Assembly (NCBI RefSeq): GCF_016406085.1
Contig: NZ_JAEHFJ010000004.1
Span: forward strand, 310,001 to 374,000
DNA: 64,000 nt
Source of the DNA: Aureibaculum flavum
GTDB taxonomy: Bacteria > Bacteroidota > Bacteroidia > Flavobacteriales > Flavobacteriaceae
Direction: 5' to 3'
Shown: piece by piece, positions 1 to 64,000 of the stretch
Layout: the number at the start of each line of letters is the position of its first letter
How positions within the stretch are numbered: the stretch's first letter is position 1
The notes under the pieces: generated by a model
Told to the model about the DNA's origin: nothing
Seen by the model: only the letters and a program-made list of their open reading frames with translations
Database searches by the model: none
Program-made: the position numbers and the translations under genes

Positions 1-293
1 GTATTGAATAAATTAACGGCATAATCAACCAAATTATTTACTTTACTTCTGTCAACACCAATGCCACCTAACCATCTAAAAAAGAAGCCATGTAACCCTT
101 TTGTATACACATTCTTTATCAAAAATTTTGACTCTACCCCAGCTTTCCAATACACCGCTAAAGCATAGATTAAATCCCAATTAGAAGTGTGTGGTGCCGC
201 TAGCATTACACATTTATCTACTTTAAATTCTTCGGGGTATGTAAACTTCCATCCAAAGATAAAGAGCGTGAATTTACCAATTAGTTTTTTCAT
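1..293 (-). CDS. 1-acyl-glycerol-3-phosphate acyltransferase-like protein (PlsC family), C-terminus cut off
   Basis: Minus-strand frame opening with ATG at 293 and still open at the window edge, so the C-terminal part is missing. About 97 residues are visible. They contain H35-T-S-N-W-D40, the HX4D catalytic motif of glycerolipid acyltransferases, preceded by a hydrophobic N-terminus (KFTLFIFGW). This family transfers acyl groups to lysophosphatidate or related lipids at the inner membrane. The ATG abuts the stop codon of the upstream carboxypeptidase gene, so it is probably the third gene of a minus-strand operon. The sub-family (PlsC or a paralogue acting on other lipids) cannot be told from this fragment. 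Confidence 0.8.
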   Translation of the reverse strand, partial: MKKLIGKFTLFIFGWKFTYPEEFKVDKCVMLAAPHTSNWDLIYALAVYWKAGVESKFLIKNVYTKGLHGFFFRWLGGIGVDRSKVNNLVDYAVNLFN

Positions 294-1580
294 TTAATAT
301 GTATTGTAAATTTTCATTAAAGCCGTTTCCATTTCCTTTTTTATCTCACTGGAAGAAACTAAATAATTATTATTCATATAGCTAAAAATCAACAATGTTC
401 CTTTTTTCGTAATGATGTAACCACTTAAAGAAGTTACAGCACTCAGGGTACCTGTTTTGGCATAAACAAAAGGTATTCCATTGTTAGCATACCAACTTTT
501 TATAGTACCTGACTGGCCACCTACCGGAAAATAATTCAATAGTTTTTCTCTCGGAATTTCGCGGTACATTTTTTCCAATAGTTTTACCGTATTTTCAGGG
601 GTAAATTTATTATACACTGAGAGACCAGAACCGTCTACCCATTTAAAATCATGAGGTAGATCATTTAAATAATTTTCTTTAGCGTACTTAATTGCTTCTT
701 TGGTATTGAATTTACCAACCATTTCGTTACCTACTTGTAACATTAATTGTTCTGCTATAAAATTATCACTCACCGTTAACATTTGTTTGTATAAACTATC
801 GTACATCTGACCATAGACATACTTAAAATCGTGCTGTGTATTCGGTTTTATTAACGTCACTGGCTTGCCTAAAGTATCACTTAATAAATCTGCAGTTAAC
901 TTACTGGTTGTCATAAAGGGAACTTCATACTTACGCTTGCTATTTTTTTCGATATAAAAATTATTTTGGCTTAAATCACGTCTTAGTGAAATAGAATCCA
1001 AAACCGTAATGTTCTTTTTTAAATAGGTGGGATAACTTTTAATTTGACCTAAATTCCATTTATAAGTTAATAAGTTACCATAAATGGGAAAAAGACTCTT
1101 TTCTGGTTGATAGTAATACGCATAATCATCCCAAGACCAACCATTACCAAATGCAGGATCCTCAATGTGTGCATCTATCAAATAGATGCTGTCTTTTTCA
1201 TTTCCTAAAAAATTTAATACTTTAGAGCTGTCAAAACCAAACAAAAACGAAGGATCTGCTGTTCCTTTAATAACTAAAGAGTCATTCGCTCTATAATAGG
1301 CCAAACTTTTAACGGAGTCTTTAAACGTTCTAAAGGCGGCATAAAAGGTGTATAGTTTGGTGTTTGATGCTGGTGTAAAATATTTTGCTCCATTATGATT
1401 TACTATCTGCTTTTTTGTTGCTGGATTATATAATACAAAACCATTAAAAAAAGCGGAAGACTTGTCATTCTTATTCAAGTCACTTTTTAATTGATACGTG
1501 GTTCCACATGACGATAACAAAATACTAATAATCAATATTTTAATTGTATTTCCCCATCTTTTATTCTTCAAAACATTCAT
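294..1580 (-). CDS. dacB: D-alanyl-D-alanine carboxypeptidase/endopeptidase, PBP4 (S13) family lipoprotein
   Basis: Periplasmic penicillin-binding protein that trims peptidoglycan stem peptides or cuts cross-links. The three active-site motifs of serine peptidase family S13 are present: S72-N-T-K75 (SxxK), an SDN near residue 273 (VSDNFIAEQ) and KTG starting at K375. An N-terminal hydrophobic stretch ending in LLSSC25 is a lipobox, so the protein is probably membrane-anchored. At 428 aa it is a little shorter than E. coli DacB. The start lies inside the 3' end of the upstream helicase gene (20-bp overlap), which suggests translational coupling. Confidence 0.85.
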   Translation of the reverse strand: MNVLKNKRWGNTIKILIISILLSSCGTTYQLKSDLNKNDKSSAFFNGFVLYNPATKKQIVNHNGAKYFTPASNTKLYTFYAAFRTFKDSVKSLAYYRANDSLVIKGTADPSFLFGFDSSKVLNFLGNEKDSIYLIDAHIEDPAFGNGWSWDDYAYYYQPEKSLFPIYGNLLTYKWNLGQIKSYPTYLKKNITVLDSISLRRDLSQNNFYIEKNSKRKYEVPFMTTSKLTADLLSDTLGKPVTLIKPNTQHDFKYVYGQMYDSLYKQMLTVSDNFIAEQLMLQVGNEMVGKFNTKEAIKYAKENYLNDLPHDFKWVDGSGLSVYNKFTPENTVKLLEKMYREIPREKLLNYFPVGGQSGTIKSWYANNGIPFVYAKTGTLSAVTSLSGYIITKKGTLLIFSYMNNNYLVSSSEIKKEMETALMKIYNTY

Positions 1581-2988
1581 CTTTAAATCCTATTAAATAT
1601 AACTTTTCTTGTGCTCTTGTAATTGCGGTATATAACCATCTATAGTAAGCAAGGCTGGGCCCTTCTGGCAAATAGGGTTGTTCTAAAAAAACGGTTTTCC
1701 ACTGTCCACCCTGAGATTTATGACAGGTCATAGCGTATGAAAACTTTATTTGCAATGCATTAAAATAGATATTACTTTTAACTGCTAACAATCTTTTATA
1801 TGCCGATTTCTCATCTACATAATCTTTAGAAACTTCTTGATAAAGAGTATTGTACTCATCATAAGTTAATGAAGGACTTTCACTCGATAGTGTATCTAAT
1901 AAAACAACAGTTTCAAAAGGTTGTTGATCGGGATAATCTATCATTCTAACCGTAACTCCTGCAAATCTAAATCCATAGAGATCTTTATAATCAGAAATGC
2001 GTAAAATTTCACAAATATCACCATTTGCTATAAATCCGGCCTCGGCATTATCTTCTAACCAAAAATAGTTATTTTTTACAACCATTATGAAATCTCCGGT
2101 GGCAATTTCATTTTCTTGCCCTCTAATGGCACTTCTAATTTGTTCGTTATATTGATTAGCTCTTTTATTTGAACGTACAATAAAGGCCGTGTCTTCTACG
2201 CCACTGCTATCATATGCAACGGTTATTGCATCTTGAATATCATAACCATCCGTTAAACGTATAATGTCTGGGAAATTTAAATTAAAAGTAAAATTTTCAA
2301 AATCACCATGAGACAATAATCCTCTTATGTTGGTCGCATTTTCTAAAATTCCAGAATCTTGATGCTGACGCATCACTTCATTCAATTCAATTTCAATAAC
2401 GCTTTTATTATAGTTAATCTCAAGAGTCTCTGCTTTTAATGCGGGACTCAATTCCAATTTTACAGGGGGTAATTGAGCTGTATCACCCACAAAAATAATT
2501 TTACAATTTTTACCTGAATACACATATGATATTAAATCATCTAATAGAGATGCTTGGTCGGAAAATTTCACATTCCCAGCATTATCAGGAATCATAGATG
2601 CCTCATCTATAATAAATATAGTATTGGTATGTTTATTTTGTTGTAAAGTAAAAGCAACGCCTCCATTACTCGCTTTCTTTGGATGGTAGATTTTTTTATG
2701 GATGGTAAATGCTTTCTTTTTTGAATAATTTGAAATCACTTTAGCCGCTCTACCTGTAGGTGCCAATAACACAGATTTCATACCCACTTGCCACATATTA
2801 TTGACTAAAGTACTCATAGTCGTCGTTTTACCTGTACCAGCATAACCTTTCAATAGAAAAATGGTATTTCTATCCTTATCAAAAATATAAGCAGACAATT
2901 TGTGCAATAAACTATCCTGAATACTAGTTGGCGTAAAAGGAAATTTACTTTTGAGTACTTTATAAAAGTCTAAAGGGGTTGAAATCAT
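1561..2988 (-). CDS. RecD/Dda-like superfamily 1B DNA helicase
   Basis: ATP-dependent DNA helicase of the RecD/Dda group. Walker A is GYAGTGKTT at residues 48-56; motif II is IIDEASM near residue 130; motif III is VGDTAQLPP; the C-terminal UvrD_C_2-type motif is SYAMTCHKSQGGQW, followed by YTAITRAQEKL. At 475 aa it is much shorter than RecD2 and lacks its long N-terminal region, so it resembles phage T4 Dda more than the RecD subunit of RecBCD. ATG at 2988 is the only sensible start. It is first in a minus-strand operon with the PBP4 gene. The likely role is repair or processing of stalled forks; this is inferred from family only. Confidence 0.85.
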   Translation of the reverse strand: MISTPLDFYKVLKSKFPFTPTSIQDSLLHKLSAYIFDKDRNTIFLLKGYAGTGKTTTMSTLVNNMWQVGMKSVLLAPTGRAAKVISNYSKKKAFTIHKKIYHPKKASNGGVAFTLQQNKHTNTIFIIDEASMIPDNAGNVKFSDQASLLDDLISYVYSGKNCKIIFVGDTAQLPPVKLELSPALKAETLEINYNKSVIEIELNEVMRQHQDSGILENATNIRGLLSHGDFENFTFNLNFPDIIRLTDGYDIQDAITVAYDSSGVEDTAFIVRSNKRANQYNEQIRSAIRGQENEIATGDFIMVVKNNYFWLEDNAEAGFIANGDICEILRISDYKDLYGFRFAGVTVRMIDYPDQQPFETVVLLDTLSSESPSLTYDEYNTLYQEVSKDYVDEKSAYKRLLAVKSNIYFNALQIKFSYAMTCHKSQGGQWKTVFLEQPYLPEGPSLAYYRWLYTAITRAQEKLYLIGFKDECFEE

Positions 2989-3060
2989 TACGTTTTTTTA
3001 CTAAAAGATCAAAGGTACAAATTGATTCACCATAAAAGTTTTAACTTTAATTTTTTTTTG

Positions 3061-3068
3061 TAGCTTTG
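3061..3068 (+). promoter_or_regulatory. Bacteroidota -7 promoter element (TAGCTTTG)
   Basis: TAGCTTTG fits the TAnnTTTG -7 consensus of the Bacteroidota primary sigma factor and lies 35 bp before the ATG of the membrane protein at 3104. The upstream -33 TTG is not well placed; the region is a long T-tract. Confidence 0.5.
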
Positions 3069-3103
3069 CTGTATAACCATATAAAAATCAAATTTATTTA
3101 AAG

Positions 3104-3835
3104 ATGTACACAATTCTAACCATCATTGCAGCAGTTCTAGTCGTTGGTCTGCTTGCCTATTTAATTGTTAATAAAATTCCTAAAGGAGTAAGACCTGTAA
3201 TTTCTATAGTACTGTGGCTTCTTATTGCTTTTTTAGGTTATAGTATTTACACCGCTATTATGGCTCCAATAGCATTTAATAAAGAAAAAGTAGCTAGGTA
3301 TTCAAAAGTAATTGACAATTTAAAAATGATTCGTGATGCTGAATTAGCTCACAGAGAAGTAACCGGCGTATTTACTGATAAACCTTCGGATCTTATTAAG
3401 TTTATTGATACTGCAAAATTTGCTATTACTGAAACAAGAAACATTGTAGTTCAAGAGCAAAGAGGTGCACTTACCATTGATGTAGAAAAAAGAGTTGTTG
3501 ATACCATAGGATTTAAAGATGTTCGAGCAGACTTTGCAGGTAAAAATTATGCCAAAATGTTTGAAGTGCCCGGTACAAGTGCTAAATTTGATTTGCAAAC
3601 AAGTTCTGTAGAAAAAGTACAAGGAATAAGTGCTTCTGTTTTTGAAGCTAAAGTAGATAAGGCAGTAGTTTTGGAAGGTTTAGATAAAGATTTTATTAGA
3701 CAAGAAAAAGAAGCTTTAGGTGGTGTAGATGTTAGAGGTGAATTTATCTCTGTAGGATCTTTAGAAGACGTTAAAACTGGTGGTAACTGGCCTCCTTCAT
3801 ATGATACAGCAGAAGAAAAAGATAAAAACGAATAG
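3104..3835 (+). CDS. Conserved membrane-anchored protein of unknown function
   Basis: 243 aa. Two hydrophobic segments at the N-terminus (about residues 3-23 and 31-54) anchor a mostly polar domain of about 185 residues. The region after the second segment (RYSKVIDNLKMIRDAELAHREVTG, then a short stretch ending in DLIKFID) resembles the helix-plus-loop layout of type II pseudopilins, but no prepilin peptidase site is visible. It is followed, with overlap or tight spacing, by a DUF3822 gene and rsmD; I recall this order in other flavobacteria but cannot verify it here. I do not recognise a function. Confidence 0.75.
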   Translation: MYTILTIIAAVLVVGLLAYLIVNKIPKGVRPVISIVLWLLIAFLGYSIYTAIMAPIAFNKEKVARYSKVIDNLKMIRDAELAHREVTGVFTDKPSDLIKFIDTAKFAITETRNIVVQEQRGALTIDVEKRVVDTIGFKDVRADFAGKNYAKMFEVPGTSAKFDLQTSSVEKVQGISASVFEAKVDKAVVLEGLDKDFIRQEKEALGGVDVRGEFISVGSLEDVKTGGNWPPSYDTAEEKDKNE

Positions 3836-4652
3836 TTTAGATGTTAAACATCTAGAGAACAATCATTTATCCATCCAATTCAGTTTGGGTGGATTTTCTT
3901 TTTGTGTCTTAGACAGAGAGAATAATACATTCATAGCTCTTAATGATTATGACTTTGTTGAGCCCAATAACTCTCCGCAACGTCTTATTGCAAATATTTC
4001 TTCTATTTTCGGAAATGATGAGTTATTAAAACAAAAGTACAATTCCGTTTCTGTAACCCATATAAATGATTTATTTACGCTTGTACCTAAACCTTTATTT
4101 AATGAAGATAGGCTTCAGGATTATGTAAGTTTTAATACTAAAGTATACCCTCAAGATTATTTGGTGTTCGACGAATTAAAAAACATGGACATCGTTAGTG
4201 TTTTTATTCCTTTTGTGAATATCAATAATTTTTTAATTGATCAATTTAACCATTTTGAATACAAGCATAACTCAACAGTTTTAATAGAAAATTTATTGGC
4301 AATTTATAAGTACAGTTTGGTGCCAAAAGTATTTGCTCATATGGCAAATGGTCATTTTGAACTGATTGTTATTGCCAATAAGAAATTACAATTCTATAAT
4401 ACTTTTAAATTTTCTACGAAAGAAGATTTTATTTACTATGTGCTATTTACCGCTGAGCAACTAAAATTAAATCCTGAAAAATTTGAATTTCTATTTTTAG
4501 GTTCTATCGAAAAAACGGACGATATCTTTGCTATGGCATATAAATATATTAGAAATGTAAGCTTGTTAGAAAATAGATCAAAATATAGTTTTGACGAAGC
4601 TTTTTCCGAGACCGATAAACGTACTTATTATTCCATACTCAATCAATATTAA
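3801..4652 (+). CDS. DUF3822 family protein
   Basis: Bacteroidota-specific family of unknown function, usually next to rsmD as here. The visible hallmark is the N-terminal LSIQFSLGGFSFCVLD followed by an alternating hydrophobic fold; proteins of this family look like actin/ASKHA-type folds, but that is not demonstrable by eye. The frame is open from a GTG at 3780; ATG at 3801 gives a 20-residue lead before the conserved block and is preferred. Either choice overlaps the end of the upstream gene, so translation may be coupled. rsmD follows after 17 bp. Confidence 0.75.
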   Translation: MIQQKKKIKTNSLDVKHLENNHLSIQFSLGGFSFCVLDRENNTFIALNDYDFVEPNNSPQRLIANISSIFGNDELLKQKYNSVSVTHINDLFTLVPKPLFNEDRLQDYVSFNTKVYPQDYLVFDELKNMDIVSVFIPFVNINNFLIDQFNHFEYKHNSTVLIENLLAIYKYSLVPKVFAHMANGHFELIVIANKKLQFYNTFKFSTKEDFIYYVLFTAEQLKLNPEKFEFLFLGSIEKTDDIFAMAYKYIRNVSLLENRSKYSFDEAFSETDKRTYYSILNQY

Positions 4653-4669
4653 CAGGCTAAATACATTAT

Positions 4670-5206
4670 ATGCGAATTATTTCAGGCAAGCATAAAGGCA
4701 AAAGAGTTACCGCTCCAAAAAAATTACCGGCTAGACCTACTACAGATTTTGCTAAAGAAGCTCTTTTTAATATCATTAATAACGATTATTATTTTGAGGA
4801 TTTATCTGTATTGGACCTGTTTTCAGGAATTGGTAGCATTAGTTTAGAATTTGCTTCTCGTGGGGCCAAAGAAGTAATTAGTGTTGATAGTCATTATAAT
4901 TCCGTACAATTTGTTCAAAAGACTTCTGATGAACTTCAGCTTAATATTAGAACGTTAAAAAGTGATGTATTTAAATTTCTAGAGAAGAATCAATTAACTT
5001 TCGATATTATTTTTGCTGATCCACCTTATGATTTTACCAAAGAACAACTTACTGTAATTTTAAGTTCTGTTTTTGATAATAAAATGTTGAATACTGATGG
5101 AACAATAATTATAGAACATTCTAAACATACTGATATTTCTGACTTACCAAACTTTAGTTATTCGAAAAGATATGGTAGTAGTATGTTTAGTTTTTTTAAC
5201 AACTAA
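4670..5206 (+). CDS. rsmD: 16S rRNA (guanine(966)-N(2))-methyltransferase RsmD
   Basis: S-adenosylmethionine-dependent methyltransferase acting on G966 of 16S rRNA in the assembling 30S subunit. The signature N-terminus MRIISGKHKGKRV, the RPTTDFAKEALFNI block, the SAM-binding motif I LDLFSGIGSISLEFASRGA and the catalytic DPPY at 117-120 are all present. Length (178 aa) is normal. It sits between the DUF3822 gene and threonine synthase, with only 13 bp to the preferred start of the latter. Confidence 0.92.
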   Translation: MRIISGKHKGKRVTAPKKLPARPTTDFAKEALFNIINNDYYFEDLSVLDLFSGIGSISLEFASRGAKEVISVDSHYNSVQFVQKTSDELQLNIRTLKSDVFKFLEKNQLTFDIIFADPPYDFTKEQLTVILSSVFDNKMLNTDGTIIIEHSKHTDISDLPNFSYSKRYGSSMFSFFNN

Positions 5207-5219
5207 CAATACATATACA

Positions 5220-6515
5220 TTGAAATACTATAGTTTAAATAATAAAGCCAAAGAAGTATCATTTAAAGATGCGGTTATAAAAGGTTTAGCGGAAGATAAA
5301 GGACTTTATTTTCCAGAAGAAATAAATCAAATTTCAAAAGAAATTATTGAAAATATCAATAACTATTCAAATGAAGAAATTGCTTTTGCTGCAATACAAC
5401 AATTTGTTGGTGACGAAATTCCCGAATCTATTTTAAAAAATATTATCGCAGAAACCCTAAGTTTTGATTTTCCTTTGGTTGCTATTGAAGACAACATTAA
5501 AACATTAGAATTATTTCATGGTCCAACGATGGCCTTTAAAGATGTTGGTGCACGGTTTATGGCTCGTTGTTTGAGCTACTTTAATAGAGATAGCGATAGA
5601 GAAGTAACTGTATTGGTTGCAACTTCTGGAGATACTGGTGGTGCCGTAGCAAGTGGTTTTTTAGGTGTTAAAAATGTAAAAGTGGTTATTTTATACCCTA
5701 GTAAAAAGGTAAGTGATGTACAAGAAAAGCAACTAACAACCTTAGGAGCAAACATTTCTGCTTTAGAAGTTGATGGAACTTTTGATGACTGTCAAGCGAT
5801 GGTAAAAAAGGCATTTTTAGATAATTCCATTACAGATTGCAAACAACTAACGTCCGCCAATTCTATAAACGTGGCTCGTTGGTTACCACAAATGTTTTAT
5901 TTCTTTTTTGCGTACAAGCAACTTCAGGATAAAAATAAAAAATTAGTTTTTTCTATACCGAGTGGAAATTTTGGTAATATTTGTGCAGGAATGATGGCCA
6001 AAAAATTAGGGTTGCCCATTCACCAATTTATTGCAGCTACCAACATTAATGATGTCGTTCCTAAGTTTTTAGAAACTGGAGAATACCATCCGAAACCTTC
6101 CCATCAAACCATTTCTAACGCTATGGATGTTGGAGATCCTAGTAATTTTATAAGGATTCAAAAGATTTATAATGATGACTTGGAAACGTTAAAAGGTGAC
6201 CTTCACTCCTACTCATTTACGGATGAAGAAACTAAAAAAGCAATGTTACACATCTACCATAAGGATAAATATATTGCTGATCCTCATGGAGCCGTAGGTT
6301 ACTTAGGTTGCAAGAAATATCAAGAAAATACCCCAAACACACAATGTATATTTTTGGAGACTGCTCATCCTGTAAAGTTTTTAGATGTCGTAGAACCTGT
6401 CATTGAAAAATCATTGGAGTATCCTCCTCAAATTGAAGCGGTTATTAATAAAACTAAAAAAGCTACATTCATAAAAACATATGATGAATTGAAGGCTTTT
6501 TTATTGACGAAATAA
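5220..6515 (+). CDS. thrC: Threonine synthase
   Basis: PLP enzyme converting O-phosphohomoserine to threonine. The PLP lysine is K107 in GPTMAFKDVG; the SGDTGGAVASGF and SGNFGNICAG phosphate-binding loops are clear. The frame opens with ATG at 5172 inside rsmD, but the family N-terminus (KYYSLNNKAKEVSFKDAV) begins at a TTG at 5220, 13 bp after the rsmD stop, so TTG is taken as the start (431 aa). The other threonine-branch genes (thrA, thrB) are not adjacent in this window. Confidence 0.92.
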   Translation: MKYYSLNNKAKEVSFKDAVIKGLAEDKGLYFPEEINQISKEIIENINNYSNEEIAFAAIQQFVGDEIPESILKNIIAETLSFDFPLVAIEDNIKTLELFHGPTMAFKDVGARFMARCLSYFNRDSDREVTVLVATSGDTGGAVASGFLGVKNVKVVILYPSKKVSDVQEKQLTTLGANISALEVDGTFDDCQAMVKKAFLDNSITDCKQLTSANSINVARWLPQMFYFFFAYKQLQDKNKKLVFSIPSGNFGNICAGMMAKKLGLPIHQFIAATNINDVVPKFLETGEYHPKPSHQTISNAMDVGDPSNFIRIQKIYNDDLETLKGDLHSYSFTDEETKKAMLHIYHKDKYIADPHGAVGYLGCKKYQENTPNTQCIFLETAHPVKFLDVVEPVIEKSLEYPPQIEAVINKTKKATFIKTYDELKAFLLTK

Positions 6516-6584
6516 TTCCTAACTTTGTTTAAGTTGATTTTAATTCTATGATTGATCAACTGCTACTTTTTGCATAATATGTAG

Positions 6585-6616
6585 GGATGAGAATTTTTCA
6601 GAAAACATTCTGATCC
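6585..6616. other. Imperfect hairpin in the gcvT leader
   Basis: GGATGAGAAT and ATTCTGATCC form a 10-bp stem with one mismatch around a 12-nt loop, ending 33 bp before the gcvT start. It carries no run of U, so it is not an obvious terminator of thrC. It lacks the conserved elements of a glycine riboswitch. Function unknown; it may be chance. Confidence 0.3.
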
Positions 6617-6649
6617 TCACCAAAATATAAATTTTTAAAACAGTATACA

Positions 6650-7729
6650 TTGAAAAACACAGCTTTAACACACATTCACGAAGCTCTTGGAGCAAAACTA
6701 GTCCCATTTGCAGGATACAACATGCCTGTTCAATATGAAGGTATTAATGTAGAACATGAGACGGTAAGAAATGGTGTTGGTGTTTTTGATGTTTCACACA
6801 TGGGTGAATTTTTAATTACCGGCCCCAATGCCTTAGAATTAATTCAGAAAGTATGTTCTAACGATGCCTCAAAATTAGTAGATGGCCAAGCTCAATACAG
6901 CTGTTTACCTAACGAAGATGGAGGCATTGTAGATGATTTAATAATTTACAGATTAAATTCAGAAAAGTATTTATTAGTAGTGAATGCTTCAAATATTGAT
7001 AAAGATTGGAACTGGATTAGCAAACACAATTCCATGAAGGCGGAAATGAAGAATTTATCTGAAGATTTTTCTTTATTGGCAATTCAAGGCCCAAAAGCGG
7101 CTAAAGCAATGCAATCTTTGACCTCTATTGATTTAGAGAACATGAAGTACTATACTTTTGAAGTTGCTGATTTTGCTGGTATTGAACATGTAATTATCTC
7201 TGCTACTGGTTATACAGGTTCTGGTGGATTTGAAATCTATTGTAAAAACTCTGAAGTTGAACAGGTGTGGAATAAAGTGATGGAAGCTGGTGAAGCTGAA
7301 GGCATCAAACCCATCGGATTAGCAGCTAGAGATACCCTTCGTTTAGAAATGGGATTTTGTCTATATGGAAATGATATTGATGATAGTACATCGCCATTAG
7401 AAGCTGGTTTGGGATGGATTACTAAATTTACCAAAGACTTTACCAATTCTCAAAATCTAAAAAAACAAAAAGAAGAAGGTGTTACTAAAAAATTAGTAGG
7501 TTTTGAACTTACTGAAAAAGGTATTCCTCGTCATGATTATGATATTGTTGACGCAGATGATAAAAAAATTGGAGTAGTTACTTCTGGTACCATGAGTCCT
7601 TCTTTAAAAAAAGGTATTGGTTTAGGTTATGTACCTACTGAATATTCTAAAGTAGGTTCTACCATCTATATCGCCATTCGTAAAAAATCGATTCCGGCAA
7701 TTGTTGTTAAATTACCGTTTTATAAATAG
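6650..7729 (+). CDS. gcvT: Aminomethyltransferase, glycine cleavage system T protein
   Basis: Tetrahydrofolate-dependent T protein of the glycine cleavage system; it releases ammonia from the aminomethyl-lipoyl H protein and makes 5,10-methylene-THF. The N-terminal [14 protein letters not shown], the [10 protein letters not shown] motif, [11 protein letters not shown] and the C-terminal [20 protein letters not shown] are all typical. Length 359 aa is normal. The start is a TTG at 6650 in the context TATACATTGAAA, the same 12-mer found at the thrC start. No gcvH or gcvP lies nearby, as is usual in flavobacteria where the genes are scattered. Confidence 0.93.
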
Positions 7730-7773
7730 AACAATTAATTTTTAGATATTTATATTGGCAACACACCCCTAAA

Positions 7774-7789
7774 GTCCCCTCAAGGGGAC
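7774..7789. repeat. Short perfect hairpin (GTCCCC-TCAA-GGGGAC), probable dispersed repeat
   Basis: A perfect 6-bp G/C-rich stem with a 4-nt loop in very AT-rich DNA, embedded in the phrase CCCCTAAAGTCCCC. Such C-rich hairpins recur as dispersed REP-like units in flavobacterial genomes (recollection, not checked). It lies in the 246-bp gap between convergent genes gcvT and the 7976 gene, which otherwise holds nothing I recognise. It could also help to end transcription. Confidence 0.45.
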
Positions 7790-7975
7790 AATTCGTTCTA
7801 AATTAAGTTCCATCAATTAAAATTAAATCTAGAACGATTTCATTTGATAGTTATCGAAATAAAAATATGCTTTTTGAGAATGTCACTTTAGATGACTTTG
7901 GGCGATAAACAAGAAAAGAAAAACATCAATTTTGTCTCTGTCTATCAACAAAAGTATTACTTCCTTAAACGGAAA

Positions 7976-9244
7976 TCAAGTTTTCTGTTTTTTCTTCTTT
8001 GCTGCTGGAAACAATACATTGTTTAAAATCAAACGATACCCAGGAGAATTAGGATGTAAGTCTAATTCTGTTTTTGGATCTCCTACCCTATGCGTATAAT
8101 CTTCAGGATCATGACCACCATAGAATGTCCACATACCTTTTCCTTTTACGCCGTGAATGTATTTCGCCTCTTCGTTTGTTTTATTTTCACCCATCACCAA
8201 TACAGTCGATTTTACATTTTTTCTATCAAAGCTTGTCGTTTGTCCCATAAAACCTTTTACCAAAGAAGTATGGTTTTGTGTTAACATTGTAGGCACTGGA
8301 TCCCATTTGGCTGAATACTCTTGTAAAGAAAAGTAATCTGCAGTTCTTTGAATATAACGTTTTTGAGTCATATCAATAGATGAAAACTCATATTCCGTTG
8401 GGTTTCTTACCAATCTAAAATTGGTAAATGCAAATGTCTTTTCATAATCAATTTTGTCTTGATAATTCGCTTCTGAAGGGTCACCATCAAACATTGCTTC
8501 ACAAATATCAACTCCCTCCGCAGAAAGGGCAATGTCAAAACTATCGGTAGCAGAACACATGGCAAACATAAACCCACCACCAATTACAAAATCACGAATT
8601 CGTAAACTAACCGCTAACTTTTCTTCTGATACTTTATTATAACCTAACTTTTTTGCTAACTTTTCAGAATATGCCTTTCCTTCAATATACCATGGTGTAG
8701 CTCTATACGATCCATAAAACTTACCATATTGTCCTGTAAAATCTTCATGATGTAAATGCAACCATTCATATTTAATCAACTCATCACGTAAAACTTCTTC
8801 ATCATAAATGACATCATAAGGGATTTCAGCATAATTAAGTACCATTGTAACCGCATCATCCCACGGCATTTTATCTTTTGGGGAATATACCGCTATTTTT
8901 GGAGCTTTTTCTAAGGTAATTGCTTCCATATTTTGTGATGGACTCGCAATCAATTCTAAAATTTGTAAGGCCTCAGTATCTGAAATGACTTCGTATGATA
9001 CTCCTCTTATTTTACATTCATTTCTAAACTCTTTATGGTCTTCTAATAAAAAAGAGCCCCCTTTATAATTTAACAACCATTTTACATCATTTCCCTTTTC
9101 CAAAGAAAAATAAGTGATACCATAAGCTTTTAAATGATTTTTTTGCCCTGCATCATCCATCGGAATAAGTATAAACGAAGCAAAAGACACCTCACTTAAG
9201 AGTAACATTAGTGATATAAAAATATATTTTAATTTAAAATTCAA
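7976..9244 (-). CDS. Exported protein of a Bacteroidota family often labelled asparagine synthetase B; true function unknown
   Basis: 422 aa with an N-terminal signal peptide (hydrophobic residues 6-20, then SFASFILIPMDD). Homologues are often named asparagine synthetase B (recollection), yet the protein starts with an export signal rather than the catalytic N-terminal Cys of a class II glutamine amidotransferase, and the PP-loop ATP-binding motif of AsnB is not visible. The middle region (IAVYSPKDKMPWDDAVTMVL, then GGGFMFAMCSATDSFD) looks like a Rossmann or class I amidotransferase-type fold with a possible nucleophile Cys. It ends in a lysine-rich tail. Isolated minus-strand gene. Confidence 0.7.
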   Translation of the reverse strand: MNFKLKYIFISLMLLLSEVSFASFILIPMDDAGQKNHLKAYGITYFSLEKGNDVKWLLNYKGGSFLLEDHKEFRNECKIRGVSYEVISDTEALQILELIASPSQNMEAITLEKAPKIAVYSPKDKMPWDDAVTMVLNYAEIPYDVIYDEEVLRDELIKYEWLHLHHEDFTGQYGKFYGSYRATPWYIEGKAYSEKLAKKLGYNKVSEEKLAVSLRIRDFVIGGGFMFAMCSATDSFDIALSAEGVDICEAMFDGDPSEANYQDKIDYEKTFAFTNFRLVRNPTEYEFSSIDMTQKRYIQRTADYFSLQEYSAKWDPVPTMLTQNHTSLVKGFMGQTTSFDRKNVKSTVLVMGENKTNEEAKYIHGVKGKGMWTFYGGHDPEDYTHRVGDPKTELDLHPNSPGYRLILNNVLFPAAKKKKQKT

Positions 9245-9397
9245 GGTTTAAAAATTTAAATGAGACGCAAGGACGTACTTTATTATAAGCCAAATTTACA
9301 ATTATTAAAATTAAGTAGTTATACTTTAACATTTTGTATTTGGTATATTTGTAAGGTATCTGAATGTAAAACGAAATTTTAAGAAAGTTGCCACAGC

Positions 9398-9420
9398 GTG
9401 GTAAAATATTAATAGAAAAA
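9398..9420. repeat. Left inverted repeat flanking the transposase
   Basis: This 23-nt stretch pairs with 9961-9983 (reverse complement): 19 of 23 positions match, with a perfect 12-mer TTAATAGAAAAA at the inner end. The pair brackets the IS200-type transposase. It is followed by the small palindrome CTCCTTTAGGAG at about 9442-9453, just upstream of the transposase ATG. Confidence 0.6.
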
Positions 9421-9465
9421 GATTTAATTCATATAATTAAACTCCTTTAGGAGCGACATAATAAA

Positions 9466-9923
9466 ATGGCAAACACCTACACACAAATTTATTTTCATAT
9501 TGTATTTGCCGTAAAAGGTCGTAACAATATAATTTTATCAAAATGGAAAGATGAATTGTATAAATACATATCAGGAATAATTTCTAACAAAAACCAAAAC
9601 TTTTTACTATTAACGGAATGCCAAACCATATTCATCTTTTAATTGGAACAAAGCCCAATTGTAATCTATCGGATTTGATCAGAGATATTAAATCAAATTC
9701 TTCCAAATGGATAAATGAAAAACAATTTATTAATGGAAAGTTTGAATGGCAAACTGGTTTTGGTGCATTTTCTATTGGTCAATCACAACTGCCTAAAATA
9801 ATCAATTACATTAAAAAACAAGAAGAACATCATAAAACAAAAACATTTAAAGAAGAATATATTAATTTTCTAAGTGCCTATGACATTGATTATAAAACGG
9901 AATATATTTTTAGCGACGATTAA
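9466..9923 (+). pseudogene. IS200/IS605-type Y1 transposase (RAYT-like), interrupted by one frameshift
   Basis: The frame from ATG at 9466 reads MANTYTQIYFHIVFAVKGR, the usual start of this transposase family, and continues to about position 9600. It then hits a stop, while the rest of the protein continues from there in the +3 frame (KLFTINGMPNHIHLLIG onward) to 9923. Adding one A in the AAAA run near 9597 would restore a continuous protein of about 152 aa. The HUH motif is HIH in MPNHIHLL; the catalytic tyrosine is probably that in INYIKKQEEHH. The enzyme would nick and rejoin single-stranded hairpin ends. As read here it is broken, unless the lost base is a sequencing error or is rescued by slippage. 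Confidence 0.85.
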
Positions 9924-10231
9924 TACCGCTCCTATGGAGCTTAAATGAAAAATGGCATTATTTTTCTATTAACATGTTACTCCTCTGGAGCTTAAAAAAA
10001 AGTTATATATAAACCCTTTCTTCTCATTGAAAATCTACAAATTGAATATTTCTTGCTAATATTTTCCTTAAAGATCAGTCCTCTACTACAATTAATCCAA
10101 TAATCACTTTCCTTTCTTTAAAACAACGATCGAAATATCATTTTCCTCCACAAGGTATAATATTAGTTAAGCTATCAGGAAATTCAACCTTTCTTAAGTC
10201 ATGGTTATTTCTAGACATACACTAATTTAAT
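9924..10231. other. 308-bp gap: transposase right end, hairpins and a degenerate reading frame
   Basis: The left third belongs to the mobile element: the palindrome GCTCC-TAT-GGAGC at about 9929-9941, the right inverted repeat 9961-9983 and another CTCC-TCT-GGAG hairpin at about 9981-9991. The rest, on the minus strand just past dnaB, has an ATG at 10218 followed by 26 sense codons (starting MSRNNHDLRKVEFPDSL), a TGA, then about 21 and 16 more codons separated by further TGAs in the same frame. This may be a decayed short gene; I do not recognise it. Confidence 0.45.
9961..9983. repeat. Right inverted repeat flanking the transposase
   Basis: Reverse-complement partner of 9398-9420 (19 of 23 positions, inner 12 perfect). 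It runs into a CTCC/GGAG palindrome. Inverted, hairpin-bearing repeats on both sides of a single Y1 transposase fit the arrangement of REP-associated tyrosine transposases. Confidence 0.6.
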
Positions 10232-11752
10232 TTAAAACGGAACATCACCATCATCATCATCTGGTGCCGCAACATCTCCAAAAGCATCTTGTGGATTTTG
10301 TGGCGTGATGAAATCATTCATTTTAGATTGAAATTCACTTGAAAACGACTCTTCTAAATCTGAGAATAATGCTAAATGGCCTGTAAATTTTAAACGTATA
10401 TTTTCCAATCCACCATTTCTGTGTTTGGCTACAATAAACTCAGCTTGTCCTTCACACGGACTGTGATCATCATCATCCCACTCGGTTAAACCATAATACT
10501 CTGGTCTGAATATAAAAGATACAATATCTGCATCTTGCTCAATCGCTCCAGATTCACGTAAATCTGATAGTAACGGACGCTTACTTCCACCACGTGTTTC
10601 CACAGCACGAGATAATTGTGATAGTGCAATTACAGGGATACTTAATTCTTTTGCTAATGCTTTTAAGTTTCTAGAGATGGTAGAGATTTCCTGTTCTCTA
10701 TTTCCACCGCCCTTATTTATATTACCTGCAGTCATTAATTGCAAATAATCAATAATAATTATTTTAACACCATGTTGTGACGCCAAACGTCTTGCTTTGG
10801 CACGTAAATCAAAAATAGATAAGGAAGGCGTATCATCAATAAAAATAGGTGCTTTTGATAAGTTTTTAACCTTTACATTTAATTGTTCCCATTCATGTGG
10901 TTGTAAATCACCTTTTCTTAACTTACCAGATGAAATTCCTGTTTCACTAGAAATCATCCTTGTAATTAATTGAACAGAACTCATCTCCAAAGAAAATATG
11001 GCTACGGGTGTATCAAAATCTATCGCCACATTTTTGGCCATAGACATTACAAATGCCGTTTTACCCATACCTGGTCTCGCTGCTAATATCACTAAATCTG
11101 AAGGTTGCCAACCAGACGTTAATGCATCTAATTTTGAGAATCCAGATGGCACACCACTCATCCCCTCTTTATTAGATATTTCTTCAATCTTTTTAAGGGC
11201 TTGAGATACCAAACCTTCGGCCGCTTCTGAACTTTTCTTTAAGTTTCCTTGAGTAACTTCAAATAATTTAGTTTCGGCAGAATCTAATAAATCAAATACA
11301 TCAGAAGTTTCATCATAAGCTTCATCTATAATTTCACTTGAAATACTAATTAAACGTCTTTGAATGTATTTTTGAATTATAATACGAGCATGGAATTCAA
11401 TGTGTGCAGAAGATGCTACTTTTTGAGTAAGACCAATAAGGTAAAAATCGCCACCGGCACTCTCTAGCTGACCATCTTTTTTTAACTGACTAGAAACCGT
11501 CAATAAATCTATAGGTTCAGATTCATTAAACAACTTAAAAATAGCATCAAAGATAATTTGATGCGACTGTTTATAGAACGCCTCTGCATGTAAAATGTCA
11601 ATTACATCATCAACACCTTTTTTATCAATCATCATAGCCCCCAATACAGCTTCCTCTAAATCAACTGCTTGTGGTGGTAACTTGCCTTTTTCTAGGTTAA
11701 TTAAAGTACCTTTATTGGCTTTTTTAGTTCTAACAGGTTGTACGTTTTCCAT
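10232..11752 (-). CDS. dnaB: Replicative DNA helicase DnaB
   Basis: Hexameric helicase that unwinds DNA ahead of the replication fork and recruits primase. The N-terminal DnaB domain (LPPQAVDLEEAVLGAMMIDKKG) is followed by the RecA-like ATPase: Walker A ARPGMGKTAFV near residue 225, Walker B IIIIDYLQLM, and the SRAVETRGG, LSDLRESGAIEQDAD block. 506 aa, normal length, no intein. The C-terminus is acidic (DDDDGDVPF), common in this phylum. Single gene, divergent from the DUF3810 gene. Confidence 0.95.
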   Translation of the reverse strand: MENVQPVRTKKANKGTLINLEKGKLPPQAVDLEEAVLGAMMIDKKGVDDVIDILHAEAFYKQSHQIIFDAIFKLFNESEPIDLLTVSSQLKKDGQLESAGGDFYLIGLTQKVASSAHIEFHARIIIQKYIQRRLISISSEIIDEAYDETSDVFDLLDSAETKLFEVTQGNLKKSSEAAEGLVSQALKKIEEISNKEGMSGVPSGFSKLDALTSGWQPSDLVILAARPGMGKTAFVMSMAKNVAIDFDTPVAIFSLEMSSVQLITRMISSETGISSGKLRKGDLQPHEWEQLNVKVKNLSKAPIFIDDTPSLSIFDLRAKARRLASQHGVKIIIIDYLQLMTAGNINKGGGNREQEISTISRNLKALAKELSIPVIALSQLSRAVETRGGSKRPLLSDLRESGAIEQDADIVSFIFRPEYYGLTEWDDDDHSPCEGQAEFIVAKHRNGGLENIRLKFTGHLALFSDLEESFSSEFQSKMNDFITPQNPQDAFGDVAAPDDDDGDVPF

Positions 11753-11846
11753 TGTGGCAAATGTAATTTTTTCTTTTTCAATTTTACTCTAAAATACGAT
11801 TATATTTGAACAGAAACTGTTAACAAGTCATATATTTGTTAATAAG

Positions 11847-11876
11847 TTTGACAACTATAATTTTTAAGTATTTTTG
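11847..11876 (+). promoter_or_regulatory. Bacteroidota promoter for the DUF3810 gene
   Basis: TTTG at 11847-11850 and TATTTTTG at 11869-11876 are separated by 18 nt, matching the -33/-7 consensus. The -7 element ends only 4 bp before the ATG at 11881, so the mRNA would be leaderless or nearly so. Confidence 0.6.
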
Positions 11877-11880
11877 ACCT

Positions 11881-12954
11881 ATGAAGAAACTAACCGTATA
11901 TCAATTACTTAGCCTATTGCTAGTTGTACAAATACTTTTAGTAAAATTACTTTCACACTTTCCAAATACAATTGATCTTTATTATTCAAATGGAATTTAT
12001 CCAATTATTTCCAACATTTTTAGGTTTACATTTAGCTGGATACCATTTTCTGTTGGAGATATACTTTATTTTTTAATAGGGTTATCACTCTTAATTGGTA
12101 TCGTGAAATGGATTAAAAGTAAATTCAAAAATACTTGGCAGGAGCTTTTTAAATTAGGTGCTTATGTATCAGTTTTTTATTTTTTGTTTCATTTTTTATG
12201 GGGATTAAACTATTATCGAAATTCCTTATATACCAATCTAAAACTTGACAAAAAACAAATTACCATCGAAAACTTAAGTGAACTCACTGAAAAACTTTTG
12301 GAAAATTTAAAACGGACACAACATCAACTGGTATCAAATGATAGTTTAGCAGTAGTTGTTCCATACTCTAAAACGGAAATATTAGAAAAAACTCAATTGG
12401 CCTATACGGCCTTAACTGAAGAGTTTCCTGTTTATAATTACAAAAATGTATCTTTAAAAAAATCACTTTTTAGTTTGCCTCTAAGTTATATGGGCTTTGC
12501 TGGATACTTAAATCCCATTTCGGGTGAAGCACAAGTCAATAGCTATGTTCCGAAAGTTAATTTACCCGCCATTACCTGTCATGAAGTTGCTCATCAATTG
12601 GGAATTGGTTTTGAAGATGAAGCCAATTTTATAGGGTTCTTAGCTGCTACGAAAAGTAATGATCTTTATTTTAATTATTCCGCTTATCTAAAAGCTCTAC
12701 GATTCTCAATTGCTGGTTTATACATTCTAGATGAAAACGCAGCCCAATCATATATTGAAAAAATACCTAAAGGTGTATTGAAAAACATTAAGCAGTCTGA
12801 AGAGTTCTGGTTAGCTTATCAAAATAAATTGGAGCCTTTTTTTAAATTATTTTATGATGGTTATCTAAAAGCCAATCAACAAAAAGAAGGGATGAAAACA
12901 TATAGTAGAATGGTAAATTTATTAATTGCTTATGATCAGAAATATGGGATTTAA
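11881..12954 (+). CDS. DUF3810 family membrane protein, probable zinc metallopeptidase
   Basis: 357 aa. Three hydrophobic segments in the first 110 residues (about 8-27, 58-76, 92-108) anchor a C-terminal domain with H235-E-V-A-H239, an HExxH zinc motif, followed at E246-D-E by a likely third ligand (gluzincin style). This matches family DUF3810, widespread in Bacteroidota and with no assigned substrate. The strong promoter immediately upstream and lack of tight neighbours suggest a single-gene unit. Proteolytic activity is an inference from the motif. Confidence 0.8.
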   Translation: MKKLTVYQLLSLLLVVQILLVKLLSHFPNTIDLYYSNGIYPIISNIFRFTFSWIPFSVGDILYFLIGLSLLIGIVKWIKSKFKNTWQELFKLGAYVSVFYFLFHFLWGLNYYRNSLYTNLKLDKKQITIENLSELTEKLLENLKRTQHQLVSNDSLAVVVPYSKTEILEKTQLAYTALTEEFPVYNYKNVSLKKSLFSLPLSYMGFAGYLNPISGEAQVNSYVPKVNLPAITCHEVAHQLGIGFEDEANFIGFLAATKSNDLYFNYSAYLKALRFSIAGLYILDENAAQSYIEKIPKGVLKNIKQSEEFWLAYQNKLEPFFKLFYDGYLKANQQKEGMKTYSRMVNLLIAYDQKYGI

Positions 12955-13108
12955 TTATCAAAAAACTTAAGTGACAAGCTTAGAATTTAAGAAATGATAA
13001 TTCCTTTTAAAAATCCTTAAAGAAATGTTAATTTTAACGATATCTTAACTCAACTAGCTAATTATCTATATTTTTAGAAATCTAATTTAACCAAACTCTT
13101 AATATTGT

Positions 13109-16087
13109 ATGAAATCTAAATTATATAGACTACCGTTTAGGCTATTCTTTTGTTTAACTTTTTTAAGTTTCACAGCACTTACTGCTCAAGAATATTTTCC
13201 TAAAAACGATGGTGTTAAAACAAAAATCACAAATTATACGGCTTTTACTAATGCTACTATAATTGTAAGTCCCGCACAAACCATAAGAAAGGGTACACTC
13301 CTTATTAAGGATGGAAAAATAACTAATGTTGGTTCTAATATTTCCATTCCAAAAAACACGATTAGCATTGACCTTGAAGGCAAAAGTATTTATCCTTCTT
13401 TCATTGATGTCTATTCCAACTTTGGAATTTCAGAAACAAAACCGCAACGTCGTAGTTTTGGTCAAGCTCCACAATATGATACTAACCGTAAAGGATATTA
13501 TTGGAATGAACATATTAGAGCGGAAACTAATGCTTTAGATGTCTTTAACTTTGATTCTAAAAAGGCAGAAGAACTTCGTAATGCCGGATTTGGAGTTGTA
13601 AACACCCATATGCAGGACGGAATTGTACGAGGAAACGGAATTTTAGTAGCTCTAAACTCAGAAGGCTCTAATGCGGATAGGTTATTAGATGTTAATTCTG
13701 CCCAATACTTATCTTTTAATAAGAGTAGTGTTTCAAAACAAGTATATCCAACTTCTTTAATGGGAGCCATGGCATTACTTCGTCAAGTATATATTGACGC
13801 TGATTGGTATGCCAAAGGAACTATTGATACTAAAGATTTAACACTTGAAGCTTTTAATACCAATAAAAATTTAAAACAAATATTTTATGCTGGTGATAAA
13901 CACAATGCTTTACGAGCTGATAAAATAGGTGATCAGTTTGGTGTTCAATACACCATAGTGGGTCAGGGAAATGAATATCAATTGGTAAATGAAATTAAAA
14001 AAACAAACGCTACCTATATCATTCCGATAAACTTTCCAAAAGCTTATGATGTTTCGAACCCATATCAGGCTGATTATATCAATTTAGAAGATATGCGATA
14101 TTGGAATCAAGCACCTACAAATTTAAGTGTGTTAGCCAAAAACAATGTTCCTTTTTCATTGACAACGCATAGTTTAAAGTCCTTAAAAGATTTTACAAAA
14201 AATTTACAAAAAGCAATTGATTACGGATTAGATAAAACAAAAGCTTTAGAAGCATTAACTACAATTCCTGCACAAATATTAGGTAAGAGCAATCAAATTG
14301 GTACCTTAGGTAAAGGAATGCAAGCCAATTTTTTAATTACGGATGGCGATATTTTTGATTCCAACACAAAATTGTACGAAAATTGGGTGCAAGGAACCAA
14401 AAATGTAATTAAAGACATGTCTGTTAAAGATTTATCAGGAAACTACACCTTGAACTTAGATGGGAAGACATATGACCTTACTTTTACTGGTGAAGCAAAT
14501 AAACCAAAAGCAACCATAAAAAGAGATACCATTAAACTAAAAGGTAGTGCCACTTATAATGACAATTGGTTAGGTCTAATACTATCTGATAAAGGTGATA
14601 ATATTCAGCTTAGTGCTCGAATTCAATCTGATTCTGATAATATTAACGGTAATGCTCAATTGGCAAATGGTAAAACAGTTAACTGGTCGGCGATAAAAAA
14701 GCCTTCTACATCAAAAGAAAAGAAGGATAAAAAGAATAAAAATTTGCGAGAGATTATGCCATTAACCTTTCCAAATATAGGATATGGGCTTTCAGAAAAA
14801 CCAAAAGAAGAAACCATGCTATTTAAAAATGCAACGGTTTGGACAAATGAAAATGAAGGAATTCTTAAAAATACAGACGTATTAATTAAAAATGGAAAAA
14901 TTGCTAAGGTTGGATCTAATTTATCAGCAGGTTCTGCCACTGTTATTGATGCTACCGGTAAACATTTAACGGCTGGTATCATTGATGAACATACACATGT
15001 TGCTGCTCAATCGGTTAATGAGGCTGGGCAAAATTCAAGTGCAGAAGTTTCCATTGAAGATAATATTGATAGTGAAGATATTAATATCTATAGAAATCTA
15101 GGTGGTGGTGTAACTTCAATGCAAATCTTACATGGTTCTGCTAATCCAATTGGCGGACGCTCAGCCATTGTAAAATTAAAATGGGGTGAAATTGGTGATG
15201 AAATGATTTATACCAATTCTCCAAAATTCATAAAATTTGCTTTAGGTGAAAATGTAAAGCAATCAAGATATCCAACGACAACAAACAGATTTCCACAATC
15301 GAGAATGGGAGTTGAGCAAATGCTCACTGATTATTTTCAACGAGCCAAAGAATATGATGCTGTTAAAAAAAGTGGCACACCTTTTAGAAAAGATATTGAA
15401 ATGGAAGTATTAGCTGAAATTTTAAATAAAGAGCGTTTTATTACGGCTCACTCTTATGTACAGAGTGAAATTAATATGTTAATGAAAGTAGCAGAAAAAT
15501 TTAATTTTAATATCAATACACTTACGCACATATTAGAAGGGTATAAAGTGGCTGATAAAATGAAAGCACATGGTGCAGGTGGTTCTACTTTTTCTGATTG
15601 GTGGTCTTACAAATACGAAGTTAATGATGCCATACCTTATAATGCATCTATTATGCATAATGTTGGTATTATAACCGCTATTAATTCTGATGATAGAGAA
15701 ATGTCTCGACGGTTAAATCAAGAAGCTGCTAAAACCGTAAAATATGGAGGTGTGTCTGAAGAAGATGCTTGGAAGTTTGTCACGCTTAATCCTGCTAAAT
15801 TATTGCATATTGATGATAGAGTTGGTAGTATTAAAGTTGGTAAAGATGCTGACGTTGTATTATGGACAGACCATCCGCTATCTATATATGCGAAGGCAGA
15901 AAAAACAATGATTGAAGGAAAGGTATATTTTGACTTAGAAAAAGACAAATTACAACGATCTAAAATTCAAAAAGAACGTACACAACTCATCAATATGATG
16001 TTGAACGAAAAAAGTGGAGGTGCTCCTACACAGGCACCTAGAAGAAGAGTAAAACAAGAATTACATTGCGATACAATCAACTATTAA
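13109..16087 (+). CDS. Exported two-domain amidohydrolase; first domain lacks metal-binding histidines
   Basis: 992 aa with a signal peptide (ending near SFTALTAQE). Two amidohydrolase-superfamily units are fused. In the first (about 40-440) the strand-1 metal motif DxHxH is replaced by D100-V-Y102-S-N104, so it is unlikely to bind metal in the usual way. In the second (about 570-965) D626-E-H628-T-H630 is intact, with downstream histidines (ITAHSYVQ, THILEG, IMHNVG) and the catalytic Asp in INSDDRE, as in imidazolonepropionase-like enzymes. The linker carries a beta-rich stretch and a KKDKKNK tract. The substrate is unknown; a cyclic amide or peptide-derived compound in the periplasm is plausible. 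Confidence 0.85.
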   Translation: MKSKLYRLPFRLFFCLTFLSFTALTAQEYFPKNDGVKTKITNYTAFTNATIIVSPAQTIRKGTLLIKDGKITNVGSNISIPKNTISIDLEGKSIYPSFIDVYSNFGISETKPQRRSFGQAPQYDTNRKGYYWNEHIRAETNALDVFNFDSKKAEELRNAGFGVVNTHMQDGIVRGNGILVALNSEGSNADRLLDVNSAQYLSFNKSSVSKQVYPTSLMGAMALLRQVYIDADWYAKGTIDTKDLTLEAFNTNKNLKQIFYAGDKHNALRADKIGDQFGVQYTIVGQGNEYQLVNEIKKTNATYIIPINFPKAYDVSNPYQADYINLEDMRYWNQAPTNLSVLAKNNVPFSLTTHSLKSLKDFTKNLQKAIDYGLDKTKALEALTTIPAQILGKSNQIGTLGKGMQANFLITDGDIFDSNTKLYENWVQGTKNVIKDMSVKDLSGNYTLNLDGKTYDLTFTGEANKPKATIKRDTIKLKGSATYNDNWLGLILSDKGDNIQLSARIQSDSDNINGNAQLANGKTVNWSAIKKPSTSKEKKDKKNKNLREIMPLTFPNIGYGLSEKPKEETMLFKNATVWTNENEGILKNTDVLIKNGKIAKVGSNLSAGSATVIDATGKHLTAGIIDEHTHVAAQSVNEAGQNSSAEVSIEDNIDSEDINIYRNLGGGVTSMQILHGSANPIGGRSAIVKLKWGEIGDEMIYTNSPKFIKFALGENVKQSRYPTTTNRFPQSRMGVEQMLTDYFQRAKEYDAVKKSGTPFRKDIEMEVLAEILNKERFITAHSYVQSEINMLMKVAEKFNFNINTLTHILEGYKVADKMKAHGAGGSTFSDWWSYKYEVNDAIPYNASIMHNVGIITAINSDDREMSRRLNQEAAKTVKYGGVSEEDAWKFVTLNPAKLLHIDDRVGSIKVGKDADVVLWTDHPLSIYAKAEKTMIEGKVYFDLEKDKLQRSKIQKERTQLINMMLNEKSGGAPTQAPRRRVKQELHCDTINY

Positions 16088-16098
16088 AACTTGACAAA

Positions 16099-17394
16099 AT
16101 GAAAATAATAAAAAATATAGTTGCCAGTCTTTTGTTCGTTTTTACAATTCAACTAACAGCACAACAAACGCCGGCAGATAAACAATCTGAAGTAATTACA
16201 ATAGTAGGTGCCACAGCACATATAGGTAATGGAGAAATTATAGAAAATAGTGTCATTACATTTGAAAATGGAAAAATTACAGCTATTGATAATGCTGCTA
16301 CAACCAATACGAGCGGTAAAATTATTGATGCCAAAGGCAAACATGTTTATCCTGGATTTATAATGCCAAATTCAACTTTAGGTTTAGGTGAAATTGACGC
16401 TGTAAAAGCTTCTGTTGACCAATCAGAAATTGGAGGGGTAATTCCACATGTTAGAAGTTTAATTGCCTATAATGCAGAATCTAAAGTTGTAGAAAGTATG
16501 CGACCTAATGGTGTATTATTGGCTCAAATCACACCAAGAGGTGGTAGAATTTCTGGAACATCTTCTGTTGTGCAACTTGATGCTTGGAATTGGGAAGATG
16601 CTGCTGTAAAAGTTGATGATGGTATACATTTAAACTGGCCCAATAGCTTTTCTAATGGTAGACGTAGATTTGGTGAAGAACCTGGAATAAAACCAAATAA
16701 AGATTATGGCAAACAAGTTGAAGAAATTAAACAGTTTTTGGTAGGTGCCAAAACATATAAATTAAGTAGTGAATCTACCAAAAACTTACCATTTGAAGCT
16801 TCGTTAGGTTTATTTGATGGAGCTAAAAAATTATATATTCATGCTGATAATGCACGTGAAATTATTGATGCTGTAACATTTTCAAAAGAAATGGGTGTGA
16901 AAAATGTTGTTATCGTAGGAGGATATGAAGCGAATAAAACCATTGATATACTTAAAAAGCATTCCATTCCAGTATTAGTGCAAAGAACACAAAGTTTACC
17001 AAACCATAATGATGATAACTATGATTTTCCGTATAAACTCCCTAAACTGTTGACTGATGCAGGAATTTTAGTGGGTTTAGAAAATAGTGGTTCAATGGAA
17101 CGAATGAATAGTAGAAACTTACCCTTTTATGCCGGCCAAGTAGTTGGTCAAGGTCTTGATAAAGAAAAAGCATTGCAACTAATCACAGGCAATACGGCAA
17201 AAATTTTAGGTATTGATAAAGATTATGGTACTTTAGAAGTTGGTAAAAGTGCCACTTTATTTATTAGTGAAGGTGATGCTCTAGATATGCGTACCAATCA
17301 ATTATCACATGCTTATATTGATGGTCGGCTATTAAGTTTAGAAACCCATCAAACAGAATTGTGGAAGAGATACAGTAATAAATATAGTAAATAG
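16099..17394 (+). CDS. Exported amidohydrolase-like protein without the HxH metal motif
   Basis: 431 aa from ATG at 16099; the open frame extends to 16066 inside the preceding gene, but MKIIKNIVASLLFVFTIQLTAQ is a clear signal peptide, so 16099 is chosen. The N-terminal amidohydrolase beta sandwich (GATAHIGNGEIIENSVITFENGKITAID) and the C-terminal return (LEVGKSATLFISEGDALDMR) are typical, but strand 1 reads HVYPGFIMPNSTLG, with no HxH. It resembles the degenerate first half of its neighbour and lies 11 bp after it, so the two products may pair. Tandem TAGAGAA repeats begin at its stop codon. Confidence 0.8.
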   Translation: MKIIKNIVASLLFVFTIQLTAQQTPADKQSEVITIVGATAHIGNGEIIENSVITFENGKITAIDNAATTNTSGKIIDAKGKHVYPGFIMPNSTLGLGEIDAVKASVDQSEIGGVIPHVRSLIAYNAESKVVESMRPNGVLLAQITPRGGRISGTSSVVQLDAWNWEDAAVKVDDGIHLNWPNSFSNGRRRFGEEPGIKPNKDYGKQVEEIKQFLVGAKTYKLSSESTKNLPFEASLGLFDGAKKLYIHADNAREIIDAVTFSKEMGVKNVVIVGGYEANKTIDILKKHSIPVLVQRTQSLPNHNDDNYDFPYKLPKLLTDAGILVGLENSGSMERMNSRNLPFYAGQVVGQGLDKEKALQLITGNTAKILGIDKDYGTLEVGKSATLFISEGDALDMRTNQLSHAYIDGRLLSLETHQTELWKRYSNKYSK

Positions 17395-17440
17395 AGAATA
17401 GAGAATAGAGAATAGAGAATAGTAAATAGTAAATAGAGAA
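17385..17440. repeat. Eight-unit heptanucleotide tandem repeat (TAGAGAA/TAGTAAA)
   Basis: Exactly 56 bp: one TAGTAAA, four TAGAGAA, two TAGTAAA and one TAGAGAA. The array starts inside the last codons of the amidohydrolase gene, whose TAG stop is the first base triplet of unit two. Because seven is not a multiple of three, successive units place TAG in all three forward frames. Confidence 0.85.
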
Positions 17441-17523
17441 AATTAAAAAAACCTCAAATTTAAAACACACGATTGATAAGTGGTAGTAACAATACAATAC
17501 TCCATGTCTCATATAATAAAAAA

Positions 17524-18312
17524 ATGCATAAAGAAATAACAAGCATAAACAATAGTTTTATAAAAGAAATTGTTCAATTACAAAGCAAGTCTCGTGTTAG
17601 AAAAAATACGGGACGTTTTGTTATTGAAGGGAAAAGAGAAGTTTCATTAGCCATAAAGGGTAATTATGAAGTATTGCAACTACTCTATTGTGATGAAATT
17701 TACACCGATTCTAATCTCGATGATTTTCAAACTGAAATTATTAAAATAAGTAAGGAAGTTTATCAAAAAATAGCTCAACGCGATTCTACGGAAGGTATAA
17801 TTGCTATTGCTACCAGTAAAAATTTCAGTTTGACCTCATTAAAATTAACCTCAAAAAATCCATTAATTTTAGTGGCTGAGGCTCCTGAAAAACCAGGTAA
17901 TATTGGTGCTTTATTACGGACAGCTGATGCTGCACATGTTGACGCTGTATTAATTGCCAACCCTAAAACGGATATGTTTAATCCGAATATTATTAGGTCT
18001 AGTGTAGGCTGCGTGTTTACAAATCAAATCGCCACAGGTACCACAACTGAAATAATTACATATCTAAAGGAAAACAATATAAATATTTACTGTGCCGCGT
18101 TAACAGCATCTAAATCTTATGAAAAAGTTGATTATTCTGAGGCTTCCGCAATAGTCGTGGGTACAGAAGCAACTGGATTAAGTGAAGAATGGCTAAATAA
18201 CTCCACACAAAATATAATAATACCAATGCAAGGACAAATAGATTCATTAAATGTTTCTGTTTCCGCTGCAATTCTTATTTTTGAAGCCAAAAGACAACGT
18301 AAATTTGCCTAA
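17524..18312 (+). CDS. SpoU/TrmH-family RNA 2'-O-methyltransferase
   Basis: SPOUT-class methyltransferase. The N-terminal substrate-binding domain (SINNSFIKEIVQLQSKSRVRKNTGRFVIEGKREV, read in parts) is of the L30e-like SpoU_sub_bind type. The three SpoU motifs are EAPEKPGNIGALLRTADA, VVGTEATGLSEEW and IPMQGQIDSLNVSVSAAI. ATG at 17524 gives 262 aa; the frame is open further upstream from 17473, but the homologous part begins at 17524. The target (23S rRNA or tRNA ribose) cannot be decided from sequence. Confidence 0.88.
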   Translation: MHKEITSINNSFIKEIVQLQSKSRVRKNTGRFVIEGKREVSLAIKGNYEVLQLLYCDEIYTDSNLDDFQTEIIKISKEVYQKIAQRDSTEGIIAIATSKNFSLTSLKLTSKNPLILVAEAPEKPGNIGALLRTADAAHVDAVLIANPKTDMFNPNIIRSSVGCVFTNQIATGTTTEIITYLKENNINIYCAALTASKSYEKVDYSEASAIVVGTEATGLSEEWLNNSTQNIIIPMQGQIDSLNVSVSAAILIFEAKRQRKFA

Positions 18313-18360
18313 ATCTTTCTTTTAGAAATCGTTTATAACTATCTGAATATTTTTTACAGT

Positions 18361-18819
18361 ATGACAAAAATTCAATTCCTATTTGTTTCCCTTTTAATTC
18401 TTTTATTAACAAGTTGTGGATCTTCTAAAAAAGCAGCGGCTGTATCCAAGGTTGAGTTTGAATTAGAAAAACAATATCAACTCTATAAAGGAGTTCCTTA
18501 TAAATATGGTGGTACCGATAGAAGAGGCTTTGATTGTTCTGGTTTTGTAGGTAAAGTGTATAAAGATGGCTTAAAAACACAGCTACCAAGAATGACGAAG
18601 GACATGGCTACTATGGGGAAAAAAGTTTCCAAACATAGTTTAAAACCTGGTGATTTAATATTTTTCAGACCTTCTAGAAAATATCGACATGTGGGTATCT
18701 ATGTTGGAGACAACCTATTTATGCACAGTTCTACTTCTAAAGGTATAATCAAATCTAAGTTGGATAACGTGTATTGGAAAAAGAAATTCCGTTATGCAAA
18801 ACGTATTTTAATTTATTAA
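18361..18819 (+). CDS. NlpC/P60 family cell-wall endopeptidase lipoprotein
   Basis: 152 aa. A lipobox LLLTSC19 marks a lipoprotein. The NlpC/P60 fold follows with catalytic C59 in GFDCSGFVGK, the HVGIYVGDN histidine about 50 residues later and a downstream polar residue (H in FMHSS). Such enzymes cut D-Glu-mDAP type bonds in peptidoglycan stem peptides. It comes 48 bp after the rRNA methyltransferase and 4 bp before the M48 protease ATG, so it is likely co-transcribed with the latter. Confidence 0.88.
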   Translation: MTKIQFLFVSLLILLLTSCGSSKKAAAVSKVEFELEKQYQLYKGVPYKYGGTDRRGFDCSGFVGKVYKDGLKTQLPRMTKDMATMGKKVSKHSLKPGDLIFFRPSRKYRHVGIYVGDNLFMHSSTSKGIIKSKLDNVYWKKKFRYAKRILIY

Positions 18820-18823
18820 TTTG

Positions 18824-20053
18824 ATGACTCCACAAACTGTATTTTACATTATTATTGGCATATTAGTCATCAATTTTATTGTTGATAATTACTTAGATTA
18901 TTTGAATTCTAAACATTTTGATGATACTATTCCTTCATTATTAGAGGATGTTTATGATGAAAAAGAATACATAAAATCTCAGGCTTATAAAAAAGAAAAC
19001 TTTAAATTTTCAAGTATTACGGGTACCTTTTCATTCCTACTCACATTAGCGTTCTTCTTTTTGGAAGGTTTTGCCTATGTAGATCAATGGGCACGAAGTT
19101 TTAGTGATAATGAAATGATAATTACACTATTGTTTTTTGGAATTATAATGTTAGGTAGCGATATTTTAACAACACCACTCTCCTACTACCAAACCTTTGT
19201 TATTGAAGAAAAATACGGATTTAATAAAACCACCAAAAAATTATTTTTTTTAGATAAAATTAAAGGATGGTTATTAATGGTTATTGTTGGTGGTGGAATT
19301 TTAGCATTGATAGTATGGTTTTATCAACTAACAGGTAACAACTTCTGGATCTATACTTGGGTATTTATGGCCTTCTTTTCAGTATTTATGATGCTTTTTT
19401 ATTCTACGTTGATAGTGCCATTATTCAATAAACAAAGTCCGTTGGAAGAAGGTGAGCTGAAAACAGCTTTAGAAAGTTTTGCAGGAAAAGTAGGTTTCAA
19501 CCTCGATAAAATTTTTGTTATAGATGGTTCAAAACGCTCTACCAAAGCCAATGCTTACTTTACAGGGTTTGGAAAAAAGAAACGAATCGTTTTATACGAC
19601 ACCTTAATTAATGATTTAGATACCGATGAAATTATTGCTGTTTTGGCTCATGAAGTTGGCCACTATAAAAAGAAACATGTTGTATTTAATATGATAAGTT
19701 CTATCCTTTTAACGGGATTAACGTTGTATCTTTTATCCTTTTTTATAGATAGTAAATTATTAGCCAACGCTTTATCTGTCGCTATCCCTAGTTTCCATAT
19801 TGGTTTAATAGCATTCGGCGTGTTGTACAGTCCCATTTCAGAAATTACAGGGTTAATCATGAATATTTTCTCCAGAAAATTTGAATACCAAGCTGATGAT
19901 TATGCTAAATCTCATTTTGGTGCGAAACCTTTAATCTCCTCGTTAAAAAAATTATCAAAAAATAGTTTGAGCAATTTAACACCGCATAAAGCATATGTTT
20001 TTATGCATTACTCACATCCAACATTATTACAAAGGGTTAAAGCGATGATGTAA
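18824..20053 (+). CDS. M48 family metalloprotease, Ste24/CAAX prenyl protease 1-like
   Basis: 409 aa integral membrane zinc protease. The zinc motif is H276-E-V-G-H280 (LAHEVGHYKKKH), with the third ligand expected in FEYQADDYA. Hydrophobic segments lie near residues 5-21, 62-85, 100-120, 145-165, 175-200 and in the long stretch after the zinc site. The N-terminal peptidase M48_N domain is present (ITTPLSYYQTFVIEEKYGFNKTT-like block). A TTG immediately upstream (18821) is also in frame; ATG at 18824 is preferred. In bacteria such proteins act in membrane-protein quality control; substrates are not known. Confidence 0.88.
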   Translation: MTPQTVFYIIIGILVINFIVDNYLDYLNSKHFDDTIPSLLEDVYDEKEYIKSQAYKKENFKFSSITGTFSFLLTLAFFFLEGFAYVDQWARSFSDNEMIITLLFFGIIMLGSDILTTPLSYYQTFVIEEKYGFNKTTKKLFFLDKIKGWLLMVIVGGGILALIVWFYQLTGNNFWIYTWVFMAFFSVFMMLFYSTLIVPLFNKQSPLEEGELKTALESFAGKVGFNLDKIFVIDGSKRSTKANAYFTGFGKKKRIVLYDTLINDLDTDEIIAVLAHEVGHYKKKHVVFNMISSILLTGLTLYLLSFFIDSKLLANALSVAIPSFHIGLIAFGVLYSPISEITGLIMNIFSRKFEYQADDYAKSHFGAKPLISSLKKLSKNSLSNLTPHKAYVFMHYSHPTLLQRVKAMM

Positions 20054-20257
20054 AGAAGGGTTGGACTCTTTAAATGTTGCTATCCGTCAACTATTGGTTC
20101 TTAAATTAAAATATGGAAAATTATTTTTATTAGCTTGGTTTTAACTGTAGTCATCTAGATTATTTTAAGTTAGATTTGTATTTAGACAACTGCAAGATCA
20201 CGCCACTAAAAACTAATAAAACTTGCTCAATAAAAATCTTTAGTTTACTTTTATTCT

Positions 20258-22477
20258 ATGGCATACACTGCAACCCTCGAAGAGGAAAATAAAGAAATAG
20301 CAAGGCGTTATAAAAAAATGCTCAGTGCTACTTATCAACACCTATCTAAAACAGATAAGGAAATGATACGTAAGGCATTTGATGTTGCTGTCGATGCACA
20401 TAAAGACCAGCGTAGAAAAACAGGAGAACCTTATATTTATCATCCCATTGCTGTAGCTTCAATAGTTGCCAATGAAATTGGTTTAGGTGCTACCTCAATT
20501 ATGTGTGCATTAATGCATGATGTAGTTGAAGACTCTGAAGACTATACTTTTGAAGATATAGAAGGGCTGTTTGGTGAAACCGTTGCGAAAATAGTGAATG
20601 GTTTAACTAAAATTTCTCGTTTAAATAAGGAGCAAGAAGTTTCTATTCAGGCAGAGAATTTCAGAAAAATGCTCTTAACGTTAAATGATGATGTTAGGGT
20701 TATTCTCATAAAAATTGCTGATCGTTTGCATAATATGCAGACCATGGATGCCATGCCACATCACAAGCAAATAAAAATATCTTCAGAAACCTTATATATC
20801 TATGCTCCTTTAGCTCACCGATTAGGATTGTATAATATAAAAACAGAATTAGAAGATTTAGGCTTAAAATATACCGAGCCAGAAGTTTTTAACGATATTC
20901 TCACTAAAATAAAAGAGAGTAAAGAACAGCAGGAGGAATATATTAAAGCATTTACCGAAAGTGTTGAGAAAACATTAGATAAAGAAAATTTTGATTATGT
21001 AATAAAAGGAAGAACAAAATCCATTTATTCCATTCGAAAAAAAATGTTGAATCAAGGGGTTTCCTTTGATGAAATTTATGACAAGTTTGCTATTCGTATT
21101 ATTTATAGCTCAGAATTACCTGATGAAAAATTCAATGCTTGGAAAATTTATTCCATTATAACAGATAGTTTTAATCCGAATCCAAATCGTTTACGAGATT
21201 GGATCTCTCAACCCAAATCTACGGGCTACGAATCGTTACACATTACAGTAATGGGCCCAAAAGGAAGATGGGTAGAAGTACAAATACGTTCTAGACGTAT
21301 GGATGAAATTGCAGAAAAAGGATATGCCGCTCATTTCAAATACAAACACGGTAATGAAAAGGAAAGTGGACTAGAAAATTGGTTAAATAAATTAAAAGAA
21401 ACTTTAGAAAATCCTGATATAAATGCAGTAGATTTTGTTGAGCAATTTAAATTAAATTTATATGCTAAGGAAATTTATGTATTTACCCCTCAGGGTGATA
21501 TAAAATCCTTACCAAAAGGGTCAACACCTTTAGATTTTGCTTTTGCCATACATACCGATGTTGGTATGATGTGTAGAGGTGCTAAAGTAAATGGTAAACT
21601 AGTACCGTTAAGTCATACCTTAAATAGTGGTGACCAAGTTCAAATTATTACTTCTATTAGTCAAAAACCAAAATTAAGTTGGCTTGACTTTGCTCAAACT
21701 GCAAGAGCAAAATCAAAAATTAAAGCAGCCTTAAAAGAAGATCAAAAACTAGTTGCTAATGATGGTAAGGAAGTTTTAGAACGTAAACTTCGTCATTTAA
21801 AAGTTCCTTTTAATGAGAAAACAATCAATGAATTGGTTAGTTATTTTAAATTAAAGACGAGTCACGATCTTTTTTATAGACTAGGTAATGGAGGTATAGA
21901 CAATCAACAACTTAAAAATTTTGTAAGTCAACGTAGTAATGCTATTTATAATTTCTTTAAAAACACGATAAGAAGAGGAGAAAAAAAGCCAAGTGAAAAT
22001 AAAAATGATGAACTAACCGATAAGTTCGATTTACTTGTTTTTGGAAAGGATGATGAAAAACTAGAATATAAATTGGCTCAATGTTGTAATCCAATTCCGG
22101 GCGATAAAGTATTTGGATTTGTTACTGTTTCGGATGGGATTAAAGTACATAAACAAAATTGTCCTAATGCTATTAGTATGCAATCGCAGTTTGCCTATAG
22201 AGTTATTAGTGCAAAATGGATTGATTCTTCGCAGCAAGAACATAAAGTACTACTTAAACTTACAGGTATTGATCATATGGGCTTGGTAAATGAAGTTACT
22301 CATATTATCTCTAGTAATATGAATGTTAATATATATAACATAAATATTTCAGGAGGTCAAAGTGTCTTTACAGGTCAAATAACAGTTGGGATTAAAAACA
22401 ATGATCAACTTAAAAAATTGATGCAAAAGTTAAAAAAAATAGACGGTATTGATAAAATATCACGTCTAAACAGTTAG
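20258..22477 (+). CDS. rsh: Bifunctional (p)ppGpp synthetase/hydrolase, RelA/SpoT homologue
   Basis: 739 aa, the long RSH type that both makes and degrades the stringent-response alarmone. Domains in order: HD hydrolase with H87-D88 and E91-D92 intact (MHDVVEDSED); synthetase with the GRTKSIYSIRKK loop near residue 250 and GYESLHITVMGP; TGS (YVFTPQGDIKSLPKGSTPLDFAF); zinc-finger/helical region with C-C in QCCNPIPGD; C-terminal ACT. Both catalytic sites look functional. It is the only RSH in the window. The next gene, a Fur-family regulator, has its own promoter. Confidence 0.95.
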   Translation: MAYTATLEEENKEIARRYKKMLSATYQHLSKTDKEMIRKAFDVAVDAHKDQRRKTGEPYIYHPIAVASIVANEIGLGATSIMCALMHDVVEDSEDYTFEDIEGLFGETVAKIVNGLTKISRLNKEQEVSIQAENFRKMLLTLNDDVRVILIKIADRLHNMQTMDAMPHHKQIKISSETLYIYAPLAHRLGLYNIKTELEDLGLKYTEPEVFNDILTKIKESKEQQEEYIKAFTESVEKTLDKENFDYVIKGRTKSIYSIRKKMLNQGVSFDEIYDKFAIRIIYSSELPDEKFNAWKIYSIITDSFNPNPNRLRDWISQPKSTGYESLHITVMGPKGRWVEVQIRSRRMDEIAEKGYAAHFKYKHGNEKESGLENWLNKLKETLENPDINAVDFVEQFKLNLYAKEIYVFTPQGDIKSLPKGSTPLDFAFAIHTDVGMMCRGAKVNGKLVPLSHTLNSGDQVQIITSISQKPKLSWLDFAQTARAKSKIKAALKEDQKLVANDGKEVLERKLRHLKVPFNEKTINELVSYFKLKTSHDLFYRLGNGGIDNQQLKNFVSQRSNAIYNFFKNTIRRGEKKPSENKNDELTDKFDLLVFGKDDEKLEYKLAQCCNPIPGDKVFGFVTVSDGIKVHKQNCPNAISMQSQFAYRVISAKWIDSSQQEHKVLLKLTGIDHMGLVNEVTHIISSNMNVNIYNINISGGQSVFTGQITVGIKNNDQLKKLMQKLKKIDGIDKISRLNS

Positions 22478-22483
22478 GTGTTC

Positions 22484-22501
22484 AAAAGTTGTTAAACTTT
22501 T
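22484..22501 (+). terminator. Weak hairpin after rsh
   Basis: AAAAGTT and AACTTTT form a 7-bp AT-rich stem with a GTTA loop, 7 bp past the rsh stop, followed by a short T-rich stretch. Plausible but weak intrinsic terminator. Confidence 0.35.
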
Positions 22502-22510
22502 TAATAAACC

Positions 22511-22544
22511 TTTGAGAAATACTTATTTTTAAAACGTAAATTTG
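22511..22544 (+). promoter_or_regulatory. Bacteroidota promoter for the Fur-family gene
   Basis: TAAATTTG at 22537-22544 fits TAnnTTTG; a TTTG at 22511-22514 lies 22 nt upstream as a -33 candidate. The ATG at 22565 is 20 bp downstream. Confidence 0.5.
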
Positions 22545-22564
22545 CTTTTTAATGAAAGATAAAT

Positions 22565-23017
22565 ATGGATAATTCTAAAAATCAGGAAATTGTAAAAAGT
22601 GTTTTTACCAATTTTTTAGAACAAAATAACCATAGAAAAACACCTGAACGATACGCCATTCTTCAAGAAATTTATGATCATAACGATCATTTTGATATAG
22701 AATCTCTTTATATCTATATGAAGAATCAGAACTATCGTGTAAGTAGAGCTACGCTTTACAATACGATAGAGTTATTATTAGAATGTGGGTTAGTTAGACG
22801 TCATCAGTTTGGTCAAAACCAAGCTCATTACGAAAAGTCTTATTTTGATAAACAACATGATCATATTATCCTAACTGATACAGGTGAAGTAATTGAATTT
22901 TGTGATCCTAGAATTCAAACGATTAAAAAAACAATAGAAGAAGTTTTTGACATAAAAGTAAATAATCATTCACTATACTTTTATGGTGAAAGAAATAAAG
23001 ATATAAATAAAAAATAA
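22565..23017 (+). CDS. Fur family transcriptional regulator
   Basis: 150 aa. Winged-helix DNA-binding domain ([34 protein letters not shown]) and C-terminal dimerisation/metal domain ([18 protein letters not shown]). Regulatory-site histidines are present (HDH), but the CxxC pairs that bind structural zinc in many Fur and PerR proteins are absent: only two cysteines remain, in LLECGL and EFCDP. The sensed metal (Fe, Zn or peroxide via Fe) cannot be assigned. It is 10 bp upstream of purA, probably in one transcript. Confidence 0.88.
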
Positions 23018-23027
23018 TTAATATACA

Positions 23028-24296
23028 ATGGTTGATTTATTACTCGGTTTGCAATGGGGCGATGAAGGAAAAGGTAAAATAGTTGATGTCCTTACAAAAA
23101 ATTATGACATTATAGCTCGTTTTCAAGGTGGTCCAAATGCAGGACATACCTTAATTTTTGATGGAAACAAACATGTTTTACATACTATTCCATCAGGTAT
23201 TTTCCACGATAAAGCTATAAATATTGTTGGTAATGGTGTAGTAATTGATCCTGTAATTTTTCAAAAAGAATTAGAGAATCTTGCACCTTACAATATTGAT
23301 TTTAAATCAAAGTTGTTTATCTCTAGAAAAGCACATTTAATTTTACCGACGCATAGATTATTAGATGCGGCTTCAGAAACTTCTAAAGGTAAAGCTAAAA
23401 TTGGTTCTACTTTAAAAGGTATTGGTCCAACGTATATGGACAAAACAGGAAGAAATGGTATGCGTGTTGGCGATCTTGAATTAGAAGATTGGAAAGACAA
23501 ATATAAAGCGTTGACAGAAAAGCATTTAAAAATGCTTAATTATTTTGAGGTTGATATTCAATTTGATCTTGAAGAGTTAGAAAAACAATTCTGTAAAGCT
23601 GTTGATGTATTAAAACAATTGACATTTATTGATAGTGAAGAATATTTATTCAACGCTATGAAAAATAATAAAACAATCTTAGCAGAAGGAGCTCAAGGAT
23701 CTTTATTAGATATAGATTTTGGTACCTATCCGTTTGTTACGTCTTCAAACACCACTGCTGCCGGTGCTTGTACTGGTTTAGGTGTAGCACCTAATAAAAT
23801 TGGTGAAGTATATGGTATTTTTAAAGCCTATACAACCCGTGTTGGCTCTGGTCCTTTCCCTACAGAATTGTTCGATAAAGATGGAGAAGCCATGGCAAAA
23901 GTTGGTCATGAATTTGGAGCAACTACAGGTAGACCTCGCCGTTGTGGATGGTTAGATCTAGTGGCATTGAAATATGCTGTTCAAATAAACGGTGTAACGC
24001 AATTAAATATGATGAAAGGTGATGTACTTTCAGGTTTTGACACTTTAAAAGTATGTACATCTTATACCTATCAAGGTAAGGAAATTTCACATTTACCTTA
24101 CAACATAGAACCTGAAAACGTTAGTGTAAACTATACGGAATTTAAAGGTTGGGATGAAGATTTAACAGGAATGGAAACTGCCGATCAATTACCTAAGAAT
24201 TTAATTGATTATATTAATTTTATAGAAAAAGAAGTGCAAGTGCCTGTTAAGATTGTATCTGTTGGACCAGACAGAAAACAAACTATTTTTAGATAA
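23028..24296 (+). CDS. purA: Adenylosuccinate synthetase
   Basis: GTP-dependent first committed step from IMP to AMP. The GTP/IMP loop LLGLQWGDEGKGKIVD sits at the extreme N-terminus, followed by GGPNAGHT, GSTLKGIGPTYMDKTGR, the EGAQGSLLDIDFGTYPFVTSS block and GRPRRCGWLDLVALKYA. 422 aa, normal length. It follows the Fur-family gene closely; a pairing of fur and purA is common in flavobacteria (recollection). Confidence 0.96.
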   Translation: MVDLLLGLQWGDEGKGKIVDVLTKNYDIIARFQGGPNAGHTLIFDGNKHVLHTIPSGIFHDKAINIVGNGVVIDPVIFQKELENLAPYNIDFKSKLFISRKAHLILPTHRLLDAASETSKGKAKIGSTLKGIGPTYMDKTGRNGMRVGDLELEDWKDKYKALTEKHLKMLNYFEVDIQFDLEELEKQFCKAVDVLKQLTFIDSEEYLFNAMKNNKTILAEGAQGSLLDIDFGTYPFVTSSNTTAAGACTGLGVAPNKIGEVYGIFKAYTTRVGSGPFPTELFDKDGEAMAKVGHEFGATTGRPRRCGWLDLVALKYAVQINGVTQLNMMKGDVLSGFDTLKVCTSYTYQGKEISHLPYNIEPENVSVNYTEFKGWDEDLTGMETADQLPKNLIDYINFIEKEVQVPVKIVSVGPDRKQTIFR

Positions 24297-24366
24297 TTAA
24301 TTATTTAAGTTTTAATTTAAGTTTTAAAACATAAAATAGACTATATATGGGTTGAGCAAGGACATT

Positions 24367-24993
24367 ATGAAAAGTATAATCTACATATTAATAGTTACAA
24401 CTTTAATCTCTTGCTCAACTAAAAAAAATATTGACTTAAAATCAAATAATTTAATCTCAAATAATTTTAATGAATTGGAGATAAAAGATTTGCAATTAAT
24501 CTTTGATTTCTTTATTAATCAAATTTGCGATTCGCGAAAAAAAAACTTTAAATCTTTAAATGAATGTTACCTAGATTATTGTTCTAAAATCAAAGAACAA
24601 GCAGAAACCAACGTTGAATTTAAGACAAAAATAAATTTTAAACAGCAATTAAAATTATACAATAAAATAGATAATTCTACTTTTAAAGAAATTTGGAGTT
24701 TTCATAAAAGTTTACCTGTAGGAGATAGACAGGATACATTGAAATTTCTTGAATTTAATTTTGATGGGAATTATATAAAATTTTTGAATAAATTTGCAAG
24801 AGAAAATAAAGCTATTGGTCAATATATGTATTCCTATAAGCAAGTTCGGGGACTCGGACCTTCATTGGTAGCTAATTTGATTTTTAACTATAAATCCTTT
24901 GAAATTGCAGATATTCGGACTAAAGTAGTTATTGCTATTCACTATTTGACACTTAATGATCAATTTCATAGAGAAGAAAAATATTTAGAGTAA
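24367..24993 (+). CDS. Hypothetical lipoprotein
   Basis: 208 aa from ATG at 24367 (a TTG 15 bp upstream is also in frame). The N-terminus MKSIIYILIVTTLISC ends in a lipobox Cys. The mature part is lysine- and asparagine-rich and mostly helical, with no motif I recognise; a central FKEIWSFHKSLPVGD and a late QVRGLGPSLVANLIF stand out. It sits between two housekeeping genes, purA and fabV, without a tight link to either. Composition is even more AT-rich than its neighbours, so it may be a recent arrival. Confidence 0.65.
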   Translation: MKSIIYILIVTTLISCSTKKNIDLKSNNLISNNFNELEIKDLQLIFDFFINQICDSRKKNFKSLNECYLDYCSKIKEQAETNVEFKTKINFKQQLKLYNKIDNSTFKEIWSFHKSLPVGDRQDTLKFLEFNFDGNYIKFLNKFARENKAIGQYMYSYKQVRGLGPSLVANLIFNYKSFEIADIRTKVVIAIHYLTLNDQFHREEKYLE

Positions 24994-25042
24994 ATAAAAA
25001 ATGAATAGCAATTGTTTAGAAAATAACACAAAAAACTAACGA

Positions 25043-26230
25043 ATGATAATACAACCAAAAACACGTGGATTTATTTGTATCACTTCTCACCCTGAAGGAT
25101 GTGCAAAAAATGTACAAAACCAAATCGATTATATAAAATCAAAAAGCCCTATTGATGGTGCAAAAAATGTACTAGTCATTGGAGCTTCTACAGGTTTCGG
25201 TTTGGCATCTCGTATAACCAGTGCTTTTGGAGAAAATGCTGCTACTATTGGTGTGTTTTTTGAAAAACCACCAGCAGAAGGAAGAACAGCATCTTCTGGT
25301 TGGTATAATACTGCGGCTTTTGAAGAACAAGCTCATAAAGCAGGTTTATATGCTAAAAGTATAAATGGGGATGCCTTTTCAAATGAAATTAAAGAGCAAA
25401 CTGCTCAGCTGATAAAAAAAGATCTAGGTAAGATTGATTTGGTAATTTACAGTTTGGCTTCACCAGTTAGAACACATCCAGAAACGGGAGTTCGTTATAA
25501 ATCTACATTAAAACCTATAGGCAATACATACACAAATAAAACGGTTGATTTTCATACCGGAGAAGTTAAAGAAATTTCTATTGAAGCTTGCACCGAAGAA
25601 GATATTGTAAATACAGTTACGGTAATGGGTGGTGAAGATTGGCAACTATGGATTGACAAACTAAAGAAAGAAGGCTTACTTGCTGATAATTTTAAGACGG
25701 TAGCGTATTCATACATTGGTCCTAAACTTACAGAACCAGTTTACAGAAAAGGGACTATTGGTAAAGCGAAAGATCATTTAGAAGCTACAGCTTTCAACAT
25801 TACTGATGGCTTAAAAGACATAAAAGGTAAAGCTTTTGTTTCTGTTAATAAGGCCTTAGTTACACAATCAAGTTCTGCTATTCCTGTAATACCATTGTAT
25901 ATTTCATTACTATATAAAGTAATGAAAGAAAAAAACCTTCAAGAAGGATGTATTGAACAGATTTATAGACTATTTAAAGAGCGATTGTATCTTGACGAAA
26001 TTCCAGTAGATAGCGAAGGAAGAATTCGAATTGATGATTTAGAAATGCGTGATGATATTCAGGAAAAAGTAGCTCAATTATGGAAAGAAGCAACTACGGA
26101 ATCTTTATCTGAAATTGGTGATTTAGAAGGCTATAAAGATGAGTTTTTTAATCTATTTGGATTTAATTTTGACGGAATAGATTATGAAAAAGATACGAAT
26201 GAAATGGTAAGTATACCTGGCCTACAATAA
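25043..26230 (+). CDS. fabV: Trans-2-enoyl-ACP/CoA reductase, FabV type
   Basis: NADH-dependent enoyl reductase completing each cycle of fatty acid elongation; FabV replaces FabI in many bacteria and is intrinsically less sensitive to triclosan. The N-terminal RGFICITSHPEGCAKNVQNQI block, the dinucleotide-binding VIGASTGFGLASRI, LVIYSLASPVRTHP, and the catalytic Tyr-x8-Lys in SYIGPKLTEPVYRKGTIGKAK (read around the first Y and later K) are all there. 395 aa, normal length. No fabI is present in the window. Confidence 0.94.
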   Translation: MIIQPKTRGFICITSHPEGCAKNVQNQIDYIKSKSPIDGAKNVLVIGASTGFGLASRITSAFGENAATIGVFFEKPPAEGRTASSGWYNTAAFEEQAHKAGLYAKSINGDAFSNEIKEQTAQLIKKDLGKIDLVIYSLASPVRTHPETGVRYKSTLKPIGNTYTNKTVDFHTGEVKEISIEACTEEDIVNTVTVMGGEDWQLWIDKLKKEGLLADNFKTVAYSYIGPKLTEPVYRKGTIGKAKDHLEATAFNITDGLKDIKGKAFVSVNKALVTQSSSAIPVIPLYISLLYKVMKEKNLQEGCIEQIYRLFKERLYLDEIPVDSEGRIRIDDLEMRDDIQEKVAQLWKEATTESLSEIGDLEGYKDEFFNLFGFNFDGIDYEKDTNEMVSIPGLQ

Positions 26231-26257
26231 AAAAATAATCTAAATTTTCAAAGAATA

Positions 26258-26926
26258 ATGCTTAAAAAGAGTTTAGTAGCCTCCCTAATTGTACTTTTAT
26301 TTTTTGCAGCATGTAAAAAGCAAAATAAATTAGACCCAAAAGTAAAAGACCTTATTTCATTAAATGATTTTGATAGTATTTCTGTTCAAGAATTACCATT
26401 TTCTTTTGCGTTTGATAAAGATTCAATTCTGGATTATCATTACACCCTAGAGTCTTTTGAAAGAAGGAATTTAATTGACAAAAATGCTAAACTTAATACC
26501 TATTTTTCTGATTCTACTACTTTTTTGAACAGTGAAAATTTATTTATTACCGATAGCGAAAACTACCCCTATATTGGTGAAGGTTATTTTTATACGCGTC
26601 TGCCAAATATAAATGAAATCAAAGTCTTAGTATTTACCTATCAGAATACAGATGAACATGAGACCCTACCCTATTTTGAACTTCAAACCATAGATGAAAA
26701 CAATAAAGTCATTGATAAATTAATACTTGCTGGTGGTATTAATTACGATTGTAGTTGGGATAGACAGTTTTCCATAGATGAAACTTACACTATTACTATC
26801 ATTGATAATGAATCATGTTTTGATCCTGAAGATGAAAAGCAAATTCTTACAAAGACTGTTAAAACAGAATACAAAGTGGGTAACGATGGTCACATCAAAA
26901 TGCTAATTTCGGAAGGAGCCATATAA
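26258..26926 (+). CDS. Hypothetical lipoprotein
   Basis: 222 aa. The N-terminus MLKKSLVASLIVLLFFAAC ends in a lipobox, giving a surface or periplasmic lipoprotein. The mature chain is acidic with alternating hydrophobic residues suggesting a beta-rich fold. Two isolated cysteines (YDCSWD and NESCFDPED) could form a disulfide. It follows fabV by 27 bp and converges on the DUF2141 gene. No family recognised. Confidence 0.65.
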   Translation: MLKKSLVASLIVLLFFAACKKQNKLDPKVKDLISLNDFDSISVQELPFSFAFDKDSILDYHYTLESFERRNLIDKNAKLNTYFSDSTTFLNSENLFITDSENYPYIGEGYFYTRLPNINEIKVLVFTYQNTDEHETLPYFELQTIDENNKVIDKLILAGGINYDCSWDRQFSIDETYTITIIDNESCFDPEDEKQILTKTVKTEYKVGNDGHIKMLISEGAI

Positions 26927-26955
26927 TTTATATGAGGATTTTTTTAAAATTTAAT

Positions 26956-27375
26956 CTAATAAAAGATTTTAATGGATGTATTCTCTTTCTCTAAGTTAAA
27001 CTTAGCATCCACATATTTAGGTGGACCTAATCTTGCTTTCGCATTATTACTACACGCATTCGGTTCTTTTGGTATTCCGAAATAGTTTTTATCTAATTTA
27101 CCATTATTGTTTTCATCATGAAAAGAGGATATCGCATAAGTACCTTGCGGTAATTGGTTAAATTCTACCATTGCTTTCCCGTTAATGATTTCTGTAATTT
27201 CACCTTGATATGGATTTTTCAAAAAATCATCTCGATGATCATAAATAGCAACAAATAATTTTCCTTCATCAGAATTTAAACCCTCAATTGAAACTTTTAG
27301 ATTAAAAGTAGATTGCGACCATGAAACCATTGAAGTGATTAAAAAAATTATAATATTTACTTTTTTGAAAATCAT
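26956..27375 (-). CDS. DUF2141 family exported protein
   Basis: 139 aa with a signal peptide (IIIFLITSMVSWSQ). The mature domain (LKVSIEGLNSDEGKLFVAIYD, then GTYAISSFHDENNNGKLDKN, FGIPKEP) is the DUF2141 beta-sandwich; the DENNNGKLD stretch looks like a calcium-binding-type loop. Function unknown. It is the last gene of a six-gene minus-strand operon, starting 1 bp after the photolyase stop, which puts it in the light-response island; the family is often seen near carotenoid or photolyase genes (recollection). Confidence 0.8.
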   Translation of the reverse strand: MIFKKVNIIIFLITSMVSWSQSTFNLKVSIEGLNSDEGKLFVAIYDHRDDFLKNPYQGEITEIINGKAMVEFNQLPQGTYAISSFHDENNNGKLDKNYFGIPKEPNACSNNAKARLGPPKYVDAKFNLEKENTSIKIFY

Positions 27376-27376
27376 T

Positions 27377-28672
27377 TTATTGTTGTAATCCTATTTTATA
27401 AGCAGATAATGCTCTTTCTCTGGCAAATTTATGATCTACCATAGGTTCAGAATATCCTAAATCAAATTCAGGAATCCATTTTCTTGTATATTCTAAATTT
27501 GTATCAAACTTTTTTAATTGTAAGGCTGGATTAAATACTCTGAAATATGGTGCGGCATCACAACCGGTTCCTGCAGCCCATTGCCAATTTCCATTATTAG
27601 AAGACAATTCATAATCCAATAATTTTTCAGCAAAATAAGCTTCACCCCATCTCCAATCAATCAATAAGTGCTTACATAAAAAACCTGCGGTTACCATACG
27701 AACTCTATTATGCATATATCCCGTTTCATTTAATTCTCGCATACCAGCATCTACCAAAGGATATCCTGTATTACCTTCGCACCATCTTTTAAAATCTTCT
27801 TTGCTATCTCTCCACTTAATACCATCATATTTAGATTTAAAATTATGAGTTACCACTTTTGGAAATTGAAATAATATCTGCATAAAAAATTCCCTCCAAA
27901 TAAGTTCACTTAAAAACACAGCATTCCTTTCCAAAGCAATCATCACAAATTTTCTGATACTTACTGTACCGAAACGCAAATGCGGTGATAAATAAGAGGT
28001 CCCGTTTTTTGCGGGAAAATCTCTATTTAAATCATAATCTGAAATGACACTTAAATTAACAGGTTGTACTTTCTGTTTACTTTTTACAAAACCAATGTTT
28101 TCTAAGCTAGGAAATAACATTTCATAATTATAAAAACTATCCCAATCTAAATTGTTCTCATCTTCTACAGTAAAAGGATTCTGTTTAAATTTTTCTAACC
28201 ATTTATTTTTATATGGCGTGTAAACGGTATACGGTTTTCCATCAGCTTTTAGAATTTCATTTTTTTCAAAAATTACTTGATCTTTAAAATTACGTACTTC
28301 AATATTCTTTGATTCTAAAAAAGTAGTTATTTTTTGATCTCTTTTAATGGCATATGGTTCATAATCCCTATTAAAAAAAACTTTTTTCACATCATATTCA
28401 GTTATTAACGCTTTCCAAATTTCTCCTATATTTCCTTTTTTAATAAGTAATGAACTGTTTTTATTTTTTAATTTTAGATGAATGTTTCTCAATGACGTAT
28501 AAATAAAAGTAAGCCTTCCATCGTTTTTAGGCAAATCTTCTAAAATTTCATCATCAAAAATAAATATAGGAAGTACCGGAAGTCCACTTTCTAAAGCTGA
28601 TTTTAAACCTACATTATCTTCTAAACGTAAATCACGTCTATACCAAAAGATTGAAATTTCAATTTTCTTCAT
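27377..28672 (-). CDS. phr: Deoxyribodipyrimidine photolyase (class I CPD photolyase/cryptochrome family)
   Basis: Flavoprotein that uses blue/UV-A light to split pyrimidine dimers. N-terminal antenna domain (IFWYRRDLRLEDNVGL) and C-terminal FAD-binding domain with LSPHLRFGTVSIR, GYMHNRVRMVTAGFLCKHLLIDWRWGE (in parts) and NGNWQWAAGTGCDAAPYFRVFNP, the region contacting FAD and the lesion. 431 aa, somewhat short but complete. It overlaps the SRPBCC gene by 14 bp and lies in an operon whose upstream neighbours make pterins, the antenna class of such enzymes. CPD versus other lesion specificity is not certain. Confidence 0.93.
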   Translation of the reverse strand: MKKIEISIFWYRRDLRLEDNVGLKSALESGLPVLPIFIFDDEILEDLPKNDGRLTFIYTSLRNIHLKLKNKNSSLLIKKGNIGEIWKALITEYDVKKVFFNRDYEPYAIKRDQKITTFLESKNIEVRNFKDQVIFEKNEILKADGKPYTVYTPYKNKWLEKFKQNPFTVEDENNLDWDSFYNYEMLFPSLENIGFVKSKQKVQPVNLSVISDYDLNRDFPAKNGTSYLSPHLRFGTVSIRKFVMIALERNAVFLSELIWREFFMQILFQFPKVVTHNFKSKYDGIKWRDSKEDFKRWCEGNTGYPLVDAGMRELNETGYMHNRVRMVTAGFLCKHLLIDWRWGEAYFAEKLLDYELSSNNGNWQWAAGTGCDAAPYFRVFNPALQLKKFDTNLEYTRKWIPEFDLGYSEPMVDHKFARERALSAYKIGLQQ

Positions 28673-29132
28673 AAATACCGAATTTTTTTTCGACTGCTTG
28701 TGTTCTATAATCGAATATTTCTTTTAATTTATTTTTTATAATCAATGTATTTGCAATGGCTCCTAAAAATCCAAATGGAGGTTGGTAACTTACAATATCT
28801 TTCATTAGAACACCATTTTCTATGGGCTCAATAATATGTTGATGATGCCATAATGAATAAGGTCCAACCCTTTGTTCATCAACGAAATATTTTTTATCTC
28901 TTACCTTTGTTATCTCTGTTACCCAAAGCGTTTTTATTCCTAAAAGCGGACTAACTTTATATGAAATGATCATACCTGGATACATCTTTTCTGGAAGATT
29001 TTTTGACACAATATCAAACCCCATATAATCAGGTGTTATTACTTTAAGATTTGCTGGTGATGATATAAAATCCCATATCTCATCAATGGTGCTATTAATC
29101 TTTTGTTCTTTTAATAATTGATAAAATGCCAT
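28659..29132 (-). CDS. SRPBCC (START/PYP-like) superfamily protein
   Basis: 157 aa. The start EQKINSTIDEIWDFISSPANLKVITPDYMGFDIVSK and the late WHHQHIIEPIENGVLMKDIVSYQPPFG are typical of the SRPBCC proteins that precede photolyase genes in many bacteria, a subgroup formerly labelled cell-division inhibitors. The fold makes a hydrophobic pocket; ligand unknown. ATG at 29132 directly abuts the stop of the small Lacal_2735 gene, and the 3' end overlaps phr. Confidence 0.85.
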   Translation of the reverse strand: MAFYQLLKEQKINSTIDEIWDFISSPANLKVITPDYMGFDIVSKNLPEKMYPGMIISYKVSPLLGIKTLWVTEITKVRDKKYFVDEQRVGPYSLWHHQHIIEPIENGVLMKDIVSYQPPFGFLGAIANTLIIKNKLKEIFDYRTQAVEKKFGIYEEN

Positions 29133-29303
29133 TTACTGTTTATTTAATGCTTCAATTTGTTTTAATACTTCATCCGCTTCTGCGTATTTACGATCACTTT
29201 CCTTACGGTTTGTAGCCGATAATCGATGAGAGTCTGCTAAAAGCTTTTTATACTTATCATTTAACTTATCTATTGGTGATTGTTTCTTAAAAAGGTTGAA
29301 CAT
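29133..29303 (-). CDS. Lacal_2735 family small protein
   Basis: 56 aa: begins MFNLFKKQSPIDKLNDKYKK and continues as one charged, helical stretch ending in EVLKQIEALNKQ. This matches my memory of the small Bacteroidota family named Lacal_2735. Highly charged, heptad-like helix, no transmembrane part. Function unknown. It lies 10 bp after tspO and its stop touches the SRPBCC start codon, so it is certainly part of the photolyase operon; short genes like this are easily missed. Confidence 0.85.
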   Translation of the reverse strand: MFNLFKKQSPIDKLNDKYKKLLADSHRLSATNRKESDRKYAEADEVLKQIEALNKQ

Positions 29304-29313
29304 AATATGATTT

Positions 29314-29775
29314 TTAATTGTTTGTATAAATATAATAATTTAGTGATGTGGCTATAGCTAACCAAATAACATAAGGTAATAGCAATAAACTTATCAAGTG
29401 TAATTTACTGTAATAAGCGATTAAAAAATAGATTATTAATATGGTAAGTAAAGAAATTATTATCAGTGCAAAGCTAACTGCATGTTGGTTAAAAAACACA
29501 TAGTTCCAACTCACATTTAGTACTACTTGAAAAATAAATAATATAATAATTTTCCCTGTATTCTCATTGGTATATAACTGAGCCATATAAATTGAGAAAC
29601 AAATCATTATAATCGTCCAGGCAGCTCCAAAAACCCATCCTGGTGGAGTCCACGGGGCTTTATTCAATCCAATATACCATTCGGTTTGTGGTCCATTATT
29701 CATTAACCAACTGCCAATGGCTAATGCACCAAAATTTATGACTAAAAAAATGACAACTAATATATTAAATTTCAT
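29314..29775 (-). CDS. tspO: TspO/MBR family membrane protein
   Basis: 153 aa with five hydrophobic segments. The TspO signature appears as WYIGLNKAPWTPPGWVFGAAWTI and the later NVSWNYVFFNQH; the C-terminus retains WLAIATSLNYYI. TspO proteins bind porphyrins and in Rhodobacter act as an oxygen- and light-dependent regulator of photopigment genes. Its place in an operon with photolyase and next to carotenoid genes fits a role in tetrapyrrole or photo-oxidative stress handling. Confidence 0.92.
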   Translation of the reverse strand: MKFNILVVIFLVINFGALAIGSWLMNNGPQTEWYIGLNKAPWTPPGWVFGAAWTIIMICFSIYMAQLYTNENTGKIIILFIFQVVLNVSWNYVFFNQHAVSFALIIISLLTILIIYFLIAYYSKLHLISLLLLPYVIWLAIATSLNYYIYTNN

Positions 29776-29779
29776 TGGT

Positions 29780-30463
29780 CTATATTTTTAGCGTTACAAT
29801 ACCACAATCCATCTCAAATATTTGTCCTGATATAGAGGCTGTTTTTTCTGATATTAAGAACTCAGCCATGGTTGCCACTTCTTTTGGGTCTAAGTATTTT
29901 TTTAGAGGATGCCTTTCTATCATTTTTTCTTTCATCTTATCATTCCTCAATAATTTATCTGCTAAACCTGTATCTGTAACTGTAGGTGCAATAGCATTAA
30001 CTCGCACTGTAGGTGCCAATTCAGCCGCTAGAGATTTGACTAGGCCCTCTACTCCACCCTTTGCTACCGCAATACTAGAATGAAAAGGCATTCCCATTTT
30101 AACAGCAACAGTACTAAATAAAACTATGGACGGATTATTTCCTTTTTTTAAAATAGGCAAATAGTGCTGTATAGCTTTCACAGCTCCTAAGACATTTATA
30201 TTAAAGTCAGTTTTAAAGTCTTCTAAACTTAATCTAGAAATTGGTTTTAAGTTGATACTTCCTGGACAATAAATTAGTGAATCTGCTACCTCAATTTCTG
30301 GTAATTCATCTTCCAAAACATCGCATTGGAATTGACTAAAATTTTGATGATTTATTTGAGATGGACTTCTGCTAATATTTATAATTTTAAAATGGTCTAT
30401 TAAACTTTCAACAATAGCCTTTCCAATCCCTTTACTTCCACCGATAATTATAATTGTTTTCAT
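29780..30463 (-). CDS. Short-chain dehydrogenase/reductase lacking the catalytic tyrosine
   Basis: 227 aa. The nucleotide-binding G-motif is GGSKGIGKAIVE near the N-terminus and a serine (S117) is at the expected active-site strand. In the YxxxK position, however, the chain reads I131-A-V-A-K135, so the Tyr is replaced by Ile while Lys is kept. The C-terminus (GQIFEMDCGIVTLKI) is that of classical SDRs. It starts the six-gene photolyase operon, after the pterin genes, so a pteridine reductase-like role is tempting, but the missing Tyr argues for an altered or no reductase activity. Confidence 0.8.
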   Translation of the reverse strand: MKTIIIIGGSKGIGKAIVESLIDHFKIINISRSPSQINHQNFSQFQCDVLEDELPEIEVADSLIYCPGSINLKPISRLSLEDFKTDFNINVLGAVKAIQHYLPILKKGNNPSIVLFSTVAVKMGMPFHSSIAVAKGGVEGLVKSLAAELAPTVRVNAIAPTVTDTGLADKLLRNDKMKEKMIERHPLKKYLDPKEVATMAEFLISEKTASISGQIFEMDCGIVTLKI

Positions 30464-30509
30464 TCGCTAGCTTTTATTTACTAATAGATTTAAATATTAT
30501 TTTTTAATG

Positions 30510-30524
30510 AAGATTATTAATCTT
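30510..30524. other. Palindrome AAGATTA-T-TAATCTT upstream of the photolyase operon
   Basis: Perfect 7-bp inverted repeat with a single central base, 47 bp upstream of the SDR start in the 116-bp gap after folE. It could be a protein-binding site, a weak terminator of folE, or chance in AT-rich DNA. It does not match the 30-bp operator found elsewhere in the island. Confidence 0.25.
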
Positions 30525-30579
30525 AAAACATGTTGCATTTTTATCATCTTATTATAAAAAATCAATACTTATTACGTTT

Positions 30580-31281
30580 TTAATTGTTAATACTATTCTG
30601 TAATTCTGCAATTTTGGATGGTGATTTAAATACCCCTCCATAAAAGCTCGTAACTGTACTTGAGGTATCATCTTGAATTCCTCTAGAAGATACACATAAA
30701 TGTTTGGCATCTATTATAACCGCTACATCTTCAGTTTCTAAAATAGTTACCAATTCATTTGCTATCTGATTCGTTAATCGCTCTTGTACCTGTGGTCTTT
30801 TTGCATAATACTGTACAATTCTGTTTAATTTAGACAAACCAATAACTTTACCGGAAGAAACATAAGCTAAATGTGCTCTGCCTATAATAGGTACAAAGTG
30901 ATGTTCACAATTAGAATAAAAAGTAATGTTTTTTTCAACTAACATTTGGTTATATTGATACTTGTTATCAAACAAAGCAATTTTAGGTTTATTTGCAGGA
31001 TTTAATCCTGAAAATATTTCATCAATATACATTTTGGCCACTCTATTGGGTGTGCCTTTTAGTGAATCATCATTGAGATCTAGTCCCATTACCTTCATTA
31101 TTTCTTGAAATAAATAGGCTATTTTTTCCTTTTTTTCACTATCAGAAATACTAAATGCATCTGCCGTAAGTGGAGTTTCCAAACCAGTATATAAATGGTC
31201 GTCACCTATTTCATGATCAGAAAAATTATGAAGGTGATTTTCGCTAAGCAGGGTATTCAACAAAGTTTCTTGGTGTTTCAT
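30580..31281 (-). CDS. folE: GTP cyclohydrolase I
   Basis: 233 aa. Converts GTP to 7,8-dihydroneopterin triphosphate, the entry to folate and biopterin-type pterins. Zinc and active-site motifs are intact: SNCEHHFVPIIGRAHLAY, GLSKLNRIVQYYAKRPQVQERLT and KHLCVSSRGIQD. The N-terminal about 45 residues are a variable extension. The gene overlaps the end of the 6-pyruvoyl-tetrahydropterin synthase gene by 38 bp, so both are translated from one mRNA starting at the operator at 31672. This placement suggests pterin supply for photolyase rather than general folate synthesis. Confidence 0.93.
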   Translation of the reverse strand: MKHQETLLNTLLSENHLHNFSDHEIGDDHLYTGLETPLTADAFSISDSEKKEKIAYLFQEIMKVMGLDLNDDSLKGTPNRVAKMYIDEIFSGLNPANKPKIALFDNKYQYNQMLVEKNITFYSNCEHHFVPIIGRAHLAYVSSGKVIGLSKLNRIVQYYAKRPQVQERLTNQIANELVTILETEDVAVIIDAKHLCVSSRGIQDDTSSTVTSFYGGVFKSPSKIAELQNSINN

Positions 31282-31666
31282 ATAGTTTAATTTTTAACTC
31301 TAATTTTTTATCTAAATATTTTCTTAATAATGTAAAAATTACTCTGGCAATGTTTTCAGCAGTAGGATTCAGCTCTCTAAATTCTATAACATCTAAATTT
31401 AAATTCTTGTGATCTAATTTTTCTAACACTTCATTTTTTATGATGTCGGACAATATTTTAGTATCTATGACATAACCAGTTTCAGGATCGCAAAAGCCAA
31501 TTACTTTAACTTCTAGCTCATAATTATGACCATGATAATTGGGGTTATTGCATTTACCAAAAACTTCGCTATTTTTTTCTTGACTCCAATGGACATTATT
31601 TAATCTATGGGCTGCATTAAAATGTTCCTTTCTTACTATAGAAGTTTTATATTGTTGATCTAACAT
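31244..31666 (-). CDS. 6-pyruvoyl-tetrahydropterin synthase / 6-carboxytetrahydropterin synthase family
   Basis: 140 aa from ATG at 31666. Zinc ligands H20 (EHFNAAHRL) and H45, H47 (NYHGHNYELEV) and a catalytic-type C39 are present. The enzyme acts on dihydroneopterin triphosphate, the FolE product, making either a biopterin precursor (PTPS) or the queuosine precursor (QueD). A longer frame starts at 31702, but that ATG lies within the promoter/operator palindrome and -7 element, so 31666 is correct. Coupling to folE, and no queC/queE nearby, favour a tetrahydropterin role. Confidence 0.88.
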   Translation of the reverse strand: MLDQQYKTSIVRKEHFNAAHRLNNVHWSQEKNSEVFGKCNNPNYHGHNYELEVKVIGFCDPETGYVIDTKILSDIIKNEVLEKLDHKNLNLDVIEFRELNPTAENIARVIFTLLRKYLDKKLELKIKLYETPRNFVEYPA

Positions 31667-31671
31667 TATTT

Positions 31672-31701
31672 TGTTTAACTTTTGTAGTACAAAGTTAAAC
31701 A
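31672..31701. promoter_or_regulatory. Putative MerR/CarH operator A (pterin genes)
   Basis: TGTTTAA-N16-TTAAACA; the palindrome here extends further, TGTTTAACTTT on one side and CAAAGTTAAACA on the other. Reading on the minus strand, TAACTTTG (plus 31690-31697) forms the -7 promoter element inside the half-site, 23 bp before the ATG at 31666. A protein bound here would block RNA polymerase. Confidence 0.75.
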
Positions 31702-31729
31702 TTATTAATGAAAGATTATTAAGAAAATG

Positions 31730-33151
31730 TTAATTATTAACAAGACGTGAAATCATTCCATTAAAAATAAATCCATGAAAGGGAGCTACTGCATACCAAT
31801 ATAATCGTCCGAATAAACCTTTAGGTCTAAAAACAGCACGTTGATATAATATGTTCTCAATAATAACAAATTCTAGCCAAGCTTCTCCAGGTAATTTCAT
31901 TTCTGCATAAAGTAATAAACGTTTCTCCTTTTTATTGGCATACAAAACCCTCCAGAAATCGAGAGCATCGCCCGCACTTAATTTGGTTGGATGAGTTCTT
32001 CCACGTCTTAAACCTATTCCACCAGATATTTTATCTAGATACCCTCTCATTTTCCAAAGAAAATTACCATAGTACCATCCGTTATGACCACCTATAGACC
32101 AGATCTTTTCTAGAGTTCTAGTTTCATTTTTTACTTCCCTTTTTTTAATATCCTTAAAACAACCATACTGAGGCACTTCTATATATTGTGATAATTTCTT
32201 ATTAAACCTTCCACTTACAAAAGAGTCCTTCCAACTTGAAACACTACTGTTCTGCTCTATTTTTATAAAGGCTTTTTGAACAGCCTCTTTATAAGTTATG
32301 GGGTTAACCCCCAACATTTCATTTATATCACTATCAATTCCAATGACTTCCACTTTCATACTATCTACCAAACTAATTGCCAGTTTGTAAGACGTGGCAG
32401 TTATAAAATACAACCAATAAGATGATAATTTTGGCGTCATTACAGGAACTGAATAGATATATCGTTTAAATTTACGAACTTCAGCAAACCGCAACATCAT
32501 CTCTTTATAGGTCAGTACTTCTGGTCCAAAAATATCATACGATTTATTGTACAATTCCTGTTTACCAATTGCCTTAGAAAGAAAAGTCAACACATCACGT
32601 ATGGCAATGTACTGTGATTTAGTATTTACCCATTTTGGAACAATCATTAAAGGTAATTTTTCAACTAAATCTCTAATAATCTCAAAGGAAGCACTTCCGC
32701 TACCTACAATTATTCCTGCTCTAAACGTTGTTAGAGCATATATTTTTGATTGCAAGGTGTTTTCTACTTCTTTTCTAGAAGCTAGATGTTTTGACAGATT
32801 ACTATCATTAACAATACCACTGAGATAAATAACTTGCTTCACATCAGTAGATTCAATATGGTTTTTAAAATTTCCAGCACATTGTTTTTCCAATTTTTCA
32901 AAATCTGTGGAAGAAGAAGACATAGAATGAATTAAATAATAAGCAACATCTATATCCTTTGGAATTGCTTTTAAAGTCTCTTCCTTTAAAAAATCTACCT
33001 CAATTAAGGTTATCTTCTTATTATTTTTTACAATTTCAGGAACCCGTCCTATATCCCTAACACAGCACACCAATTGATGATCTAATTCTAATAGCATAGG
33101 AATTAGACGTTTACCGATATAACCTGTTGTACCCGTTAGTAAAATTTTCAT
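31730..33151 (-). CDS. NAD(P)-binding epimerase/SDR with C-terminal DUF2867 domain
   Basis: 473 aa from ATG at 33151 (KILLTGTTGYIGKRLIPMLL follows at once; an earlier in-frame GTG at 33211 is not needed). N-terminal atypical SDR of the NmrA/epimerase type with a TGxxGYIG cofactor loop and YLIHSMS; the C-terminal about 150 residues (LDFWRVLYANKKEKRLLLYAEMKLPG read in parts, ending in APFHGFIFNGM) are DUF2867. Such fusions are common near carotenoid and photolyase genes, and I recall them in light-induced sets. The reaction is unknown. It is transcribed toward the pterin genes. Confidence 0.82.
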   Translation of the reverse strand: MKILLTGTTGYIGKRLIPMLLELDHQLVCCVRDIGRVPEIVKNNKKITLIEVDFLKEETLKAIPKDIDVAYYLIHSMSSSSTDFEKLEKQCAGNFKNHIESTDVKQVIYLSGIVNDSNLSKHLASRKEVENTLQSKIYALTTFRAGIIVGSGSASFEIIRDLVEKLPLMIVPKWVNTKSQYIAIRDVLTFLSKAIGKQELYNKSYDIFGPEVLTYKEMMLRFAEVRKFKRYIYSVPVMTPKLSSYWLYFITATSYKLAISLVDSMKVEVIGIDSDINEMLGVNPITYKEAVQKAFIKIEQNSSVSSWKDSFVSGRFNKKLSQYIEVPQYGCFKDIKKREVKNETRTLEKIWSIGGHNGWYYGNFLWKMRGYLDKISGGIGLRRGRTHPTKLSAGDALDFWRVLYANKKEKRLLLYAEMKLPGEAWLEFVIIENILYQRAVFRPKGLFGRLYWYAVAPFHGFIFNGMISRLVNN

Positions 33152-33248
33152 AATAATATTTTTAAAACTAGTTGATAATTTGCGATAGTGCTCATCTATA
33201 CAATCAAACACCTATTATATATTAGACCAAGATACTAATTTATTATTG

Positions 33249-33278
33249 TGTTTAAGTTTTTTAACATAACTTTAAACA
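33249..33278. promoter_or_regulatory. Putative MerR/CarH operator B
   Basis: TGTTTAA (33249-33255), 16 nt, TTAAACA (33272-33278). It lies 98 bp upstream of the DUF2867 gene and 24 bp before operator C on the fasciclin side, start-to-start distance 53 bp. No clear -7 element overlaps it, so it may act on the minus-strand DUF2867 promoter or together with site C. Confidence 0.65.
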
Positions 33279-33285
33279 TAAAATG

Positions 33286-33317
33286 TTGAATTACATATTT
33301 TTGTTTAACTATATTTG
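33286..33317 (+). promoter_or_regulatory. Bacteroidota promoter for the fasciclin gene
   Basis: TTG at 33286-33288 and TATATTTG at 33310-33317 are 21 nt apart. The -7 element lies in the gap of operator C and 22 bp before the ATG at 33340. Confidence 0.65.
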
Positions 33318-33331
33318 CTGAAACTTAAACA
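33302..33331. promoter_or_regulatory. Putative MerR/CarH operator C (fasciclin gene)
   Basis: TGTTTAA (33302-33308), 16 nt, TTAAACA (33325-33331), enclosing the -7 element TATATTTG of the fasciclin promoter. Same spacing as sites A, B, D and E. Confidence 0.75.
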
Positions 33332-33339
33332 TAAATATT

Positions 33340-33933
33340 ATGAGAACAAGAAATTTAATGATTGCTTTTGCCATGACCGGATTTATTTTTAGCACTGCGT
33401 GTGCGGACACTAAAAAAGAGAATGTGCATAATGAAACAGAGAAAGTAACCTCTGATGATGTTACCGAAAAAGAAGCCGTTAAAAAAACTCCAACTATTGT
33501 TGGTGTTGCAGCTGCCAATGAGGATTTTTCAACTTTAGTGGCTGCTGTTAAGGCTGCCGGTTTAGTTGAGACTTTAAGTGCTGATGGACCATTTACTGTT
33601 TTTGCACCTGTAAATGCTGCTTTTGATAAATTACCAGAAGGTACCGTTGCTGGTCTTTTAAAACCTGAAAGTAAAGATGCTTTAACTTCACTTTTAACGT
33701 ATCATGTGGTTACTGGTAAATTTATGGCTGCAGATGTTGTTAAAGCTATTAATGACAATAATGGTACTTTTTCTATTCCTACAGTACAAGGTGGTAATCT
33801 AATCGCCTCTATGAGTGGGGATAATGTTATCTTAACTGACGAATCTGGAAACGTTTCCACCATTATTATGACTGATGTTGCAGCGTCAAATGGCGTTATA
33901 CATGCAATAGATTCAGTAGTAATGCCTAAATAA
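33340..33933 (+). CDS. Fasciclin (FAS1) domain protein, exported
   Basis: 197 aa. N-terminal export signal ending near FSTAC20, which may be a lipobox. A charged linker precedes one complete FAS1 domain: FSTLVAAVKAAGLVETL, GPFTVFAPVNAAFDKLP, LLTYHVVTGKF and ending NGVIHAIDSVVMP. FAS1 proteins mediate adhesion; in bacteria they are often small secreted proteins of unknown role. The only plus-strand gene inside the minus-strand carotenoid/pterin block, with an operator on its promoter and a strong hairpin terminator behind it. Confidence 0.9.
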   Translation: MRTRNLMIAFAMTGFIFSTACADTKKENVHNETEKVTSDDVTEKEAVKKTPTIVGVAAANEDFSTLVAAVKAAGLVETLSADGPFTVFAPVNAAFDKLPEGTVAGLLKPESKDALTSLLTYHVVTGKFMAADVVKAINDNNGTFSIPTVQGGNLIASMSGDNVILTDESGNVSTIIMTDVAASNGVIHAIDSVVMPK

Positions 33934-33955
33934 TAGGTTGGTTTTTTTGATAGCG

Positions 33956-33995
33956 AAATCGCCATCAGCCTTAAAACGCTGGTGGCGATTTTATT
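33956..33995 (+). terminator. Strong intrinsic terminator between fasciclin and crtY genes
   Basis: AAATCGCCATCAGC (33956-33969) pairs with GCTGGTGGCGATTT (33978-33991) in a 14-bp stem with one G-U pair and an 8-nt loop, followed by TTATTTT. It lies 22 bp past the fasciclin stop and directly next to the stop of the convergent lycopene cyclase gene, so it may serve both. Confidence 0.85.
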
Positions 33996-34682
33996 TTAAA
34001 ATAATCTTTTCTTTTTGAAAAATTCGATGAACAGAATACTACCAAAAAGCATGGTAAATGCATACCCTGCATCTTCAATGGGAATGGTACCTAATCTAAT
34101 TCCTAAATTTTCACTATTGTTATACCATACTACAGGTTCTTCAATAAAACTACCCGTAAGTATTCCGTTCACAATAAAAAATGGAATAAGGATGATTAAA
34201 AAAGTAATATAAAATATAGGTAATTGCTTATTTTTTGTAAAAAAACTATAAAACAACACGGTACTTAAAATGATATAGTTGTAAAAAGTATACGCCTTAT
34301 CGAAATTAAAAATGGCCACTATAAATAACAAAATAGCAAGACTAATTGTTATTATATTGGACAGTCTAATTGGAACGTGCGTTTGTGGAAAAAAATATTG
34401 AAATGCATAATGGATAAATATACTCGCATAAGGAATACAAATAAAAAAAAGCCATTCTTCTATTGGTAAACTAAATATAGTGATGCCTATCAAATAATCC
34501 TCATTAAATCCCCAAACACCATCAATGGTGAAGATGATATCCCATATGATAAAAAATGTCGCTACAATTACAATGGATAAAAATACTTCTTTCCACCATT
34601 GAATATAATGCATGCGTTTTTCAAAACTATATAAAAACGGGATACTAAAAGACGCTAAATTTAAAAGGAGGTAAAGTGACAT
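33996..34682 (-). CDS. crtY: Lycopene beta-cyclase, CrtYcd (membrane) type
   Basis: 228 aa with six or seven hydrophobic helices. The two repeated domains of the CrtYc/CrtYd type are visible: first-half IDGVWGFNEDYLIGI and PIEEWLFFICIPYAS, and late LGTIPIEDAGYAFTMLFGS. It converts lycopene to beta-carotene at the membrane; no FAD Rossmann domain, unlike CrtY of proteobacteria. Start ATG at 34682 touches the crtZ stop, making it the last gene of the crtI-crtB-crtZ-crtY operon. Confidence 0.9.
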   Translation of the reverse strand: MSLYLLLNLASFSIPFLYSFEKRMHYIQWWKEVFLSIVIVATFFIIWDIIFTIDGVWGFNEDYLIGITIFSLPIEEWLFFICIPYASIFIHYAFQYFFPQTHVPIRLSNIITISLAILLFIVAIFNFDKAYTFYNYIILSTVLFYSFFTKNKQLPIFYITFLIILIPFFIVNGILTGSFIEEPVVWYNNSENLGIRLGTIPIEDAGYAFTMLFGSILFIEFFKKKRLF

Positions 34683-35132
34683 TTATATCTTAAAATATTT
34701 AAATGGAACAAGCAACATACCAAAGCACTCTCCTTCTTGTTTTCCAAGATGTTTATGATGCACTTTATGGGCTTTTCTTAATCCTATTAAATATTTAATT
34801 TTGGTTTTCTTAAACCATTTAAACCTTTGATGAATGAGCACATCATGTACTAGAAAATAAGAGATACCATATAACAGTACCCCAAGACCAATAAAGAATA
34901 AATAATTTACACCACCATCAACCCCAAAATAAAAAAGTAAAATACTAGGTATGGCAAATATGACAAAGAAAATATCATTTCTTTCAAAGGTATTTTCATA
35001 TTTAGGTTGATGGTGATCTGCATGAAAATACCACATAAATCCGTGCATGACAAACTTATGCGTTATCCAAGTTACCGCTTCCATACATAGAAAAGTAACC
35101 AGTGTTATTAATATGAATTTTAAAACTATCAT
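34683..35132 (-). CDS. crtZ: Beta-carotene hydroxylase (CrtZ, fatty-acid hydroxylase superfamily)
   Basis: 149 aa. Di-iron histidine boxes: HKFVMH, HADHH, HDVLIHQR and KAHKVHH. Membrane segments at about 5-22, 50-68 and 75-95. It hydroxylates both beta rings of beta-carotene to give zeaxanthin, the standard end product of flavobacterial carotenogenesis. Gene starts immediately after the crtB stop and abuts crtY. Confidence 0.92.
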   Translation of the reverse strand: MIVLKFILITLVTFLCMEAVTWITHKFVMHGFMWYFHADHHQPKYENTFERNDIFFVIFAIPSILLFYFGVDGGVNYLFFIGLGVLLYGISYFLVHDVLIHQRFKWFKKTKIKYLIGLRKAHKVHHKHLGKQEGECFGMLLVPFKYFKI

Positions 35133-35969
35133 TTACATTAAATTCAATTTGTAAGTTACAAAAGATTGTGCTAATAAGCTAACTTTACGAGGATTTGAAA
35201 CTCGTATTCTAGTGTTCATTATTTTTTTACTTGGTGTTCTTTTTAATTTATTTAATAAACATTTATAATAAATATAAGATGTGTAAACACCAAATTTAGC
35301 TTCATTTGGAAGGTCTTTTATACCTAGATATGCGATTTTAAAATCCTCCTCTATTTCTTCTATAATTTCCAATTTAGAAATATTATCTAAATTATGAATA
35401 TCTATGTTGGGAAAATAAGATCTATCTAAGACTTCAATATCATCTTTTAAATCTCTTAAAAAATTAACCTTTTGAAATGCTGAACCCAACCGCATTGCCG
35501 ATTTTTTTAGTTCATTAAATTTGTTTTCATCACCCTTCACAAAAACTTTTAAGCACATAAGCCCTACAACATCGGCAGAACCATAGATGTAATCTTCATA
35601 TTCACTTTTATCATAATTATGCTTTGTCAAATCTAGTCGCATACTCTTTAAAAAGGATTGCACCAAATCATCATCAATATTATATTTTTTTACAGTGAGT
35701 TGAAAAGCATTTAAAATGGGATTTAAACTAATACCTTCATGATATGCCTTGTAATAATCTTGCTCAAACTCTTCTAGTAAATTTGCCTTGTTATATTCAT
35801 GAAAAGTATCTACAATTTCATCTGCAAAACGCACAAAACCATAAATGCTATAAATTGCATCTCTTATTGAGGGGGCCAGCATTTTTACCGCCAATGTAAA
35901 TGATGTACTGTAAGATTTAGTAACTAATTTGCTACACCCTACTGAAACTGAATTAAATAAATTATCCAT
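35133..35969 (-). CDS. crtB: Phytoene synthase
   Basis: 278 aa. Condenses two geranylgeranyl-diphosphate molecules to phytoene. Aspartate-rich Mg-binding motifs are present: IYGFVRFADEIVDTFH and FLRDLKDD. Start 4 bp after the crtI stop. No geranylgeranyl-diphosphate synthase gene (crtE) or idi lies in the window, so precursor supply is encoded elsewhere. Confidence 0.93.
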   Translation of the reverse strand: MDNLFNSVSVGCSKLVTKSYSTSFTLAVKMLAPSIRDAIYSIYGFVRFADEIVDTFHEYNKANLLEEFEQDYYKAYHEGISLNPILNAFQLTVKKYNIDDDLVQSFLKSMRLDLTKHNYDKSEYEDYIYGSADVVGLMCLKVFVKGDENKFNELKKSAMRLGSAFQKVNFLRDLKDDIEVLDRSYFPNIDIHNLDNISKLEIIEEIEEDFKIAYLGIKDLPNEAKFGVYTSYIYYKCLLNKLKRTPSKKIMNTRIRVSNPRKVSLLAQSFVTYKLNLM

Positions 35970-35973
35970 AAGC

Positions 35974-37458
35974 TTATTGATTTTGGTGATGAACTAAAGG
36001 GTAATGTTTTTGTATTAAACTAGATACAACTTTTCCAGAGATTAATGCTGGTGGTACACCTGGTCCAGGAACGGTTAATTGTCCTGTAAAAAATAAATTA
36101 CTTACTTTTTTACTTTTTAGTTTTGGTCTTAAAAAAGCAGTTTGCGTTAGTGTATTTGCCAACCCGTATGCATTTCCTTTAAAAGAATTATAATCTTCTT
36201 TAAATTCTTTGATGCAGTACGATTTTTTAAATAGAATATGATCTTTTACGCTTTGATTGGTTAATTTTTCAAACCTATCCATAATATGATTGAAATATGT
36301 TTCTCGTATTTCTGGAGTATCTTCAATACCAGGAGCTATTGGAATCAAAAAGAATCCTGCTTCTTTGTTTTCTGGTGCAAATGAAGGGTCTGTTAAACTT
36401 GGAAAGTTAGCATAAAATAAAGGCTTTTCTGGCCAAGAAGGTTCGTCATAAATTTGAATAGCATGTTTATCAAAATCAGAATCAAAAAATAAGGTGTGAT
36501 GACATACTTCTTTTATTTTTTTATCAAAACCCACATAAAATAATAATGAAGATGGGGCTAAGACTTTTTTATCCCAATACTTTTCAGAATACTGTCGGTA
36601 TGGTTTATCTAACAAGGTCTCTGTATGGTTATAATCTGCACCACTTAAAACAACATCTGCTTTTAAAATCAAATCGTCTACTTGAACTCCAATCGTTTTA
36701 CCGTCTTCAATGACTATTTTAGAAACATTACTGTTTGTTTTAATTTCAACACCTAAACTGACTGCAAGATTTGTCATTGCTTTTATAACTTCATGCATAC
36801 CACCCTTTGGATGCCATGTGCCTAAACCGAAATCGGCATAATTCATGAAATTATAGAAAGAAGGTGTATTACTAGGTTTTGCTCCTAAAAACAATACCGG
36901 AAACTCCAGTATTTGTATCAGCTTTTCATTCTTTATTTTTTTTCTAACCTTTTTTCTAATACTTGTAAAAAACTGATTGACTCTTTGTATTGTAACTGGT
37001 GTTATGAGCTCCGCAATAGAATTCCCTGGTTTATAAACCAAATCCTTAATTGCAACTTCATAATTAAATTTTGCAGAATCTATAAAATCTTGAAGATATT
37101 TTGAACTACCTAGTTCAACTTCCTCAAAAGTCTTTTTTATATCACTTAGATTATCTGATATTTTTATACTATCTGACGTATTGAAATAGACCTGATAAGC
37201 AGGACTCAATTTACTTAAATCGTAATAATCCGAAACTTTTTTCTCAAAATCAGCGAAAAAACTCTCAAAAACATCTGGCATCCAATACCAAGACGGTCCC
37301 ATATCGAATTTAAATCCATCTTTTTCAAAAACTCTCGCTCTTCCCCCAACCATTTCGTTTTTCTCTAAAATAGTAACGGAATAGCCAGCTTTAGCTAGAT
37401 AACAAGAAGCCGCTAATGAAGAAAAGCCAGATCCTATAATAATAATTTTGTTTTCCAT
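35974..37458 (-). CDS. crtI: Phytoene desaturase
   Basis: 494 aa from ATG at 37458 (MENKIIIIGSGFSSLAAS); an in-frame start at 37491 would lie beyond the operator and promoter and is rejected. N-terminal FAD-binding loop GSGFSSLAASCYLAKAGYSV and MVGGRARVF, the DMGPSWYWMPDVFE block and the C-terminal LFFTGQLTVPGPGVPPALISGK are typical of CrtI. It desaturates phytoene to lycopene. First gene of the carotenoid operon; the -7 element lies 9 bp upstream of the ATG. Confidence 0.95.
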   Translation of the reverse strand: MENKIIIIGSGFSSLAASCYLAKAGYSVTILEKNEMVGGRARVFEKDGFKFDMGPSWYWMPDVFESFFADFEKKVSDYYDLSKLSPAYQVYFNTSDSIKISDNLSDIKKTFEEVELGSSKYLQDFIDSAKFNYEVAIKDLVYKPGNSIAELITPVTIQRVNQFFTSIRKKVRKKIKNEKLIQILEFPVLFLGAKPSNTPSFYNFMNYADFGLGTWHPKGGMHEVIKAMTNLAVSLGVEIKTNSNVSKIVIEDGKTIGVQVDDLILKADVVLSGADYNHTETLLDKPYRQYSEKYWDKKVLAPSSLLFYVGFDKKIKEVCHHTLFFDSDFDKHAIQIYDEPSWPEKPLFYANFPSLTDPSFAPENKEAGFFLIPIAPGIEDTPEIRETYFNHIMDRFEKLTNQSVKDHILFKKSYCIKEFKEDYNSFKGNAYGLANTLTQTAFLRPKLKSKKVSNLFFTGQLTVPGPGVPPALISGKVVSSLIQKHYPLVHHQNQ

Positions 37459-37460
37459 AT

Positions 37461-37490
37461 TGTTTAACAAATATACAATTTTATTAAACA
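37461..37490. promoter_or_regulatory. Putative MerR/CarH operator D (carotenoid operon)
   Basis: TGTTTAA (37461-37467), 16 nt, TTAAACA (37484-37490), 2 bp from the crtI ATG. On the minus strand it encloses TATATTTG (plus 37468-37475), with a -33 TTTG (plus 37494-37497) 18 nt upstream. It lies in the 49-bp gap between the regulator gene and crtI. Confidence 0.8.
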
Positions 37491-37507
37491 AAACAAAATT
37501 ATATTAT

Positions 37508-38410
37508 TTATATTTTATCTAAGGCCTGCATTAGTGAACCAATGGCCTCAATTTGTGAGTAAGATTTTGATTTTTCATATTGAGAAGATTTCCTTCCTAA
37601 AAACCAAAAGTTATTATCTGTTCCTTTCAGTAGCTTCTCATTTATGTCTTCTAAATACTGTCCGATATCATTTTCATTAGGTTCTACGGTAAAATACGAA
37701 ATAAATTGAACATTACTATATAAAGGTTTTATGTCTTGTACTGCATCAATAGCAATATTTTGACCTAAGTATATTGAATGATAACCACGTAATATCAATT
37801 CGTAATGCAAATACAAAAGCCCCAGTTCATGTATTTCTCGCATTGGTAAAAATAATACAAATGTCTTTTCATTTTCTTTAAAACTGGTAACTTGGCTACG
37901 CTCAATATTTGACTGTATTTTTTGCATAATCAAATTTGAAACAAAATGTTCATGAACCGGTTTTATAGATTTATGCTGCCACAAATATCCTATTTGAATT
38001 AGTAAAGGAATAAATACTTCTAAAAATATTTCTCTAAAAGATTTATAAGCTAAGAGTTTATTATATGCTTCATTAAATGAAACGGCATCAAAATTAAGCA
38101 TTGCAATCTTAAACTCATTGATAACTCCGTCTTCCAACGCTTTGTCTGTCGTAAGTTCTTTAACTTTCAAAAGCAATACATCCTCTGAAAACTCTGCAAT
38201 TTTAGAAATTTTGAAGCCATTATTATACAATAAATTGATGTTTAATAATTTTACAAAATTATCACCATCATAATATCTTATATTAGTATCTGTTCTAGAA
38301 GGTTCAAGTAAATTATATCTTTTTTCCCAGATTCTAATCGTATGAGGTTTAATTCCTGTGAAATTTTCTAAGTCTTTAATAGAAAATTTAGTTTTAATAT
38401 TGTTTAACAT
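37508..38410 (-). CDS. MerR-family regulator with CarH/LitR-type cobalamin-binding domain (putative B12 photoreceptor)
   Basis: 300 aa from ATG at 38410 (a TTG at 38431 is in frame but lies in the operator). N-terminal MerR helix-turn-helix: FSIKDLENFTGIKPHTIRIWEKRY. The middle helical domain has W144, nine residues, then E154-H155, the Wx9EH signature of CarH. The B12 Rossmann-type domain begins with E192-I-H194-E-L-G197 (the DxHxxG motif with Glu), where H194 would be the lower cobalt ligand. The later SxL and GG motifs look degenerate (SYF, LGR). CarH binds adenosylcobalamin and DNA in the dark and falls apart in light. Here it is next to crtI and shares an operator with it. Confidence 0.88.
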   Translation of the reverse strand: MLNNIKTKFSIKDLENFTGIKPHTIRIWEKRYNLLEPSRTDTNIRYYDGDNFVKLLNINLLYNNGFKISKIAEFSEDVLLLKVKELTTDKALEDGVINEFKIAMLNFDAVSFNEAYNKLLAYKSFREIFLEVFIPLLIQIGYLWQHKSIKPVHEHFVSNLIMQKIQSNIERSQVTSFKENEKTFVLFLPMREIHELGLLYLHYELILRGYHSIYLGQNIAIDAVQDIKPLYSNVQFISYFTVEPNENDIGQYLEDINEKLLKGTDNNFWFLGRKSSQYEKSKSYSQIEAIGSLMQALDKI

Positions 38411-38430
38411 ATTTGGGTTATTATAAAACA
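38401..38430. promoter_or_regulatory. Putative MerR/CarH operator E (autoregulation)
   Basis: TGTTTAA (38401-38407), 16 nt, TAAAACA (38424-38430), one mismatch from the other sites. It covers the regulator's start codon, and on the minus strand a -7 element TACATTTG (plus 38429-38436) touches its far edge. Suggests that the regulator represses its own gene. Confidence 0.65.
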
Positions 38431-38463
38431 AATGTACGTTTTTTTATTAATTATTAAAGATTC

Positions 38464-38490
38464 TTGTAACAAAACGTAATTTTACACTAC
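38464..38490 (+). promoter_or_regulatory. Possible ECF-type promoter for the sigma factor gene
   Basis: TTGTAAC at 38464-38470 and CACTAC at 38485-38490 could be the -35 and -10 of an ECF-dependent, self-activated promoter. Spacing (about 14-16 nt) fits. Speculative. Confidence 0.3.
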
Positions 38491-38513
38491 TAATACCTTG
38501 AAATCAACCACCA

Positions 38514-39008
38514 GTGAACAAAGAATTAGAGCTTAAATTTATTTCAGATTTAGAAGAAAATCAAAATATAGTGCATAAGGTTTGTAGGATCTATACCAAC
38601 AATAAAGATGCTCATAATGATTTATTTCAAGAAATCAGTATTCAGTTATGGAAAGCCTATCCCAAATTTAGAGGAGATTCTAAATTTAGTACTTGGATGT
38701 ATAGAGTTGGATTAAATACCGCCATAACGATATACAGGAAATCGAAACGCTCCATAAAGACGCAAGATTTTGATTCTGTTTTGCATAAAATTGAGTCTGT
38801 TGACTATGATGATACCGAAGAAGAGCAATTAAAATTATTATACAAAGCAATTTATCAATTGTCTGATATTGATAAAGCTTTAGTACTACTTTACCTAGAA
38901 GAAAAGAATTATAAAGAAATTTCAGAAATGATGGGGATTAGTGAAGTAAACGCTAGAGTAAAAATGAATAGAGTAAAAACTAAATTAAAAAACATACTTA
39001 ATCCGTAA
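38514..39008 (+). CDS. ECF-type RNA polymerase sigma factor
   Basis: 164 aa, GTG start. Sigma region 2 (DLFQEISIQLWKAYPKFRG, STWMYRVGLNTAITIYRK) and region 4 (LLYLEEKNYKEISEMMGISEVNARVKMNRVKTKL) with no region 3 or C-terminal extension. Divergent from the MerR/CarH-like gene with 103 bp between the starts, and followed 2 bp later by a membrane protein that may be its anti-sigma factor. In Myxococcus a light-activated ECF factor (CarQ) works upstream of carotenoid genes; here the order of control is unknown. Confidence 0.92.
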   Translation: MNKELELKFISDLEENQNIVHKVCRIYTNNKDAHNDLFQEISIQLWKAYPKFRGDSKFSTWMYRVGLNTAITIYRKSKRSIKTQDFDSVLHKIESVDYDDTEEEQLKLLYKAIYQLSDIDKALVLLYLEEKNYKEISEMMGISEVNARVKMNRVKTKLKNILNP

Positions 39009-39010
39009 AT

Positions 39011-39649
39011 ATGGATCAACTAGATTTATTAAAAAAAGATTGGAAAAGACAAGATAGTGTCAACCCTAGATTATCTAAAGACGCACTATCCAAAATTATT
39101 CATAAAAAATCATCTTCCATTGTAAAGTGGATCTTTATAATTAGTGTGTTAGAACTGGTAATTCCCATACTAATCTCTTTATTTACTGGAAAAATGGGAT
39201 CGGCAGAAGAATTAGAGAATTTGGGTTTAACTAGTTTTATGAACTCCTATTATATAAAATCGTTTTATGTTTTTTACTATCTGGTAATTATATACTTTAT
39301 CTACTTATTTTACAAGAATTATAAAACCATTGCTACCAACGTAAGTTCTAAATTACTGTTGCAAAACATTTTAAAAACTAGAAAAATTGTAAAGTATTAT
39401 ATATGGTTTAATTTAGCACTAATACCTGTAATTTCTTCTATTTTATTTTATAAAATTTATCATTCTGAAAATTTTCTAGAACAATTACCTCAAGACACCA
39501 ACATGCTCGTGGTATGGGTATTATCCGTAATTCTCATCGTAGTTTTGGTAGTGCTATTTTGGCTGTTTTATCAGTTGATATATGGCTTTTTATTGAAAAA
39601 ACTAAATAGAAATTATAAGGAATTGGTAAGTAATGATATTGTTTTATAA
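39011..39649 (+). CDS. Membrane protein, probable anti-sigma partner of the ECF factor
   Basis: 212 aa. A cytoplasmic N-terminus of about 35 residues (DLLKKDWKRQDSVNPRLSKD) precedes four hydrophobic segments (about 37-57, 79-101, 128-147, 160-190). There is no zinc-binding HxxxCxxC of classical ZAS anti-sigma domains. Its start is 2 bp after the sigma factor stop, the usual place of a cognate anti-sigma gene, and the N-terminal layout is common for such genes in Bacteroidota. The last six bases overlap the convergent TsaC/YciO-like gene. Confidence 0.7.
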   Translation: MDQLDLLKKDWKRQDSVNPRLSKDALSKIIHKKSSSIVKWIFIISVLELVIPILISLFTGKMGSAEELENLGLTSFMNSYYIKSFYVFYYLVIIYFIYLFYKNYKTIATNVSSKLLLQNILKTRKIVKYYIWFNLALIPVISSILFYKIYHSENFLEQLPQDTNMLVVWVLSVILIVVLVVLFWLFYQLIYGFLLKKLNRNYKELVSNDIVL

Positions 39650-40264
39650 AATATCTAAACTTCCTTTACCCTCTCTAATTACTACTATTTCATCTTCAGA
39701 TAAATCGATAACAGTTGACGGTTGGTTATCTCCATAACCTCCATCAATAACAATATCTACTAATTTTTGCCATTTCTCAAAAATTAATTCAGGATCTGTG
39801 GTGTATTCAATAACATCATCATCATCACGAATAGATGTTGAAACAATAGGATTACCTAATTCCCTAACTATTTCTCGAACAATATTATTATCTGGAACCC
39901 TAATACCTACCGTTTTTTTATTCTTGAAAGCTTTAGGTAAACTGTTATTACCAGGTAAGACAAACGTATAGGGTCCAGGTAATGCCCGTTTTAAAATTTT
40001 ATAGGTTGGTGTATTTATCTGTTTTACATAATCAGACAAATGACTTAAGTCGTTACATATAAACGAAAGGTTCGCTTTCTCTAATTTTATCCCTTTTATT
40101 CGTGCAATTTTCCCCATTGCTTTGGCGTTAGTAATATCACATCCTAAGCCGTAAATGGTATCTGTAGGGTAAATTATTAAACCTCCTTTTCTAAGAACTT
40201 CAACTACCTTGCTGATTTCCTTAGGGTTAGGGTTTTCGTTGTAAATTTTTATAAATTGAGCCAT
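39644..40264 (-). CDS. YrdC/YciO-family protein, L-threonylcarbamoyladenylate synthase-like
   Basis: 206 aa. The fold and sequence (GLIIYPTDTIYGLGCD, LPGPYTFVLPG, KTVGIRVPDN, STVIDLS) are those of the Sua5/YciO/YrdC family that makes threonylcarbamoyl-AMP for tRNA t6A37. The SxN stretch that helps hold the substrate in Sua5 and TsaC reads STSIRDDDD, as in the YciO branch, so t6A activity is likely but not assured. Convergent with the membrane protein at 39011. Confidence 0.85.
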   Translation of the reverse strand: MAQFIKIYNENPNPKEISKVVEVLRKGGLIIYPTDTIYGLGCDITNAKAMGKIARIKGIKLEKANLSFICNDLSHLSDYVKQINTPTYKILKRALPGPYTFVLPGNNSLPKAFKNKKTVGIRVPDNNIVREIVRELGNPIVSTSIRDDDDVIEYTTDPELIFEKWQKLVDIVIDGGYGDNQPSTVIDLSEDEIVVIREGKGSLDIL

Positions 40265-40284
40265 TTTTAGATAAAACTACAATT

Positions 40285-41166
40285 ATGCAGTATAAAATTA
40301 ATAAAATAATAATAACATTTTCCATTTCAGCACTATTACTTTTATTTATTTCTTGCACTGATGACGCTCCTAATGCCGAAGTTGAATTAGAAAAGTCTGA
40401 AATAATAGATGTTTCTTATGGTGATCATGCAGAGCAAAAATACGACATTTATCTTCCAAAAGGAAGAACAACACAAGCAACAAAGGTATTTATTTTAGTA
40501 CACGGAGGCGGATGGATTGAAGGAGACAAAAAGGATATGAAAGATTTTATACCTGAATTACAACAGGAATCTCCTGATTATGCTATTGTTAATATAAATT
40601 ATCGTTTGGCATCTCAAGGTAATAGCCCGTTTCCAATGCAAATTGATGATATTAAAGACGTAATAGCACAATTAAAAGTAAAAAAAGATGAATATCAGAT
40701 AGCTAATAACTTTGCATTTATTGGTACGAGTGCTGGTGCACATTTAGCCATGCTTTATAGTTATTCACATGATATAAATAAAGATGTTGAAATGGTTTGT
40801 AGTATTGTTGGACCAACAAATTTCACAGATAACGCTTATGTGAATCCAACGGAGCTCACTTATTTGTTTTTAGCCTTACAAATACAAGCAATTACAGGAG
40901 TAAGTTTTGAACAGAATTCACAATTTTATATCGCGAATAGTCCATACCACGTGGTTACTGAAGATGCTCCGCCTACGCTATTGTTTTATGGTGATGAAGA
41001 CCCATTAATTCCTTCTTCTCAAGGAATAGATATGCATGCTAAATTAAATGAACTGGGAGTTACCAATGAATTCACTCTTTATAGTGGTGAAGGTCACGGT
41101 TGGGAAGGTGCAAATTTATTAGATACTACTGTAAAGCTAAGAGCATTTATTCAGGCAAATTTTTAG
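40285..41166 (+). CDS. Alpha/beta-hydrolase lipoprotein (carboxylesterase/BD-FAE type)
   Basis: 293 aa. Lipobox ISC24. Oxyanion motif HGGGWIEGDKKD, nucleophile elbow GTSAGAHLA, acid in DEDPLIP and catalytic His in GEGHGWEG. The arrangement resembles acetyl esterases and BD-FAE enzymes that deacetylate polysaccharides or esters. Single plus-strand gene 20 bp from the divergent YrdC-like gene. Confidence 0.85.
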   Translation: MQYKINKIIITFSISALLLLFISCTDDAPNAEVELEKSEIIDVSYGDHAEQKYDIYLPKGRTTQATKVFILVHGGGWIEGDKKDMKDFIPELQQESPDYAIVNINYRLASQGNSPFPMQIDDIKDVIAQLKVKKDEYQIANNFAFIGTSAGAHLAMLYSYSHDINKDVEMVCSIVGPTNFTDNAYVNPTELTYLFLALQIQAITGVSFEQNSQFYIANSPYHVVTEDAPPTLLFYGDEDPLIPSSQGIDMHAKLNELGVTNEFTLYSGEGHGWEGANLLDTTVKLRAFIQANF

Positions 41167-41233
41167 TGGAAAAAAGATTATCATGCCAGAAATACACTCG
41201 ATAAAAACAGTACTCTGGTTGCAAAACGAAGTT

Positions 41234-41977
41234 TTATTTCATTTTCTGTTTTACCTTTTTTAACTCAAAACTCTCGCCTAGATATACCTTTCTTACCATT
41301 TCATCAGCTGCCAATTCTTCTGGTGTTCCTTCTTTAAGAATACCACCTTCAAACATTAAATAGGTTTTATCAGTAATAGCAAGCGTTTCTTGTACATTAT
41401 GATCAGTGATTAAAATACCAATATTTCTATCTTTTAAATGAGAAACAATACTTTGAATGTCTTCAACCGCAATTGGGTCTACACCGGCAAAAGGTTCGTC
41501 TAAAAGTATAAAGTTTGGATCAGATGCTAATGCTCGAGCAATTTCTGTTCTACGACGTTCTCCACCTGATAATAAATCACCTCTATTCTTTCTAACATGA
41601 CCTAAACTAAATTCATCAATGAGCGATTCTAATTTTTCCTTTTGTTCTCTTTTAGACAATTTCGTAAATTGTAAAACGGAAAGTATATTATCTTCTACAG
41701 AAAGTTTTCTAAATACGGAAGCTTCTTGGGCTAAATAGCCTACTCCTTTTTGAGCACGTTTATACATCGAATCATCCGTAATGTCTTCGTTGTCTAAAAA
41801 AATTCTGCCTTCATTAGGTTTTACCATCCCAACAATCATATAAAAAGAAGTGGTTTTACCTGCTCCATTTGGACCTAGTAAACCGATAATTTCACCTTGT
41901 TTTACTTGTAACGAGATGCCTTTTACAACCTTTCTGCTACCGTAAGTTTTTTCAATATTCTCCGCTCTTAAAATCAT
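41234..41977 (-). CDS. lptB: LPS export ABC transporter ATP-binding protein LptB
   Basis: 247 aa. Walker [10 protein letters not shown] near residue 40, signature [16 protein letters not shown], Walker [14 protein letters not shown], switch His in TDHNVQETL. Powers the LptBFG extractor that moves lipopolysaccharide from the inner membrane across the periplasmic bridge. Neighbouring kdsD (Kdo pathway) and tatC are also envelope-related. A C-terminal lysine-rich tail (KKVKQKMK) is present. Confidence 0.93.
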
Positions 41978-42089
41978 TAGCTTTTTTTAACAATTTTTAT
42001 TTATCTTTTATACCAATGCTTTTTGCCTCCATTGGAATCTTTATTTTTTAATCGTTCCCTTTCTTACTTAACACTTTCAAGAAAAAAAA

Positions 42090-42917
42090 TTAAACTTTAG
42101 CTGCTCTCTTTCTTGCTTTTCGTGCCATTACACTCGCTATAATTATACTTACTTCATATAAAATTGCCATCGGTATTGCAACAATAAATTGACTAACAAC
42201 ATCTGGTGGTGTAATAATTGCCGCTAATAAAAGTAACACAACAATGGCATACTTTCTATATTTTCTCAAAAACTCAGGAGTTACTATTCCCATTTTTGCA
42301 AGAAAATAGATAATAACAGGCATTTCAAAAATTAAACCTGCGGCTAATACCGAAGCTCTTAACAAACCAATGTATGAACTTATATCAGTATTATTCTCCA
42401 CTTGCATAGAAACTCTATAAGATCCTAAAAAGTTTATAGACAACGGTGTTATTAAAAAGTAACCAAATAATACACCTAAAAAGAACAATAACGAAGATAT
42501 TATAATAAAACTTCGGGCATGTTTCCTTTCTTTTACATACAATGCTGGCTTTATAAATTTCCAAATTTCCCATAATATAAAAGGAAAAGCCGCAATAAAC
42601 CCTACCGTAATTGACGTCCAAATATGAGCAGAAAACTGCCCTGCCATGGTTCTACTTTGCACTATAAAAGGTATTTCCTCAATACACAATCCATTGGTAC
42701 CTAACTTTTCAGAAAGATTACATAAAAACCTATACGTAATAAATTGAGGGTCTTTGGGAAGAAAAATAATGACGTCAAAAATAAATGATTTCATTAAAAA
42801 AGCGATAGAACTCATTACAAGTACTGCTAATGTTGATCTCACTAATGTCCACCTCAGTACTTCAAGATGGTCTAAGAAAGACATTTCCTTTTCTTCTTTA
42901 GTCTTTTTCTTTGCCAT
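42090..42917 (-). CDS. tatC: Sec-independent protein translocase TatC
   Basis: 275 aa. FLDHLEVLRW at the N-terminus is the signature; six hydrophobic segments follow, with AFPFILWEIWKFIKPALY and VTPEFLRKYRKYAIV. A longer loop between helices one and two holds two cysteines. It exports folded Tat substrates with TatA/B, whose genes are not nearby. ATG is 1 bp after the kdsD stop, so the two are cotranscribed. Confidence 0.95.
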   Translation of the reverse strand: MAKKKTKEEKEMSFLDHLEVLRWTLVRSTLAVLVMSSIAFLMKSFIFDVIIFLPKDPQFITYRFLCNLSEKLGTNGLCIEEIPFIVQSRTMAGQFSAHIWTSITVGFIAAFPFILWEIWKFIKPALYVKERKHARSFIIISSLLFFLGVLFGYFLITPLSINFLGSYRVSMQVENNTDISSYIGLLRASVLAAGLIFEMPVIIYFLAKMGIVTPEFLRKYRKYAIVVLLLLAAIITPPDVVSQFIVAIPMAILYEVSIIIASVMARKARKRAAKV

Positions 42918-42918
42918 C

Positions 42919-43884
42919 TTAAATTATACCTTCTTTTATTAAATCATGTAAATGTACTACTCCTTTATATTCATCGCCATCTGCAACCAATAATTGTGTG
43001 ATATTATTGCTCTCCATAATATTTAGTGCCGCAACAGCCATAGCATCTGATCCGATAACTTTTGGGTTTTTACCCATAATTTCTTTGGCTGTCAAATGCG
43101 TAAAGTCATTACTATTTCTAAGCATTCTTCTTATATCACCATCCGTAATTATACCGATAATAGCTCCGTTTTCTATAACAGCTGTAGCTCCCAATCGTTT
43201 TTCCGAAATCTCAATAATTACTGTGGTAATTGAATCATCTGGTTTTACAATAGGCTTTGTATTTCTCTCTATCAAATCAGAAACTCTAAGATATAACCTT
43301 TTGCCCAATGTACCACCTGGGTGATATTTTGCAAAATCTTTACTTGTAAAATCTTTCATTTCCAACAAACAAATGGCCAAGGCATCACCCATAACCAACT
43401 GTGCTGTAGTACTGGTAGTTGGTGCTAAATTATTTGGACAAGCTTCTTGTTCAACAAAAGAGTTTAAAACAAAATCGGCTTGCATTGCCAAATATGATTC
43501 TAAATTACCAGTAATAGCAATAATTTTATTTTTTGAATCTTTTATTAATGGTAATAACACTTTTATTTCTGGAGTATTACCACTTTTTGATATACAGATT
43601 ACGATATCATCTTTTTGAACAATACCTAAATCACCATGAATAGCATCTGCCGCATGCATAAATATAGAAGGAGTTCCTGTTGAATTTAACGTTGCAACTA
43701 TTTTTGTGGCAATATTGGCACTTTTGCCAATTCCTGTAACAATAACGCGACCTTTCGATTTAAGAATAAATTTAACAGCATTTTCGAAATCTTTGTTCAA
43801 AAAATTTATTAAATTCGCTATCGCCTTACTTTCGATAGTAATACTATTTTTGGCAATTTCTAAAATATCTTTTTTAGTATTCAA
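42919..43884 (-). CDS. kdsD: Arabinose-5-phosphate isomerase (KdsD/KpsF/GutQ family)
   Basis: 321 aa. Converts ribulose-5-phosphate to arabinose-5-phosphate for Kdo synthesis in LPS. An SIS domain (GRVIVTGIGKSANIATKIVATLNSTG in parts, ISKSGNTPEI) is followed by two CBS domains (late DGDIRRML, MESNNITQLLVADG). TTG at 43884 matches the family N-terminus; the ATG at 43932 would add an unrelated hydrophobic lead (YFYILIISI). It is divergent from recQ. Confidence 0.9.
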   Translation of the reverse strand: MNTKKDILEIAKNSITIESKAIANLINFLNKDFENAVKFILKSKGRVIVTGIGKSANIATKIVATLNSTGTPSIFMHAADAIHGDLGIVQKDDIVICISKSGNTPEIKVLLPLIKDSKNKIIAITGNLESYLAMQADFVLNSFVEQEACPNNLAPTTSTTAQLVMGDALAICLLEMKDFTSKDFAKYHPGGTLGKRLYLRVSDLIERNTKPIVKPDDSITTVIIEISEKRLGATAVIENGAIIGIITDGDIRRMLRNSNDFTHLTAKEIMGKNPKVIGSDAMAVAALNIMESNNITQLLVADGDEYKGVVHLHDLIKEGII

Positions 43885-43966
43885 AATGGAAATTATTAGT
43901 ATATAAAAATAAAGTAGTATCTTTAGTTGCAAATGTATCTAAAATTATAGATAAATAATAAAAAGA

Positions 43967-46159
43967 GTGACAAATTTAAACTTACACGACGCCTTAAAAC
44001 AATATTTTGGATTCACCAAATTTAAAGGTTTACAAGAGCAAGTTATTAGAAGTATTATAAACAAAGAAGATGTCTTTGTTATAATGCCTACTGGTGGCGG
44101 AAAATCTTTATGCTATCAATTACCGGCATTAATACAAGAAGGTACTGCAATTGTAGTATCTCCTTTAATCGCCTTGATGAAGAATCAAGTAGATGCCATA
44201 AGAGGTATTTCTGAAGATGAAGGTATTGCCCATGTGCTAAATTCTTCCTTAAATAAAGGAGATGTTGCACGGGTAATGAATGATATAAAATCAGGCGTAA
44301 CAAAATTATTATATGTAGCTCCAGAATCTTTAACGAAAGAGGAATACATTGATTTTTTAAAAACCCAAAAAATATCCTTTGTAGCTATTGATGAAGCCCA
44401 TTGTATTTCCGAATGGGGACATGACTTTAGACCTGAATATAGAAATCTTAAAAAAATTATTGAACGTATAGATGATGTTCCTATTATAGGACTCACCGCT
44501 ACGGCAACTCCAAAAGTTCAAGAAGATATCTTAAAGAATTTAGCGATTACAGATGCTACAACGTATAAGGCTTCTTTTAACCGACCTAATTTATATTATG
44601 AAATAAGGCCGAAAACTAAAGATGTAGAAAAAGATATTATCAGATTTGTTCGAGATTTTAAAGACAAGTCAGGAATTATTTACTGTCTTAGTAGAAAAAA
44701 AGTTGAAGAGATAGCAAATGTGCTCATCGTTAACGGAATAAAGGCTGTACCTTATCATGCAGGTTTAGATGGTAAAACCAGAGCCAAACATCAAGATATG
44801 TTTTTGATGGAAGATGTAGATGTCGTAGTCGCTACTATTGCTTTTGGAATGGGGATTGATAAACCGGATGTTCGTTTTGTAATACATCATGATATTCCTA
44901 AAAGTTTAGAAAGTTATTATCAAGAAACTGGAAGAGGTGGTAGAGATGGTGGCGAAGGTCATTGCCTTGCTTTTTATGCCTATAAGGATATTGAAAAGTT
45001 AGAAAAATTCTTGTCTGGAAAACCGGTTGCTGAGCAAGAAATTGGTCATGCCTTACTACAGGAGGTGGTTTCTTATGCGGAAACATCAATGTCTCGACGT
45101 AAATTTTTATTGCACTATTTTGGAGAAGAATTTGATGAGAAAAATGGTGAAGGAGCTGATATGGATGATAATGTTAGAAATCCGAAAAAGAAAGTAGAGG
45201 CTAAAAATGAGGTTAAAATATTATTAGAAACCATAAGAGATACAAAAGAAGAATACAAGTCTAAAGAAGTAGTTAATACTTTAATAGGAAAATCAAATGC
45301 TTTATTAAAATCAAGAAGAACTGACGAACAAACTTATTTTGGAGTAGGAAAAAATAAAGAAAACGTATTTTGGATGGCTTTAATTCGTCAAGTATTGGTG
45401 GCTGGTTTTATAACCAAAGAAATTGAACAATACGGTGTATTAAAAATTCCGCAAAAAGGTTTAGATTATATTGAAAACCCGACTTCATTTATGATGACTG
45501 AAGATCATTTTTACGGAGATGAAGATAATAGTAATATTATAACAAATAGTAAAGCATCTGGAGCCGCAGTTGACCAACAACTGATGTCTATGTTAAAAGA
45601 TTTACGAAAAAAAGTGGGTAAACGTAAAAATGTACCTCCTTTTGCCGTTTTTCAAGATCCTTCAATGGAAGACATGACGATGAAGTACCCCATTAGCTTA
45701 GAAGAATTAGCTAATGTACATGGTGTAGGTGAAGGTAAAGCAAAAAAATATGGTAAAGAATTTGTAGACTTAATTCAGCGTTATGTTACCGATAATGACA
45801 TCACGAGACCTGATGATCTTATTGTAAAAACAACAGGTGTAAATTCCGCTTTAAAATTATATATTATACAAAATACCGATAGAAAACTTCCATTAATAGA
45901 TATCGCAAAATCTAAAGGTTTATCAATGATAGAGCTTACGAAAGAGATGGAACGTATTGTTTATTCTGGTACTAAAATAAATATCAACTATAGTTTAGAC
46001 GATTTACTTGATGAAGATCAGCAAGAAGAAATTCATGATTATTTTATGGAAGCTGATACTGATAAAATTCAAGAAGCACTCGATGAGTTTGATGGCGATT
46101 ATGATGAAGAAGAATTACGCCTTATGCGAATTAAATTTATAAGTGAAGTAGCTAATTAA
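43967..46159 (+). CDS. recQ: ATP-dependent DNA helicase RecQ
   Basis: 730 aa, GTG start. Walker A MPTGGGKSLCYQLPAL, motif II DEAHCISEWGHDFRPEY, GLTATATPKVQ, ATIAFGMGIDKPDVRFVIHHD and the ETGRGGRDGGEGHC segment; RQC region and an HRDC-type domain (late LANVHGVGEGKAKKYGKEFV). One zinc-binding Cys cluster of E. coli RecQ is poorly kept. It unwinds forked and recombination intermediates. The C-terminus is acidic (EADTDKIQEALDEFDGDYDEEE). Confidence 0.94.
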   Translation: MTNLNLHDALKQYFGFTKFKGLQEQVIRSIINKEDVFVIMPTGGGKSLCYQLPALIQEGTAIVVSPLIALMKNQVDAIRGISEDEGIAHVLNSSLNKGDVARVMNDIKSGVTKLLYVAPESLTKEEYIDFLKTQKISFVAIDEAHCISEWGHDFRPEYRNLKKIIERIDDVPIIGLTATATPKVQEDILKNLAITDATTYKASFNRPNLYYEIRPKTKDVEKDIIRFVRDFKDKSGIIYCLSRKKVEEIANVLIVNGIKAVPYHAGLDGKTRAKHQDMFLMEDVDVVVATIAFGMGIDKPDVRFVIHHDIPKSLESYYQETGRGGRDGGEGHCLAFYAYKDIEKLEKFLSGKPVAEQEIGHALLQEVVSYAETSMSRRKFLLHYFGEEFDEKNGEGADMDDNVRNPKKKVEAKNEVKILLETIRDTKEEYKSKEVVNTLIGKSNALLKSRRTDEQTYFGVGKNKENVFWMALIRQVLVAGFITKEIEQYGVLKIPQKGLDYIENPTSFMMTEDHFYGDEDNSNIITNSKASGAAVDQQLMSMLKDLRKKVGKRKNVPPFAVFQDPSMEDMTMKYPISLEELANVHGVGEGKAKKYGKEFVDLIQRYVTDNDITRPDDLIVKTTGVNSALKLYIIQNTDRKLPLIDIAKSKGLSMIELTKEMERIVYSGTKININYSLDDLLDEDQQEEIHDYFMEADTDKIQEALDEFDGDYDEEELRLMRIKFISEVAN

Positions 46160-46199
46160 TAAAATTAAAAATCACCTACTTTAGCAGAAATAAAAAAAT

Positions 46200-46231
46200 A
46201 AAAGCTCATGAATAACTTCTTGAGCTTTTTT
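46200..46231 (+). terminator. Intrinsic terminator after recQ
   Basis: AAAAGCTCA (46200-46208) pairs with TGAGCTTTT (46221-46229), 12-nt loop, followed by T residues. The convergent ZIP gene stops 52 bp further on. Confidence 0.8.
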
Positions 46232-46282
46232 ATGTTAGATAAAATAATTACGATTCTCTTTTCAATGTTCTGCACAAATTAT

Positions 46283-46978
46283 TTAATGCCCTCCCAGTTG
46301 AGTTCCTAAAAATGCAATAGTGAACCCCAACAACACTGCAATAAATTTTCTGATATTAAATTGATGATTTTGAGAACTTTCAAATAATATTGCTGTGGCT
46401 ATATGCAAGAAAACTCCAATAATTAAACCTGTTATCTGTGTGTGGTAAACTTCGAAAAATGGAATTTTCGAACTGAATAAAAGGCCCATCGGACTCATCA
46501 ATGCGAATAAGATAATAAAAGTATAAATTAGCTTTTTTGATAAAGTAGATTGTAATAAAAAAACGGTTAGCACAATAGATACTGGTATCTTATGAATTAC
46601 AATTGCCCACAACAGTAAATTGTTTTGAGCTAAATTAAGTGGTATTCCTTCTAAAAAAGAATGAATACATAAACTCAAAAACAATAACCATGGTACTTTT
46701 TTAATATGAGAATGGTTGTGAACATGAATATGACCGTGCTCTGCCCCTTTCGAAAAATATTCTAATATCGTTTGTATTAAAATTCCTATTAGAATATAGA
46801 TGCCAACATTTTCTTTATGCGACTCAAATACCTCTGGTAATAGATGTAGTACCGTCATAGATAATAGATACGCACCACTGAATGATAAAAAAAGTTGGAT
46901 TATTTTAGTACTTGGCTTTAAAGAAATAACAACCAGAACACCTATTAAAACAGATAAAAATAAAGCTATGAAATTCAT
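46283..46978 (-). CDS. ZIP family metal permease
   Basis: 231 aa with seven or eight hydrophobic segments. Metal-site helices: LLSMTVLHLLPEVFE and CIHSFLEGIPL (Zip signature HNxxEG with S for N) plus a later IVIHKIP. A His-rich loop HGHIHVHNHSH lies between helices 3 and 4 as in zinc importers. Likely Zn2+ or Fe2+ uptake. Overlaps the preceding methyltransferase gene by 4 bp (ATG inside its stop region), so it is translationally coupled. Confidence 0.88.
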   Translation of the reverse strand: MNFIALFLSVLIGVLVVISLKPSTKIIQLFLSFSGAYLLSMTVLHLLPEVFESHKENVGIYILIGILIQTILEYFSKGAEHGHIHVHNHSHIKKVPWLLFLSLCIHSFLEGIPLNLAQNNLLLWAIVIHKIPVSIVLTVFLLQSTLSKKLIYTFIILFALMSPMGLLFSSKIPFFEVYHTQITGLIIGVFLHIATAILFESSQNHQFNIRKFIAVLLGFTIAFLGTQLGGH

Positions 46979-47706
46979 TCTAAAAGAAGTATTAAGCGAC
47001 TCGATTTATCAACATTAAAATCTTCAAGTGCATACGACCCAAAAGTGTGTTTTAAATGTAAACCAGCAGTTTTAAAGTATTCCTTTAATGTTTCAAGAGG
47101 TAAAAATTTAATTTTCTCCGTGTAATGATGATCTCTACCATCCGCAAAAAAACGAATATCTTTAATTATCGCATTGCCATCAACAGTTCTACTGATATTA
47201 AAATCAATATTGTTTCTAGACACAGATTCCGTGTAAACTATGTGTTTTTTAACATAATCAACATTTAAAAAATCAATAACCAATAAGCCATTTTCTTTTA
47301 ATCCGTTTTTTAAATTCTTTAAAACTTGAATATTTGTTTCTGCATCATCAAAATATCCAAAACTTGTAAATAAGTTAAAAATAGCATCAAATTTAGTTTC
47401 AAAAGAATCACGCATATCGTGAATCTTAAAATGTAATGTCTCATTTTCAAACTGTTTTGCAAAAGCAATACTGTTTTCTGAAAGGTCAGCACCAATTACA
47501 GTATACCCCAATTGATTTAAAAAAACCGAATGTCTTCCTCGACCACATGGTAAATCTAAAATTTTGCTGTTCTTTTCCAATTCTAAAAAAGAAATGAGAT
47601 GTTTCATAAAGTTTTGTGCTTCATCATCATTTCTATCTTGATACAAAATATGATAATACTTTGTGTCAAACCAATCCTTAAACCACTCCTGTTTTTTTGT
47701 GCTCAT
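46975..47706 (-). CDS. Class I SAM-dependent methyltransferase
   Basis: 243 aa. SAM-binding motif I is ILDLPCGRGRHSVFLNQLG, with the acidic motif II VIGADLS and FDAIFNLFTSFGYF. N-terminal WFKDWFDTKYYHILYQDRNDDEA is a common lead in this Bacteroidota subgroup. The substrate is unknown. Start ATG at 47706; 167 bp of non-coding DNA separates it from the divergent rRNA methyltransferase gene. Confidence 0.85.
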   Translation of the reverse strand: MSTKKQEWFKDWFDTKYYHILYQDRNDDEAQNFMKHLISFLELEKNSKILDLPCGRGRHSVFLNQLGYTVIGADLSENSIAFAKQFENETLHFKIHDMRDSFETKFDAIFNLFTSFGYFDDAETNIQVLKNLKNGLKENGLLVIDFLNVDYVKKHIVYTESVSRNNIDFNISRTVDGNAIIKDIRFFADGRDHHYTEKIKFLPLETLKEYFKTAGLHLKHTFGSYALEDFNVDKSSRLILLLE

Positions 47707-47873
47707 TGAAATCTTAAAAAAATGTATACAAAAGTACTAAATCAATTTTAGCCCCTTAGAATAATAAACGTATTTTTGGTGTTTAATAGAAATCTATTTC
47801 CCAAATGCATTAAAAGCGGCTGTAAAATAGAATTTATTAGTTGATATTATATTAAAATACTTACACGTACAAA

Positions 47874-49037
47874 ATGAACGAAAATTTTAAAATGTTAGCC
47901 AAAACTTTATTTGGCTTTGAAGAAATACTTGCAAAAGAGTTACGTAACCTTGGTGCTATGGATGTCAAAATAGGCATAAGAAACGTTACTTTTTCTGGTG
48001 ATAAAGGTTTTATGTATAAGGCAAATTTAGCGTTAAGGACTGCAGTACGAATTTTAAAACCAATACGACAGTTTAAAGTTAATAATGAACACGATTTATA
48101 CGATCAAATACAAACCATAAAATGGGATAATTATATTGATGTGAATGGTACTTTTGCTGTTGATGCTGTTGCCAATGCTGATAATTTCACCAATTCACAT
48201 TATGTTTCTTTAAAAACAAAAGATGCAATTGTAGATTATTTTAGAGATAAAGTAGGATCACGTCCCAATATAGATTTAGATCATCCTGATTTACAGATTA
48301 ACATTCATATACATAATAGAGATTGTACGGTCTCTATAGACAGCTCTGGAGATTCTTTACACAAAAGAGGTTATAGAAGTGCTACAAACATTGCTCCTAT
48401 AAATGAAGTATTAGCTGCAGGTTTAGTATTAATGTCAGGTTATGATGGTACACAACATTTCATTGACCCCATGTGTGGTAGTGGTACTATTTTAATTGAA
48501 GCTGCCATGATTGCAAATAATATTCCGGCAAATATTAACCGAAGAGAATTTGGCTTTGAAAAATGGAGCGACTTTGATCCTGATTTGTTTGATGTTATTC
48601 GGAATTCATTACTTAAAAAAACGCGAGAATCTACAGCAAAAATTATCGGTTATGATAAATCTCCATCCGCCATATATAAGGCTCAAGACAATATTGAAAA
48701 TGCCAATTTAGAAGAATTTATTACCATAGAAGAGCAAAATTTCTTTAGAACAGAAAAAGAAATAGAAGGAAAAACAATTGTCTTATTTAATCCACCATAT
48801 GGAGAACGTTTAGAAATTGATGTTCCTGTATTCTATAAAGAAATTGGAAATACGTTGAAACGAGGCTATCCTGGCACAAATGCATGGCTCATTACTTCTG
48901 ATTTTGAAAATGGATTAAAAAATGTAGGATTACGAACCTCCAAAAAAATTAAGGTTTTTAATGGTAAATTAGATTGTAGATTGGTAATGTATGAAATGTA
49001 TGAAGGAAGTAAGAAGGGAAAATATATGAAGGACTAA
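47874..49037 (+). CDS. THUMP-domain RNA methyltransferase, RlmL-like
   Basis: 387 aa. N-terminal THUMP domain (about residues 45-155, ending VSIDSSGDSLHKRGYR) and Rossmann methyltransferase domain with MCGSGTILIEAAMIA, GYDKSPSAI and the catalytic NPPYGERLE. Homologous to the N-terminal half of E. coli RlmL, which makes m2G2445 in 23S rRNA; the RlmK half is absent, as usual in this phylum. Confidence 0.9.
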   Translation: MNENFKMLAKTLFGFEEILAKELRNLGAMDVKIGIRNVTFSGDKGFMYKANLALRTAVRILKPIRQFKVNNEHDLYDQIQTIKWDNYIDVNGTFAVDAVANADNFTNSHYVSLKTKDAIVDYFRDKVGSRPNIDLDHPDLQINIHIHNRDCTVSIDSSGDSLHKRGYRSATNIAPINEVLAAGLVLMSGYDGTQHFIDPMCGSGTILIEAAMIANNIPANINRREFGFEKWSDFDPDLFDVIRNSLLKKTRESTAKIIGYDKSPSAIYKAQDNIENANLEEFITIEEQNFFRTEKEIEGKTIVLFNPPYGERLEIDVPVFYKEIGNTLKRGYPGTNAWLITSDFENGLKNVGLRTSKKIKVFNGKLDCRLVMYEMYEGSKKGKYMKD

Positions 49038-49041
49038 CCCC

Positions 49042-49602
49042 CTATTTACTCATATTTTCAATACATTTTTCTCTAATATTCCAAACTTGATCAAAACTGA
49101 GGCTGCATTTTTCTTTTAAAATCCATTTTTTTAGAAAATCCTTATGATAATCTACTTTAAATTGAAATACCTGTTTAGGTATAATTTCAAGTTGCTCGAT
49201 TATATCATCTTTAATTTTAGCAAATGAAGATTGAGAATTGGTTATATCAATATTCTCGTCTTCAATGCTCAAATAGCAATGAGCTTCTGGATTATAAGTG
49301 ATAGGTTGACCGTCTAAGGCATCACCAATACTGGGCGTGTTTATCGTATTCATTTTAAACATGCACAACATCAGTTTAACATTTGGTATATGATTTAAAT
49401 CAGCTACTTTTTTTAAAAAAGCATGTTTTGAACTACAAGTACCTTGCTGTTCCGTCCAAACTAAGTTTAAATCTGTTCTTTTAGAAGTTCTGCCGTACTT
49501 TATCAGTTTTACGGTATCTATCAGGTCTCTCCAAGATTCAACACCTGAATTTCTTATTTGAATAGTTAAATCGTCTTTTGAAGTTAATGGTAAATTTTTC
49601 AA
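49042..49602 (-). CDS. Hypothetical protein with a transglutaminase-like Cys-His-Asp arrangement
   Basis: 186 aa, no signal peptide. C56 in EQQGTCSSKHAFL, H108 in NPEAHCYLSIE and D115 or D119 in EDENIDIT are ordered and spaced as in transglutaminase-like peptidases, and the text after Cys (helix ending LADLNHIPNVKLML) fits that fold. This is pattern recognition only; I recall no name for the family. Convergent with the RlmL-like gene, 4 bp apart, and upstream of the tRNA on the same strand's downstream side. Confidence 0.65.
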   Translation of the reverse strand: MKNLPLTSKDDLTIQIRNSGVESWRDLIDTVKLIKYGRTSKRTDLNLVWTEQQGTCSSKHAFLKKVADLNHIPNVKLMLCMFKMNTINTPSIGDALDGQPITYNPEAHCYLSIEDENIDITNSQSSFAKIKDDIIEQLEIIPKQVFQFKVDYHKDFLKKWILKEKCSLSFDQVWNIREKCIENMSK

Positions 49603-49672
49603 TTTATAGCCTTTGTATGTACAAATTTATTGAATTTAGGCAGGTTTACTGTATAAAAATCGAAATATTAGG

Positions 49673-49704
49673 ACAAAAAAAATCCAGATAAATATATCTG
49701 GATT
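49673..49704 (-). terminator. Terminator of the tRNA-Met gene
   Basis: AATCCAGATA (49681-49690) and TATCTGGATT (49695-49704) form a perfect 10-bp stem with an AATA loop. On the minus strand it is followed by eight U (plus A-run at 49673-49680), 4 bp past the tRNA 3' end. Confidence 0.85.
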
Positions 49705-49708
49705 TTCG

Positions 49709-49782
49709 TAGCGAGAGGGGGGCACGATCCCCCGACCTCCGGGTTATGAATCCGACGCTCTAACCAACTGAGCTACCTCGCC
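49709..49782 (-). tRNA. tRNA-Met (anticodon CAT)
   Basis: 74 nt on the minus strand, starting GGCGAGGTAGCTCAGTTGG. The anticodon loop reads TTCATAA. The acceptor stem pairs GGCGAGG with TCTCGCT (two G-U pairs); D arm GCTC/GAGC; T stem GGGGG/CCCCC. The T loop is ATCGTGC, unlike the usual TTCGANC. No CCA is encoded. CAT with this body fits elongator tRNA-Met; an Ile (lysidine) reading cannot be fully excluded. Confidence 0.92.
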
Positions 49783-49912
49783 AAAATTTCAAGGTTGCAA
49801 ATATAAAAACAAATTTACGAGTGGCAATAATTCTTTCTAATTATTTTTATCAAAAAAGTTTTTTTTAAATTGAGATAATATATATATTGCCATTCAAGAT
49901 AAAAATTGACCT

Positions 49913-50296
49913 ATGGCCGACAAAGTAAAATATAGTATAGAGTTTATCATGCACTCTTCACCTGCATTTTTATATCAGTATCTATCAACACCAGACGGAT
50001 TAAGCGAATGGTTTGCCGATAATGTAAATTCAAGAAGTGATGTATACACCTTTCTTTGGGATGGTTCAGAAGAACAAGCCAAAAGATTGTCTTATAAAAC
50101 CAATGAGCGTATCAAATATAAATGGTTGACAGATGAAGAAGAAGGTACCTTTTTCGAATTTAAAATTGTTGTTGATGATTTGACCTCTGATGTTTCTTTA
50201 ATTGTTACTGATTTTGCAGATGACGATGAAGTTGATGAAGGAAAAATGTTTTGGGAAAACCAAATTTCTGAGCTTAAACAAACTATTGGAGCATAA
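49913..50296 (+). CDS. START-like domain protein
   Basis: 127 aa, one compact SRPBCC/AHSA1-type helix-grip domain: KYSIEFIMHSSPAFLYQYLSTPDGLSEWFAD at the N-terminus and WENQISELKQTIGA in the closing helix. I recall the short Bacteroidota form as START-like domain protein. Function unknown; the pocket could bind a small hydrophobic ligand. Followed by a strong terminator. Confidence 0.82.
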   Translation: MADKVKYSIEFIMHSSPAFLYQYLSTPDGLSEWFADNVNSRSDVYTFLWDGSEEQAKRLSYKTNERIKYKWLTDEEEGTFFEFKIVVDDLTSDVSLIVTDFADDDEVDEGKMFWENQISELKQTIGA

Positions 50297-50323
50297 AAAG
50301 TAATACAAATTTAAAAGAATAGC

Positions 50324-50352
50324 AAGCCTTGATTTTTTCGAGGCTTTTTTTT
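50324..50352 (+). terminator. Intrinsic terminator after the START-like gene
   Basis: AAGCCT (50324-50329) pairs with AGGCTT (50341-50346), 11-nt loop, followed by a run of T. Confidence 0.8.
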
Positions 50353-50360
50353 AGCCTCAC

Positions 50361-50405
50361 TCAGAATTACCAAAAAAGTAATTCTGACCTCTCCAAAGGA
50401 GAGGT
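50361..50405. repeat. Two back-to-back perfect hairpins, REP-like
   Basis: TCAGAATTAC (50361-50370) with GTAATTCTGA (50378-50387) makes a 10-bp stem, and sharing its last base ACCTCTCC (50387-50394) with GGAGAGGT (50398-50405) makes an 8-bp stem. No T-run follows, and the aminotransferase starts at 50430. The second hairpin is of the same class as that at 7774. Confidence 0.6.
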
Positions 50406-50429
50406 AAAGAGGGAATTAATTAACTGGAA

Positions 50430-51239
50430 ATGATAAATTATAACGGCACAATTTCTAAGTCTCCTCCTACTTTAAGTATCAATAACAGAGCTTTTAAATA
50501 TGGAGATGGTTTGTTTGAAACCATAAAAGTAATAGATAGTAATGTAATATTTTTAGAAGATCATTACTTTAGATTAATGGCTTCTATGCGTATGTTACGC
50601 ATGAAAATTGATATGCAATTTACCTTGGAGTTTTTTGAACAAGAAATTTTAAAAACCGTAGTTGCTAATAATTTATCTAATGCTAGAATACGTTTCACCG
50701 TTAATAGAAAAGATGGTGGATTGTATTTGCCTAGCACTAATAATACTCATTTTTTAGTGGAAGCGAATCCACTTTCTGTTTCATTAAAAAAGGATTACGA
50801 AATTGATCTCTTTAAAGATTATTATGTGTATTCTGGAATTTTGTCCACTTTAAAGACAAATAATAAGGTGTTAAACGTCATTGGCAGTATTTATGCGAAC
50901 GAAAACGGATTAGATAATTGTGTGTTGCTCAATGAGAAAAAGCAAGTTGTAGAAGCTTTAAATGGCAATATTTTTCTAGTAAAAGGAAAACATATTGTTA
51001 CTCCTCCCCTTTCAGAAGGATGTTTAAAAGGTGTTTTTAGAAAAAACTTGCTAGAATTTATCTCAAAAGATGATACGTTAACCATTGAAGAAAAAGTAAT
51101 CTCTCCTTTTGAACTCCAAAAAACTGATGAAATCTTTTTAACGAATGCCATTGTTGGTATTCAACCAGTTAGTAAGTATAGAAAAAAAGAATTTACATCT
51201 AAAATTGCATTCTATTTAAGAGATAAAATGAGTCTTTAA
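50430..51239 (+). CDS. Class IV aminotransferase (aminodeoxychorismate lyase / branched-chain aminotransferase-like)
   Basis: 269 aa PLP enzyme of fold type IV. RAFKYGDGLFETIKV near the start, PLP lysine in STLKTNNKVLNVIGSIYA, and EALNGNIFLVKG, TPPLSEGCLKGV, EIFLTNAIVGIQPV later. These fit 4-amino-4-deoxychorismate lyase (PabC) or the D-amino-acid and branched-chain aminotransferases; length and layout favour PabC-like, but the specificity is not decidable by eye. Confidence 0.85.
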   Translation: MINYNGTISKSPPTLSINNRAFKYGDGLFETIKVIDSNVIFLEDHYFRLMASMRMLRMKIDMQFTLEFFEQEILKTVVANNLSNARIRFTVNRKDGGLYLPSTNNTHFLVEANPLSVSLKKDYEIDLFKDYYVYSGILSTLKTNNKVLNVIGSIYANENGLDNCVLLNEKKQVVEALNGNIFLVKGKHIVTPPLSEGCLKGVFRKNLLEFISKDDTLTIEEKVISPFELQKTDEIFLTNAIVGIQPVSKYRKKEFTSKIAFYLRDKMSL

Positions 51240-51278
51240 TTAAAAGATAATCATTTGTATACGCTACTAATAACGATG

Positions 51279-51818
51279 CTATTCTATCTCAAAAATTACT
51301 TTGAGTTCAAAAAATTCATCATAAGAGTTAAAAGTTGTCCAATAATTATTTAGGACTCTATTATCTACTAAAGAAACAATGTCCCCTACTTTTTTATCAA
51401 TTTTAGAGGCAATGTTGTTAGCCCGTACCCGAGCATCCACCAAGGCCGCTTCTGTCATTTCATCATATAATTGATCATCAATTACATATTTACATTCTAA
51501 TAGGTTAACATAAATACCTGGTACTTTAATATCTAGCAATTGTGAAATTTCTTTTTGCGAAGAACATTCATATTTTAACATGGTGCCTTCTCCTTGATAA
51601 TTGTACGTTCTAAATTCAAAGGTGTCTTCTTCAAATTTGGTTACATCAATGCCATTTTCAACCAATGCTAAATAATACTGATTTTTTATTTCAGCTAAAT
51701 CTGTTATTTCTTCATCTCCGTATGGATTTTGAGTCACTTCTATGCTTATTTTTGCCCTATATTTAACAATTTTCCGCACTAGTTTAACGGATCCACTTAC
51801 TTCTATTGTTTTATTCAT
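51279..51818 (-). CDS. SIMPL (DUF541) domain protein, cytoplasmic paralogue
   Basis: About 179 aa from ATG at 51818 (an in-frame ATG at 51842 adds eight residues). It starts MNKTIEVSGSVKLVRKIVKYRAKI, lacks a signal peptide, and contains a YDEMTEAALVDARVRANNIA helix of the SIMPL type. Clearly related to the following gene (52078-52686) throughout: matching ISV-SS/V-SG start, DKKVGDIV-SL, and E-LKV-IFEIE end. The role of SIMPL proteins is unclear (envelope stress, macrophage signalling in mammals). Confidence 0.7.
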   Translation of the reverse strand: MNKTIEVSGSVKLVRKIVKYRAKISIEVTQNPYGDEEITDLAEIKNQYYLALVENGIDVTKFEEDTFEFRTYNYQGEGTMLKYECSSQKEISQLLDIKVPGIYVNLLECKYVIDDQLYDEMTEAALVDARVRANNIASKIDKKVGDIVSLVDNRVLNNYWTTFNSYDEFFELKVIFEIE

Positions 51819-51902
51819 GGTATTTTGGGGGTTATCATTCAAGTCATAGATATACTATAACTTAAAAATAAACGGATAATTCTTTTTAAAATTATGATAT
51901 AC

Positions 51903-51957
51903 ACTATTTTTCAATAAAATAGTTTCAATAAAACACTATTTCATTCATTAAAATAGT
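51903..51957. repeat. Two tandem AT-rich hairpins (ACTATTTT/AAAATAGT)
   Basis: ACTATTTT at 51903-51910 pairs with AAAATAGT at 51916-51923; a second copy starts ACTATTT at 51935 and ends AAATAGT at 51957. Both lie in the 235-bp gap between the SIMPL genes. Confidence 0.5.
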
Positions 51958-52008
51958 AAAAAAAACAACCATTTTAATTTATAATTATCTCAATTGATGG
52001 AATATAAC

Positions 52009-52052
52009 ATAAAAAACCCAACCTGACATATAAAAATATATAACAGATTGGG
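52009..52052 (-). terminator. Terminator downstream of the exported SIMPL gene
   Basis: ACCCAACCTG (52015-52024) pairs with CAGATTGGGT (52043-52052) with one mismatch, and on the minus strand the stem is followed by a run of T. It lies 25 bp past the stop. Confidence 0.75.
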
Positions 52053-52077
52053 TAACATCAACTAACCTACTTTAATA

Positions 52078-52686
52078 TTATAATAATTCAAAAACGACGT
52101 TAATTCTTAAATATTCATCTTTCGGAGAATAGTAAACCCAATCTTCAAAACCATAAGAATTATCTGAAATCATAGCAATTTCCCCAACTTTTTTATTCGC
52201 TTTTGTTGCAATTCTTTTGGCTTTATCTTTTGCTTGTTTGATGGCTTTTTCTATTAAACCGTCATAAGTAGCATCGTCCAATTGCATTTTATATTCTAAC
52301 CCATTGTTAGTAATACCATTAACTCTTGCACTTAAAACCTTAGAGACTTCTTCTTCTGTACTAGCTTCGTAATAGTAAACAGTACCTTCTCTTTGATAAT
52401 ACATGCTTAAGTATTCAATTTTTTTCTCTTCGAGTTTACTAGGATCTATACCTTTCTCTTTCAGTTTATCGAAATACTTCTTTTTTAATTCATCTAACGT
52501 ATTACATTCGTTATTACCATATCCCATTTGGTCTAACCCCATGATCAATTTTATTCTGAACGCTTTTACCTCTTTTTTTAACTTTACATTACTACTAACA
52601 CTAATTGTGTTCTTTGTGCTGGCTTTGTCTTGAGCAAATGTATTTGCAACGATTAACAACAAAACAGCAATAATTAATTTTCTCAT
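52078..52686 (-). CDS. Exported SIMPL (DUF541) domain protein
   Basis: 202 aa with a signal peptide (MRKLIIAVLLLIVANTFAQ) and one SIMPL domain: NTISVSSNVKLKKEVKAFRIKL at the start, DDATYDGLIEKAIKQAKDKAKRIATKANKKVG (in parts) and YLRINVVFELL at the end. Paralogue of 51279-51818, about 460 bp away on the same strand but behind its own terminator, so the two seem separately transcribed. Confidence 0.8.
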   Translation of the reverse strand: MRKLIIAVLLLIVANTFAQDKASTKNTISVSSNVKLKKEVKAFRIKLIMGLDQMGYGNNECNTLDELKKKYFDKLKEKGIDPSKLEEKKIEYLSMYYQREGTVYYYEASTEEEVSKVLSARVNGITNNGLEYKMQLDDATYDGLIEKAIKQAKDKAKRIATKANKKVGEIAMISDNSYGFEDWVYYSPKDEYLRINVVFELL

Positions 52687-52713
52687 TATAGTAGATTTTA
52701 ATTCTGTAACTAT

Positions 52714-53136
52714 TTATGCCATAAACATAAATGAAGCTACAATCATCCAAGCTCCAACAATTAGTCCTAATACTCCCAATTTACCTTGCATTGGTGCAAT
52801 TTTCTCACGTATTAAGGCTGCTTTTTCTTGTGCTTTTGGATTATTCCCTAAAAATATTTTACTGATTTGTCCGTAGCCTAATAAAAAGCCAAGACCTGCT
52901 TCTACAACACTACCTGCTAATAAGGTAATCCACCAAATTGGTGCAGATGTTAACCAACCCATATTTAAAAAGGCAGAGATAATTCCCCAAACACCCCAGA
53001 AACAAAATACAAGACCTATCCAACCTTGATAAGGTTCTATTTTTGCTAATAATTCAGCTGCGTTTGGTTTTTTTGATAAGATTAATGATGGTACCGCAAT
53101 GATACTTAACAATACTAATGAAATTCCGTAAATCAT
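52714..53136 (-). CDS. Small membrane protein with an internal duplication
   Basis: 140 aa, four hydrophobic segments. The two halves repeat one pattern: [21 protein letters not shown] near residue 33 and [22 protein letters not shown] near residue 112, each a P-x-QG turn followed by a Gly-rich helix. No catalytic motif. It lies 28 bp upstream of the exported SIMPL gene and is probably its operon partner. Confidence 0.7.
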
Positions 53137-53394
53137 AATTTTTAATTTTTATTGGTTATTAATTTGATTACAAAAATGCATCAGAAAGCTCGGTTGTAAA
53201 ACACTAGTTAAGGGTAAAATGTGACCCCTGAAAATTGGGGTTCGAGTAGTTAGCGGTGGTTAATGTTTCGTCTTGAACGTATAGAAATGGAGTCAAGAGA
53301 ATAAGTGATGGGAATGAGATTATTAAAGTAAACACCTAATAACCATATTTTTAAAAACGTTAATGGTTCAATTATAGAATTATTTTGTTTATTT

Positions 53395-53703
53395 CTATAA
53401 CCCACCAACATGTGCTGCGGCACTCTTTGCTAACAGTGACCAACGGTCTTTATAATCATAAGATACTTGAATCCACTCTTTCATTGGTCTATTTTTTCCT
53501 GATGGATCAAATAGTTGTGAAGCATCTAAACTTAATGCATCACTATGCAAATCTCCTGTTAATTTAAAAACCATTTCATTTTGAAAAAAACAAACGAATG
53601 CTTTACCCTTTATTTTAAATCAAGGCTTTCCAAACATTTGACTTTGTTCAGAATTCGTAATTGATTGACCTATGGTATTGAAAAACTCTTGTTCTTCAGT
53701 CAT
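53395..53703 (-). pseudogene. TfoX N-terminal-like (YjbR/MmcQ-type) gene interrupted by an in-frame TGA
   Basis: From ATG at 53703: 27 codons ending QMFGKP, then TGA at 53620-53622, then an uninterrupted 74 codons in the same frame, beginning FKIKGKAFVCFFQNEM and ending WSLLAKSAAAHVGGL, to TAG at 53395. Homologues usually have Cys at the stop position (MFGKPCF-type motif), so a TGC/TGT to TGA change explains it. It follows no operon and faces the lipoprotein gene at 53817. Confidence 0.8.
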
Positions 53704-53816
53704 CTTAAATTTTATTTCTATTATTTCAATTGAAATAATTATTTTTATTGACAATAATATGATCTTGAATAATTCTTATTTCTAATCCAACATACCACGC
53801 TTAATCTAATACTTTG

Positions 53817-54614
53817 CTAATTAATTGCTTTTTCAAGTTTTTCTTTTTCGGCTCGTTTTTTCTCATCAGATTTCGCCTTAATTTCTTTAATTAACTTAGT
53901 CAATGATGACTTAATTTTATCAGAATTACTCTTTTTTAACATCAAATTTGCCTTTTTCTTCATTCCGCTATAATTAGCATCGGGATATAGAGAAATTAAT
54001 TCAATAAAGTATTTATCAATTCCTTCAGCAAGTTTAACTTTACCTTCATCCGAAAAGGCCTTTTCCTCATTTATTCTATTAATATAATTAGTATAGTTAC
54101 TTATTAATGTGCTAATATTAGAGTTAATTCTATTTTTTGTACTATACGAATTTGGATCGTCTGCATTTTCTCTAATTTGCCTATTTCCTAAATTAAAATA
54201 CTTCAATTGAAGTCCTAATCCAAAATGCCAAACGGCTATCATTTCTTTATCATATAAGTATTTGTCCTTTCTATCTAATGCATTATAAAGATTAGTCATT
54301 TCTCTCCATTCATTAAAAAATTTTTCCGCGATGTCATTTCTGTGTTTTATACCTAATTCATTATCATCAAGTACCACTTTATAATTTTCTTCATCAGTAA
54401 ATTTTTGAACAATAATTCTAGTTTCTGGGTTATCAAAAGTTGGTAATTTATCATCATTTTTAAAACCAAATTTATACTCACGAACTGCATTGTTATAATC
54501 ATCAACATCCCAATACCTTTTTTCCAAAGGAAAATTATGCTTATCTAATGAACAATTAGTTAGTGTTAGAATTAATATTATTATTAATGGTTTAATGTAA
54601 CTTATCTTTCTCAT
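53817..54614 (-). CDS. Hypothetical lipoprotein
   Basis: 265 aa. Lipobox LTNC21 after a hydrophobic signal. The mature part is polar and helical, with an aromatic-rich early segment (EKRYWDVDDYNNAVREYKF) and a lysine/glutamate-rich C-terminal coil. No domain recognised. It overlaps the preceding membrane-protein gene by 23 bp, so the two are coupled. Confidence 0.65.
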   Translation of the reverse strand: MRKISYIKPLIIILILTLTNCSLDKHNFPLEKRYWDVDDYNNAVREYKFGFKNDDKLPTFDNPETRIIVQKFTDEENYKVVLDDNELGIKHRNDIAEKFFNEWREMTNLYNALDRKDKYLYDKEMIAVWHFGLGLQLKYFNLGNRQIRENADDPNSYSTKNRINSNISTLISNYTNYINRINEEKAFSDEGKVKLAEGIDKYFIELISLYPDANYSGMKKKANLMLKKSNSDKIKSSLTKLIKEIKAKSDEKKRAEKEKLEKAIN

Positions 54615-55302
54615 TGAACTTTACTTTTGTGTCTTTAAATTCAGATAGCAAATTTATTAAACTATCAACATTTTGCTCATATTTTTTTTGTTCGCTCAAG
54701 ACATAACTATGAAATGTATCATAATCATACTTTTTTTGAAAATTTCTTTCTTCTTTTTTTATTGATTTTATTATTTCAGAAATCTTATCTTCATCAAAAT
54801 TACTGAGATTTGAAATTCTTTGTTTACCTTTTCTAACAAATAATTCAGTTATTTTTATATGATATTTTTCATGAATTAATAATTCCTTACTATTTGTATT
54901 TTTATTATAAACAAAAGAACGTGATGGATAAAATAATGATTGAATTGTTACAGAATTGTCCTTTATCTCACTTTCAATTGAAGTAACAACATAAGCAAAT
55001 TTTTTGCTTCCATAAAATGTTTTCTTAAACAATTCTAAACCTCTAAAGTTTTCAAATGTTATGTCTTCATATTTATCATAAGTAAGTGGACTTTCATAAT
55101 TTAGATAGTTCGTGTGATTTAAAACTCCAAAGGTGAAAACGAAAGTCAATAAAATAAGAGTACTGTATTTTAAAAACATTAGAAATTTCTTAAGAGCCAA
55201 CTTATTACCTTTAGTAATCTCTATTATTAACATTACCAAATTATACGTAATAGGAATGAAATATCCTGAAAGTAGTAAAACGGCAATTAAATTTTCACTC
55301 AT
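54592..55302 (-). CDS. Hypothetical membrane protein
   Basis: 236 aa. Two N-terminal transmembrane helices (about 4-25 and 40-62) hold an extracytoplasmic, lysine-rich domain of about 170 residues with a coiled C-terminus (SLINLLSEFKDTKVKFNEKDK). No family recognised. Its 3' end overlaps the lipoprotein at 53817; the two-component system lies upstream on the same strand, 38 bp away. Confidence 0.65.
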   Translation of the reverse strand: MSENLIAVLLLSGYFIPITYNLVMLIIEITKGNKLALKKFLMFLKYSTLILLTFVFTFGVLNHTNYLNYESPLTYDKYEDITFENFRGLELFKKTFYGSKKFAYVVTSIESEIKDNSVTIQSLFYPSRSFVYNKNTNSKELLIHEKYHIKITELFVRKGKQRISNLSNFDEDKISEIIKSIKKEERNFQKKYDYDTFHSYVLSEQKKYEQNVDSLINLLSEFKDTKVKFNEKDKLH

Positions 55303-55340
55303 TTACAACTTTTTTTAAAAAATTAATTAGTTACACTAAA

Positions 55341-55994
55341 CTAATCCAACAAGCCTAACTGTATGGCATACTTTGTTAAGCCTGCGAGGTTACGGACTTC
55401 TAATTTTGAGATCAAATTTTTTCTGTAGCCTTCAATAGTGTGTTTACTTAAAAAAAGTTTATCTGCTATTTCTTGTGTAGTGTGTTCTTCTGCAATTAAC
55501 TTCAACACTTCTTTTTCTCTCTTTGTTAAAGAAGTAATAACATCTTTTTCCTTATTGAACATACTGTCCATATATGCTTTTTTGATGCTTTCAGAAAAAT
55601 ACTTTTCTCCTTTTAATATGGTTTCAATGGCTAGAATTAATTCTCCTTTTTCGGCATTTTTAGGAACATATCCATCTACTTGATCCTCGGTTAATCTATG
55701 TATTGTCTTAGAATCGTGTCGCATGCTTACTACCAAGGTTCTAATATTAGGAAACTTAGCTTTAATATGTTTATTCAATTCAATTCCTGTAACATCAGGC
55801 ATATTAATATCCGTTACCACCAAATCAACATCTTTACCTTCACAATTATCAAGATATTTAATAACATTCTGACCACTGTTTGCTGTCATCACGATTTCAA
55901 AATCTGATTCATTTGCAATAATACTTAGCAAACCATCTAAAAACATTTTGTGGTCATCTGCTACAATTAATTTATACTTTCTTGCTAATGTCAT
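55341..55994 (-). CDS. NarL/LuxR-type response regulator
   Basis: 217 aa. REC domain with acidic pocket DDHKMFLDGL and the phosphoacceptor Asp in LVVTDINMPDVTGIEL; conserved Lys in YVPKNAEKGEL. C-terminal LuxR HTH: LTKREKEVLKLIAEEHTTQEIADKLFLSKHTI. ATG is 1 bp after the histidine kinase stop, so the pair is one operon. Likely targets are nearby envelope genes; none is shown by sequence. Confidence 0.93.
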   Translation of the reverse strand: MTLARKYKLIVADDHKMFLDGLLSIIANESDFEIVMTANSGQNVIKYLDNCEGKDVDLVVTDINMPDVTGIELNKHIKAKFPNIRTLVVSMRHDSKTIHRLTEDQVDGYVPKNAEKGELILAIETILKGEKYFSESIKKAYMDSMFNKEKDVITSLTKREKEVLKLIAEEHTTQEIADKLFLSKHTIEGYRKNLISKLEVRNLAGLTKYAIQLGLLD

Positions 55995-55995
55995 G

Positions 55996-57900
55996 TTATA
56001 AGGGAATTTCTATGGTAACTGCCGTACCATGGTTAATTGATGAATCTATATTTAATTCGGCATTTAATTTATCTAAACGACTTTTTATATTTTGTAAACC
56101 AATACCTGTTGGTGTTTTACTTTGGTCAAAACCAATGCCATTATCTTCAAACAACAATTGTAATGAATTATTATGTACATTCAAATGAATTTCTACATTT
56201 TTTGCTTTGGCATACTTTAACGTATTCGTAACCAATTCTTGAATAATATTAAAGACTTCCACTTGAATACTTTCGTCCAATGCATTTATTTTTTCTTCAG
56301 GATAAGGCATAAATACAATATCTTGGTCTGACGATTTATCTAATTTATTAATATATTCACTTATTAAAGTGGTAAAAGCATTCTGACTAAACTTACTCGG
56401 AATTAAATTATGAGATATTTCTCTAACTTGTTGATAGGTATCGTCAATTTGAGAAATAATGACACTAGAATCGGCATTATCATTAAGATTGTTCATTTGC
56501 ATTTTTATAGCTGCCAAATTACCACCTATACTATCATGTAATTCTCTCGCAATCCTTGTTCGCTCCTCATCTTGAGCCGCCACCGAGGCTTTTACTAACT
56601 TTAATTCTTGCTCTCTAATTAACGAGCTCACCTTCTGTTTATTCAATTCTTCTTGCTGTTCATTTAGTTGACTTTGAGCTTGCAGCTTTTGGTAATAAAC
56701 TATAAATAAAGCAGCTATCGGGATGAGCAATATTAAAAAACCAATTAAAATAGCGTATTTTATGGTTTTTTGCCTTTTAATTTCACTCTCTTTCAACAAT
56801 TGTTCTTCTTGTAATGAACTGATTTCCTTTTCCTTTTGCAAGGTTTGGTATTGTATTTCAAGTTCCTTTATTTCTTTACTTTTTTGCTCTTGAATTATTC
56901 TATTAGAAACGCTAACGTATTGTGTCATTAAAGCATATGCATTTTCATAATCCTTTTGTTCACTATATAAATCAACTAGACTACGAATCACTTTTTTTTC
57001 TAGTTCTAATCTATCCCACTGTACAGAGTTTATATGTGCTATGGATAATATCATTTGTGCATTATGATAATCTTTAAGCTTCATATATACATCTCCAATT
57101 CTCAAAACTGCTTCTACATATAAATCATAATACTTTTTTTTATGAGCGGTGTTTTTAACTTCATCAAAAAGTAGTAAAGCTTCATCAACCTTTTCTTGAA
57201 CCACATCCATGGTTCCTAAGTTTAATTTAATTTTTAATGCTTCCTTTTTATCTGGCGATAGTTCTAAATCAACCAAAGCATCTTTATAATAACTTCTACT
57301 ATTTTCGATATCTCTTTTTAAATAATAAATATCTCCATAACATTGCTTTGCAATTCCTGTAAAATAACTGTTCTCACTATTTTCAATGGCATTATCTAAT
57401 AATGGTGTGGCTTTTTCAAATTCTTCGTTATTTATATATACAGATGCTAGACCTAAAGAATGTGTATAATACAAATAAGGACTATCTGTTATTTTCGTTA
57501 TTTCTAATCCACTTAAATAGTACTTCATGGCTTCTTCATATAGCCCTTGCAACATTTTACCTTTACCTAAAATAGAATATGCTTTTGACAAATATAAATT
57601 GGAAACAAGACCTTCCGTTTTAATATTTGTGGTTTCATCTTCAAGTAACTTACCATAATAATTTATAGAATCAGTATTACCTAATACTATATGTACGTTT
57701 GCAATTTGCTCAATAAAAAAGGCTTTATCTTTTAAGTTCTCAGCAGCGTTTAACTGTTGATATAAAGAATCTGGAGCTCTATCAAATGTTTCTCCGAAGG
57801 CTGTAAACCAATTTTTTCCATCATCTTTATCTTGAGCAATACCAGATTGTGATAAAATTAATCCGAAAAGAAATAATAGTTTATAAATTGATTTTTGCAT
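55996..57900 (-). CDS. TPR-containing sensor histidine kinase (HisKA_3 type)
   Basis: 634 aa. Signal peptide, then tetratricopeptide repeats over about residues 90-340 (for example YEEAMKYYLSGLEI and YHNAQMILSIAHI), a long coiled coil, one transmembrane helix (YAILIGFLILLIPIAALFIVYY), and the kinase core: phospho-His in ARELHDSIGGNLAAIK, N box ELVTNTLKYAKA and ATP lid DNGIGFD. Periplasmic TPR-type sensors like this are common in Bacteroidota; the ligand is unknown. Confidence 0.93.
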   Translation of the reverse strand: MQKSIYKLLFLFGLILSQSGIAQDKDDGKNWFTAFGETFDRAPDSLYQQLNAAENLKDKAFFIEQIANVHIVLGNTDSINYYGKLLEDETTNIKTEGLVSNLYLSKAYSILGKGKMLQGLYEEAMKYYLSGLEITKITDSPYLYYTHSLGLASVYINNEEFEKATPLLDNAIENSENSYFTGIAKQCYGDIYYLKRDIENSRSYYKDALVDLELSPDKKEALKIKLNLGTMDVVQEKVDEALLLFDEVKNTAHKKKYYDLYVEAVLRIGDVYMKLKDYHNAQMILSIAHINSVQWDRLELEKKVIRSLVDLYSEQKDYENAYALMTQYVSVSNRIIQEQKSKEIKELEIQYQTLQKEKEISSLQEEQLLKESEIKRQKTIKYAILIGFLILLIPIAALFIVYYQKLQAQSQLNEQQEELNKQKVSSLIREQELKLVKASVAAQDEERTRIARELHDSIGGNLAAIKMQMNNLNDNADSSVIISQIDDTYQQVREISHNLIPSKFSQNAFTTLISEYINKLDKSSDQDIVFMPYPEEKINALDESIQVEVFNIIQELVTNTLKYAKAKNVEIHLNVHNNSLQLLFEDNGIGFDQSKTPTGIGLQNIKSRLDKLNAELNIDSSINHGTAVTIEIPL

Positions 57901-57913
57901 TTGGCTAAATTAA

Positions 57914-57952
57914 AACAAAAATCACCTTAGTAAAAATAACTAAAGTGATTTT
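57914..57952 (-). terminator. Terminator between the TlpA gene and the histidine kinase gene
   Basis: AAATCACCTTAG and CTAAAGTGATTT pair with one G-U, around a 9-nt loop, and on the minus strand the stem is followed by T-rich DNA. It ends the TlpA transcript, 24 bp past its stop. Confidence 0.75.
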
Positions 57953-57975
57953 AATAGACTTTTATAAAGTATAAA

Positions 57976-59358
57976 TTAAATCTTTAATTCATTGAATAAA
58001 GCAATCAGCTTTTTATCTGAAGGTCTAGGAGCATTTGAATTTACAATATCACCTTGTGGGTCTATTAAAATAAAACGAGGAATACTCATGATTTGATACT
58101 CTTGTACAAATTTAGAATTAGATGCATTGTCTGCTATCAATTGCAACCCACCTAATTCTTTTTCTGTTACCATTTTTTTCCACTTATCATAGTCCTTTTT
58201 TTCATCTATTGATAAACTAACAAATGCAATGTTTTTTTCATGGTATTTTTTTTCTACCTTTTTCAATGATGGTATTTCAGCAAGACAGGGGCCGCACCAT
58301 GTTGCCCAAACGTCTATATAAACATACTTACCCTTTAAATCTCCTAACGAAGTAGTACCTCCAGCATGATTTTCATAATTTGTAAATGTTGGAGAAACAT
58401 TCCCTTTTGATACTGATTTTATTTTAGAATACGTTTTAGTTATTTCTTTTTTGTTATTTTCATTAGTTGAACCCTCCATAAAAGTTTTATAAAAAGTTTC
58501 TAAATCATCTGTATATGAAATTTCAAATTTACTGTGATTGTATAATAGCCCATTCTTTATGGTCTCATTGGGTGCTGATAAAAATGATTTTAACGTTGCA
58601 AGGCTTCTAGACAAGGTTGAATCTAATTCCATAGTCTTTTCTGCTTTTTTTATATAATGAGAAGAAACTAAACTAACATAAGCTTGGGATGATAAAAAAT
58701 CTTCCTCATTATTAAAATCTAAACCTTCAAGTTCTGTTAAAAAATCTTCAGACACTTTAAATTCTGGTTTTTTAGCATAATGTTTATGATAAGATTCATA
58801 ATTGTTTAATGCTGATAAATATTCGTAATTCAGATTTCTTTTTTCTTTTGTTCTAAAATCATTAGAAATACTCGTCATAGAATCTAATAAAGCTTCATTG
58901 GCTACCTTTATTTCATTAGACTTCTTCTTATAGGTATCTTCTTCCAATTCAAAATAGGAATTACCTGATCCTTGCAAACTTTTTATTTTTTTACCTTTCG
59001 CCAAAAAATAATTTCCTACGTCAGCTCCAACACCAGATATCTTTATCGTTTTGTCAAAGTTATCACTATCGTAATTTACTTGAATATCATTACCTTGTTG
59101 TAAATGAATTGGAGTCACACTTTTACCGTCATATAAAACAAAGTCACCGAACTTAACTCTCATAGTATCTCTAAACACACCATCATCTGAAACCTGAATA
59201 GTGTCTATAAAACTCATATCTCCACTATAAAGTCTTAATAATCCATCCCCTTTATTAATAACTTTTCCAGAAATAATTGCATATTCAACCGTTGGGCTCT
59301 CACTTTTGCATGCCGACAACATCATTAAAATACTAAATGCGTAAAATACTTTTTTCAT
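57976..59358 (-). CDS. TlpA/thioredoxin-like lipoprotein with N-terminal DUF4369-type region
   Basis: 460 aa. Lipobox MLSAC17. The N-terminal 120 residues (GKVINKGDGLLRLYSGD, FVLYDGKSVTP) resemble the DUF4369 beta-domain found before TlpA domains. A long helical linker precedes the C-terminal thioredoxin fold with WCGPC in VYIDVWATWCGPCLAEIPSL. Typical of membrane-tethered reductases on the periplasmic face in Bacteroidota. Confidence 0.9.
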   Translation of the reverse strand: MKKVFYAFSILMMLSACKSESPTVEYAIISGKVINKGDGLLRLYSGDMSFIDTIQVSDDGVFRDTMRVKFGDFVLYDGKSVTPIHLQQGNDIQVNYDSDNFDKTIKISGVGADVGNYFLAKGKKIKSLQGSGNSYFELEEDTYKKKSNEIKVANEALLDSMTSISNDFRTKEKRNLNYEYLSALNNYESYHKHYAKKPEFKVSEDFLTELEGLDFNNEEDFLSSQAYVSLVSSHYIKKAEKTMELDSTLSRSLATLKSFLSAPNETIKNGLLYNHSKFEISYTDDLETFYKTFMEGSTNENNKKEITKTYSKIKSVSKGNVSPTFTNYENHAGGTTSLGDLKGKYVYIDVWATWCGPCLAEIPSLKKVEKKYHEKNIAFVSLSIDEKKDYDKWKKMVTEKELGGLQLIADNASNSKFVQEYQIMSIPRFILIDPQGDIVNSNAPRPSDKKLIALFNELKI

Positions 59359-59423
59359 AATTTAAATGTATGTGTTTGATTAACGAGTATAAATTTAATT
59401 AAAAGAATTGATAGGAGGTTTAA

Positions 59424-60947
59424 TTATTTTCCCGCTTTTATTTTATTCATTTCCTCCATTATTTTTTTAACCATCTCTGGATATTTTAAGGCCACATTAT
59501 GTTGCTGACCTATATCTTCTTTTACATTATATAATTGATAAATTGTATCTCTACCTGTTTCAATATTGGTGAACTTCCCTGTACTTTTTGGACCTTTATG
59601 TGGTGGAATTAATATCCAATCTCCATGACGAATAGAAATTCCATTTGTTCTACCTAAAATTAAACTTTGTCTTCCTTGATCTGATTTTCCAAGCAATGCA
59701 TTTATCACATTTTCACCATCTTCAGTTGTGTTATTTTGCCCCGTAAACGAAGCAAATGAAGCTGGTAAGTCCATTTGTGAGACCAAGGCATTTGAAATGC
59801 CTGGTTCGATAGTGCCTTTCCACATTAACATAAATGGAACATGTGTTCCTCCATCAAAAAGGCTGTACTTCCCTCCTCTTAGTTTCCCAGCTGGTGTGTG
59901 ATTTCCATTTTTTTCAACGGCATCAGTTTTATATCCATCATCTAAAACAGGACCATTATCACTAGAAAAGATAATTATGGTGTTTTCTGTTAGTTTTAAT
60001 TCATCTAGATAATCTAACAATTGACCAACATCCCAATCAGCTTCAGTAATTACGTCTCCTCTTGGTCCTAGATTTGTTTTACCTACAAAACGAGGATGTG
60101 GCACTCGCGGTACATGCGGTTGATGCAAGCTATAAAATAAAAAGAATGGTTTTTCTTTATTACGGTCTATAAATGCTTTTGATTCTCGTAAAAAATCATC
60201 TCCCATATTTTCATCAGTAAATAATGCTGATTTGCCACCACGCATAAACCCAATTCGTGAAATCCCATTATGAATACTCATGTCATGTCCGTGGCTTGGA
60301 TGCAATTTTAATAATTCTGGATTTTCTTTTCCTGTAGGTTCTCCTTCAAAATTTTCTTTATAACTTACTTCAATTGGATCTTTAGGATCTAATCCATCTA
60401 TTCGATGTCCTTTTACATAAACAGATGGCACTCTATCGTTTGTTGAGGCCATTATATAAGATTCGTCAAAACCAATTTCTAATGGTCCTGGTTTAATTTC
60501 ACCATTCCAATCCATATTTTCATCTCCTAAACCTAGGTGCCATTTACCAACTACACCTGTGGTATAGCCAGCATCTCTTAACATAGATGGTAAAGTTTGC
60601 TTACTCGTATCAAGTATTAAAGGAGCATTTCCGGGGAGTACTCTAGCATTTTTCTTTTTAAATGGATAATTACCAGATAACAATGCATAGCGACTTGGAC
60701 TACATGTAGGTGAAGCCGCGTAACCATTCATGAATTTAATACCTTCATCGGCTATGCGATCAATATTTGGTGTTTTTAACGCCGTACTACCATATGCACT
60801 TACATCACCAAAGCCCAAATCATCGGCATAAATTACTATTATATTAGGTTGTTTATTATTCTCTTTTTTATCTATTCCGCTTTTGCAAGAAATGAAACTC
60901 ACAACCATCAAAAATGTAAGTGCTTTTATATTATGTAACTTTAACAT
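59424..60947 (-). CDS. Sulfatase (formylglycine-dependent, S1 family), lipoprotein
   Basis: 507 aa. Lipobox ISC21. Metal ligands D42-D43 (YADDLGFGD) and the formylglycine motif C82-S-P-S-R86 with LLSGNYP following; KWHLGLGD, LFYSLHQPH and SSDNGP complete the alkaline-phosphatase-like core. The Cys would be matured by the anaerobic-type or FGE system, not present here. Likely removes sulfate from an algal or other sulfated glycan. Divergent from a second sulfatase. Confidence 0.93.
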   Translation of the reverse strand: MLKLHNIKALTFLMVVSFISCKSGIDKKENNKQPNIIVIYADDLGFGDVSAYGSTALKTPNIDRIADEGIKFMNGYAASPTCSPSRYALLSGNYPFKKKNARVLPGNAPLILDTSKQTLPSMLRDAGYTTGVVGKWHLGLGDENMDWNGEIKPGPLEIGFDESYIMASTNDRVPSVYVKGHRIDGLDPKDPIEVSYKENFEGEPTGKENPELLKLHPSHGHDMSIHNGISRIGFMRGGKSALFTDENMGDDFLRESKAFIDRNKEKPFFLFYSLHQPHVPRVPHPRFVGKTNLGPRGDVITEADWDVGQLLDYLDELKLTENTIIIFSSDNGPVLDDGYKTDAVEKNGNHTPAGKLRGGKYSLFDGGTHVPFMLMWKGTIEPGISNALVSQMDLPASFASFTGQNNTTEDGENVINALLGKSDQGRQSLILGRTNGISIRHGDWILIPPHKGPKSTGKFTNIETGRDTIYQLYNVKEDIGQQHNVALKYPEMVKKIMEEMNKIKAGK

Positions 60948-61155
60948 AATCCAATACTTTTTAAATTATATTTTATAAATATAATTCAATCTTAACAATT
61001 CTAATATTTTAAAAGACAAACAACTTAAATAGTTCAACGAATGCAGTTCATTTCTGTTGTTTAACTAATTTATTGGAGCTATTGTCTAAAAAATTCAGCT
61101 CTTTTAAATTTTATATTTATTTTAGGATCTATTAGAAAATTAACAATTTCAAAAA

Positions 61156-62994
61156 ATGAAAAAATTAAGCCTAACTATTTTACTATTGTTTTTGGGTTTC
61201 TATAATTTAACTGCCCAAAACACCAAAAAACCGAATGTAATTGTGATTTATACAGATGACCAAGGTGCAGGCGATTTAGGTTGTTATGGTGCCACAGATA
61301 TATTTTCGCCAAACATCGATAAGCTTGCAGAAGATGGAATCCGGTTTACAAAAGCTTATGTAGCAGCACCTGTGTGTGCTCCTTCAAGAGCAGCTTTATT
61401 AACAGGTAATTATCCTCAAAGAGCTGGTGTGCCTGGAAACACGTCTGCAAGTATTGGTTCAGATGGTTTACCTGACGAGCAATATACCATGGCAGAATTA
61501 TTTAAAGACAACGGTTATAAAACGGCTCATGTTGGTAAATGGCATTTAGGAATGAGTGAAGAAAGTAGCCCTAACAATCAAGGTTTTGACTATTCCTTTG
61601 GCCATTTACGAGGTTGTATTGATAATTATTCTCATTTTTTCTTTTGGGAAGGGCCTAACATTCATGATTTACATGAAAACGGTAAAGAGGTATTTTATGA
61701 TGGAAAATACTTTCCTGATTTAATGGCCGAAAAAGTGGATGCTTTTATTGACGAAAATCAAAAAGATCCTTTCTTTTTATTTTATGCGATTAACATGCCA
61801 CACTATCCCTACCAACCTACTCAAAAATGGAAAAAATATTATACAGATAAAGGCGTCGATTTTCCCAGATCTGATTACGGAGCATTTATTTCTACTATTG
61901 ATGAACGAATTGGAATGTTAATAAACCAACTTGATAGCTTAGGATTGCGAGAAGACACCATAATTGTTTATCAATCTGACAATGGGTATTCTACAGAAGT
62001 GCGTGCTTTTAATGGTGGTGGTAGTTCTGGACCTTATCGTGGAGCAAAAAGCAGCTTATTCGAAGGTGGTATACGATTACCAACTATTATAAGCTGGAAA
62101 GGAAATTTACCAGAAAACAAAGTAAGTAAGCAGTTTTTACTAAATACAGATTGGATGCCAACGCTATCGAGCTTATGTGGATTGGAAAATCAAAAATCTG
62201 CAATTGACGGTATAGATTTGTCTTCAATGTTAATGAACACAAAGCAAAAATCACTAAGAACTTCTGCATTCTGGAAATATGGAAATACGTGGGTGGTACG
62301 CGATGGAAAATGGAAATTGATTGCGTACCCAAAAGACACGTCTCATAAAGGAGAACTTGATTTGGAAAGTGATGCTTTGTTTTTATCAAACTTGGATGAA
62401 GATGTATCAGAAATGACAAATCTGGCTTCGAAACATCCAGAAATTGTAAAAAAACTAATAAAGAAATACACTGAATGGGAATATGGTTCTATTGATGATA
62501 TTCCTAAAAAAACAAAAATAATAAACCATTTGGCTGTCGATGCAATTATAGAGAGCACCTTGCCTTTACATACCAACTATAAAAATATTGAAGTATTAAT
62601 AGATGGTAAAAGAGGCTATTTAGATTATAGCTCAGGACAATGGATTGGACAAGAGGGCCAAGATTTAGAATTTTTAATAGATCTGAAAAAAGAACAAACT
62701 ATAGAAAAAATTTCTTGTGGCTATATGCAGGATTTAGGGAATTGGATTTTTAAACCTGAACAAGTTACTGTGCGTATTTCCTCAAACGGTAAAGATTTTA
62801 AAAACACACAATTTTTAACTGATGAAGAAAACAACATAAATAAAAAGACATTTAAAGGAAAATTTAGTATTGATAAATCACTAAGGACAAGATATTTAAA
62901 AATTAATATTCAAAACATCGGCGTATGTCCTCCTAGTCATGAAGGTGCAGGTAGTAAATCGTGGATGTTTATTGATGAGCTCTATATAGAGTAA
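61156..62994 (+). CDS. Sulfatase with C-terminal F5/8-type carbohydrate-binding-like domain
   Basis: 612 aa. Signal peptide ending near LTAQ21. D34-D35 (IYTDDQGAGD) and C74-A-P-S-R78 mark a formylglycine sulfatase of the arylsulfatase-A kind; KWHLGMSE and YQSDNGYS follow. The last about 140 residues, after HTNYKNIEVLIDGKRGYLDY, form a discoidin/F5-8 C-like beta domain (FLIDLKKEQTIEKISCGYM, VRISSNGKDF, RTRYLKINI, MFIDELYIE), possibly for glycan binding or wall attachment. Secreted. Confidence 0.92.
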   Translation: MKKLSLTILLLFLGFYNLTAQNTKKPNVIVIYTDDQGAGDLGCYGATDIFSPNIDKLAEDGIRFTKAYVAAPVCAPSRAALLTGNYPQRAGVPGNTSASIGSDGLPDEQYTMAELFKDNGYKTAHVGKWHLGMSEESSPNNQGFDYSFGHLRGCIDNYSHFFFWEGPNIHDLHENGKEVFYDGKYFPDLMAEKVDAFIDENQKDPFFLFYAINMPHYPYQPTQKWKKYYTDKGVDFPRSDYGAFISTIDERIGMLINQLDSLGLREDTIIVYQSDNGYSTEVRAFNGGGSSGPYRGAKSSLFEGGIRLPTIISWKGNLPENKVSKQFLLNTDWMPTLSSLCGLENQKSAIDGIDLSSMLMNTKQKSLRTSAFWKYGNTWVVRDGKWKLIAYPKDTSHKGELDLESDALFLSNLDEDVSEMTNLASKHPEIVKKLIKKYTEWEYGSIDDIPKKTKIINHLAVDAIIESTLPLHTNYKNIEVLIDGKRGYLDYSSGQWIGQEGQDLEFLIDLKKEQTIEKISCGYMQDLGNWIFKPEQVTVRISSNGKDFKNTQFLTDEENNINKKTFKGKFSIDKSLRTRYLKINIQNIGVCPPSHEGAGSKSWMFIDELYIE

Positions 62995-63372
62995 ATGCCA
63001 ACCTTTTCTGTAAGCTGTATGTATTCAATTTCTTGTTTAAATTCAATATACGGTGGAAAGGAATTGAAATGTTACACAACAAGTTAGTAGACTATTAAAT
63101 CTTCGATAGATCTCTCGAATTTTAAGATCATTTCTATCAAAATAGTATCAAAAAAAAAAGAGCTAGACTTCTCTAGCTCTTGAATACTAATTCAAATTAC
63201 TCAACTTAAATATTATTGCTATTTCCCTATAAAATGTTATAATTAGTTGATTATTTCAAAGGTAAATAAGAAAAAACTCTTGTAATAAAATATTCGACGA
63301 ATGACTAATTTTATCACATTAATGATAAGATTTTCTGCATTTGATTCAAGAATATGTTTTTACAATAAAATT
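62995..63372. other. 378-bp intergenic region between sulfatase and SusD-like genes
   Basis: Convergent gap. It contains one strong hairpin (63158-63181) described separately. The remainder is AT-rich with no tRNA, no conserved reading frame and no repeat I recognise. Confidence 0.6.
63150..63181 (-). terminator. Terminator of the SusD-like gene
   Basis: AAGAGCTAGA (63158-63167) and TCTAGCTCTT (63172-63181) form a perfect 10-bp stem with a CTTC loop. The A-run before it on the plus strand gives the U-tract of a minus-strand terminator. Confidence 0.85.
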
Positions 63373-64000
63373 CTATTTTGCCCACCACAATTTAGTGGCT
63401 TGCTCATCTGATCCTTGAACTTGATTTGCAGCTTCTGTATTATCTCCATTTGTGTTATAAGCTCCACTTCCATATCGAAGTCTTTGAGGAAATACTCCGT
63501 TTAATGTACCGCCACTATAGATATCATAATCAGAAACACCTTGTGCTAACTCTTTAGGATAACCAGTATCTCTTATAATTGCCCAAGCTTCAAAACCATC
63601 AGTAAAACTTGCTATCCAACGTTGTACAGCAATTTTCTCTAAATTTTCATCCATAGTTCCATTTAACATTGCCATATCTTCATTGGCAATATACATTGCT
63701 ATTTCATCATCTGAAACATCCCATAATTTCATCGCTTGTGTTAATCCTTCTTGGTATAACGTTTGAGCATCACCAGAAGCTAAGCCTTTTACGATTGCTT
63801 CGGCTTGTAAATAATTTCCTTCTGCAGCGGTCATTACGATCTCATCAAAAATTGGTAAACCTTGGTTTTTAGGATTAATTACTAGATCTGCAGGCATTGA
63901 AAATAACTCTTCATATATATGAGTTTGTATATCACTATTAAGTCTTGTCGGTTGACCAACATAATAATCTCCAGCAGCAATTGTTATCTTTACTTGATCA
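63373..64000 (-). CDS. SusD/RagB-like nutrient-binding outer-membrane lipoprotein, N-terminus cut off
   Basis: Frame open to the window edge (208 residues visible); the ATG at 63897 is internal, since upstream codons (for example KITIAAGDYYVGQPTRLNSD) continue without stop. The C-terminal pattern IVMTAAEGNYLQAEAIVKG, RWIASFTDGFEAWAIIRDTGYP, FPQRLRYG matches the SusD-like family of glycan or peptide uptake systems, where it caps a SusC TonB-dependent channel. Its susC should lie just beyond 64000. Together with the sulfatases it suggests a polysaccharide utilisation locus. Confidence 0.87.
   Translation of the reverse strand, partial: DQVKITIAAGDYYVGQPTRLNSDIQTHIYEELFSMPADLVINPKNQGLPIFDEIVMTAAEGNYLQAEAIVKGLASGDAQTLYQEGLTQAMKLWDVSDDEIAMYIANEDMAMLNGTMDENLEKIAVQRWIASFTDGFEAWAIIRDTGYPKELAQGVSDYDIYSGGTLNGVFPQRLRYGSGAYNTNGDNTEAANQVQGSDEQATKLWWAK

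Follow-up and report, generated by a model that had tools for sequence, protein, structure and literature searches.

A 30-letter palindromic signal, TGTTTAA-N16-TTAAACA, likely marks the switches of sunlight-protection genes in marine and freshwater flavobacteria, a group prominent in the use of algal matter in sunlit waters. Sequence comparison points to a neighbouring protein resembling the B12 photoreceptors as its reader. We put a probability of about 0.7 on the reading that the CarH-like MerR protein encoded next to the palindrome uses it as its operator; in the dark the protein would act as an adenosylcobalamin-bound repressor over the -7 promoter element, and light would release it.

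The window, a stretch of 64,000 nucleotides of the Aureibaculum flavum genome, contains four perfect copies of the palindrome and one with a single mismatch, against 0.21 expected by chance, and none of 100 shuffled windows had at least five. The five positions reported in the first-pass annotation are correct, and no further match with up to one mismatch exists in the window:

31672..31701, operator 1, perfect: at the head of a series of minus-strand genes in the order PTPS, folE, SDR-like, tspO, SRPBCC-like, photolyase, DUF2141-like
33249..33278, operator 2, perfect: between the divergent SDR-DUF2867 and fasciclin genes
33302..33331, operator 3, perfect: covers the likely fasciclin promoter
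37461..37490, operator 4, perfect: covers the likely crtI promoter; the site recurs at the same place in relatives
38401..38430, operator 5, one mismatch: its right half follows immediately on the probable start codon of merR; the site also sits between this gene and the divergent ECF sigma gene

In the operator 1 run, PTPS, FolE, TspO and the photolyase were assigned by domain scan, and the SDR-like, SRPBCC-like and DUF2141-like genes were named by eye. When up to three mismatches are allowed, 29 matches are found against 29.65 expected, so that only the near-perfect copies are signal. The four unpaired TGTTTAA half-sites listed earlier (6526, 30822, 61058 and 63034) are present, but that list was incomplete: the window holds 12, the others lying at 8020, 13151, 17975, 28182, 38239, 47780, 51021 and 58803. 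The genes of the island are as follows:

37508..38410, minus, merR: CarH-like regulator, MerR HTH and B12-binding_2, with Wx9EH and ExHxxG; likely start ATG 38408-38410, the listed frame opening at 38431
38514-39008, divergent ECF sigma factor
35974..37458, minus, crtI: phytoene desaturase-like, amine oxidoreductase/NAD-binding families by scan, crtI name by eye; likely ATG 37456-37458, the listed frame opening at 37491, within operator 4
35133..35969, minus, crtB-like phytoene synthase, named by eye
34683..35132, minus, crtZ-like hydroxylase, named by eye
33996..34682, minus, lycopene cyclase-like, named by eye
33340..33933, plus, fasciclin-domain protein (PF02469)
31730..33211, minus, SDR-DUF2867 protein (PF11066, PF13460)
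31244..31702, minus, 6-pyruvoyl tetrahydropterin synthase family (PF01242), listed frame; it opens within operator 1 and the real start is probably downstream
30580..31281, minus, GTP cyclohydrolase I, FolE (PF01227)
29314..29775, minus, TspO/MBR family (PF03073)
27377..28672, minus, DNA photolyase (PF00875, PF03441)

Elements of the -7 form TAnnTTTG had been described as lying within or overlapping three of the sites and touching the edge of a fourth, and this holds; none lies inside operator 2.

31690..31697, minus, -7-like TAACTTTG, overlapping the left half of operator 1
33310..33317, plus, -7-like TATATTTG, inside operator 3
33296-33303, second -7-like TATTTTTG at operator 3
37468..37475, minus, -7-like TATATTTG, abutting the right half of operator 4
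38429..38436, minus, -7-like TACATTTG, overlapping the edge of operator 5

Across 81 oriented site-gene pairs, restricted to sites whose flanks were complete and which had an ORF beginning no more than 100 bp away, TAnnTTTG occurs at offset 16 in 23 cases, at 36 in 13 and at -5 in 9; in the opposite orientation the same offsets are occupied 1, 0 and 6 times. The -5 register is thus almost equally frequent in both orientations (9 vs 6) and counts against the picture of promoter overlap.

The genome as a whole (4.75 Mb) contains seven perfect sites and no match to the reversed-pattern control. Three of the seven are outside the window and precede a photolyase-like operon, another fasciclin gene and a run of TetR and ABC1-kinase genes; the earlier statement that no copy lies elsewhere is true of the window and fails for the genome. 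The regulon extends beyond the island first described. Taken together, the perfect sites precede carotenoid, pterin, photolyase-like, fasciclin, SDR-DUF2867 and TetR/ABC1 genes. The first-pass annotation proposed a single regulon repressed over the -7 element, which a motif frequent throughout the genome without enrichment before light or carotenoid genes would contradict; the opposite is seen, and the few perfect sites and the genes behind them support the proposal. With up to one mismatch there are 16 places (7 perfect, 9 one-mismatch) against 8 for the control, so that the majority of those with one mismatch must count as background. Two of these, 38401 and C27:74970, were taken up because of their location; the other one-mismatch N16 places were set aside as background after their surroundings had been read, as was the N17 form (0 exact, 11 one-mismatch vs 6 control).

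By its sequence the regulator is a CarH-like rather than a generic MerR protein. It begins with a MerR-type winged helix (PF13411, 2.7e-14) and has the CarH fold. Wx9EH, which caps Ado in CarH, is kept in 32/32 sequences of alignment A1 and in 143 of the 144 sequences with isoleucine at helix residue 28 (Ile type), and ExHxxG, the axial histidine motif that ligates cobalt, in 140 of the 144 (roles from an excerpt of PMC8156234). The full B12 motif, defined in the same excerpt as ExHx2Gx41SxV/Tx22-27GG, is not matched, its second half being degenerate: among Ile-type sequences GG is found in 0/144 and an S-x-V/T-like element in 23/144, and GG by the pattern used occurs in 1/196 sequences overall. 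Pfam B12-binding (PF02310) was absent among the matches in the domain scan. Cobamide binding may therefore be altered or lost. Elsewhere in the genome B12-binding_2 is matched once, in an open frame of 894 aa that is probably MetH.

The CarH-like protein is most likely a repressor acting on the -7 element, and its release by light is probable; binding, oligomeric state, repression and dependence on light and B12 are all inferred. In the dark, a MerR dimer or tetramer carrying adenosylcobalamin would bind the two inverted TTAAACA half-sites, 23 bp apart centre to centre with the -7 element between or beside them, and would keep RNA polymerase off. Light below about 530 nm would break the Co-C bond and the oligomer would disassemble, whereupon the carotenoid, pterin, photolyase, fasciclin, TspO, ABC1-kinase and merR genes would be expressed together. 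The same regulator and operator could also work without B12 photochemistry, as a B12-independent repressor freed by a partner (a photoreceptor, an antirepressor or an oxidative signal) in the manner of CarA or class II LitR. The degenerate GG and SxV/T part speaks for this, as does the precedent of class II LitR of Pseudomonas, which acts with a LOV protein (excerpt of PMC9758184), and of CarA, which requires CarS and is B12-independent because it lacks Wx9EH (excerpt of PMC8156234). The near-complete retention of Wx9EH and ExHxxG and the presence of an adenosyltransferase-family gene in the genome speak against it, and we consider it unlikely, at roughly one chance in a handful.

That the adjacent MerR protein is the binder, as first suggested, is supported by co-occurrence in 249 genomes and by paired changes of helix and operator. 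The exact motif is present in 183 of 186 Flavobacteriaceae genomes with a close MerR homologue (G092, with Ala, G020, with Ile, and G135 lack it), in 6/17 with a remote one and in 8/46 without any; among nearly complete genomes without MerR it is present in 1/25. A best E of 1e-50 separated close from remote homologues, and completeness figures came from listings. Fisher's test of close MerR against none gives 4e-32, which like every P value here is nominal because the sampled genomes, although drawn evenly, are related. In 80 named loci (1.49 Mb) the half-sites are found with spacers N16 (20), N17 (8) and N38 (2) and with no other spacing from 0 to 40. With up to two mismatches allowed, 66/80 loci have a site covering the start of merR, against 13/1600 random windows; with up to one, 39/80 have a site after the merR stop, against 1/1600. 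Of 82 sites in 21 genomes, 81 are outside ORFs longer than 120 aa. Of the control matches, 8/10 are within ORFs.

In relatives, at an unchanged spacing, isoleucine in the recognition helix goes with TTAAACA, lysine with TTRGACA and threonine with TTATACA. Residue 28 (numbering of alignment A1) was scored in 196 non-identical sequences drawn together from the samples of the family, the order and the named loci; ten divergent loci missed by the helix pattern were read apart, and the reading of MerR loci left out four Lys-type loci. Identical sequences or contexts were dropped as duplicates from the site, helix, T-type downstream-gene and residue-28 counts. Base 4 of the half-site is A178/G11/T1 with Ile and A5/G31/T4 with Lys, and Thr goes with T-type sites. 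Wx9EH is missing from two sequences scored as Ser at residue 28, which may be different proteins. The pairing has exceptions: G185 has Ile and a TTAGACA site at merR, G135 has Val and G-type sites, and of 14 Lys genomes three contain a single A-type place each and five lack any exact N16 G-type one. Position 31 also distinguishes the Lys sequences (Lys to Ser/Thr). Before merR in ten Thr-type loci, the T-type palindrome is exact in 3, near in form in 4 and absent in 3, and 12/30 T-type sites have a downstream gene matching the reference set. No exact T-type site occurs in 3/4 MerR-bearing genomes of family f15 or in 6/15 of f11; in families f6, f8, f11 and f15 the T-type motif is also present in 12/43 genomes without a MerR match, several of them incomplete. 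The Lys group and the Thr group are each one clade, so these are two events, not many. It is quite possible, and we propose it tentatively, that a CarH-like clade across a Bacteroidota order recognises an inverted operator whose half-sites are 23 bp apart, that a single position of the recognition helix, residue 28, sets base 4 (Ile/Ala/Met A, Lys G, Thr T), that the whole unlinked light-protection regulon was rewritten twice with its regulator, and that the degenerate tail of the B12 motif reflects a cobamide other than cobalamin.

Other binders fare poorly. The divergent ECF sigma factor, or another unlinked regulator, might use the motif, since the ECF gene shares the operator 5 region and adjoins merR in a genome of the same genus and in three of the named loci (together L027, L135, L137 and L148). 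An ECF relative is nevertheless present in only 5/110 merR loci, its own included, where merR is present in 110/110 and the motif is common, and ECF promoters are not known to take the form of a palindrome; the factor was rejected on this synteny as very improbable. The regulon's own TetR-type protein (C12:68302-68952 in the A. flavum genome) belongs to a class of repressors that bind palindromes, its own gene bears the motif, and the motif precedes a TetR gene at 14/82 sites. Yet the motif is present in 41/42 genomes with a close MerR and no TetR match and in 6/15 with TetR and no close MerR, the operator changes along with the MerR helix, and G038, of Lys type, has a G-type site before TetR; on co-occurrence this binder was rejected, and it would be still more surprising. 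That the motif is merely an AT-rich promoter feature recurring by composition, in a region that is AT rich and where -7-like elements overlap it, is contradicted by the 249-genome counts (728 places vs 29 for the reversed control, few in genomes without MerR) and by the spacer scan with its restriction to N16/N17, and can be dismissed.

The operator, if correctly read, gives for each genome a list of candidate light-protection genes, which covers unknown genes such as fasciclins, DUF2452, DUF2805, a 141-aa protein and the ABC1 kinase, and with the Ile, Lys and Thr forms nature offers a series on which the way MerR-type proteins recognise DNA can be tested directly. Our literature search, which covered long result lists in part and some papers as excerpts, found neither a description of a light regulator of flavobacterial carotenoid and photolyase genes nor expression or binding studies of this MerR clade. 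In Chryseobacterium lacus, crt genes are light-induced and the authors found no car/lit genes (excerpt of PMC7064467); this case carries no weight in our reading. A comparison of marine Flavobacteriia notes photolyase clusters, its available text leaving MerR, B12 and fasciclin unmentioned (PMC5932025), and the available text of the SignatureFinder paper (PMC11796333) mentions no Bacteroid- or Flavobacter- taxa.

Among known systems, MliR of Bizionia lacks an effector domain, and the accessible part of its description (PMC9478572) does not mention palindrome, TGTTTAA, fasciclin, cobalamin or operator; on these grounds it is not the same system. CarH of Thermus thermophilus, Bacillus megaterium and Myxococcus shares about 14-18% identity with the flavobacterial MerR, which differs in not keeping the GG/SxV/T part and in having several unlinked targets. 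CarH operators are tandem 11-bp direct repeats, nAnnTnnACAn (excerpts of PMC8156234 and PMC9304148), whereas the flavobacterial one has inverted half-sites with N16/N17, and the direct repeat TTAAACA-N4-TTAAACA occurs 0 times in the 1.49 Mb of the 80 named loci; how a CarH-type oligomer fits an inverted operator is a question that this raises. CarA of Myxococcus xanthus is unlike the flavobacterial protein in the features given above, and is alike as a MerR-type repressor of carotenoid genes for which inverted repeats were once proposed as the operator, later work favouring direct repeats (excerpt of PMC9304148). The class II LitR/PplR of Pseudomonas is set apart by its described consensus, T(G/A)TACA / TGTACA, and its LOV partner, and resembles the present system in its described regulon of photolyase, FolE, a cryptochrome-like protein and an SDR (excerpt of PMC9758184).

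The window contains five copies of the palindrome TGTTTAA-N16-TTAAACA with at most one mismatch, where 0.21 are expected, and none of 100 shuffles contained five or more; the five-copy repeat reported in the first-pass annotation is thus borne out. The 4.75 Mb genome of Aureibaculum flavum has seven perfect copies, and the reversed-pattern control gave none. The sites and the genes that they adjoin are as follows, the SDR-like, SRPBCC-like, DUF2141-like and crt names in the window having been assigned by eye.

31672-31701: operator 1, first of a minus-strand run of PTPS, FolE, SDR-like, TspO, SRPBCC-like, photolyase and DUF2141-like genes
33249-33278 and 33302-33331: operators 2 and 3, flanked by an SDR-DUF2867 gene and a fasciclin gene
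37461-37490: operator 4, upstream of crtI (35974-37458, minus strand) and three more carotenoid-type genes
38401-38430: operator 5, at the start of merR (37508-38410, minus strand)
C27:79348 (contig C27, outside the window): perfect site upstream of a DUF2452-DUF2805-photolyase-like-DPRP run
C37:163879 (contig C37, outside the window): perfect site upstream of a fasciclin gene (341-aa frame, named by eye)
C12:68984 (contig C12, outside the window): perfect site upstream of a TetR-ABC1 kinase-flavin reductase run
C27:74970: one-mismatch site between a run encoding a 141-aa unknown protein, a CIA30 protein and DUF6642 and, on the other side, a DoxX-like gene (by eye)

The other one-mismatch places in this genome look like background. 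The gene set of the window looks like one for photo-protection, comprising pigment, light-driven DNA repair and pterin cofactor functions; pterin-type antennae can be used by photolyases.

In all, 82 distinct exact sites were read, seven from this genome and 75 from 20 of the 196 other genomes with matches, namely those giving listed loci. A large ORF contains one of them, an ORF starts within 300 bp of 77, and a reference-set gene (mnmA not counted) lies within 1.8 kb downstream of 64. The recurrent genes are fasciclin (19 sites), TetR-ABC1 (14), the 141-aa family (10) and crtI (9). The 141-aa protein (L016:6492-6917, minus strand, in a relative's locus; cluster C02) has no Pfam or NCBIfam match and is probably an unknown light-protection protein. 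An mnmA/trmU-like gene, recognized by eye (L018:4070-5257 and relatives), is divergent at nine of the 82 sites, chiefly alongside fasciclin genes. Two further loci, L074 and L235, have a site upstream of a mevalonate-kinase-like gene (by eye), which would tie isoprenoid supply to the regulon.

Among 81 site-gene pairs, each oriented to its gene, the promoter element TAnnTTTG lies at offset 16 (23 pairs), 36 (13) and -5 (9), and at other positions zero to three times each. The opposite-orientation control gave one, none and six matches, respectively, and hence shows no clear orientation for the -5 register. The preferred offsets mean that the operator overlaps or abuts the core promoter at set distances. 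Exclusion of the polymerase would be expected to give this arrangement, and the regulator would then be a repressor.

The distribution of the motif was followed in 249 Flavobacteriaceae genomes of 235 genera. MerR is present in 203 (E<=1e-20) and the exact motif in 197. The motif occurs in 183 of 186 genomes with a close MerR (mean 3.8; close and remote divided at a best E of 1e-50), in 6 of 17 with a remote MerR, and in 8 of 46 without MerR, or 1 of 25 where completeness is at least 90%. The 17 remote-MerR genomes comprise three of Ile type, with 2, 3 and 4 copies, and 14 of Lys type, three of which have a single copy. A TetR encoded within the regulon does not account for this distribution.

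The types refer to a recognition-helix position, residue 28 of alignment A1 (in which residue number is the count from the likely ATG plus one). The helix reads mostly HTLRKWE in the remote group and HT[IL]RIWE in the close group. The G-type operator TGTCYAA-N16-TTRGACA is found in 9 of 14 Lys-type genomes versus 18 of 234 others; genome G135, with Val in a close MerR, was kept out of these counts and has three such sites. All nine G-type sites fetched away from merR in Lys or Val genomes are intergenic, and six adjoin PTPS, CIA30, fasciclin or ABC1 genes. Ten matches fetched from Ile-type or unread genomes include eight inside ORFs and none with a reference gene downstream. Near merR, half-site base 4 is A178/G11/T1 at Ile loci (a site of this kind is present at 78 of 145), A5/G31/T4 at Lys loci (15 of 15), and mostly A with Ala, Val and Met helices; the 14 other spacings tested in this survey gave no sites.

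All 10 loci read in families f6, f8, f11 and f15, which belong to the same order, have Thr (RTWE) as this residue, and TGTATAA-N16-TTATACA or a near form lies upstream of merR in seven. The exact T-type site is carried by 22 of the 31 genomes with a MerR in these families and by 2 of 81 such genomes elsewhere; it also occurs in 12 of the 43 genomes of the four families without a MerR match, a number of which are incomplete. All 30 T-type sites read lie outside ORFs longer than 150 aa, and 12 precede a merR, crtI, photolyase-like, fasciclin or DUF2452/SDR gene; three T-type matches from other families are intergenic too, without such genes downstream. The 112 genomes with a homologue of this MerR at E<=1e-30 include none from family f5. 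Because the Lys group is one clade, the Thr group is another, and four genomes (G185, G135, G020, G092) are exceptions, the pairing of helix residue and operator base amounts to a strong correlation and stops short of proof. The co-occurrence with MerR and this paired change uphold the earlier assignment of the palindrome to the adjacent MerR protein.

Eighty named loci (L109-L188), most of which bear the names of Flavobacteriaceae genera (Flavobacterium, Winogradskyella, Maribacter, Polaribacter and others), have half-site spacings of N16 (20), N17 (8) and N38 (2) and no others. When up to two mismatches are allowed, 66 of them have a site across the start region of merR, most commonly as TGTTTAA-N16-ATGAACA with the start codon inside the half-site. 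The N-terminus MNN is encoded as ATGAACAA(T/C) in 55, and therefore operator half-site and coding sequence overlap. A site directly 3' of merR, upstream of crtI, is present in 39; 36 of the remaining 41 have a same-strand crtI-like frame within 66 bp of merR, so that a single operator could serve both genes. Two loci, L140 and L149, go under the labels Bifidobacterium breve and Rhizobium sp. (metagenome-assembled). Both have a merR of flavobacterial type, L140 also has the crtI operator, and they are probably mislabelled or mixed bins.

Most likely, the motif is the operator at which a conserved CarH-like regulator binds, one whose recognition position varies in nature. The protein has a MerR helix-turn-helix and a B12-binding_2 domain, and the first structural match of its AlphaFold2 model (pLDDT 88.4) is Thermus CarH. 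Trp145, Glu155, His156, Glu193 and His195, invariant in 32 sequences, align with two CarH motifs, Wx9EH and ExHxxG. Almost every sequence retains Wx9EH and the axial His, and 195 of 196 lack, by the pattern used, the GG of the classic B12 motif, which belongs to the cobalamin tail pocket. This loss hints that the cobamide is an unusual one or that its binding is altered. By the B12-motif definition in section 10 of the review PMC8156234, the protein is CarH-like in its working parts and not a textbook member. Light control of the regulon may be expected because the Ado-capping and cobalt-ligand residues are conserved, together with an adenosyltransferase-family gene and the regulon content.

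An inverted operator has no description for CarH in the portions of the literature searched. According to passages of PMC9304148, CarH operators are 11-bp direct repeats, and in Thermus repeats 1 and 3 are contacted by one head-to-tail dimer. In CarH a flexible linker joins the DNA- and B12-binding domains (PMC8156234, section 10). One MerR dimer could, by analogy, span both inverted half-sites with one DNA-binding domain turned round: the half-sites here are inverted and 23 bp apart, compared with 22 bp between repeats 1 and 3 in the Thermus operator.
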